From: Bacteroidales bacterium
GTDB lineage: Bacteria > Bacteroidota > Bacteroidia > Bacteroidales > ML635J-15
DNA: 35,230 bases
Assembly: GCA_017645925.1 (NCBI GenBank)
Contig: JAGCNN010000187.1
Span: 1 to 35,230 of the forward strand
Direction: 5' to 3'
Below the pieces are notes generated by a model. The model was given only the letters and a program-made list of their open reading frames with translations. It was not told where the DNA came from and made no database searches. The translations under genes and the position numbers were made by a program. The first letter of the stretch is position 1; each line of letters starts with the position of its first letter. Shown here one piece after another: positions 1-35,230 of this stretch.

Positions 1-155
1 ATATTCACCATACTTCTTGCATCGAATATGTCATCACCCACGAATTGTGCCACTTGATACACCGCAACCACAAAAAAGATTTTTACGCGGTGTTGAGCAG
101 GGAGATGCCCCATTGGGAGAAGTGGAAAACAAAGTTGGAGCAGATGATGAGGTGA
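1..155 (+). CDS. YgjP/DUF45-family zinc metallopeptidase, C-terminal fragment
   Basis: The open frame beginning at base 3 enters from the left edge and stops with TGA at 153-155, so only the last 50 residues are visible. They contain the zinc-binding signature of gluzincin metallopeptidases, ITHELCHLIHRNHKKDFY: the HExxH-type helix (HELCH) followed by a third histidine in the RNH turn. This HELCH...NH...F layout is typical of the YgjP-like/DUF45 family (M48-like), about 230 residues long, whose C-terminus normally follows this motif by 30-40 residues, as here. Members are cytoplasmic and often sit beside restriction-modification genes; that cannot be tested because the upstream DNA is missing. 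The assignment rests on the motif. The substrate is unknown. Confidence 0.8.
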   Translation, partial: IHHTSCIEYVITHELCHLIHRNHKKDFYAVLSREMPHWEKWKTKLEQMMR

Positions 156-262
156 CCTCGACAGCAAAGAACGCAACTGTGATCAAGGAACTCTTCGCTA
201 ACACCACACAGTTTGCAAAGCTGAGATACGAAGGCTACAAGAAGCTGAGCGAAGAGAAATAA
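152..262 (+). CDS. possible 36-residue frame or frameshifted tail downstream of the metallopeptidase
   Basis: A GTG at 152-154 overlaps the TGA stop of the metallopeptidase and opens a frame of 36 codons that ends with TAA at 260-262, 18 bases before a strong terminator. The peptide (ending FAKLRYEGYKKLSEEK) is charged, and its codons look like those of real genes here. It could be a translationally coupled micro-protein, the true C-terminal tail of the upstream gene displaced by a frameshift near the GATGATGAG run at about 143-151, or chance. I do not recognise the peptide, and nothing beyond its position and coding-like composition supports it. Confidence 0.3.
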   Translation: MTSTAKNATVIKELFANTTQFAKLRYEGYKKLSEEK

Positions 263-280
263 TTTTGAAGCAAAATTATT

Positions 281-310
281 AATGCGTCTCATTCATGGGG
301 CGCATTTTTT
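281..310 (+). terminator. strong intrinsic terminator
   Basis: A 10-bp stem (281-290 with 297-306, including two G-T pairs) closes a 6-base loop, ATTCAT, and runs straight into a T tract ending at 310. It ends the metallopeptidase transcript. The reverse direction has only an AT-rich tail, so it may also weakly stop the convergent comF transcript, whose stop codon is at 326. Confidence 0.8.
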
Positions 311-325
311 ATATCAATCACCAAT

Positions 326-1021
326 CTATGCTCGCGCCAAAACGGCAATGCTAAGTTTTAAGCCATCAACCATAAGCAACACTGAGCCGCATGCCTCTGT
401 TGTGGCTCCAGTTGTAAGGACATCATCAACAAGCAGGACATGACATCCCTTCAACCTGTCGGCATCCGTCAGGCTAAATTTTCCAGACACATTCTGCCAA
501 CGTTCTTCCTTGTTCATCTTTGTCTGGGTTTTTGTATCGTCATTTCTAACAAGCATTCCAACCAAAACAGGAATCCCGGTAACCGCCGAAATGCCAGCCG
601 CAATACGTTCACTCTGGTTGTAGCCACGCTTTTTCTCGCGATTGGGATGCAAGGGCACTGGTATAATGTAGTCAATATCAGAGAAATTGCCGGACGAAAG
701 CATTTCTGCACCTAGCTCCTTGCCTAGCAAAACACCAATTTCGGGCTTGTGGTTGTACTTCAACGAATGAAGCAACTTGCGAAACTTACTCCCCTTCTGA
801 AACGAAAAAAGAGCAGTCGCCTTCTCCACTCTCATACGACCGTCAAACAACTGCCTTACAGGATTGTCCAACTCGCGGCAAAAATAGGTTCGCGGCAACT
901 CAAACAGACAATCAAAGCACAAAACCTCCTCGCTCCGTGTAAGTACTCGCCCGCACGCCTCGCAATTCTTAGGGAAAAGCAAGAACCAAAAATCCGACAA
1001 ATATTCAACTATCCTATTCAT
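326..1021 (-). CDS. ComF-family phosphoribosyltransferase-like protein
   Basis: The 231-residue product has the ComF/GntX layout. An N-terminal zinc-ribbon-like segment carries paired cysteines (NCEACGRVL and LCFDC). A type I phosphoribosyltransferase domain follows, with the PRPP-binding loop VLLVDDVLTTGAT around residues 195-207 and the family motif RGYNQSE in the middle. In competent bacteria ComF helps natural transformation at the inner membrane; in most Bacteroidota its role is not proven and no other competence gene is visible here. A longer frame reaches back to 1054, but a -7 promoter box at 1030-1037 lies inside that extension, so ATG at 1021 (MNRIVEYLSDFW) is preferred. The gene stands alone and converges on the metallopeptidase gene. 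Confidence 0.88.
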   Translation of the reverse strand: MNRIVEYLSDFWFLLFPKNCEACGRVLTRSEEVLCFDCLFELPRTYFCRELDNPVRQLFDGRMRVEKATALFSFQKGSKFRKLLHSLKYNHKPEIGVLLGKELGAEMLSSGNFSDIDYIIPVPLHPNREKKRGYNQSERIAAGISAVTGIPVLVGMLVRNDDTKTQTKMNKEERWQNVSGKFSLTDADRLKGCHVLLVDDVLTTGATTEACGSVLLMVDGLKLSIAVLARA

Positions 1022-1029
1022 TTGGCGCA

Positions 1030-1037
1030 CAAAGATA
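1030..1037 (-). promoter_or_regulatory. -7 promoter element of the comF-like gene
   Basis: Read on the minus strand this is TATCTTTG, an exact match to the Bacteroidota TAnnTTTG element. Transcription would start about 3-6 bases before the ATG at 1021, giving a nearly leaderless mRNA. I see no clear -33 TTG at the usual distance. Confidence 0.5.
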
Positions 1038-1237
1038 AACAAAACAAACCACACTCACATATTTTTACATAAAATCGCTCTACTAAACGGCACAAAAAGA
1101 AATTGAATTTGCCAGTATTTTGAAAAATCATTATTTTCGCAACGCAAAGAAAATAAAATTGAGTTTTACCCGTTTTCAACCGCAAATGATTGGAAACATT
1201 TTTGAATGAAGAGTTTAACACCGCATCCGCGAAAGCA

Positions 1238-3700
1238 ATGAAGCGCATTATATTGCTGATTTCAACTATTATTGCGGCAACCGTATGCCTGTCGCAGAAC
1301 ATTACCGGCACAATAACCGATGATGCAGGCAATCCGATTGACGGTGCTAACATTATGATTGGCGGTTCTACCCAACGCCACACATCCGACAGCAACGGAC
1401 AATTCTGCATACCATGCAACAAAGGGGAACTGCGTATTGTCATATCACACGAAGGCTCAAGCACATACGATGAAAAAATAAAAATTGACGGCACCGACTT
1501 CAACATTGGCACAATATCGCTGCAAAAAAAGGAAAAAACAAGCGACCCTCTCCACGAGCTTGAATACCTTTCCGACATTCGCACTCCCATGACCTACGAC
1601 AGCATAAACAGCGAATACATTGAACGACATAACATTGCACGCGATATTCCAAGCATTTTAGCCAATACGCCATCGTCTGTAGCCCTGTCGGAAAGCGGTT
1701 CGGGAATCGGCTTCACAAGCTACCGAATACGCGGAATGGGAATGGAAGCAATAAATATGACCATAAATGGCATTCCGACTAGCGATGCCGAATCAAGAAT
1801 TACAATGTGGCACCACCTACCCGACATTGCAACATCGGTTGACAAAATAAAAATTACAAGAGGCGCAGGCTCTTCCACCTGTGGTTCGTACGCCTACGGA
1901 GCAAACATCGACCTATGTACAAAATTGCCCAGCAACAAACCATACGGAAATCTAACAATAATGGGCGGCTCATTCGGCACAATAAAGGCAAGCATATCTG
2001 CTGGTACCGGCCTAATGAAAAACGGATTCTCAATAGACCTGAGAATGTCGAAAATAATGAGCAACGGATACATAAGCCATTCGGACATTAACCACAATGC
2101 AATAATGCTGAGTGCAATATGGCACGGAAAATCCAATTCGCTAACAGCCAACATAATCCACTGCAGAGAGAAATCCGGAATCACCATGTGGGGCTGCCCT
2201 TCCTCACAAATCGACGACAATAGGCAGTACAACTCCGCTGGAGAATATTTCGACAACACCGGAACAAAAAAATACTACGACGATGAAATTGAAAACCACA
2301 ACCAAACTCATGTACAACTAATTTATTCCCAGAAAATTAAAGGCAATATCGAATTCAACATCAAGCTATTCTACAACCGAGGAGACGGGTATTACGAAGA
2401 ATTTCTGAACAAACAGAGCTTCGCAAGCTATGGACTTCCAATCATATCGTTGCCAACAGTCGTAACCATCAATGGACACACCTACTCAACAAGCACAACT
2501 ATAACACATACCGACCTAATAAGAAGGCGAATACAAGCAAGCGACTACTACGGCGGAATTTTATCGGCAACCCATAGCATCGGCAACTTTGTCAACACAT
2601 TCGGCGGAACGGTAAAATCATACAACGGACACTACTATGGCAATATAATCTGGATGCAATATGCAGGAAATACCGCAAAAGACTTCAAATGGTACAGCAA
2701 CAACAGCACAAAAACAGAATATTGCGCATATTACAAGCTGGAATACACTTTTTTGGACAAAATCACACTTTATGCCGATTTGCAGTATAGAATAATCAAC
2801 CACGAAATGGCAGGTGATGACTCAGACTTGCTGGCGGACGGAAAAATGAAAAAGTACGACGAAGACCTCGACTACAACTTTTTCAATCCTAAAGGCGGTA
2901 TAAACTATGAGATTACCAAAAAAATGAGACTATACGCATCGGTAACACGAACAAACAGGGAGCCAACTCGCAACAATATCAAAAACATCATCGGAACAAA
3001 CGAAAGCATTGAACCAGAAACACTTATAGACTACGAACTCGGTTATTCATACAAATCAAAAATATTCTCGGGTAGCCTAAACGTATATTATATGGACTTC
3101 CACAACCAGATTGTACCAACAGGCGAATTTTCACAATATGGCTACCTTGTTGCAACAAATATTGACAAGAGCTACCGTGGCGGCATAGAAGCTACTGCAA
3201 TAGTTCGCCCACACAAACGGGTTACAATTGAAGCCAATGCCACATTCAGCCGCAACCGAATAAAGGACTACACATACTTCGTTCAGTCATACGACGATGA
3301 GCTGAACAATACATTGAAGGAAATGCACGTCAGCAACACAAAGACAGCCTACTCACCCGAAATAATAGCAGCAGGAAACATAAACTACAATATTTTCGGA
3401 AACTTCAACATATACTACAACGTAAAGTACGTAGGCAAACAGCATTTCGACAACACGTCAAGCGAAGACAGAACAATAAAGGCATATTGCATAAGCAGTG
3501 CAGGCTTCGACTACGCAATTGTTACAAAATATGTAAAGGGAATGAGATTCAAGTTTGAGGTCAACAACATTTTCAACTACAAATACAGCGATAATGCATA
3601 CGGCGGAGTATGGTACGAACATGGAATTGAAAAATCGTGGGTAAATTACTTCCCTCAGGCTGGAATATCGTTTATGGGCGGTGTTACAATATCATTTTAG
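1238..3700 (+). CDS. TonB-dependent outer-membrane receptor
   Basis: ATG at 1238 gives 820 residues and starts a clean signal peptide (MKRIILLISTIIAATVCLSQ); the longer frame from 1190 would bury it, so it is rejected. Mature domains in order: a carboxypeptidase-D regulatory-like beta-sandwich (roughly residues 21-95, ITGTITDDAGNPIDGANIMI); a plug domain (about 110-240) with RIRGMGMEAINMTINGIP and the VDKIKITRGAGSS strand; then a 22-strand-type beta-barrel rich in alternating aromatic and polar residues, ending in a C-terminal Phe (GGVTISF). It should import a scarce ligand such as an iron complex or cofactor, powered by TonB. No SusD-like lipoprotein is adjacent, which argues against a glycan-uptake SusC. 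The ligand cannot be read from sequence. Confidence 0.9.
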   Translation: MKRIILLISTIIAATVCLSQNITGTITDDAGNPIDGANIMIGGSTQRHTSDSNGQFCIPCNKGELRIVISHEGSSTYDEKIKIDGTDFNIGTISLQKKEKTSDPLHELEYLSDIRTPMTYDSINSEYIERHNIARDIPSILANTPSSVALSESGSGIGFTSYRIRGMGMEAINMTINGIPTSDAESRITMWHHLPDIATSVDKIKITRGAGSSTCGSYAYGANIDLCTKLPSNKPYGNLTIMGGSFGTIKASISAGTGLMKNGFSIDLRMSKIMSNGYISHSDINHNAIMLSAIWHGKSNSLTANIIHCREKSGITMWGCPSSQIDDNRQYNSAGEYFDNTGTKKYYDDEIENHNQTHVQLIYSQKIKGNIEFNIKLFYNRGDGYYEEFLNKQSFASYGLPIISLPTVVTINGHTYSTSTTITHTDLIRRRIQASDYYGGILSATHSIGNFVNTFGGTVKSYNGHYYGNIIWMQYAGNTAKDFKWYSNNSTKTEYCAYYKLEYTFLDKITLYADLQYRIINHEMAGDDSDLLADGKMKKYDEDLDYNFFNPKGGINYEITKKMRLYASVTRTNREPTRNNIKNIIGTNESIEPETLIDYELGYSYKSKIFSGSLNVYYMDFHNQIVPTGEFSQYGYLVATNIDKSYRGGIEATAIVRPHKRVTIEANATFSRNRIKDYTYFVQSYDDELNNTLKEMHVSNTKTAYSPEIIAAGNINYNIFGNFNIYYNVKYVGKQHFDNTSSEDRTIKAYCISSAGFDYAIVTKYVKGMRFKFEVNNIFNYKYSDNAYGGVWYEHGIEKSWVNYFPQAGISFMGGVTISF

Positions 3701-3718
3701 ACAATCCAATGTTGTCTA
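3698..3718 (+). terminator. inverted repeat at the end of the receptor gene, possible weak terminator
   Basis: TAGACAA (3698-3704, starting at the stop codon) and TTGTCTA (3712-3718) form a 7-bp perfect stem with a 7-base loop. No T tract follows, so it may only protect the mRNA 3' end. Confidence 0.35.
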
Positions 3719-3787
3719 GAATCAAAATCATTACGCTGTGTTGGGATTGACGTACTAAAAAAGCATCGCCACTTAACAAAAATTAAG

Positions 3788-3795
3788 TATTTTTG
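3788..3795 (+). promoter_or_regulatory. -7 promoter element of the kinase-RapZ gene
   Basis: TATTTTTG matches TAnnTTTG exactly and is followed by C. Initiation would fall near 3802, just before the palindrome at 3808-3825. No convincing -33 element is seen. Confidence 0.45.
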
Positions 3796-3807
3796 CCTAA
3801 TTGTAAA

Positions 3808-3825
3808 GCCGCAAAATTTTGCGGC
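3808..3825. repeat. perfect 18-bp palindrome in the leader of the kinase-RapZ gene
   Basis: GCCGCAAAATTTTGCGGC reads the same on both strands. It starts about 6 bases after the predicted transcription start and 48 bases before the ATG at 3873. As DNA it could bind a dimeric regulator; as RNA it would form a 7-bp stem with an AATT loop near the 5' end. No T tract follows, so it is not a terminator of the receptor gene upstream. Confidence 0.6.
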
Positions 3826-3872
3826 TCAAGAAAACAAAAAAAAGAAGCATAACAATAGAATTATCAACAACC

Positions 3873-5312
3873 ATGACAATTCAAGAATTACTAACAAAAA
3901 GATACACAGAGTTCTACAAGGAAGAACCGACAAAAGTTGAAGCAATAACAAAAGCTGGCTCAAACAGAAGCTATTACAGGTTTTACGATAAAAACGGAGA
4001 AACTGTGCTCGGCGTTTACAGCAACAACATTCCTGAGACAAAGACTTTCCTGTACTACAGCGTAATTTTCAGCAATTTGGAACTGAATACTCCAAAAATT
4101 TACCACGTAAGCGAAGATACCCTCTCCTACTTTATCGAGGATTTTGGAGATGACTTGTTGCTCAAAATCGTTGAAAGCGAATACAAGCAATACGGCAAGT
4201 TTACCGACCATCTAGACGAACTTTACCGCAAAAGCATAAGTTCATTGGTAAAACTGCAAATTGCTGCAGGCAAGGCCATAGACTTCAGCCTCGCCTACTC
4301 CATTTCGGAATTCAACAGCCAAAGCATCCTGTTCGACCTCAACTACTTCAAGTACTATTTCCTGAATCGTCTAGACATTCCTTACGACGAGAAACTCCTT
4401 CAGGATGACTTTGATGCACTTGCAGCGCATCTTGCCGAAAACGGAACCAAAGCCTTTATGTTCCGTGACTTCCAGGCTCGAAATATTCTTGTAAAGGACG
4501 AGCAGGTTTATTTCATTGACTATCAAGGTGGACGCAAGGGCGCAATACAGTACGACATGGCATCGTTGCTATGGCAGGCAAAAGCAAAAATTCCCAACGA
4601 CAAGAAGTTGGAACTGCTAAATTTCTACATTGACGAGGTTGCAAAGAATACAGAAATAGACAAGGCTGATTTTGAACGTGAATTTTGGTTCTACCTATAT
4701 GTACGCATACTTCAAACACTTGGTGCATACGGGAATCGCGGCCTAATTGAAAAGAAACGCCACTTCATCGAGAGCATACCTTTTGCCATTGACAATCTTA
4801 AAGAACTACACGAAACCCATCCGATACTTGGTGAATACAAGGAACTTGACCGTGTAATATCCGAAGTGGTAAAATGCAAACAAAAGTTTGAATATGTAAA
4901 ATACAGCGAGCTTACAATCAACGTAATGAGTTTCGGCTACAAGAACGGACTTCCCAAAGACAAGACAGAAAATGGCGGAGGTTTCATCTTCGACTGCCGA
5001 GGCAACCACAACCCCGGTCGCTACGAAGAGTACAAAAAAATAACTGGTCTCGACCAGCCAGTAATTGACTTCTTCAAGAAACATGGCGACATTGATGTAT
5101 TCATAGAAAACATAAAGGCTGTAATTTCGCCAACCATAGAGAATTACATTAGCCGAGGTTTCACCAGCCTGATGATTTGCTTTGGCTGCACGGGCGGTCA
5201 GCACCGCAGCGTTTACTCAGCCGAAAACATCGCAAAGTACATACACGAAAAGTACGGAATAAAAGTCATATTGAAACACAGGGAATTGGGAATAGAAAGA
5301 GAGATTTGCTAA
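3873..5312 (+). CDS. APH/AmgK-like sugar kinase fused to a RapZ C-terminal domain
   Basis: The 479-residue protein has two parts. Residues 1 to about 330 form an aminoglycoside-phosphotransferase-fold kinase like cell-wall amino-sugar kinases: a nucleotide-binding N-lobe, the catalytic loop FRDFQARNILV near residue 196, and the metal-binding IDYQGG near 216. Residues about 350-479 are a RapZ C-terminal domain: SFGYKNGLP, DCRGNHNPGRYEEY (about 374) and CFGCTGGQHRSVYSAE (about 435). In Escherichia coli that domain senses glucosamine-6-phosphate and binds GlmZ RNA, but the Walker P-loop domain of true RapZ is absent and replaced here by the kinase. Inference: an amino-sugar kinase tied to wall-precursor sensing or recycling. 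No murU-like nucleotidyltransferase lies nearby. A TTG start at 3819 would add an unlikely basic tail; ATG 3873 is chosen. Confidence 0.88.
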   Translation: MTIQELLTKRYTEFYKEEPTKVEAITKAGSNRSYYRFYDKNGETVLGVYSNNIPETKTFLYYSVIFSNLELNTPKIYHVSEDTLSYFIEDFGDDLLLKIVESEYKQYGKFTDHLDELYRKSISSLVKLQIAAGKAIDFSLAYSISEFNSQSILFDLNYFKYYFLNRLDIPYDEKLLQDDFDALAAHLAENGTKAFMFRDFQARNILVKDEQVYFIDYQGGRKGAIQYDMASLLWQAKAKIPNDKKLELLNFYIDEVAKNTEIDKADFEREFWFYLYVRILQTLGAYGNRGLIEKKRHFIESIPFAIDNLKELHETHPILGEYKELDRVISEVVKCKQKFEYVKYSELTINVMSFGYKNGLPKDKTENGGGFIFDCRGNHNPGRYEEYKKITGLDQPVIDFFKKHGDIDVFIENIKAVISPTIENYISRGFTSLMICFGCTGGQHRSVYSAENIAKYIHEKYGIKVILKHRELGIEREIC

Positions 5313-5322
5313 GGTGTTTTTT

Positions 5323-5673
5323 CTATTAGTGTCCACTAAAATGTAGGATAATACACATAATTGTAATGTTGTCAAGCGTTTATGTGACAATACAAAATGG
5401 GGCTTGTCATTTACTTGCTTCGCTGCGTGAGCTAAAGGTACGGAAGCTAGTCGTAACACGCGATACGGAACGGGGAGCGTTGTGAAGACTGCTGTCCGTA
5501 ATCTATTAACGTATTATTAGAGAACAGATTACTCACTTCGTTTCGTGAGAGAGTTCCGGACAAGTGAACTCACAAGCAACGTTCCTTATGCTGTTCGTTC
5601 TACTTTTCGGACCCTTTAGCGCACGCAGCGTAGCAAGTAATGACAGGCTGGGTACTTTAGTGGACACTAATAG
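5323..5673. mobile_element. 351-bp non-coding foldback/MITE-like element
   Basis: The element is bounded by an 18-bp perfect inverted repeat, CTATTAGTGTCCACTAAA (5323-5340) and its reverse complement (5656-5673). Each end also contains the short dyad TTAGTG-NN-CACTAA. A second, inner inverted repeat pairs 5405-5438 with 5611-5644, and smaller stems fill the centre (5498-5504 with 5526-5532; 5532-5536 with 5545-5549; 5493-5498 with 5557-5562). It is flanked on both sides by TTTTTT, which could be a target duplication or simply T-rich terminator DNA. It carries no credible gene or transposase and lies exactly between two convergent genes. A MITE moved by an unseen transposase is the best reading; a structured non-coding RNA or a large bidirectional terminator are alternatives. 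Confidence 0.65.
5405..5644. repeat. inner long inverted repeat of the foldback element
   Basis: The arms are about 34 bases each (5405-5438 and 5611-5644). They share TGTCATT, ACTTGCT, CGCTGCGTG and GCTAAAGG in order, with two mismatches and one single-base gap. Together with the outer 18-bp repeat they make the whole segment fold back on itself. Symmetry continues imperfectly inwards. Confidence 0.75.
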
Positions 5674-5682
5674 TTTTTTTCC

Positions 5683-7086
5683 CTACAACTCCTCTACCTC
5701 AAATATATCGAATCGGCTCTTTTCCTTCCAGTATTTTTCTATAGCAATGCGACGTAATTCGCTCCAATAAACATCAGATTCCAAACCATACTTCTTTATC
5801 AACTCACCTACATCTGAGGCAATTTCCCGCTTCACATCATCCTTAACCCTGAAAAGGAGTTTCCGTCCATTATAACTAACTATAGCAGAAGGCGATACGT
5901 TTCCATCTTTAGAAATTACTATCGCACCGTAACCCAAAGTAGTCCCGGCGCCTATCTGCAAGCCATCGTTAAGACAACTTATCGGTGGTTCGGAACCTGC
6001 ATTCGACACTATGCTTACCTCATCAAGTCCGACATGCAAATACTCCAGTATTCGCAACCCCATCTTTGCACCAATTATTGAATAAATGCCTAAATGCGAA
6101 TGCATTTCTGAGGTTAGCAATACAAGTTTGTACTCCGCATAGCCAAAATTCGCCAAGATTTGTTCGGACAATGGAGCAACATCAGCCGAAAGCATAGAAC
6201 CACTTCGGGGCATCTCTGTAACAATCACGCCCTTTTCTGTTTCTACAGCATTCAAAAACCTCGTAGCTATAACATCAAAATATGCTTCCTGCTTGGGACG
6301 CAAAACCGAAAATGCTTGTCCTCCTGTTGATTCAACAAACAATTCTGGATATAGTATGTAAAATGGAAGCAAATCATCGCAAAACCTTACAGAAGCGAAC
6401 TGCCGACCTTTGTAGAATCTTGCAAATATTTGCGCGTACGGAGTTGCAATTTCTGGTAAAAGAGACAAAAAATCATCGGGATACAATACATTTCCTGCAT
6501 CAAGAACTTTGATTTTCAAGCCAGATGCAACAACCTTTTCAAACGCCGACTTGTCCAACCTGTAGTTGTAGCCACATGGGAAAAGTTTGTCATCAACTCG
6601 CGAAGTCCACACAATATATGTAATATGCATTGCCACTTCGGGGTGCTTTTCAACAAGGTCGGCAAGGTTTGTCAGCGGACCCATAGCCACATATATCACA
6701 GGCTTGCGACTGCCGCATATAGCATTGTACAGAGCATCGGCACGAGCAGCAGGACCTTCACGGAGATTATTCTTCCAAAACTCCATAGCTGCAGAACAAT
6801 CCTTCTTGTACGACTTGGGATTATTGCCATTTCCAAGCAATATGCCCTCATGATGGAATTCTGCCAACAAAGAAGAAAGGCATTTCGCAGAACTTTCGGC
6901 ATCAAGCACACCACCGACTGGCTCCACCGCATTAATATTGAAGTCGCGCGATGACATGAAATATGTAAGCGCCCGAAAATCGTCCATACCGCAGTCGGTA
7001 TCAATAACCACATTATACTTTGCCCGCTGATGCGCCGATGCATCTGGGGTTACAAAAAGTAACAGCAATATGAGACAAATAATCAT
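5683..7086 (-). CDS. secreted nucleoside hydrolase fused to an FmdE-like domain
   Basis: The 467-residue protein begins with a signal peptide (MIICLILLLLFVTPDASA). Residues about 24-300 match inosine-uridine nucleoside hydrolases: the calcium and ribose-binding DTDCGMDD (29-36), VYVAMGPLTNLA-type core (here VIYVAMGPLTNLADL) and the YNYRLDKSAFEKVV segment. Residues about 315-467 resemble FmdE (formylmethanofuran dehydrogenase subunit E-like) domains: EMHSHLGIYSIIGAKMG, a GAGTTLGYGAI turn and a conserved LLFRVKDDVK strand. The hydrolase would split nucleosides into base and ribose in the periplasm or outside; the FmdE part may bind metal, but its role is unknown. A longer frame starts at 7131, but a promoter (7102-7132) overlaps it, so ATG 7086 is preferred. 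The gene is probably monocistronic. Confidence 0.88.
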   Translation of the reverse strand: MIICLILLLLFVTPDASAHQRAKYNVVIDTDCGMDDFRALTYFMSSRDFNINAVEPVGGVLDAESSAKCLSSLLAEFHHEGILLGNGNNPKSYKKDCSAAMEFWKNNLREGPAARADALYNAICGSRKPVIYVAMGPLTNLADLVEKHPEVAMHITYIVWTSRVDDKLFPCGYNYRLDKSAFEKVVASGLKIKVLDAGNVLYPDDFLSLLPEIATPYAQIFARFYKGRQFASVRFCDDLLPFYILYPELFVESTGGQAFSVLRPKQEAYFDVIATRFLNAVETEKGVIVTEMPRSGSMLSADVAPLSEQILANFGYAEYKLVLLTSEMHSHLGIYSIIGAKMGLRILEYLHVGLDEVSIVSNAGSEPPISCLNDGLQIGAGTTLGYGAIVISKDGNVSPSAIVSYNGRKLLFRVKDDVKREIASDVGELIKKYGLESDVYWSELRRIAIEKYWKEKSRFDIFEVEEL

Positions 7087-7101
7087 GCTACAAATTTTGC
7101 G

Positions 7102-7132
7102 TAAAAGTACGAAAGAAGTTTTGAACAGCAAA
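7102..7132 (-). promoter_or_regulatory. promoter of the nucleoside hydrolase gene
   Basis: On the minus strand TTTG (7129-7132) and TACTTTTA (7102-7109) are separated by exactly 19 bases, matching the Bacteroidota -33/-7 pattern except for the last base of the -7 box. Initiation would fall about 10 bases before ATG 7086. Confidence 0.5.
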
Positions 7133-7163
7133 AAAATGTTGCACTCAACGGATATACAAAACG

Positions 7164-7194
7164 GAAAAAGTCCGCCTCGCCGACGGACTTTTTC
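7164..7194 (-). terminator. intrinsic terminator of the T9SS cargo gene
   Basis: An 11-bp perfect stem (7164-7174 with 7184-7194) with a 9-base loop lies 5 bases past the stop codon of the 1555-residue gene. The 3' arm on the minus strand ends in TTTTTC, followed by CGTTTTG. It separates this unit from the nucleoside hydrolase promoter. Confidence 0.75.
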
Positions 7195-7199
7195 ATTTT

Positions 7200-10100
7200 T
7201 TATCGTATCAACATTATTGTTCCCTGCCTTGTATTAAGTACTCCGTTCCAATCCTCAAATGTACAATACCACTGGTAAAGTCCGGGAGGACAAACGGCAT
7301 CACCCTTAATCTTGTTACCCATATCGGTTCCGTCCCAAGCTCCAATGCCGCAGGCTTCACAACCTAACGATGGCTCGTACGTTGAAGTGCTGAAAACTAG
7401 TGCTCCCCAACGGTCATAAACGGTAAACATAAAATTATTCCTTGATATGCCATTGCCGCAAACTCGGAAACAATCGTTTACACCATCACCATTTGGAGAG
7501 AATGATGTCGGAGCATAGAAAGCGAACTCATTCTGAACAGTTATGTTACGCTCTGCTGTATCGCGGCAGTAATTTGCAGATTCAGCAATGAGAAGAATCT
7601 CGTATTCACCTATCCTTCTGTATCTATGACGCGGATTCTCGAAAAGCGAACTGTCGTTGTCGCCAAAGAACCAGTAATAACGTTCTGCTCCTGTCGAATA
7701 ATTGATAAACTCAATTTCAGAATCAAGCAGACTGGTTATCTGCGGATCGGTCTCAAACATTGCCTTAGGCTTTGGATATACGGTTATAAGATTATTGTAG
7801 GTCTTATAGAAATGACACCCAAAATAGTCGGTAAGTTCCAGAGAAACGTCATACGAGCCGCCTTCCTTGTAAACATGCGTTGGTGAAATTGCATCTGAGA
7901 AAGCATAATCACCAAAATCCCACAATGTCTGATCAGCAGTATGGAACGGTGTGAACCTTACTGAAAATGGAGCGCATCCTGCAATTTCAGAAGCAGTAAA
8001 CAATGTGTCGGGATTAGGTCTTACATTTATCAGTATAGAATCGCTAACTGGCGTTGTGCCGCACATATCCGACAATGTAATATGAACCATTGTTGTAGTA
8101 TCAAGCACTATTGTAAACGGAGCAGGAACGATTACTCCATTATCGATTGTAAGCGTATATGGACCACCGTTTCCTCCTTCGGTTTCAACATTGATTATAG
8201 CGCCAGTATTTGGACAAATTGTATCGTAGCTTGTTGTTACAGCCCTGATGTTCAGCGGAGGATTCAAGGTTACGGTAACTGGCTGGGATACAGCAGTACA
8301 GCCGTTGGCATCGGTAACTGTAAGCGTATATGTAGAATTTGTCGTTGGTGTTACATTAAGCATATTCGAGAACGAAATAACCGAATCCTGATTTGCCCAC
8401 ATATAAGTGTAGAATGGAGTACCACCGGCAACCTGAGTTGTTATAGTTGTTGTCTGACCATTGCAGATTACCTGGTCGCTCATAGGTAATATATATATAG
8501 GTGTAGGTCCATCAATGACAATTGGGCTTTCGATACGGCAGTCGTGGTCGTCGGTAACGGTAACAACATATTCGCCTGGGATAGCAGTTATATTATGCGT
8601 AGTTTCGCCACTTGGCCACAAGTAAGAATATGGCGGCACACCTCCCTGTACATTTATCAGTGCCGTACCGTCGGCGATATTTCCACACGAAGCTGCCGTT
8701 GTCATTGTAGTTGAAAACATCTGCGAAGGTTCATCTATAATAAAATAGGTATTAACGTTGCAACCTATGTTATCGACTACAGTAACCGTATAAAGTCCTG
8801 CACAAAGTCCACGATAAACATAATTATCAGAACCCCACATATATTGGAATGGCTGAAGACCTCCGTGCATCACAATTTCAGCACTACCGTCGCATGAACC
8901 AAAGCAAGTGTTGTGAACAAGAATCATCGAATCGATGACCATTTGAGGACTTACGGTAATTGTAAATGTTTCGGTATTTGACTGACATTCGTGGCTGTCA
9001 ACAACATACACCGAATAAGTTGTAGTTTCATGCAAGGTAGTTTCAAATGTCGGTGTATTTCCAACGCTCGTTCCATTGCTTGCTGTCCAATGGAAATTGT
9101 ATGGTTCCGTACCACCTGTTGCCGATGCCTGGACAAACGACACTGTACCTTCGCACAAAGCATTATTGTTTTCAGACATAACAATCAGTGGATTTGGCTG
9201 ATTAACAATAAATTCACGAGACAGAGAACATCCATGCTCATCGGTAACGGTAACGCGGTATTCACCTGCAGGAAGATTACGACGACGTGCCGAAGCAATT
9301 CCTATGTCAGACCACATATATGTCGGCTCACCAGTTCCTCCGGAAACCCTTATACGGATTTCTCCATCAAATGAGTTGTAGCATGAAAGGTCGGTACTGT
9401 AAGTAGAATTATCAACCACATCCAATTCGTCTGGCTCATTAATAGTATAGTCGAAATCGAGCTGGCAACCGTTTGCATCGCTTAGGGTAACATGGTAATC
9501 GCCCACACACAAATTCAACAAGGTATTGGATGGAGCACTCCACGAATACGAATATGGCAATGTTCCACCCGTAGCGGTCAAGGTTGCCGAACCTTGACAG
9601 TCGCGGTAGCAGTTGTTGTCAACGGTAGAAATCTCGCCCACCAGCTTCGATGGTGTAAAAATGCCTACCACAGTATCCTCAGAAACACAACCGTTAGCTT
9701 CAATATGCAACGACACGTGGTGAGTTTCAGCCTCTGCATTTTCCCAATGCAGTACGTATGGACCGGCACCACTTCCCGATTCGATTACAGCTCCGTCGAA
9801 ATCCCAGAAGTACTGAGCATTGTTTCCTACTGTTCCTACCGAAGTCATGTTACCGAAATAAGTAATTGTTGTAGCATCCTCGAAGCAACTTATTGGAAGG
9901 TATGCAAATGTATTAGTCGGTTGCGGATAGAATTCAACAATCACATCATCGTATGTTGAACAGTTATCGTAGTTGCCCAAATAAGCTTCAGTCCATCTGA
10001 ACTTGTAAGTTCCCCAAGTATCAACAAAAACATTTGTTGCGGGAGAATGTTCCGATGCGAAAGTAGCATTACCGCCAGCAGGCGAAGAAACCACGGTCCA

Positions 10101-11867
10101 CGTACCCTCATTACCTGCAGGAAGCGGAGTTGCAGAAAGCATATATCTGTCGGCGCAAACCCGAGCATCAGCACCAGCGTAAGGTGTAGGCTGAATACAG
10201 CAGTTAGGATCGCCATATTCGCGCACCGTAACTACCAATGTTGTGTCGTAGGTACAACCAAAATTGTCGGTAGCATAGAAGGTGTATTCATGCTGGCCTG
10301 GCAATCCGGGAGCTGCAGTCGTACTTGCTGTCAATTCCTGGAACACATCATCGCCTTCCCATGTCAAGTCCTGAGAGGTCGGTGTTATATCAAACTCTGT
10401 CTGATACTGAACCACATTATCGCCAGCAGGTATCAAGCGGTCGGCAAAGTGCAACTCAACCGAGAATACTGTTCCATCGTCAGAACCAAGATGGTCTCTA
10501 ATATTAATACACCACTCACCGTTTACAGGACATCCAACAAGGCTTGACCAGTTGCCTATAGGTCTGTAATCACCACCTGGAATATATTGATGGTTGTTAT
10601 AAGTATATCCAACATTGTTTGTATATGTGTATGTTGGTGGATTTGCTGCAAGTTCCTCTATTGTCTGTGTTGCATTTTGATCCCAGCAATAATAATATGG
10701 CGTTCCCTGAATACAAGCATCACCACCTTCATCTACTGGTTCTCCCAAAAATTCTCCTCCACAATTGCCGCTTGAGTATCCATTGAACAAGTCCATTCTG
10801 TTTCCCGATGGGCAGGTTATCCACACCTCAAGGTCGCCGATAAATGAATGTTCAATCTCCATACATATCGACTCGATGTCGCTTGCATACTCGATTTCCT
10901 GATCTGGGGCAAATGCATTGTGTTCAAAACACATTGTCTGCGTATAGTTTGTAACATCCTCGAAGCAGTGTTCCTCGACAATGGCTTCGGGAATCTGCAT
11001 AACCCACAAATCCGGTTGCTGCACATGACCGTCAAGCAAAGCAGCTTCACCAGGACAAATTTCAGGTGTTGCTGTTGTTCCTATAAATGTTGGAGGCAAA
11101 GAAATTTCCACAAGGAAAGATTCCGGATAAACGTATGTACAACCGTTAATATCGGTAGCCTGCAAATTGATGTAATATGCACCGGGCTCTATGTCGGCTG
11201 TAAGCACATTATGACCTTCGCCAGAGTCTTCGTGTCTGCCATTAACGTCAACCCAGCTCCAAGTCCAAGTAAGGTTCTCATCCGACTGGTGGTAGCCCTG
11301 CGGAGCATCGTTGTTCGGGAAAACACCGTGAGCTGCAATACCAAGAGCATCATTCGAACAAGCCTCGTAGCGTTCTTCTGCGGCATTCCAACGTGCAGTA
11401 ATGTCGGGCACCAAAGTAAAATCCTGACATTCCATACCACAGCTTATCTGAATTTCGAAACCATCATATTGAAAGGAACCATCGGAATACCATACAAAAG
11501 TTGCACACGAAGAATTTAATGAAAATGATAATGTTTGCGTACCGCCAATCTCAGTGGCAACAGCACGACCTGTAGTACCAACTCCCTCGTATATTGAAAT
11601 CTCGTCAAAACTTGATTCTGTATTCAACGACACATTCAACTCCATAGGATAACCCGTTGGCACACACACAGAAATCGTATAATCTTCATAACTACCATAA
11701 TTACCACTTGCTCCACCCGAATCGTAAAGCGTAGCCGAACATCCAGTCATATTGACGGTGCTGTTGTTAGTGGAACTATTCATAATTATAGTCTGCTGAG
11801 CCGATGCTCCAACAGCAAACAAACAAAGCAGAACTGCAAATAATATCTTCTTGCTATCTATTTTCAT
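7200..11867 (-). CDS. giant T9SS-secreted surface protein with SprB-like repeats
   Basis: The 1555-residue protein starts with a signal peptide (KKILFAVLLCLFAVGASA). Visible domains in order: a CUB-like sandwich (about 28-142); a PKD-like segment (about 150-260); a proprotein-convertase P-like domain (about 315-478, SFIGDLEVWITCPSG to VFSVELHFADRL); a long run of SprB-type repeats (about 745-1200), each with C..DG...GG..PY.Y.W....GLC.G.Y.VTV.D..GC; PKD domains (about 1294-1365 and 1369-1445, WDFGD and WFFGD); and a gliding-motility-associated C-terminal domain (about 1446-1555, FSPNGDGVNDCF, VYDRWG, GLYQWYCTFEDWNG) that serves as the type B sorting signal for type IX secretion. It is probably an adhesin or surface fibre attached outside the cell. 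It is cotranscribed with the small gene upstream (14-bp overlap). No T9SS component is in this window. Confidence 0.9.
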   Translation of the reverse strand: MKIDSKKILFAVLLCLFAVGASAQQTIIMNSSTNNSTVNMTGCSATLYDSGGASGNYGSYEDYTISVCVPTGYPMELNVSLNTESSFDEISIYEGVGTTGRAVATEIGGTQTLSFSLNSSCATFVWYSDGSFQYDGFEIQISCGMECQDFTLVPDITARWNAAEERYEACSNDALGIAAHGVFPNNDAPQGYHQSDENLTWTWSWVDVNGRHEDSGEGHNVLTADIEPGAYYINLQATDINGCTYVYPESFLVEISLPPTFIGTTATPEICPGEAALLDGHVQQPDLWVMQIPEAIVEEHCFEDVTNYTQTMCFEHNAFAPDQEIEYASDIESICMEIEHSFIGDLEVWITCPSGNRMDLFNGYSSGNCGGEFLGEPVDEGGDACIQGTPYYYCWDQNATQTIEELAANPPTYTYTNNVGYTYNNHQYIPGGDYRPIGNWSSLVGCPVNGEWCINIRDHLGSDDGTVFSVELHFADRLIPAGDNVVQYQTEFDITPTSQDLTWEGDDVFQELTASTTAAPGLPGQHEYTFYATDNFGCTYDTTLVVTVREYGDPNCCIQPTPYAGADARVCADRYMLSATPLPAGNEGTWTVVSSPAGGNATFASEHSPATNVFVDTWGTYKFRWTEAYLGNYDNCSTYDDVIVEFYPQPTNTFAYLPISCFEDATTITYFGNMTSVGTVGNNAQYFWDFDGAVIESGSGAGPYVLHWENAEAETHHVSLHIEANGCVSEDTVVGIFTPSKLVGEISTVDNNCYRDCQGSATLTATGGTLPYSYSWSAPSNTLLNLCVGDYHVTLSDANGCQLDFDYTINEPDELDVVDNSTYSTDLSCYNSFDGEIRIRVSGGTGEPTYMWSDIGIASARRRNLPAGEYRVTVTDEHGCSLSREFIVNQPNPLIVMSENNNALCEGTVSFVQASATGGTEPYNFHWTASNGTSVGNTPTFETTLHETTTYSVYVVDSHECQSNTETFTITVSPQMVIDSMILVHNTCFGSCDGSAEIVMHGGLQPFQYMWGSDNYVYRGLCAGLYTVTVVDNIGCNVNTYFIIDEPSQMFSTTMTTAASCGNIADGTALINVQGGVPPYSYLWPSGETTHNITAIPGEYVVTVTDDHDCRIESPIVIDGPTPIYILPMSDQVICNGQTTTITTQVAGGTPFYTYMWANQDSVISFSNMLNVTPTTNSTYTLTVTDANGCTAVSQPVTVTLNPPLNIRAVTTSYDTICPNTGAIINVETEGGNGGPYTLTIDNGVIVPAPFTIVLDTTTMVHITLSDMCGTTPVSDSILINVRPNPDTLFTASEIAGCAPFSVRFTPFHTADQTLWDFGDYAFSDAISPTHVYKEGGSYDVSLELTDYFGCHFYKTYNNLITVYPKPKAMFETDPQITSLLDSEIEFINYSTGAERYYWFFGDNDSSLFENPRHRYRRIGEYEILLIAESANYCRDTAERNITVQNEFAFYAPTSFSPNGDGVNDCFRVCGNGISRNNFMFTVYDRWGALVFSTSTYEPSLGCEACGIGAWDGTDMGNKIKGDAVCPPGLYQWYCTFEDWNGVLNTRQGTIMLIR

Positions 11868-12294
11868 AATGCGTCCTCCTATATTCGTTGTAAAGTTCTG
11901 TAAGGTCTTTGCCGGAATAGAATACTAGAAGCTTTCCTGTATTTCCTATTAGATAGACATTCGACGATTTCTGTGAGATTTCAAAACCAAACTCCATTAT
12001 GTTGAAATTTTCTGCATCGTACTCATTTACTTCCGAACCTAACATTTTTGTTTCCTTGTCCCAATACTTTAATCTCGGATAATCCAACCTTTCTGGATTT
12101 GCAACTTCCTTGATAACATACGAATTTTCCACAAACCAATTTAGATATTCAAGTTTTGACGGTAGATTCTGCTGCATATTAAGCAAATCCTCTTCTGAAT
12201 ATTTTGCATACAGACGACTATCAATTGGCAGTGCCTGCGAAAAAGCGCCGAACCCCATGAGAATCAGCGACAAAAGCAATATTATCTTTTTCAT
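11854..12294 (-). CDS. small secreted protein paired with the T9SS cargo gene
   Basis: The protein is 146 residues long with a signal peptide (MKKIILLLSLILMGFGAFSQ); an ATG two codons upstream (12300) is equally possible. The mature part is acidic and aromatic, with no cysteine and no domain I can name; the C-terminal half (IGNTGKLLVFYSGKDLTELYNEYRR) looks like a compact fold. Its 3' end overlaps the start of the 1555-residue gene by 14 bases, so the two are translationally coupled. From that arrangement I infer a periplasmic or surface partner of the large protein. This is context only. Confidence 0.85.
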   Translation of the reverse strand: MKKIILLLSLILMGFGAFSQALPIDSRLYAKYSEEDLLNMQQNLPSKLEYLNWFVENSYVIKEVANPERLDYPRLKYWDKETKMLGSEVNEYDAENFNIMEFGFEISQKSSNVYLIGNTGKLLVFYSGKDLTELYNEYRRTHYENR

Positions 12295-12394
12295 AAACAT
12301 AACTTTTCTATTACATTTTCACTTACATAACGCAAAAAAATCCTTACGGTTGCCTCTCGTGAATAATTTTTTTTGCACATTATGCAACAAACGG

Positions 12395-12425
12395 CAAAGA
12401 TATGTTTTTCATTGGAAATAGACAA
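12395..12425 (-). promoter_or_regulatory. promoter of the small-protein/T9SS cargo operon
   Basis: Minus strand: TTG (12423-12425), a 20-base spacer, then TATCTTTG (12395-12402) followed by C. Both elements fit the Bacteroidota consensus. The predicted leader is about 90 bases and includes the short hairpin TTGCA/TGCAA near 12374-12388. Confidence 0.65.
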
Positions 12426-12571
12426 TATGAATCAACGTTTTTTTAGAATTATTTTTCGACACTTAGCCCACCCTCAAAAAAATGTAAAAAGCCAAGAGCC
12501 ATTCAGACCATATATGCATTAGAAAATTTAAGAGTTTCCCCTTTATAATAACCTATTGGATTAGAAAAAAC

Positions 12572-15500
12572 TTAGCTTTTCCATTTCTCAAAATACAATT
12601 TAAACTCGGTTCCAACGCCCACTTCCGTATCAAAGTCAATTTCAACACCGTTGCCAAACAATATATTCTTTACCATGCTCAAGCCCAAGCCCATACCCGA
12701 TGATTTGGTAGTGAAGTTTGGTTGGAAAATCTTTGCCTTTATGTCATCTGGAATTCCGCAGCCATTATCGCGAACCGAAACAAAATAGCGGTCTCCATCA
12801 TCGGAAATGGAAATCACAACTTCGCCCTTGCGGTCTTCGGGAATCGCCTGTATGCTGTTCCTTACAAGATTGGTAAACACGCGCAAAATCTGCTCTCGGT
12901 CAACCATTACAACCGCCTTGCCATCAACATTACATTCCCTGCGAACCTCCACTCCGTTTGTTCCGTTGTGCAAATCAACAATGTTCTCAATCACCTCGCA
13001 CAGATTGACTTCCTTCTTCTGCGGAAGCTGCATCTTGGCAAATTCGGAGAACTGCGAAGCAGTCGCGTCAAGCACATCAATCTGCTCGATAAGCATCTGC
13101 GGAAGCTGCTCAAGCATCTTTTCCCAGCCGGGAGCATTCTCGTGATATGCGCGTTCGAGGTACTGAATACGCAACTTCATCGGTGTTAGCGGATTACGAA
13201 TTTCATGAGCAATCTGCCTTGCCATTTCGCGCCAAGCCGATTCACGCTCAGATGTTGCCAGTTTCTGCGCCGATTCCGCCAGCTCGTCAACCTTACGGTT
13301 GTACTCATCAATAAGAAGACCTATTTCATCATTGCTGCCATAGTTTATTTTCCTGGCACGGTTTATCTCCATATTGCGGATGGAATTCTGCAACATCGAA
13401 AGCGGAATAGTTACCCGCCGCGATACCAAAAGACCTATTATCAACGCCAAGAAAATCACAAGCAGGAAAATGGATGCAAACACCGAAATATAGTTCGACA
13501 TCTCCTCCTCCACCTCAGCTTCGGCTGCAAAATATGGCAAATTAAGATAGCCTACAACCTTGTTGCTCTTGTCCTTGAGTGGCAAATACACCGAAAGATA
13601 TTCCACCTTGTCAATGCGCTCCTTGTGCGAAAACAGCTCGTCCTTGTTCATAATCAGATGCCTGTACGAACTCGGATCCATGAACATTCCTTTCAGTCCC
13701 TTGTCGAAAAACTCACGCCGCGACGATGACATCAGCACTCCGTGAACATCGTAAATATTTATGTCAACATACAGGATATTAGACAGATACACAAGCATAT
13801 CGTTGACATACAGCGGGTCTTCGTTCTTAAGGTTTGCAAGGTCTAACGAATGTTCCAACTCAACAGCCACCGAATGTACCTTGTCGAGCACAAGTTCGTT
13901 TTGCCTTGTTTCGTATGTATCGATTATGAAAACCACCGACACAACCATAGTAAGAAACAAACTGACAACCAGCACACTTATGAATGCCGCCCTGATACGC
14001 TGTCCGAGACTTGAGGTAACGACTTTCTTCCTGCGCCCAATTCTATATATTGCAAAAGCAAGCATATAGACTATGAATATTCCAAACAGGACGAAGAAAA
14101 ACATTATGAACGCATTGGAGAATCCAGAATCGCGCTTGCTGAGAATCACAGTGTTCTCCTTGTCGGGACAATATTTGAAATGCCTGTATCCGTTGCTGCT
14201 GCTAACCGAATATTCGCGGAAATCGTTTTCTGGAGCAAGCGAGAAAAGATACTTGTACGAACCACGACTTGCCACCAGTATGCCTTTGCTATAACGTGCA
14301 AAATCAAACTTTTTGTCGCTATGTTTCAACGCCATACGCTTGTCGAGAAGCAAATCGGGATAGCCAAGTCCCTCGCTGAAAATCTTGCTGTTGAACTCAA
14401 TGTAAACCTTCACAAATTCCGACGGGCTCACCATTATGCTAAACACACCAAGATACGACTGGCGACCGTTATTATTATCAAGGTAGTAGAAATTTGTGTT
14501 CGGAATTACCACGCCATATTCAAGCAGCATTGTCCTGAAATACTCGAAGCAACTTGCAGAAGTCTCTTCATCTTCAAAAATCAGGCTGTCGTTGTCAGCA
14601 CATATAGTTATCTGGGCATCATAACGTTTCAAGTATTTCTTTGTCAAAATAATCTTGTTTATGATGCTGTCGGCACGTGCAAAGTTGTAATCCTTCACAG
14701 CTTCGGCAAGTTCCGTACTGTTACGCATTTCGCTGTCGAATCCAATAAAATTGAACTCAGCATCAAAGTCACGCTCAGCCGACATATTGTAAGCCAGCAC
14801 CTTGAACGCCTCCGACTCCTTGCGCATTGAATCCGTAGAAATGGAATAAGCCACCAACAGCGACACAATTATTGCAAGCACAGTCCTAAAGAGGAACGAT
14901 GTTTTTCCCTTCTTTTGGCAGAACAGCAGGTACGACCACAACAACCAAAGCAAACCAGCCTGAACAATCACATTATTATCTGAAAACCAATAAAATACAG
15001 CACAACCAGCAAACAACAGCAAGGTTAATGGCAGTATCCAAGCAATTTCGAGAAGGTCGCCACAAATGCGAATAAGTTTTCTAACGGTAAATATCGCTAT
15101 GAAAATCACCGCTGTAACAACCACCAAGGCAATATAACCATATATGTCGGGACTGGAAAGGTTGGCAAAATTGAACGGAATTGAGGAATCATACACTATT
15201 TCGGCAAGGAAATCAATCAGCAGCATCGAAAATGCCGACAAAAAAATCGAAAACAAAATGCTCGCTATCCGCCTGGACGACTTTCGCGATGACAAAGGAC
15301 TGGCATCAACATTGAAATGGCGGCAGAAAAATATGCAACCAATACCTATGACAATCACTTTCAAAATCATATCGCCAAACGAGGCCTGCATTGTCGATGT
15401 TGACAGCAGTTCGGGCGAAAATAGTTTCAAGTTGCCCAAGTCGCTGAAAAATCCCGTTGTGAGAAGCAAGAACCTTATTGCCATCAGCGCCAACAAGAAT

Positions 15501-16246
15501 GCAATGGTAACAACCCACGACCGCGACTGGTACTTTTGCGCAAGCGCCTCGAATACAGATGCTATAAGCACAAGTGCCAGCAGGAGGAAAGTCAACCTCA
15601 TTGCTTGCGGGAACGAAATCCTGTCCTGAAGATAGCTGTCATCGGCAACACTGAAAAATATGTCGTTGCTACTTGCAGGAAGCCGTACCGAAAGCGAATT
15701 TTCACAAGTATCGGACGATACTGAAACTTTGGCAGGCAAATCAATGTCGCAACCATACGCCGAAACAAGCATGTCGTTTTCGTAGGAATACTCCTTGCGT
15801 ATCTGGTAAAGTCCGACCACTGCATTGTTGTCAGTCAGCTTCATACAACAGAGGTAAAGGCCGTTTTCCAACCTCACAATCCTATCGCCCAACGACGACT
15901 TGAACTCCACCGGCACAGGAATATCGTTGGTTGACCAGTGCTGCAATCGACCGCGCTCGTAATGGAAAAATCCTATGCCCTTCTCGGAAAAGTCGCCGGC
16001 CAACGAATCAAAAAACTCCACATTTACGCTGTCTGACTTGGTTGATGCAATCTTGAGGGCATCATCGCTCTTTTCCGACATGTAATTGTATTTGTCATCA
16101 AGAAGCGACTCAAGAGCATCAGCGTCAACAAGTTCGGAAATATCGGTATTGCCATCTCCGCGAGGAAGAAATGCAAGCACTGCCGCTGCAACCATCAGCA
16201 ACGACAACAATGTGAAATACAATATGTAACCAATCTTCCGCTTCAT
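12572..16246 (-). CDS. very large NtrY-like sensor histidine kinase
   Basis: At 1224 residues this is far longer than a usual sensor kinase. It opens with a membrane helix (LYFTLLSLLMVAAAVLAFL), a periplasmic segment to about 210, then a block of 7-8 membrane helices (about 215-480), a second extracytoplasmic region (about 490-700), two more helices (FFFVLFGIFIVYMLAF and ISVLVVSLFLTMVVSVVFII), a third periplasmic loop, and a last helix leading into HAMP (VTIPLSMLQNSIRNM). The catalytic core is complete: phospho-acceptor His1014 in QIAHEIRNPLTPMK, the N box NLVRNSIQAI, DNGCGIP, FQPNFTTK and GMGLGLSMV. The IAHEIRNPLTP box places it near NtrY-type kinases. No response regulator is adjacent. It starts 1 bp after the rlmH stop, so the two are coupled. 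Signal and partner are unknown. Confidence 0.93.
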   Translation of the reverse strand: MKRKIGYILYFTLLSLLMVAAAVLAFLPRGDGNTDISELVDADALESLLDDKYNYMSEKSDDALKIASTKSDSVNVEFFDSLAGDFSEKGIGFFHYERGRLQHWSTNDIPVPVEFKSSLGDRIVRLENGLYLCCMKLTDNNAVVGLYQIRKEYSYENDMLVSAYGCDIDLPAKVSVSSDTCENSLSVRLPASSNDIFFSVADDSYLQDRISFPQAMRLTFLLLALVLIASVFEALAQKYQSRSWVVTIAFLLALMAIRFLLLTTGFFSDLGNLKLFSPELLSTSTMQASFGDMILKVIVIGIGCIFFCRHFNVDASPLSSRKSSRRIASILFSIFLSAFSMLLIDFLAEIVYDSSIPFNFANLSSPDIYGYIALVVVTAVIFIAIFTVRKLIRICGDLLEIAWILPLTLLLFAGCAVFYWFSDNNVIVQAGLLWLLWSYLLFCQKKGKTSFLFRTVLAIIVSLLVAYSISTDSMRKESEAFKVLAYNMSAERDFDAEFNFIGFDSEMRNSTELAEAVKDYNFARADSIINKIILTKKYLKRYDAQITICADNDSLIFEDEETSASCFEYFRTMLLEYGVVIPNTNFYYLDNNNGRQSYLGVFSIMVSPSEFVKVYIEFNSKIFSEGLGYPDLLLDKRMALKHSDKKFDFARYSKGILVASRGSYKYLFSLAPENDFREYSVSSSNGYRHFKYCPDKENTVILSKRDSGFSNAFIMFFFVLFGIFIVYMLAFAIYRIGRRKKVVTSSLGQRIRAAFISVLVVSLFLTMVVSVVFIIDTYETRQNELVLDKVHSVAVELEHSLDLANLKNEDPLYVNDMLVYLSNILYVDINIYDVHGVLMSSSRREFFDKGLKGMFMDPSSYRHLIMNKDELFSHKERIDKVEYLSVYLPLKDKSNKVVGYLNLPYFAAEAEVEEEMSNYISVFASIFLLVIFLALIIGLLVSRRVTIPLSMLQNSIRNMEINRARKINYGSNDEIGLLIDEYNRKVDELAESAQKLATSERESAWREMARQIAHEIRNPLTPMKLRIQYLERAYHENAPGWEKMLEQLPQMLIEQIDVLDATASQFSEFAKMQLPQKKEVNLCEVIENIVDLHNGTNGVEVRRECNVDGKAVVMVDREQILRVFTNLVRNSIQAIPEDRKGEVVISISDDGDRYFVSVRDNGCGIPDDIKAKIFQPNFTTKSSGMGLGLSMVKNILFGNGVEIDFDTEVGVGTEFKLYFEKWKS

Positions 16247-16247
16247 G

Positions 16248-16721
16248 CTATTCGTGATGGTATGGGTCGTTGTTCAGGATGCTCAAGGCACGATAGAGCT
16301 GTTCTGCGAATATTGCCCTTACCAGTTGGTGCGAGAATGTCATCCGCGACAGCGAAAGCTTGTAGTTGGCGCGGGCGTAAACCTCATCGGAAAATCCGTA
16401 AGGCCCACCGATTACGAACACAAGGTTCTTCAGTCCCGACAGCGATTGCTTCTCGATGAAGGCTGCGAACTCCTTCGACGACGGATTTTTCCCATTTTCG
16501 TCAAGTAGAACCACAAAGTCTGACGGCGAAAGTTCATCGAGAATCTTCTCGCCTTCGAGTTTATTCTGCACGGCAGTAGTCACGCTCTTCGCATTCTTGA
16601 TGTCCTTTACCACCTTGAATTCGAAGTTCATATAGCGTTTTATACGTTTGAAATATTCCTCAACCGCCGCGTTTATATAGTCCTTGTCAGTCTTCCCGAC
16701 CACAAGCAAAGTAATGTTCAT
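16248..16721 (-). CDS. rlmH: 23S rRNA (pseudouridine1915-N3)-methyltransferase RlmH
   Basis: The 157-residue product is full length for RlmH, a SPOUT-fold methyltransferase that uses S-adenosylmethionine to methylate pseudouridine 1915 in helix 69 of 23S rRNA on the 70S ribosome. Diagnostic motifs are the N-terminal MNITLLVVGKT, the cofactor-knot segment FVIGGPYGF, and the C-terminal LSRMTFSHQLVRAIFAEQLYRA and NDPYHHE. It is the first gene of a two-gene unit with the large histidine kinase (1-bp gap). Confidence 0.97.
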   Translation of the reverse strand: MNITLLVVGKTDKDYINAAVEEYFKRIKRYMNFEFKVVKDIKNAKSVTTAVQNKLEGEKILDELSPSDFVVLLDENGKNPSSKEFAAFIEKQSLSGLKNLVFVIGGPYGFSDEVYARANYKLSLSRMTFSHQLVRAIFAEQLYRALSILNNDPYHHE

Positions 16722-16742
16722 AATTACTGAATAAAAAGCGTG

Positions 16743-16750
16743 TAAAGATA
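16743..16750 (-). promoter_or_regulatory. possible -7 element for rlmH and the histidine kinase
   Basis: Minus strand TATCTTTA differs from TAnnTTTG only in the last base. It lies 22 bases before the rlmH ATG. No -33 TTG is visible at the expected distance. Confidence 0.3.
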
Positions 16751-16824
16751 GGAGAAAGTTTTGAAAGAAAGGATATGATGAAGGAAAAAAATAATCAAGG
16801 TGAAGATGGCTTCAAGAAAATTAT

Positions 16825-16832
16825 TATTTTTG
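16825..16832 (+). promoter_or_regulatory. -7 element of the toxin-antitoxin operon
   Basis: TATTTTTG followed by C is an exact match to the Bacteroidota element, 16 bases before the antitoxin ATG, giving a leader of about 10 bases. I see no good -33 TTG. Confidence 0.5.
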
Positions 16833-16848
16833 CAAAAATTAAAAACGA

Positions 16849-17052
16849 ATGGAAAAGCCATATAAAATAACAGAATCGACTGCATCAGAAGCAAATGAAC
16901 CAGTTGTTGCATACAAAACAACGCAACAATCTACACAAAGTATGGCTAATGATATTCCAGAAGGCTATATGTCATTAGATGCATTCGGAGAAATATTCCA
17001 CAGAAAACTTGATGAATGTTATGCAAATCTACAAAGTAATTGTAAGCAATAA
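16849..17052 (+). CDS. antitoxin-like small protein of a RelE/ParE module
   Basis: This 67-residue protein has a polar N-terminal half and a C-terminal segment, DIPEGYMSLDAFGEIFHRKLDECY, of a kind found in Bacteroidota antitoxins that precede ParE/RelE toxins. It would neutralise the toxin by binding it and probably represses its own promoter. A DNA-binding motif cannot be assigned with confidence: the N-terminus has no obvious ribbon-helix-helix. It overlaps the toxin gene by 32 bases, the usual tight coupling in such modules. Confidence 0.72.
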   Translation: MEKPYKITESTASEANEPVVAYKTTQQSTQSMANDIPEGYMSLDAFGEIFHRKLDECYANLQSNCKQ

Positions 17053-17329
17053 AGCATCATCAGACCTTGACGACATTGCCAAATACATAGCAAGCATATA
17101 CCGACCAGATAGCGGTCACAAATTTGTCAATAAGATTCTTGGACAGTTAGCCTCGCTAAGTTATACTGCGGGCATATATAAGCATAGCAATTATACTACC
17201 GCAAAACAGATTCATCCTAATGCGAAAACTTTATCAATTGTCAATCACAGGTGGACTGTGATATTCCACACATACTACAATTTTGCAATTATTGACCGCA
17301 TTATGCCATCAAAAATGATGATAGAATAA
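17021..17329 (+). CDS. RelE/ParE-family toxin
   Basis: ATG 17021 gives 102 residues that begin MQIYKVIVSNKASSDLDDIAKYI, the standard beta-strand plus helix opening of the RelE/ParE superfamily; a second helix (KFVNKILGQLASL) and the strands NHRWTVIFHTYYNFAIIDRIMPSK complete the fold. RelE relatives cut mRNA on the ribosome and ParE relatives block gyrase; the sequence does not decide between them. Upstream in-frame ATGs at 16979 and 17012 lie deep in the antitoxin gene and would add residues unlike the family, so 17021 is preferred. Confidence 0.8.
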   Translation: MQIYKVIVSNKASSDLDDIAKYIASIYRPDSGHKFVNKILGQLASLSYTAGIYKHSNYTTAKQIHPNAKTLSIVNHRWTVIFHTYYNFAIIDRIMPSKMMIE

Positions 17330-17363
17330 GTCAGATATTTCATTTTTGTTTTCATTTTTTCAT

Positions 17364-17371
17364 TACCTTTG
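17364..17371 (+). promoter_or_regulatory. -7 element ahead of the structured RNA candidate
   Basis: TACCTTTG followed by C is an exact match to TAnnTTTG. A TTTG at 17345-17348 lies upstream, but the 15-base gap is shorter than the usual 19-21. The predicted start is near 17378, more than 150 bases before the next ATG, leaving room for a leader or small RNA. Confidence 0.55.
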
Positions 17372-17377
17372 CAAAAA

Positions 17378-17470
17378 CTTCTTGTTGCTCGCGCCAAGAC
17401 AGGGATTTTTGTCACCGTGCGCGCCATTTTTGGTGAAAACGATAGGCGACGGCAAGGAGTTTTTGTTTTT
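17378..17470 (+). ncRNA. candidate structured small RNA or regulatory leader
   Basis: Shortly after the promoter box, CTTGTTG-c-TCGC (17381-17392) can pair with GCGACGGCAAG (17446-17456), an 11-bp closing helix with one bulged C and two G-U pairs. Inside are two smaller hairpins: GACA/TGTC (17397-17400 with 17409-17412) and CGCCA/TGGTG (17422-17426 with 17431-17435, loop TTTT). The outcome is a three-way junction. The closing helix is followed by GAG and then TTTTTGTTTTTT (17460-17470), as in an intrinsic terminator. The segment is richer in G+C than its surroundings. I do not recognise it as a known riboswitch or RNA class. It could be a free small RNA or an attenuator for the secreted protein gene at 17530. 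Confidence 0.45.
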
Positions 17471-17529
17471 TGAATTGAAAAAATTTGGCATAAAGTACGA
17501 TTGATATTATGGATAAAACATTAATACTC

Positions 17530-18612
17530 ATGAAAACCCTACTCTCATTTTTACTTTTAACCCTTTCCGTACTGACAGTTACAGCGCAGGAATATGTTAC
17601 AATCGAGCAGATTAGCGGCGGATGGGACAAGAAAATTATCACAGACGTAAAGGATGGTAGCATTCTTTCACTCGTAAGGGCATTCAACAATGCATGGCAC
17701 AACCGACCGACTACCGACCTGCTGGAAAATCCGGTAAGCAACGACGGCGAAGGCGACTACAAAATAGTTGTTGACAGCCCCAACGGTTATGTGTCGGCAT
17801 CTGAACTTGGCGACGACGGCGAATCGTTCTCGGCTTGCGTGTGGAAACGCCACAACGGACATAGGCTTTTCGCGTTCGTGTTCCAGAAAATGCACGGACT
17901 GAGCATCAGCCAAATCATACTTTTCTACGACTACGACCATGACAGAGGCACACTCACGCCCGAATACAACGAACTGGCAAAATTCTCGCCTTCGTTCAAC
18001 GACAGCTACCACCCAATAACCTATATGTTACCACGAGAAGGCAAGGATATCGTTGTAAACGAATACCTTATGAACTGGTATTCGTCCATAAGACATATTT
18101 ACAAGTGGGACGGAATGGAACTTTATTTTCATTCTGTTGAGATTGAGAATTTCGACGTTCTTTGCAAAGAGTACGATGAATTGTTCGATGCTTTCGAAGA
18201 CTCAGATTTTACAAAATATATCTTACACGATTTTGACGATGATGGAAATCCCGAACTTTGGCTCTCGTCGGAAAACGAGGAATATCAGGCAATTTATTCA
18301 ATCGTGAAAGGAGAAGTAGAACTGCTGCAAGGCACATATTTCAAGACAAGTTTCATTTTCTACAACAATGCAATTGCAGCTGCAGGAAGCTGTGGAACAG
18401 GTTGTTTTTCAACGCAATGCGTCATACTGAAAGACAGCAAGCCATTTCGCACCTGCGACGAATTCCAGACTTGGAATTTCAAAAAGGACAAAATGGAATA
18501 TAGCTACGCCATTGACGGCAACGAAAACGTTTCGCGCAAAGAAGGCGAACAGATGTTCAAGTCGCTGGGAAAAGCAATAGAAATCACTCCGAACTTTAGG
18601 AAGCTACAATAA
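17530..18612 (+). CDS. secreted protein of unknown function
   Basis: ATG 17530 gives 360 residues with a signal peptide (MKTLLSFLLLTLSVLTVTAQ); the ATG at 17509 would add DKTLIL before it and is less likely. The mature protein is acidic and aromatic. A calcium-loop-like HDFDDDGNPELWLSS lies near residue 237, a pattern also seen in FG-GAP and dockerin-like calcium sites, and a GSCGTGCFSTQC segment near residue 291 holds three cysteines. I recognise no family. It is probably periplasmic or exported. It follows the structured RNA candidate, which may control it, and converges with the MMPL gene 12 bases away. Confidence 0.8.
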   Translation: MKTLLSFLLLTLSVLTVTAQEYVTIEQISGGWDKKIITDVKDGSILSLVRAFNNAWHNRPTTDLLENPVSNDGEGDYKIVVDSPNGYVSASELGDDGESFSACVWKRHNGHRLFAFVFQKMHGLSISQIILFYDYDHDRGTLTPEYNELAKFSPSFNDSYHPITYMLPREGKDIVVNEYLMNWYSSIRHIYKWDGMELYFHSVEIENFDVLCKEYDELFDAFEDSDFTKYILHDFDDDGNPELWLSSENEEYQAIYSIVKGEVELLQGTYFKTSFIFYNNAIAAAGSCGTGCFSTQCVILKDSKPFRTCDEFQTWNFKKDKMEYSYAIDGNENVSRKEGEQMFKSLGKAIEITPNFRKLQ

Positions 18613-18624
18613 ATTTGAGGTTGT

Positions 18625-21600
18625 TTATAGATTTGATGTTTTATCATCTCCCCTTTCTTCTACAAACGCAAAACCTTTTCTAACAACAAACCTATCAAAC
18701 GCTGCTAGAAGTCCAGGCAATACAAAAATAATCAACAAAACAGCTGCAAATGCACCTGCTGCTATGCACTGCAGTATCATTATTGTTGTCGGATCATCAA
18801 GCATAAGCGACATGGCAAGCGGCGCTAACGTCATTATCATTCCAGATGTAAAAATCGTATGAGTTGACGACATATAAGCCTTGCGGATTGAATTTATCCT
18901 GCTCATCGAAACACGAGCTTCACGGTAGTTGTTTGTGAAAAGTATTCCATAATCAATTGTCGCACCCATTAGTATGCTTTGCATTATAAGGTAGGCCAAA
19001 TATAGCAGAGTGCCATTCAATCCACTCACAATCACATTGATATACACTGCCGACATTACCGTCATAACTAGTATTGCTGGCACTGCAAGCGAACGGAATG
19101 TAATCGCAACAATGAGAAAAATAGACAAAATTGTTATCAGTGTTACCAGAAGCATTTCGCCGCCAAACTGGTTGCGCATTTCGTTCATCATCACAGATTC
19201 ACCAATAAGATAATGACTTCCTGAAAGCTTAGTCTCACATTGTGAAGCAAGCATTTCAACAAAGTTGCTGGTTTCGTCAGACTCCTTTGGCAAATCGGTG
19301 AAAATTATTGCTTGTGAAAAATTGCGGCCTCGCATACCACCAATATTTTCATCTATCATTGCGTTGATGTCATCCACCGCGGCTTTCATCTCGTCATTTA
19401 ACATTGTGGCATAGCGAGGATTAGCAATTACGGAATCGTTTAGCGTTCCGATGATTTCTTCTGCCGACATTTTCACAGTTTCATCGTCAAAATTGGTTAT
19501 GCCATTGTAGAGGAAAGCTAGCTCTATGTCGCTCTTTTCCGTTTCGGCACCAAGCGAATCAAGCAATGCGTACATTCCATCTGCATTGAAACTACGTCCC
19601 TCAGTGGCTATTTTCATTATTTTTTCAGCCATGTTGAGCTTATCAATGTTCTCATTGTCAACTTTTGCCATCGCAAAGGTAAAATCTGGTTCCTCATGTA
19701 CGGTTATTGTCTCAAACTTTGTTTCCGCGACAACATCCTCATCTCCGACAACAATTTCCTCTACCACACTTTCCTCTCTCCCCGACCTAAGCACCTCATT
19801 CATAATATTCTCCTTGCTAAGCAACCATTTGCGGCTTACATCGTCTATCTGCGAAGCAAAAATCTTTCTGTTCACAAGGTCGCTATTAATAAAATGTATA
19901 AAATCGTACAGCGACATGGTTTTTGTTTTCTGACCTTTGCTCCGTCCATAAAGATTGAATATTATCGATGCGCTTTTTTCTTTCATTCCCATATACTTAG
20001 CTATCTCGGACGTGGAATGTTGGCTCATGAAGACCGTAGAATCTGTAAAACAGCTCTCATTATCGTCTGAAATGCTTTCTGTTTCTGCATTGACAACATT
20101 ATCTGGAGTTGTCACCGAATCGTTCTCAACAGGAGTTTCTGCTTGCTGTTCAACATGTTGCGACTTATGAGCAACAGCAATCTCATTTGCAGGAATCATG
20201 CTTCCTGTTAGTAGTTCCTTGGACGATTTTACAATTTCGCGAATTGTTGTTTTTTGGTTTGCCGGGCAAATTATAGCAACCATTTCCTTGTCAACACCAA
20301 TAATATCTGATATTTCATCCGAGGTCAACAAACTGTCAATAAGAGCAGTATCCGTTAACGAAACAAGAATGTCAAGGTACTGCAATCCGTTTTCAATGGA
20401 GTCAGATTGATTTCCAAAATGAGAGGAAAATGTACTGTCGCTACTGAATTTTGCTGCTAAAGTGGCAAATTCGTGAAGTGTCATCTTTTCTTCGCTTGGA
20501 TCTTTAGTGCTTATATAATATATTGCATCAACAATCGTATTTATATCATAATCAGCGACATTGTAGTCACCATCCCCTGCCATTGCCGAAAAATCTCCAA
20601 CCATGCTTTTAGTTTCAGCAGCAGTATGCTGCTTTTGCATCAACGAGGGATACGAAATGAACGACTTCACATTCTTGTTTGCGGACAGGCTGTCGGAAAG
20701 TTCTATAATCCTTGTTGAATCGGAATTTTCGTACAAAAGCACCATTATGTTTTTAGGAGGGAAATACTTTGCAATTTCTGATTTTTGCTCGGGCGAAAAC
20801 GAAATTTCTGTCTTTCTGTGAAAATAGTACGATACGGCAAATATTGCCACGAAAACTATTGCCAGCGGAATACGAAATTTCATGCTGAACCCCGCAAGAC
20901 GATCAGTCCTGAATTTCAATACTTTTTTTGTTGATTTCGCAATTGCGCTGTCCAATGCCAATATTACCGCAGGCAGTACTGTGAAAATTGCAACGAGACT
21001 GCAAAGAACGCCTTTCGCCAAAACGATTCCCATGTCGGCACCGATTTTCAACTTCATGAACACCAACGCCATAAGTCCCACAATGGTTGTAAAGGCACTG
21101 CTAACTATCGACGACGAAGCCTTTTTCAGCGCATTGGTCATAGCCGTAACCTTGTCGCTCTTTTCCAACATTTTTTCCTGCCTGTATCGGTTCATGAGAA
21201 TTATGGAATAGTCGATAGAAAGTACGAGCTGAAGAATTGATGCTATAGAGTTTGTCGTAGCCGAAACACTTTCGAGCAAGGCGTTTGTACCCATGTTTAT
21301 TGCTATTGCAACACCGATGGCGGCAAGAAATATCGGCGGTTCAAGCCACGACTCACACATGATTATAAGCACGGCAAGAAGCAAAGCAAAGGCAATAAGC
21401 ATTACGCCAATTGGAGCAGCAGTGTCCTTTTCGCTTGTCTCAACAACAACCTTATCACCATATTTTTCCGAAATTTCATTGGCAATCTCATATTGGCTAC
21501 GCTGACTGCCGCATAATAGTTCGTACAGAACTTTTCCTTCACGGTTATATTCTTCGCTGCCATCCTGATACAATATATTGGAAACGCCATCAACGGCAGA

Positions 21601-21873
21601 AAGTTCATCCTTTGTTGCAGTCTTTAGGCTATCGGAAAGCGATGTAAACATTACCCTTACCATTCCCGAACCCAAACCGTCATCGCCAAAATCTTCCGAC
21701 ATTTGGTCTATTCCTTGTTTCATCTGCGAACCATCGGGCAAATATCGCGTCATGTCGGAATTTATGTTGGTGCGTGGAATCATGAATACGCAGGCAACTG
21801 CTAAAGCAACCGCAGCTACAAGAAACCAAAGTCGTTTCCTTACAATAAAATTCGACAGATTAAATTTTGCCAT
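18625..21873 (-). CDS. RND-superfamily MMPL-type exporter
   Basis: The 1082-residue membrane protein has the two-fold RND layout: helix 1 (LWFLVAAVALAVACVFMI), a large periplasmic loop, five helices in a sterol-sensing-domain-like block with the relay motif VLSIDYSIILMNRYR, then helix 7 (IPLAIVFVAIFAVSYYF), a second and much larger periplasmic region (about 360-880), and a second block with GATIDYGILFTNNYREARVS. The aspartates in the two DY motifs are the expected proton-relay residues. MMPL transporters move lipids, hydrophobic compounds or polyketides across the inner membrane. No membrane-fusion protein or outer-membrane channel is adjacent. It is divergent from the AraC-family gene, suggesting that regulator as its controller. 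Confidence 0.92.
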   Translation of the reverse strand: MAKFNLSNFIVRKRLWFLVAAVALAVACVFMIPRTNINSDMTRYLPDGSQMKQGIDQMSEDFGDDGLGSGMVRVMFTSLSDSLKTATKDELSAVDGVSNILYQDGSEEYNREGKVLYELLCGSQRSQYEIANEISEKYGDKVVVETSEKDTAAPIGVMLIAFALLLAVLIIMCESWLEPPIFLAAIGVAIAINMGTNALLESVSATTNSIASILQLVLSIDYSIILMNRYRQEKMLEKSDKVTAMTNALKKASSSIVSSAFTTIVGLMALVFMKLKIGADMGIVLAKGVLCSLVAIFTVLPAVILALDSAIAKSTKKVLKFRTDRLAGFSMKFRIPLAIVFVAIFAVSYYFHRKTEISFSPEQKSEIAKYFPPKNIMVLLYENSDSTRIIELSDSLSANKNVKSFISYPSLMQKQHTAAETKSMVGDFSAMAGDGDYNVADYDINTIVDAIYYISTKDPSEEKMTLHEFATLAAKFSSDSTFSSHFGNQSDSIENGLQYLDILVSLTDTALIDSLLTSDEISDIIGVDKEMVAIICPANQKTTIREIVKSSKELLTGSMIPANEIAVAHKSQHVEQQAETPVENDSVTTPDNVVNAETESISDDNESCFTDSTVFMSQHSTSEIAKYMGMKEKSASIIFNLYGRSKGQKTKTMSLYDFIHFINSDLVNRKIFASQIDDVSRKWLLSKENIMNEVLRSGREESVVEEIVVGDEDVVAETKFETITVHEEPDFTFAMAKVDNENIDKLNMAEKIMKIATEGRSFNADGMYALLDSLGAETEKSDIELAFLYNGITNFDDETVKMSAEEIIGTLNDSVIANPRYATMLNDEMKAAVDDINAMIDENIGGMRGRNFSQAIIFTDLPKESDETSNFVEMLASQCETKLSGSHYLIGESVMMNEMRNQFGGEMLLVTLITILSIFLIVAITFRSLAVPAILVMTVMSAVYINVIVSGLNGTLLYLAYLIMQSILMGATIDYGILFTNNYREARVSMSRINSIRKAYMSSTHTIFTSGMIMTLAPLAMSLMLDDPTTIMILQCIAAGAFAAVLLIIFVLPGLLAAFDRFVVRKGFAFVEERGDDKTSNL

Positions 21874-21909
21874 GATTCATTTCTTCCTCTACATCAATGC
21901 ACTACAATA

Positions 21910-21920
21910 CGCAGTCTGCG
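21910..21920. promoter_or_regulatory. dyad in the MMPL leader, possible operator
   Basis: CGCAG-T-CTGCG is a perfect 5-bp dyad around one base, with TGCA repeated on both sides (21897-21900 and 21926-21929). It lies 37 bases upstream of the MMPL ATG and downstream of its likely -7 box, so a bound regulator could block transcription; in RNA it would form a hairpin near the start codon. Confidence 0.4.
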
Positions 21921-21995
21921 CACAATGCATCTTCTCCTGCACGATTTTCAATATGTAACGTTGAAAAATGGCCATAATTAGTCAATTTCGGGGTG

Positions 21996-22003
21996 CAAAA
22001 ATA
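21996..22003 (-). promoter_or_regulatory. -7 element of the MMPL exporter gene
   Basis: Minus strand TATTTTTG followed by C is an exact match. It implies a leader of about 115 bases containing the dyad at 21910-21920. No -33 TTG is seen, which would suit an activator-dependent promoter. Confidence 0.45.
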
Positions 22004-22068
22004 TACCAAGTCGTTTTTCCGCTTGTTTCTTATTGTTCGTCATCAATGTTCTATTTTTCGCTTTTGCA

Positions 22069-22098
22069 TTGTTATTATATGGAAAACATTTACCTTTG
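22069..22098 (+). promoter_or_regulatory. promoter of the AraC-family gene
   Basis: TTG (22069-22071), a 19-base spacer and TACCTTTG (22091-22098) fit the Bacteroidota pattern in both sequence and spacing. Initiation near 22105 leaves a 13-base leader before ATG 22118, which decides that start. Confidence 0.65.
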
Positions 22099-22117
22099 TG
22101 AAAAATTGGCAACCATC

Positions 22118-23050
22118 ATGCAACAAGCTATTGACCAAATACTGCTAAGGTTTTTCAACCGAGTAAGCGAAAGCATATCGTACGGCGAATCCATATTCAT
22201 TGGCGACAACCTTGAGAGCGACTACAACATGCTTGATTTTACGTCCACCTATTCTAAGCCCTTCTCATTTCCGCTAAAGCTGACTTTTACATCGGCATTA
22301 TTATGCAAGGAAGGCTGCATCCGTACAATTATCAACCGCAACGAATTTATTATAAGCCGCAACGATGTGCTTGTTGTTCAGGGTGGCTCGGTGGTGGAAA
22401 TGATTTCAAGCAGCACCGACCTGCGTGTAATTGGAATGGCCTTCGAAGACAGCAGTAGTGATGACAATCTGGGTGCATCGGCAATCAATGTCGGCTCATA
22501 TATTATGCATCGCTCAATTCCCCTGCTCATCCACCTTGACGATGACGAAATGCAAAGGCACATAGAACTATACAAGAACATCCACAAATTTTACAAGTCA
22601 ACCGACCCTGCCTATCGGGGTGAAATTGTAAAGGGTTATCTACAAGTTGCAACAGGAGCATTTCTTAGCGTAATGAAAAAAAACTCACTGGACAACGATT
22701 TAGGCTCCGACAACAGACGCGAGCAGGAACTTTACATCCAGTTTCTAGACAATCTTCAGCTTTATGCAGGAAAGGAAAGGACAGTCTCGTTCTATGCCGA
22801 CAAGTGTTGCGTTTCGCCCAAGTATTTCTCAAAGATGATTCACCGTGCATCAGGAAAAACTCCTCTGCAACTCATACGCGAACGCGTGATAATAGAAGCA
22901 AAGGTTCTATTAAATTCAACCGACATGAGCATACAGCAGATTGCCGACGCTCTGAACTTTCCTAACGATTCTTTTTTCTGCCGCTATTTCAGGCAAGAGG
23001 TACAGATGACTCCTATGCGATACCGGGAAGAATATGCAACAATCAAGTAA
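22118..23050 (+). CDS. AraC-family transcriptional regulator
   Basis: The 310-residue protein has an N-terminal cupin-like effector region (about 20-150; IINRNEFIISRNDVLVVQGGSVVEM) and a C-terminal AraC/XylS domain (about 215-310) with two helix-turn-helix units: VSFYADKCCVSPKYFSKMI and MSIQQIADALNFPNDSFFCR, then YFRQEVQMTPMRYREEY, the family signature. The open frame extends back to 21968, but the promoter at 22069-22098 sits inside it, so ATG 22118 (MQQAIDQILLRFF) is used. It faces away from the MMPL exporter across a 244-bp shared control region and probably regulates it in response to a small molecule; the effector is unknown. Confidence 0.92.
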   Translation: MQQAIDQILLRFFNRVSESISYGESIFIGDNLESDYNMLDFTSTYSKPFSFPLKLTFTSALLCKEGCIRTIINRNEFIISRNDVLVVQGGSVVEMISSSTDLRVIGMAFEDSSSDDNLGASAINVGSYIMHRSIPLLIHLDDDEMQRHIELYKNIHKFYKSTDPAYRGEIVKGYLQVATGAFLSVMKKNSLDNDLGSDNRREQELYIQFLDNLQLYAGKERTVSFYADKCCVSPKYFSKMIHRASGKTPLQLIRERVIIEAKVLLNSTDMSIQQIADALNFPNDSFFCRYFRQEVQMTPMRYREEYATIK

Positions 23051-23052
23051 GT

Positions 23053-23113
23053 GGTTTCTGGTTTCTAACTTCTATGTTTCAAGTTTCTACGTTTCTGGTT
23101 TCTATGTTTCTGG
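23053..23113. repeat. degenerate GTTTCT short-period tandem repeat
   Basis: About eight copies of a 7-8 base unit near GTTTCTG or GTTTCTAT follow one another directly after the AraC gene. The units vary in length and sequence. They have no coding potential worth proposing and do not form a hairpin. Confidence 0.7.
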
Positions 23114-23157
23114 AAGTTTAAGATTCTTTGAAATTATAATATTCGACAACATATTCT

Positions 23158-23334
23158 TTATATAACGTGAAACTTTGAAACGTTTTTTGGACCATCAAAC
23201 TGTACAATCGTGCCATGACGCGATTCAACAAGAAAGGACAGCGAGCCCACAGAAATAGGCATAAATCTATCAAACCTTCCTACTTTTACTTGTTCATAAT
23301 TTTTGAATAAAAGAAAAAGGAACTCCTTCTGCAT
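23158..23334 (-). CDS. possible 58-residue small protein in the AraC-DUF4783 gap
   Basis: An ATG at 23334 opens 58 codons on the minus strand to TAA at 23158-23160. The peptide, beginning MQKEFLFLLFKNYEQVKVG and containing SFLVESRHGTIVQFDG, has a believable mix of hydrophobic and charged residues but matches no family I know. I see no clear -7 element upstream, and a frame this length is common by chance in such DNA. The rest of the 367-base gap holds only the GTTTCT repeat and the promoter of the next gene. Confidence 0.25.
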   Translation of the reverse strand: MQKEFLFLLFKNYEQVKVGRFDRFMPISVGSLSFLVESRHGTIVQFDGPKNVSKFHVI

Positions 23335-23349
23335 TCTTATTATTTTGGA

Positions 23350-23366
23350 TAAATTTGCATTGCAAA
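23350..23366 (+). promoter_or_regulatory. -7 element with overlapping dyad ahead of the DUF4783-nadC operon
   Basis: TAAATTTG (23350-23357) followed by C matches the Bacteroidota -7 element. It overlaps TTTGCA-T-TGCAAA (23354-23366), a perfect 6-bp dyad around one base, which could be an operator for a repressor of NAD synthesis; part of that symmetry may simply come from the promoter motif itself. ATG follows at 23418. Confidence 0.45.
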
Positions 23367-23417
23367 ATTTGGTTTACTTTTTGCATGTAAAAGTTGAATT
23401 TTTAACGCACATTCAAA

Positions 23418-23807
23418 ATGAAAAGCATTAGGTTAATACTGACTGCGTTAGCGATGTTGGTAACATCGCTGGCTTTTTCGGCGATTCCTCCGAAAGTATT
23501 CGATGCAATGAAAGTAGGCAATTCCACAGAATTATCGAAGTACTTCAACAACTCGGTAGAAGTGGCAATACTCGAAACAGAAGCTGTTTATAGCCGACAG
23601 CAAGCCGAACAAGTGGTAAAGAATTTCTTTGACAAAAACTCACCAAAGAATTTCACGCTACTGCATCAAGGAGGAAAAAGTGAGGCTCAATATGCAATCG
23701 GAACACTTGAAATAACAAGCGGCAAGAAATTCCGCGTTTACTTCCTCGTGAAGGAACAGTCGGGCACTCCGCTTATCCATCAACTTAGAATAGAGGAAGA
23801 ACAATGA
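23418..23807 (+). CDS. DUF4783-family secreted protein
   Basis: The 129-residue protein has a signal peptide (MKSIRLILTALAMLVTSLAFS) and a small NTF2-like alpha+beta domain: AMKVGNSTELSKYFNNSVEVAIL, a central YSRQQAEQVVKNFFDKN helix, then antiparallel strands ending FLVKEQSGTPLIHQLRIE. This is the pattern of DUF4783, found in Bacteroidota and often next to nadC. Function is unknown; the fold suggests ligand binding in the periplasm. The stop codon overlaps the nadC start by four bases (ATGA), so the pair is translationally coupled. Confidence 0.85.
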   Translation: MKSIRLILTALAMLVTSLAFSAIPPKVFDAMKVGNSTELSKYFNNSVEVAILETEAVYSRQQAEQVVKNFFDKNSPKNFTLLHQGGKSEAQYAIGTLEITSGKKFRVYFLVKEQSGTPLIHQLRIEEEQ

Positions 23808-24652
23808 TTCCAGAAAAATATCTCAACTCGCTCATTGCAAGGGCGTTTGAAGAAGATTTGGGTGACGGCGACCATTCTACGTTGTCGTGCATAGATAAGT
23901 CGGCACAAGGTAAAGCAAAATTGCTCGTAAAGCAGGATGGCATAATTGCTGGCGTAGAAGTGGCAAAAGCAGTTTGCAACTATTTGTCAAAAGACTTGAA
24001 GCTTGACATTTTCATACAAGATGGTACACCTATAAAAAAAAGGGACATAGTGTTTGAACTCAGTGGACCACAACACGACATTCTACGTGCCGAACGCACA
24101 ATACTAAACTTCATGCAACGCATGAGTGGAATAGCCACAGTAACAGCCGAATACGTTAAGGAACTACAAGGTTTGCACACCAAAGTCCTAGACACACGCA
24201 AGACAACACCCGGACTTCGTCTCATAGAAAAGGAAGCCGTAAAAATTGGTGGCGGAACAAATCACCGCATAGGTCTGTACGACATGATCATGCTCAAGGA
24301 CAACCACATCGATTATGCAGGCGGAATAGAAAAAGCTGTTGCAAAGGCTCGCAAATACTTGCACGATACAGGCCGCAATCTAAAAATCGAAGTTGAAACC
24401 CGCAACCTTGATGACGTTCGTGAAGTGCTGCGAATCGGCAATGTTGACCGCATAATGCTTGATAACTTTGACATTCCAACTACACGTGAAGCTGTAAAAA
24501 TCATTGACGGAAAAGTTGAAACCGAATCAAGTGGCGGAATTACGCTCAGCAACATACGCCAATATGCCGAATGTGGAGTTGATTTTGTTTCAATAGGCGC
24601 ACTTACGCACCAGATTAAAAGTCTGGACCTCAGCCTCAAAGCAGTAAAGTAA
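23804..24652 (+). CDS. nadC: nicotinate-nucleotide pyrophosphorylase (quinolinate phosphoribosyltransferase)
   Basis: NadC condenses quinolinate with PRPP to make nicotinate mononucleotide, CO2 and pyrophosphate in de novo NAD synthesis. At 282 residues it is full length. Seen motifs: the N-terminal EEDLGDGDHST, the ERTILNFMQRMSGIAT helix, the substrate-binding DTRKTTPGLR and GGGTNHRIGLYD, the catalytic IMLKDNH, IEVETRN, and the phosphate-binding SSGGI near the C-terminus. It overlaps the DUF4783 gene by 4 bases and is followed 12 bases later by the YihY gene. nadA and nadB are not in the window. Confidence 0.97.
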   Translation: MIPEKYLNSLIARAFEEDLGDGDHSTLSCIDKSAQGKAKLLVKQDGIIAGVEVAKAVCNYLSKDLKLDIFIQDGTPIKKRDIVFELSGPQHDILRAERTILNFMQRMSGIATVTAEYVKELQGLHTKVLDTRKTTPGLRLIEKEAVKIGGGTNHRIGLYDMIMLKDNHIDYAGGIEKAVAKARKYLHDTGRNLKIEVETRNLDDVREVLRIGNVDRIMLDNFDIPTTREAVKIIDGKVETESSGGITLSNIRQYAECGVDFVSIGALTHQIKSLDLSLKAVK

Positions 24653-24664
24653 GTTTCTGCAGAA

Positions 24665-25723
24665 ATGAAAAAGAACCTTCGAGCACTCCGCGAATGGATT
24701 AACGCGCTATTAAAAAAAATTCAAGCAATTCTGTTTGGACTCCTTGAAAGGATTGACGCGCTATTAAAAATCATAGGTGACAAAATTATAATCCCCGGAT
24801 TTGGCGGTTTTTCCCTCTACTACATCGGCAATTTCTTTGTAACAGGACTTACAAAAGGTTCCTTTACAATACGAGCCAAAAGCATGACCTACAGTCTGTT
24901 CTCTGCAATATTTCCACTGCTAATCTTTGGATTCAGCATAATACCTTTTATTCCAATAGAAGGATTTCAAGACGCTCTGATTAATCTCATCACCGAAATT
25001 ATGCCGCCAGCAATCTACGATGTATTTTTCGATACTATTTCTGACACCATAATGAAACCAAGCGGAACCTTGCTGTCGTTCGGTATCATAACATCGCTAT
25101 ATTTCGCCTCAAATGGCATTCTGGCAATAATAGAGGCTTTCAATGCATCATTCCACAACGTTGATCGCCGCAACTTAATTAGCAAACGACTGATTTCCAT
25201 TGCAATGGTACTCATTCTCTGCACGCTAATTATCGCTGCAATGACAATAATAATCGGTGGTTCAAAATACATCGACCACCTTGCCACACACCACACCATC
25301 ATTGCCGACAACAAATTCTGGTATGTATCCTTACACATTGCCAAGTGGCTGATAATTTTAGTGTTATACTTCATCGCAATATCATTTCTATATTTCCTTG
25401 CACCTTCAAAAAAGAGCCGTTACAAATTTATATCCCCAGGTGCAATACTTGCAACAGTAGTGCAAATTCTCTGCTCAAGCGGTTTTTCTTTCTACCTCAA
25501 CAACTTCGCCAACTACAACAAGTTGTACGGGTCTCTTGGTACTATAATAATTGTGCTTATGCTTCTGTATCTAACTTCAATTTCATTAATTCTTGGTTTT
25601 GAACTGAACCTAAGCATAATATCAGGCAAAAAAAGTGATGCAGAAGAAAAACAGATTGAAAACGAAAGGTTTGAATTGTGGAAACGTAACCATGCATTTT
25701 CCAACAAATTTATTAGACAATAA
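24665..25723 (+). CDS. YihY/BrkB-family inner-membrane protein
   Basis: The 352-residue protein has an amphipathic N-terminal extension (about 1-45) and then six membrane helices typical of YihY/UPF0761/BrkB: SMTYSLFSAIFPLLIFGFSI, GTLLSFGIITSLYFASNGI, LISIAMVLILCTLIIAAMTI, LIILVLYFIAISFLYFLAP, the conserved FISPGAILATVVQIL, FANYNKLYGSLGTIIIVLMLLYLTSISLILGFELN, and a charged cytoplasmic tail. Its function is not established; RNase BN activity once claimed for the family was a misassignment. It probably shares the nadC transcript (12-base gap). The N-terminus contains a short duplication (INALLKK and IDALLKI). Confidence 0.9.
   Translation: MKKNLRALREWINALLKKIQAILFGLLERIDALLKIIGDKIIIPGFGGFSLYYIGNFFVTGLTKGSFTIRAKSMTYSLFSAIFPLLIFGFSIIPFIPIEGFQDALINLITEIMPPAIYDVFFDTISDTIMKPSGTLLSFGIITSLYFASNGILAIIEAFNASFHNVDRRNLISKRLISIAMVLILCTLIIAAMTIIIGGSKYIDHLATHHTIIADNKFWYVSLHIAKWLIILVLYFIAISFLYFLAPSKKSRYKFISPGAILATVVQILCSSGFSFYLNNFANYNKLYGSLGTIIIVLMLLYLTSISLILGFELNLSIISGKKSDAEEKQIENERFELWKRNHAFSNKFIRQ
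24696..24770 (+). repeat. 21-bp direct repeat within the YihY N-terminus
   Basis: GGATTAACGCGCTATTAAAAA (24696-24716) recurs at 24750-24770 with one mismatch, exactly 54 bases (18 codons) apart. It encodes INALLK and IDALLK on the same face of the amphipathic N-terminal helix. The near-identity at DNA level suggests a recent internal duplication. Confidence 0.75.
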
Positions 25724-25728
25724 ACCTT

Positions 25729-25758
25729 CTTTGGGTGCAAAATACTGAACCCCAAAAG
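25729..25758. terminator. weak hairpin between convergent YihY and flippase genes
   Basis: TTTGGG (25730-25735) pairs with CCCAAA (25751-25756) across a 15-base loop in the 37-base gap between two converging genes. It has short A/T runs on both sides. It may act in both directions but is not a strong terminator. Confidence 0.3.
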
Positions 25759-25760
25759 TC

Positions 25761-26957
25761 TTACTTCCTATTTCGCGAAAAGAAAATTATCAATACCAGC
25801 GACGACACTAAATACGAACATGAGTTGACCACACATGCTCCCTCTATTTGCCACATAGGAATCAACACAAACGCAAGGGACAATGTTACTACCAAACCTG
25901 CTGACGACCTTAGCAGCAACACCTTAAGCCTACCTAGTGCCGAAAAATAATTGAATAGCACCAGTGCCACTGAATTTGAGGCAATACCGACAGCTAGCAT
26001 CAGAATTACAACTTTTGACCTGCCAAAGCCATCGCCAAAAACAAACTCGAAAACTGACGTGGGCACACATGCCGCAATGGCAATACACAAAACAGTTATT
26101 GCCAGACTTACAAGCGTAACCTTGCGCGTTTCTAACCAAGCTTCGGACGTATCACCCAATTTTAACACTTTTGAATACTGAACAAGCGCCATACTGCGAC
26201 TGAACACCCAAATAGCCTCGGAAATAGTAACACCTACTGAAAAAATTCCGACTGATGACATATCTGCATAAATGCCTATAAGATAAAAACATAGCCTTGC
26301 ATTAAGGAATTGCAAGAATGCACTTAGTTCTTCCTGCCAACCAAAATTGAAGGCTTTGCAGAAAGTATCAAGACTGAACGAAAAGCATATCCGACCAAAG
26401 ATTCTTCGCGTAAAAATATCACATAGCAAAAGGACAAGCCCGTAAGACAAAATCTGAGCATAAAAATATGCATGATAACCAGTTTCTGGGAAAAGCCAAT
26501 GGAACAGCAGCATAAAAAGCAACAACAAAGCCGACATCAGCAACGAAGCAATGTTGTACTGAAAAATCTTCTGAACACCAAGGTAAAGCGACGAATGAAA
26601 AGTTATGCAGCCCGACAAAACAGCAACAACAAAAAAAGGCAACACTGGCACCGACACATCAACAAACGACACCACAACTGCTGCCACCGACGACACAATA
26701 AACACCCAAAGAAAAGCAAGTGTCGCCAACGGCGAATGCCCAATTTTCTTCAAGAAAAAAGAAACGCTACTATTTGTAAGTATATTGGTAAAGGTCGCAA
26801 CAAGACTTATGTCGGCTGCAAATATGGCGATAAAACCTTTGCCTTCGCTTCCCCACACCTGCGTAGTATATATTACCGCTGCGAAATTAAGCAACAGTAT
26901 CAGCACCTTAGCAAGCGCCGTCAAAATAAAGTCCCTGTCAAAACTAAAAGTCTTCAT
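25761..26957 (-). CDS. Wzx-like polysaccharide flippase
   Basis: From ATG 26957 (MKTFSFDRDFILTALAKVL) the protein has 398 residues and about 12 hydrophobic helices, as in the polysaccharide_synt (MOP) superfamily of lipid-linked oligosaccharide flippases. It has the family's N-terminal pattern of a helix followed by YTTQVWGSEGKGFIAIF, where a conserved Gly-x-x-G/E-Gly turn sits between helices 1 and 2, and a central GWQEELSAFLQFLNARLCFYLIGIYA. It would flip undecaprenyl-linked sugar units across the inner membrane. A longer frame runs from 27086, but a -7 box (26968-26975) lies inside it. It stands alone, divergent from the antiporter gene, about 1.2 kb from the polysaccharide export operon. 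Family confident; substrate unknown. Confidence 0.85.
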   Translation of the reverse strand: MKTFSFDRDFILTALAKVLILLLNFAAVIYTTQVWGSEGKGFIAIFAADISLVATFTNILTNSSVSFFLKKIGHSPLATLAFLWVFIVSSVAAVVVSFVDVSVPVLPFFVVAVLSGCITFHSSLYLGVQKIFQYNIASLLMSALLLLFMLLFHWLFPETGYHAYFYAQILSYGLVLLLCDIFTRRIFGRICFSFSLDTFCKAFNFGWQEELSAFLQFLNARLCFYLIGIYADMSSVGIFSVGVTISEAIWVFSRSMALVQYSKVLKLGDTSEAWLETRKVTLVSLAITVLCIAIAACVPTSVFEFVFGDGFGRSKVVILMLAVGIASNSVALVLFNYFSALGRLKVLLLRSSAGLVVTLSLAFVLIPMWQIEGACVVNSCSYLVSSLVLIIFFSRNRK

Positions 26958-26967
26958 GTTGGAAATG

Positions 26968-26975
26968 CAAAAATA
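26968..26975 (-). promoter_or_regulatory. -7 element of the flippase gene
   Basis: Minus strand TATTTTTG followed by C is an exact match, 10 bases before ATG 26957, giving an almost leaderless mRNA. The nearest TTTG upstream is only 15 bases away. Confidence 0.5.
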
Positions 26976-26994
26976 CAAAATCAAACGAAACAAA

Positions 26995-27031
26995 TGCTTG
27001 CATTCAACAAATATGATTATTTTTGCAAGCA
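26995..27031. repeat. inverted repeat in the flippase-antiporter divergent region
   Basis: TGCTTGC (26995-27001) and GCAAGCA (27025-27031) are perfect inverted copies 23 bases apart. They bracket the antiporter -7 box and its start site, a position suited to an operator, though 7-bp arms can arise by chance. Confidence 0.4.
27018..27025 (+). promoter_or_regulatory. -7 element of the antiporter gene
   Basis: TATTTTTG followed by C matches exactly, 9 bases before ATG 27035. TTG at 26998-27000 is a possible -33 element with a short 17-base spacer. Confidence 0.5.
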
Positions 27032-27034
27032 CAA

Positions 27035-28033
27035 ATGGACAGCATACTGAACATATTATCATCAGAGCCATTCTACTATGTAGCACTTGTCGCGGGCATT
27101 GCGTTGCTTGTTTACGCTGGCGACTGGGTTGTAAAAAGCAGTGTTTGGGTTGCTGAATATTTCAATGTATCAAAACTAATCATTGGAGTAACCATTGTCT
27201 CGATGGGCACATCGCTACCAGAACTATGCGTAAGCCTTAGTGCAGCACTTAGCGGTTCTGCCAACATATCAATCGGAAACGTTGTAGGAAGTAACATTGC
27301 AAACGTATGCCTTATCCTAGGTATCACAGCAATAATTATAACCATCCCCATTTCGCGGTCAGTAATTCGCCGCGACCTTGTTTTACTGCTAGCCGCAACT
27401 ATGCTTTTTGCGTTTTCGCTAATTGACAGCGAAATAAATCTGCTGGAAGGTATATTTATGCTCCTGCTAATGGCTCTATATATGTACCTGACATTCAGGT
27501 CGGCAAAAAAAGAGCCGCCAGAAGAAAACACCGATGCCGAATCACCAAAAAAGCATAACATCTGGCTATCATTTCTAATTGTAATCATCAGTTGTGCTGG
27601 GCTTATCGGAGGCTCGGAACTATTGGTATATGGGGCAGAAAACATTGCTCGGTCGCTAGGCGTGAGCGATAGAGTTATAGCAGTAACAGTTGTTGCAATA
27701 GGCACAAGTTTGCCAGAATTGACAACCTCAATAGTAGCTGCAATAAAGAAAGAACTTGACATTTCAGTCGGCAACATAATTGGCTCTAACATATTCAATA
27801 TCTGCATGATAATTGGATTGACATCATGCATTACCCCACTTGAAGCAGAAGCCAACATACTTAGTTTCGATGTTTGGTTCCTACTCGCATCATTACTACT
27901 GCTCGGCATTACAGTTTTCCCAATAAAAGGCAGAACCGAAATAGTACGAATAGAGGGAATTTTACTGCTACTACTCTACATAGGATACTATGTTGCAATG
28001 GGACTTACCGGTCAATTTGCATCAATTGGCTAA
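27035..28033 (+). CDS. calcium/sodium antiporter, CaCA superfamily (YrbG-like)
   Basis: ATG 27035 gives 332 residues with ten likely membrane helices. The two inverted alpha repeats that form the ion path are both intact: GTSLPELCVSLSAAL with ISIGNVVGSNIANVCLILG (from about residue 57), and GTSLPELTTSIVAAI with ISVGNIIGSNIFNICMIIG (from about residue 222). The conserved glutamates in the two PEL motifs and the GSN motifs are those that bind Ca2+ and Na+ in this family. A charged cytoplasmic loop (KKEPPEENTDAESPKKH) separates the halves. It exports calcium in exchange for sodium at the inner membrane. A TTG at 27023 in frame was rejected because it overlaps the promoter. Confidence 0.95.
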   Translation: MDSILNILSSEPFYYVALVAGIALLVYAGDWVVKSSVWVAEYFNVSKLIIGVTIVSMGTSLPELCVSLSAALSGSANISIGNVVGSNIANVCLILGITAIIITIPISRSVIRRDLVLLLAATMLFAFSLIDSEINLLEGIFMLLLMALYMYLTFRSAKKEPPEENTDAESPKKHNIWLSFLIVIISCAGLIGGSELLVYGAENIARSLGVSDRVIAVTVVAIGTSLPELTTSIVAAIKKELDISVGNIIGSNIFNICMIIGLTSCITPLEAEANILSFDVWFLLASLLLLGITVFPIKGRTEIVRIEGILLLLLYIGYYVAMGLTGQFASIG

Positions 28034-28069
28034 ATCCGAACTGCGGAAAAAATCAAATTTACATTATCT

Positions 28070-28095
28070 GCTAAAAAATAAAAAAGATTTTTAGC
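28070..28095 (+). terminator. AT-rich hairpin after the antiporter gene
   Basis: GCTAAAAA (28070-28077) pairs with TTTTTAGC (28088-28095). The stem is mostly A-T, and the CCTTTTTAAT that follows is a poor T tract, so termination would be weak. Confidence 0.35.
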
Positions 28096-28126
28096 ATTCA
28101 CCTTTTTAATATAAGTATATATTTTG

Positions 28127-28134
28127 TATCTTTG
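28127..28134 (+). promoter_or_regulatory. -7 element of the polysaccharide export operon
   Basis: TATCTTTG followed by C matches exactly, 22 bases before ATG 28157. A TTTT stands where the -33 TTTG would be (28104-28107). This appears to be the only promoter for the five genes from 28157 on. Confidence 0.55.
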
Positions 28135-28156
28135 CGGTCTTAATTTGGCATCATAG

Positions 28157-28954
28157 ATGAGAAAAAGATATATAATACTAGTAATCATAGCGATAGCAAC
28201 GGCATTCAGTTCGTGTAGGTCAATAAGGCCATACGAAATGCTGCGTAATAGTAAGGACTATGAAATTTCAGAACAAGAACCCTCGGAAATAGAATACAGA
28301 ATCCAACCTAATGATAAACTGAATATCAGGGTTCTGAATAATAATGGTCAGGCATATTTCGGCTTTGGAGGAGGAACAACAGGTGGTTCTTCCAATTTTA
28401 ACACAAACAACAACCAGAATGGAGGTGGTTTCCCTGTTGAGTTTGATGGCAAAGTTAAGTTACCAGTACTTGGTCGAATTGACATCAGCGGAAAGACAAT
28501 CCGTGAGGCAGAGGATACTCTAGAAATGCTTTATTCCGAATATTTCCTAGACCCGTTTGTGCTTGTAACAGTAGGAAATCGTAAGGTTACTGTATTTATG
28601 AATGGCGGTTCAAAAGTGCAAACAGTTGGTATGAGCAACAATCAGTTTACTTTGATAGACGCAATTGCTGCGTGCGGCGGACTTACCGAGATAAGCCGTG
28701 CATATAGAATAAAGCTCATACGCGGAAACCTGACCGACAAACCTAAGATATACTACTGGAACGTATCGTCGCTCGAAACCCTCGACGGCACAAACATAAT
28801 GCTAGAAGCCAATGATATAATATACGTGGAAAGTCGTCCGCAATATGTTACAAGGGTGCTCCGTGAAATTTCTCCATACCTTACACTAGTAACCACATTG
28901 ATGTCTGTATATGGAGTTATTGTTACAGTCAAAGGCTATTTTACTAAACAATAA
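28157..28954 (+). CDS. polysaccharide export outer-membrane lipoprotein (Wza/OPX family)
   Basis: The 265-residue protein carries a lipoprotein signal peptide ending in the lipobox AFSSC (Cys20). A Poly_export domain follows (about 45-130: YRIQPNDKLNIRVLN, VKLPVLGRIDISGKTIREAEDTL), then a SLBB-like domain (about 135-225: VTVFMNGGSKVQTVGM, TLIDAIAACGGLTEISRAY, EANDIIYVESRP) and a C-terminal helix (TLVTTLMSVYGVIVTV). A Gly/Asn-rich insert (about 70-93) interrupts the export domain. It should form the outer-membrane outlet for a surface polysaccharide, docking on the Wzc-like protein encoded 3 bases downstream. At this size it resembles the short OPX proteins of Bacteroidota rather than the 380-residue Wza. 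Confidence 0.93.
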   Translation: MRKRYIILVIIAIATAFSSCRSIRPYEMLRNSKDYEISEQEPSEIEYRIQPNDKLNIRVLNNNGQAYFGFGGGTTGGSSNFNTNNNQNGGGFPVEFDGKVKLPVLGRIDISGKTIREAEDTLEMLYSEYFLDPFVLVTVGNRKVTVFMNGGSKVQTVGMSNNQFTLIDAIAACGGLTEISRAYRIKLIRGNLTDKPKIYYWNVSSLETLDGTNIMLEANDIIYVESRPQYVTRVLREISPYLTLVTTLMSVYGVIVTVKGYFTKQ

Positions 28955-28957
28955 ACG

Positions 28958-31441
28958 ATGAAGAAAAAAGAAAATAAAATACCTACCCTAAATCAGGACT
29001 TTGAACTCGAAACCTTCCTGACTGTCCTTAGAAAGAACATTATTTTTGTCATAATATTCTTTGCTTTGGCAATTACCGGAGGCTACTTCTATTTCAGATA
29101 CACGCAACCTATTTATAGCTCGTCCTCGATTATACAAATAAAGAAGGAAAATAAAACAAATGAAATTCTTGGCATTAGTTCGGGCGTAAAGATGGATCCA
29201 ACCATAGAGATTATGCGTTCCGAGGAATTTCTGAAAACTGTAGTCAAGACTTTGCCGCTTGGGATTAGTTTTTTCACCGAAGGTGCATTCCTAAAAACAG
29301 ATGGTTATGGGTTCTCTATGCCTTTCAAGGTTGAATATGAGATTACTGGCTCTGGCATATACGATGTGCCTATTTACTACGAACAAAACAAAGACGAAAA
29401 ATCATACGATATAAGCATTGGAGAAAAAGGCGAAGTACACAATATACCTTTTGACAAGCCGACCATACTTCCAGAAGGCATGACCATAACAATGTCAGCT
29501 CCTAGCAGCGAATCTTATTCCTTAAAAAGCAGTATCAAAGACAAATATTACTTTGTCATCAACAGCGAAAGGAAAACCTTGCGAGACATATCAAAAGGCC
29601 TTGTCATTGAAGCATTAAACAACAATGCAGGAACAATAAAGATAACATACGACTGCGAAAACGCAAAGAAGTCAGCAGATATTGCCAATGCCATTGCCGA
29701 ACAGTTCATTGAATTTGATGTTATGAAAAGCCGTGAAAGTTCAATGGCAACCATCGCATACATCGATGAACAAATGGACAACATGGTGGACGAACTTTCT
29801 ACCATTGAAAGCCAGTTACAGCAGTTCAGAATCGCTAACGGCATAACAAACGAAGATGTAAAATCACGCAAGAACGGACTTGCAGAAACTAGAATCGCGA
29901 CACTCGAACAGCGGATTGCAGAAATCGACTACGAAATTGAAACACTTAACGAGGTTAAGGAACAAGTTAACAACAATCCTGACTTGAATATGTACGAGAT
30001 GATGGCTCTTATGTCAGGGCAATCATCAAATGCCTTTCTGTCGTCAATGCTGAAATCGCTTCAAGACCTTATGTCCAAGCGAGAAAACATGCTGTACGAA
30101 GTAACCGAAAACAACCATAAAATTATTGTAATCGACAAACAGATAGAGTCGAAAAAAGAAACAATAATTGACTTCATAGGCAGTACAATTGTTCGGCTTG
30201 GCAAGCAGAAAAACGCATGCGAGAAAAAGGAAGAGGATATTCGCAACGGAATACTAGAAAAGGCAAACTACGATGAACTTGAATATTCCAAGTTACAGAG
30301 AATATATTCTGTGAACGAATCACATTACTCAAAGTTGCTCGACAGAAAAATCGAAATATTAATATCACAGTCGGGATATGTGAGTACAAACCTTGTACTT
30401 GAAAAGGCAAGCGTCCCAAGTACAGCCATTTCGCCAATCTTTTCGAAAACAATGACAATGGCTGCGTTACTGGCACTTGTACTTTCTGTTTTGTTCCTGT
30501 TAGCAAGATACTTGTTCTACAACAAGATACTTACAAGCAACGATATTAGCAAATACACCGATATTCCTGTAATAGGCGAAGTCGTAACAAGCAGACATAA
30601 AAACGAATTTTCCCAGGCCGTTGTACACAAGAACGCCCGTTCGCACATAACGGAAAACTTCCGCAAGATAAGAACCAACCTCGACTATTATCCGCTTGAT
30701 TCTAAGTGCAGGGTAATACTAACCACATCAACAGTTCCTGGCGAAGGCAAGACTTTCATTGCAATCAACACAGCTGATATTTATGCGATGTCGGGCAAAA
30801 AGGTTCTGCTCGTTGACTTTGACCTTCGCAAGCCTCGTCTTGAAAAGTGCTTGACCTTGGACAACGAAGATGGTGTTTCAACAATACTTACCAATAGGAA
30901 GCCTTGGCAGGAATGTCTTCACAAGGATGTCATTGAAAATATGGATGTCATAACAAGCGGACCGATAACACCTATCGCAGCCGAGCTGCTAATCGGCAAG
31001 AACATTGACACGTTTATTGAGGAAGTACGGGCAGCATACGACATTGTAATTCTTGATACTCCGCCTCTTGGCATCATACACGATGCAATAACCCTATCAA
31101 AATATGTTGACAATTTCTTCTACATAATGCGTTCTGGCATAAGCGTAAAGGGTTACATCGAATACATAAATGGAATCGTTGAAGAACATAACGTAAAGAA
31201 TATATCAATGGTACTGAACGGCCTTCCAGTAAGCAAGCACTCTGGATATAGTTATAGCAGATACGGTTCGCACTATGGAAAATACGGCTACGGTTATGGT
31301 CATGGTCATGGCGGATACGGTTATGGATATGGCTACGGATATGGCTACGGTTACAGCACCGACGAGGATGATGACGGAAGTGAAAAAAAGAAAGAAAAAG
31401 GTGGATTTTTTAGTAGATTATTCGGTAAGAAAAAGAAATAG
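28958..31441 (+). CDS. Wzc-like polysaccharide copolymerase and tyrosine autokinase
   Basis: The 827-residue protein joins a chain-length domain to a BY-kinase. Residues about 15-100 form the Wzz domain with helix 1 (IIFVIIFFALAITGGYFYF); about 260-480 is a long periplasmic coiled coil with the GNVR-type region; helix 2 (MTMAALLALVLSVLFLLA) is near 510. The kinase has Walker A PGEGKT (594-599), Walker A' LLVDFDLRKPRL (about 620) and Walker B IVILDTPPLG (about 700). The tail (about 761-795) holds 14 tyrosines in SGYSYSRYG and a (GY)n run, then an acidic stretch and a Lys-rich end. Cycling phosphorylation of such tails controls polymer length and export. It lies between the export lipoprotein and the WecA-type transferase. 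Confidence 0.96.
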   Translation: MKKKENKIPTLNQDFELETFLTVLRKNIIFVIIFFALAITGGYFYFRYTQPIYSSSSIIQIKKENKTNEILGISSGVKMDPTIEIMRSEEFLKTVVKTLPLGISFFTEGAFLKTDGYGFSMPFKVEYEITGSGIYDVPIYYEQNKDEKSYDISIGEKGEVHNIPFDKPTILPEGMTITMSAPSSESYSLKSSIKDKYYFVINSERKTLRDISKGLVIEALNNNAGTIKITYDCENAKKSADIANAIAEQFIEFDVMKSRESSMATIAYIDEQMDNMVDELSTIESQLQQFRIANGITNEDVKSRKNGLAETRIATLEQRIAEIDYEIETLNEVKEQVNNNPDLNMYEMMALMSGQSSNAFLSSMLKSLQDLMSKRENMLYEVTENNHKIIVIDKQIESKKETIIDFIGSTIVRLGKQKNACEKKEEDIRNGILEKANYDELEYSKLQRIYSVNESHYSKLLDRKIEILISQSGYVSTNLVLEKASVPSTAISPIFSKTMTMAALLALVLSVLFLLARYLFYNKILTSNDISKYTDIPVIGEVVTSRHKNEFSQAVVHKNARSHITENFRKIRTNLDYYPLDSKCRVILTTSTVPGEGKTFIAINTADIYAMSGKKVLLVDFDLRKPRLEKCLTLDNEDGVSTILTNRKPWQECLHKDVIENMDVITSGPITPIAAELLIGKNIDTFIEEVRAAYDIVILDTPPLGIIHDAITLSKYVDNFFYIMRSGISVKGYIEYINGIVEEHNVKNISMVLNGLPVSKHSGYSYSRYGSHYGKYGYGYGHGHGGYGYGYGYGYGYGYSTDEDDDGSEKKKEKGGFFSRLFGKKKK
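31313..31354 (+). repeat. GGN-TAY hexamer tandem repeat
   Basis: Seven consecutive Gly-Tyr codon pairs (GGA/GGT/GGC followed by TAC/TAT) encode the core of the kinase's tyrosine cluster. The codons vary at third positions, so the protein repeat is kept while the DNA repeat has diverged; the tract could still change length by slippage. Confidence 0.8.
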
Positions 31442-31450
31442 GCAATAAAC

Positions 31451-32506
31451 ATGGAATGGATTTTATTGGCAAGTGCAATTATCGCAATTGGTTTTTCGGC
31501 TTTACTTGGGTCTTTTTTCATCAAGGGAACATTCAATTTCCTGACAAAGAAAACAAAAGGTAACACAGAGCGTTTCAGTTCGCAAAGCAAACCCATATAC
31601 GGTGGAATCTTGTTCTACTCTGTGTTCTTGATTGCCAGTCTTATATATTATTTTTCTCCGTTAAATACACCAGAAGACTCCAACATGTTTATCGCATTGA
31701 TGATAACTGTTGGCATTTCATTCTTCATGGGGCTTGCCGATGACCTTATGAATACACCACCACTATTCAAGTTCATAGTACAGTTTGTGTGCGCTTTCGT
31801 GCTGATAAAAACAGGAGTTGTCATAACAATTTCACCACTTCCATGGGTAAACTATACAATCACAGTCTTATGGATTGTCGGCATTATGAATTCAATCAAC
31901 ATGCTCGACAATATGGACGCAATCACTAGTTCCATTAGCCTAACGATAATCATTCCGTGCGTACTTATGCAGATAATAAATGGTGAATGCAACATTGATA
32001 CGATGGTAATGGTTACTGTAGCTGGTGCAATTCTCGGATTCCTGCTATACAACTGGGCACCTGCAAAAATGTATATGGGCGACAACGGCAGCCAGTTCCT
32101 CGGAATTCTTTTGGCATACATCGGAATAAAATACTTCTGGAACGGAATACAGATTACCGATGAAATAAACTACGCATACAACGCCAAGCAGTTCATAATG
32201 GTGGCATTAGCATTCATAGTTCCACTATCAGATACAACAACTGTTACTATCAACCGCCTTTTGAAAGGCAAGTCGCCTTTTGTAGGCGGACGCGACCACA
32301 CTACACACTACCTATATTATAGAGGTCTTACAGTGCGTAAAGTCGGAGCAGTTCTGCTTTCGCTGAATCTTATAGGAGTTTGCTTGTCTCAAGTAATTAT
32401 GTACTGCACCGATTTGAACTATGGTGTTGTTTACGCTTTGGCTGCGTATCCTGTAATTGTTTTTGCATTGCTGTACATTAACACAAAAGTCACCAAACAG
32501 AAATGA
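31451..32506 (+). CDS. WecA/MraY-family undecaprenyl-phosphate glycosyl-1-phosphate transferase
   Basis: The 351-residue protein has about 10-11 membrane helices and the family's cytoplasmic motifs: GLADDLMN with Asp97-Asp98 (Mg2+ and prenyl-phosphate site), NSINMLDNMDAITSS (about 146-160, equivalent to NxxNxxDGxDGL but with DNMDA), YMGDNGSQFLG (about 206) and the histidine motif GGRDHTTHYLYYRG (about 280). It would move a sugar-1-phosphate, often GlcNAc-1-phosphate, from a UDP-sugar to undecaprenyl phosphate, starting repeat-unit synthesis for the polymer exported by the two genes upstream. It overlaps the next gene by ATGA. It is unlikely to be MraY, because no wall-synthesis cluster is present. 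Sugar specificity is not readable. Confidence 0.92.
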   Translation: MEWILLASAIIAIGFSALLGSFFIKGTFNFLTKKTKGNTERFSSQSKPIYGGILFYSVFLIASLIYYFSPLNTPEDSNMFIALMITVGISFFMGLADDLMNTPPLFKFIVQFVCAFVLIKTGVVITISPLPWVNYTITVLWIVGIMNSINMLDNMDAITSSISLTIIIPCVLMQIINGECNIDTMVMVTVAGAILGFLLYNWAPAKMYMGDNGSQFLGILLAYIGIKYFWNGIQITDEINYAYNAKQFIMVALAFIVPLSDTTTVTINRLLKGKSPFVGGRDHTTHYLYYRGLTVRKVGAVLLSLNLIGVCLSQVIMYCTDLNYGVVYALAAYPVIVFALLYINTKVTKQK

Positions 32507-33456
32507 AAGAATACATCAAGATACCTGCTTTAATCGTTGGCGGAATTGCAATAGGAATACTTTGTACTCTTGGATTGATGTCGCTTACTGCTGATGATTC
32601 TATCAAGCAAAGCAATGAAGCTAAAGAATTTCCGTCTGCACCTACATCTTCGCAGCCATTTATTCCAAATGAGATTATTTTCTGCGGGGAACGTGTTCCA
32701 CTCGAAAACTTCGATGTTTACGAAGCGCTTGACTATGAACTTGTAGTGAATATGTACCGTCATTCGGCAACAATAACATATCTGAAGAAAGCTAAACGCT
32801 ATTTTCCTGAAATAGAAAAAGTTCTGAAAGAAAACAATATTCCCGACGACCTCAAATACCTCTGCGTTGCCGAAAGCGGATTGAGCAATGTGGTTAGTCC
32901 CGCAGGTGCAACTGGCTTCTGGCAGTTTATGAAAACAGCCGGCAACGAGTATGGTCTGCGCATTGACACAAACGTTGACGAGCGCTACAACCATCACAAG
33001 TCGGTGGTAGCCGCCTGCAAATACTTCAAGGATGCCTACAAAAAGTTCAAAAGCTGGACCTTGGTTGCTGCATCGTACAATATGGGCATGGGCGGTGTTA
33101 GTAAAAGTATAGATAATCAAAAAGTTGACAACTACTGGGATTTGCTTCTGAATTCCGAAACTGCAAGATATGTCTATCGTATCATTGCGCTTAAGCTAGT
33201 AATGGAAAATCCTAGCACATACGGCTTTAACCTTGACGAAAAGGACTTGTACGACGAAATAGAAACCTACACCATAAAGGTTGACACAACAATAAGCGAC
33301 CTTACACAGTTTGCCATCGACAATGGCACCAACCTCAAGATGCTCAAGCATTTCAATCCGTGGCTTAGAACCAATACGCTTCCAAACCAGTCGCGTAAGG
33401 AATTTGAGATTGAACTGCCGAAGAAAGGCATAAGACCCTGCAAAACGACTAAATGA
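32503..33456 (+). CDS. membrane-anchored lytic transglycosylase (SLT domain, MltD-like)
   Basis: The 317-residue protein starts with an uncleaved-looking membrane anchor (IPALIVGGIAIGILCTLGLM) and a linker rich in Ser and Pro. The SLT catalytic domain covers about 85-230: LKYLCVAESGLSNVVSPAGATGFWQFM, with catalytic Glu124, then ERYNHHKSVVAACKYFKDAY and AASYNMGMGG. A C-terminal stretch (about 255-310, ETYTIKVDTTISDLTQFAIDN to FEIELPKKG) resembles one LysM-like module. It would cut peptidoglycan glycan strands to 1,6-anhydro products. Its ATGA overlaps with both neighbours tie it to the polysaccharide operon, so I infer it opens the wall for the export complex. Confidence 0.92.
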   Translation: MKEYIKIPALIVGGIAIGILCTLGLMSLTADDSIKQSNEAKEFPSAPTSSQPFIPNEIIFCGERVPLENFDVYEALDYELVVNMYRHSATITYLKKAKRYFPEIEKVLKENNIPDDLKYLCVAESGLSNVVSPAGATGFWQFMKTAGNEYGLRIDTNVDERYNHHKSVVAACKYFKDAYKKFKSWTLVAASYNMGMGGVSKSIDNQKVDNYWDLLLNSETARYVYRIIALKLVMENPSTYGFNLDEKDLYDEIETYTIKVDTTISDLTQFAIDNGTNLKMLKHFNPWLRTNTLPNQSRKEFEIELPKKGIRPCKTTK

Positions 33457-35230
33457 TGAAGACTGAAGATGAGAAGATTGAAGTCAGGGGCGCAAGGATT
33501 CACAACCTCAAGAACCTTGATGTCGACATTCCGCAGCATAAGCTCACCGTTGTCACAGGATTGAGCGGATGCGGAAAGTCATCACTTGCCTTCGATACCA
33601 TATATGCCGAAGGACAACGACGTTACATGGAAACTTTTTCGGCATACGCAAGGCAGTTTATCGGCAGCATGGAACGCCCCGATGTTGACCAGATTACAGG
33701 TCTTAGCCCCGTTATCGCCATCGAGCAGAAGACTACCGTTAAGAATCCGCGTTCCACGGTTGGCACAATTACCGAAATCTACGACTACCTTCGTCTGCTT
33801 TTCGCCCGTGCCTCTACAGCATATTCGTATGTCACAGGCGAGAAAATGGTGAAATACAGCGACAACCAGATAGTTGACATCATAACCGAAAAGTTCAACG
33901 GAAAGTCGATTTATGTTCTCGCACCGCTTGTAAATGGTCGTAAAGGTCACTACAAGGAACTGTTCGAGAATATCCGTCGTCGTGGCTATATGACCGCCCG
34001 CATCGATGGCGAAATCACCGAAGTAGAATATAACCTCAAGCTAGACCGTTATAAGAATCATTTTATTGAGGTTGTTGTCGATAAGCTTACGATAAAAAGC
34101 GACGACGACAGCCAGCGTCTGCGCAAGGCTATCGAACTTGCAATGCAACTCGGCAAAGGTATAACAATGGTTCTTGAAAAAGGCACCGACAAGCCATCAT
34201 TTTACAGTCGTTTCCTGATGTGTCCCACGAGTGGAATTTCGTACAAGGAACCTGCACCTCATTCGTTTTCGTTCAACTCGCCGCAGGGAGCCTGCCCTAA
34301 GTGCAACGGACTGGGAACTATCATCGATGTTGACTTAGAAAAACTTATTCCAAACCATGATCTTTCGATAAACGAAGGCGCAATAACCACCATCGGCAAA
34401 CGCAAGGAATCCGTTCTGTTCTGGACACTTGATGCTCTTGCCGAGAAACTTGAGTTTTCGATGAAAACGCCTATCAAGGATTTGCCCGAAGACATTCTCG
34501 ACACTATCCTCTACGGCTACAATGGAAATCTCAACCTCAGACATACCCCGCTTGGCGAAGATTCAAACTATATCGTTACATTTGACGGCGTGATAAACCG
34601 CATGAAGCACAGCAGTAGCGACGACGATCCGGACAAGGAGAACGCCAAGTTTACAAAATATGTAACTTGTCCCAAGTGTGGCGGAGCAAGGCTCAACCGC
34701 GAAGCTTTGTGCTTTAGGTTTGCCGGCAAGAATATCGCCGAGCTTGCAAATATGGACTTGCCCGAACTTTACAATTTCTTCGACAACCACAATGCTGAAC
34801 TCTCGGAAAAGGAACAAAAAATTGCCTACGAAATTGTAAAGGAAGTCAAGACAAGGCTGAAATTCTTGCTTGATGTAGGACTTGACTACTTGTCGCTCAA
34901 CCGTCCAGCCGAAAGTCTTTCGGGCGGTGAATTGCAACGCATTAGGTTGGCAACACAGATTGGTTCGCGCCTCGTGAATGTGCTTTACATCCTCGATGAG
35001 CCCAGCATTGGTCTTCATCAGCGCGACAACCAGAAACTCATACATTCGCTCAAGGAACTGCGCGACCGTGGCAACTCGGTTATTGTCGTCGAACACGACC
35101 GCGACATGATTGAAAATGCCGACTACATAGTGGATATTGGTCCTGGTGCTGGTCGCAAGGGCGGACATCTAGTTTTTGCAGGAACGCCCGAAGAAATGCA
35201 AAACGCCGACACCATTACTGCAAAGTACAT
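33453..35230 (+). CDS. uvrA: UvrABC excinuclease subunit A, 3' end cut by the window
   Basis: The first 592 codons are present and the frame is still open at the window edge. UvrA is the ATP-driven damage-recognition subunit of nucleotide excision repair. Visible: [16 protein letters not shown], Walker [10 protein letters not shown] (36-44), [32 protein letters not shown], the zinc module ending [10 protein letters not shown], a second [10 protein letters not shown], the ABC signature [14 protein letters not shown] (from 489), Walker [16 protein letters not shown] and the switch His in VVEHDRDM. The first half of the first zinc module reads CPTSG, lacking one usual Cys. ATG 33453 overlaps the transglycosylase stop; ATG 33456 is equally usable. 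A repair gene at the end of a polysaccharide operon is an unusual context. Confidence 0.96.

Follow-up and report, generated by a model that had tools for sequence, protein, structure and literature searches.

The window analysed here is a stretch of 35,230 nucleotides of a Bacteroidales draft genome (contig JAGCNN010000187.1), in which a highly symmetrical element lies between two convergent genes. The upstream gene ends at position 5312 and the downstream gene at 5683, and the intergenic position given in the first-pass annotation of this DNA, which was made from the sequence alone, is thereby borne out. As examined by Pfam, the upstream gene (3819-5312) encodes a fusion of an APH-type kinase domain and a RapZ C-terminal domain that is conserved in same-genus genomes, and the downstream gene (5683-7131) encodes a nucleoside hydrolase domain joined to an FmdE domain, an unusual combination. 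The element itself was annotated as gene-free, and we likewise found no gene inside it; the sole open reading frame of at least 80 amino acids touching the element runs antisense, is 80 aa long and overlaps with the upstream gene.

Limits and inner organisation of the element

The outermost inverted repeat (5323-5340 and 5656-5673) spans 18 nt with 100% complementarity, in accordance with the perfect 18-bp terminal inverted repeats (TIRs) originally claimed. The true ends were nevertheless placed one base inward, at 5324 and 5672, because the duplication signal in family copies (see below) peaks there at exactly 9 bp. On the basis of the TIRs and the duplication register across dispersed family copies, the whole element is therefore 349 bp long (5324-5672) and bounded by perfect 17-bp TIRs. 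The left TIR, TATTAGTGTCCACTAAA (5324-5340, + strand, as for all modules below), is of the IS4 type, given that the TIR consensus flanks IS4 transposase genes elsewhere. It is followed by the left AT-rich subterminal segment of the shell (5341-5405), as defined by a module map over the host copies, and the right subterminal segment together with the right TIR, TTTAGTGGACACTAATA, occupies 5645-5672. The first-pass annotation further regarded the ends as near-palindromes. The tip TTAGTG-TC-CACTAA was indeed present in the window copy, but most family copies read TTRKTGTCCGCTAAA, so that the near-palindromic tip is a trait of the window copy and not of the family.

According to the same module map, the interior is composed of modules M, A, loop, B and M'. 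Module M (GTCATT-TACTTGCTTCGCTGCGTGAGCTAAAGGTA; 5406-5440) forms the left arm of the inner inverted repeat; some other copies carry it, and others lack it or have it inverted. The next part is a hairpin unit of the nested core, unit A (5441-5505), which also occurs alone in same-genus genomes; it is followed by a central loop module (5506-5548) that other copies carry in either orientation, and then by hairpin unit B (5549-5611), by inspection a diverged inverted counterpart of A. Module M' (5612-5644), recognised from the module map and repeat detection, forms the right arm of the inner inverted repeat and ends in AATGAC. The inner inverted repeat (5411-5445 and 5606-5640), previously described as having about 34 bases per arm with two mismatches and one gap, proved to be real, with 35 nt per arm, 86% complementarity and no gaps. 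The RNA fold of positions 5310-5690 was very stable (-146.7 kcal/mol, z = -9.7), and none of 100 shuffled sequences folded equally well. Such a fold is to be expected of any foldback sequence, and it probably reflects the palindromic make-up of the element and gives no evidence for RNA function.

Dispersed copies, target duplications and an unoccupied site

The host draft genome comprises 3.09 Mb in 311 contigs and is 75% complete. About 40 places in it were related to the element at 72-100% identity, which answers the first-pass annotation's call for a search for further copies, and 73 ends belonged to the wider TIR class. The best other copies were 96-98% identical to the window element, some of them over only part of its length, and this high identity suggests a fairly recent spread. 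From the fetched copies, 27 TIR-paired elements of 154-425 bp were extracted, and their flanks were compared at several offsets and lengths against 2000 shuffles. The duplication signal was strongest at 9 bp with the element starting at TA-TTAGTG; at this register, 13 of the 27 flank pairs matched at 8 or more of the 9 bases, compared with an average of 0.5 and a maximum of 5 in the 2000 shuffles. The left 9-mers of 17 chosen copies were 86% A+T versus 58% for the window. For the window copy, the left (TGTTTTTTC, 5315-5323) and right (GTTTTTTTC, 5673-5681) copies of the duplication match at 7 of 9 bases in the register obtained from the 27 copies. A 6-bp TTTTTT target duplication, as had been proposed, was not supported, and the T-rich flanks correspond to a 9-bp AT-rich duplicated target. 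Note that about half of the copies no longer carry a recognisable duplication, which counts against reading the family as miniature inverted-repeat transposable elements (MITEs).

An empty site, another check named in the first-pass annotation, was found when the joined flanks of nine copies were compared with 26 same-genus genomes. Specifically, the joined flanks of the copy at C166:20871-21131 aligned straight through in four same-genus genomes (G008, G023, G022 and G016), and the alignment with these unoccupied sites indicated that the copy had entered the T-tail of an intrinsic terminator. Other relatives had extra DNA at this site, and G007 had a TIR-like end beside it. In relatives, the two genes that flank the window copy lie apart, hence no empty-site comparison was available for this copy.

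Ends shared with complete IS4 elements

The TIR consensus, TATTRKTGTCCGCTAAA, was found in at least 114 contig stretches of the bacterial genome collection, mostly from Bacteroidales, and its pattern gave 8 matches in viral contigs. Short TIR pairs across Bacteroidales had 9-bp duplications in 10 of 37 cases, whereas 0.7 was expected. At three loci (L162, L168 and L214), an IS4 transposase gene with DUF4372 and DDE_Tnp_1 domains lay immediately internal to the TIR and was correctly oriented, and a decayed remnant of such a gene was found inside the TIR at a fourth (L232). The transposase of L162, from Prevotella sp. P5-50, has an open frame of 427 codons; its score against NCBIfam transpos_IS4_1 was 180.8 bits (cut-off 115), it also passed Pfam DDE_Tnp_1 and DUF4372, and by inspection YKARWAIEALFKQIK in its translation fits the Y-R-E-K signature. 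Furthermore, complete IS4 elements of 1.3-1.4 kb were obtained, with both TIRs near-identical to the MITE ends and with exact 9-bp duplications. Five of these, L273 (1408 bp, TATTGCTGTCCGGTAAA), L276, L277, L278 and L282, came from a search through the order for relatives of the L162 transposase, and a DUF4372 search yielded L140 from the same genus and L142 from the same taxonomic family. The ends of the L142 insertion sequence (IS), CACTAGTGTCCACTAAA, were identical to the window element end at 15 of 17 positions, the best value among the complete IS. An IS family sharing the ends, which the first-pass annotation had suggested looking for, thus exists across Bacteroidales as IS4/DUF4372 elements.

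Subgroups of the IS4 family make duplications of about 8-13 bp (PMC2266710, Table 1), and the closest fit is IS4Sa, with 8-10 bp duplications, CA ends and T at position 9 (De Palmenaer 2008, PMC2266710). The window element resembles IS4/DUF4372 IS, which in ends and duplication length are nearest to IS4Sa (PMC2266710), in its 17-bp ends, 9-bp duplication, T at position 9 and A at position 2, but it is 349 bp long without a transposase gene, and its first base is often T in place of the CA end of IS4Sa. Porphyromonas gingivalis MITEs (MITE239, MITE464/PgRS, MITE700 and BrickBuilt; PMC4596501) are likewise short, multicopy and intergenic, with TIRs common to a resident IS family; however, their ends match the IS5 family and BrickBuilt makes 4-5 bp duplications, in contrast to the IS4-type ends and 9 bp seen here. 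RUP of Streptococcus pneumoniae is also small, with IS-like TIRs and a proposed IS transposase acting in trans, and in RUP/BOX/SPRITE clusters different small repeats insert into one another (PMC2229807, PMC10969869), although RUP differs in its IS630-type ends, its TA target, its organism and its sequence.

Taken together, a 349-bp length, no transposase gene, TIRs, a fixed 9-bp duplication, dispersed copies and an unoccupied site for another copy all point to a MITE, and TIRs common to complete IS4 elements, a 9-bp duplication in both MITEs and IS and a partner with DDE and YREK features assign its ends to IS4. We therefore consider the element very probably (about 0.93) a MITE of the IS4 family, whose ends and 9-bp duplication are nearest to the IS4Sa description. 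The first-pass suggestion of a MITE or foldback element moved by a transposase elsewhere agrees with the many copies, the IS family with the same ends and the empty site of another copy. Similarity between MITE and IS was, by inspection, apparently confined to the ends, which counts against this reading. The main gap is that no DUF4372 or close IS4 transposase was detected in the host assembly (75% complete, 311 contigs). Repeated IS copies often drop out of fragmented draft assemblies, and a MITE needs no partner in its own genome, so that this absence is weak evidence.

From comparison of the sequences, mobilisation in trans by an IS4 transposase has the best support and is the most likely mechanism. 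An IS4-family DDE transposase (427-429 aa, with N-terminal DUF4372 and the Y-R-E-K signature) would be supplied in trans, bind the 17-bp ends and cut the element out, and the excised element would be joined to 9-bp staggered AT-rich targets, often T-tracts beside genes. The interior would be passive cargo, namely a second palindromic repeat family enclosed by IS4-type ends, and exchange between the paired arms may then have shuffled the modules and flipped the central loop. Widespread gene-free repeats of rumen and gut Bacteroidales are in this way tied to a definite transposase family (IS4 with DUF4372), and such repeats could be annotated as MITEs instead of possible RNAs or terminators. The element is ordinary in kind, a well-supported MITE with an identified IS family; its mosaic interior is unusual. 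No report of IS4/DUF4372 MITEs in Bacteroidales was found in the literature searched, which does not by itself prove novelty.

Another candidate partner, IS110, was rejected: at L049 an IS110-type gene follows a TIR-like end at a distance of 270 bp, yet the same IS110 end occurs at C164 without the MITE. IS110 elements usually make no 9-bp duplication. At this locus (L049:3560-4704, G000 contig C76) the IS110-type transposase gene is 270 bp inside the MITE end, and the sequence that begins with TGTCATCC is found again, identical over 208 bp, at C164 in a different context; this looks like the insertion of an IS110 element into a MITE or next to one. At L110:262-1430 (G006 contig C76), a large open frame that, judged by eye, looks like a Y1-type transposase follows a TIR-like end at a distance of about 60 bp.

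A separable core and the rival explanations

The same-genus genomes G015, G022, G016 and G017 have no exact match to TTAGTGTCCGCTAAA, yet the interior of the window element (5441-5611) occurs in many copies in them, and in G022 some of these lie inside variant IS4-type TIRs and others outside such ends. Unit A, of about 65 bp, occurs alone behind GTCATYN in same-genus genomes, where A and B also form inverted doublets ending in GGAATGAC; in G015, doublets lie within an apparently different MITE shell, whose ends read GGTAACTATATACAAGTTGAC (L327). The reverse was also seen, in that G007, G031 and genomes across Bacteroidales hold shells that share the ends of the window element but differ in their interiors. 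The host copies vary in their modules, which may be lacking, inverted or duplicated; L051 and L028 carry the right half twice, in inverted order, and the loop occurs in both orientations. Since the core occurs outside these ends and the shells occur with other interiors, shell and core are separable. Judged from these comparisons, the window element is a mosaic in which a widespread IS4 MITE shell encloses a core that occurs in this genus, and the inner inverted repeat is the boundary region of this core, a second separable repeat family. A mosaic of this type offers a manageable example of a non-autonomous repeat that is carried within another one. It is a real possibility, though one we rate at somewhat under an even chance, that the core (A, B and the M module) is a mobile palindromic element itself, occurring alone, as inverted doublets or within two or more unrelated MITE shells, of which one is IS4-type. 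If so, different non-autonomous parasites would spread each other.

The element might alternatively be a portable bidirectional transcription terminator that is retained for its position between convergent genes, a possibility raised by the first-pass annotation. The convergent flanking genes and the T-runs on both sides would suit this explanation, but a scan of 5200-5800 found no terminator-like site, the T-runs are accounted for as target duplication, and the examined L019 copy adjoins an already complete terminator that is present in relatives too. Given also that MITEs usually accumulate between genes anyway, we regard a terminator role as quite improbable. A mobile or fixed structured RNA, that is, a small RNA or a regulatory element with a fold maintained by selection, would agree with the very stable fold and with the A hairpin, in which a few compensatory changes over 33 distinct units (alignment columns 24-52 and 35-40) accompany a well-conserved loop. 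These changes, seen among 33 related units, are at most weakly compatible with a hairpin function, in either DNA or RNA. On the other hand, no Rfam family was matched at the gathering cut-off, with only sub-threshold chance matches, the copies are dispersed and not fixed at one orthologous locus, and modules are lost, inverted and duplicated between copies, changes that a fixed RNA would not tolerate. Dispersal is explained by the transposon ends and 9-bp duplications, and the RNA alternative put forward in the first-pass annotation is very improbable.

Dispersal could also be due to the inner core, which would be REP/REPIN-like and depend on a Y1 (RAYT) transposase, with the IS4-type ends being incidental. 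Like REP/REPIN elements, the core hairpin units exist as singlets and inverted doublets in same-genus genomes, and Y1 transposases are present in the genus; the core units are, however, about 65 bp long, and none of 50 loci with Y1 transposase genes had a unit nearby. A Y1/RAYT driver of the core was not supported, given that blast gave no match of any unit at these 50 loci and a looser second mapping, which did detect units in other loci, agreed. In addition, the target duplication abuts the IS4-type TIRs and not the core, and the same ends occur on shells with other interiors, making dispersal by the core very improbable.

A very short element of about 57 bp in L084 (G000 contig C124, about 162-218) lacks the core and consists of little beyond the pair of IS4-type ends with a single GTCAT between them. 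The second apparent MITE shell with ends GGTAACTATATACAAGTTGAC and the same hairpin core was seen in G015 at L327:359-637 and also in L323 and L326.
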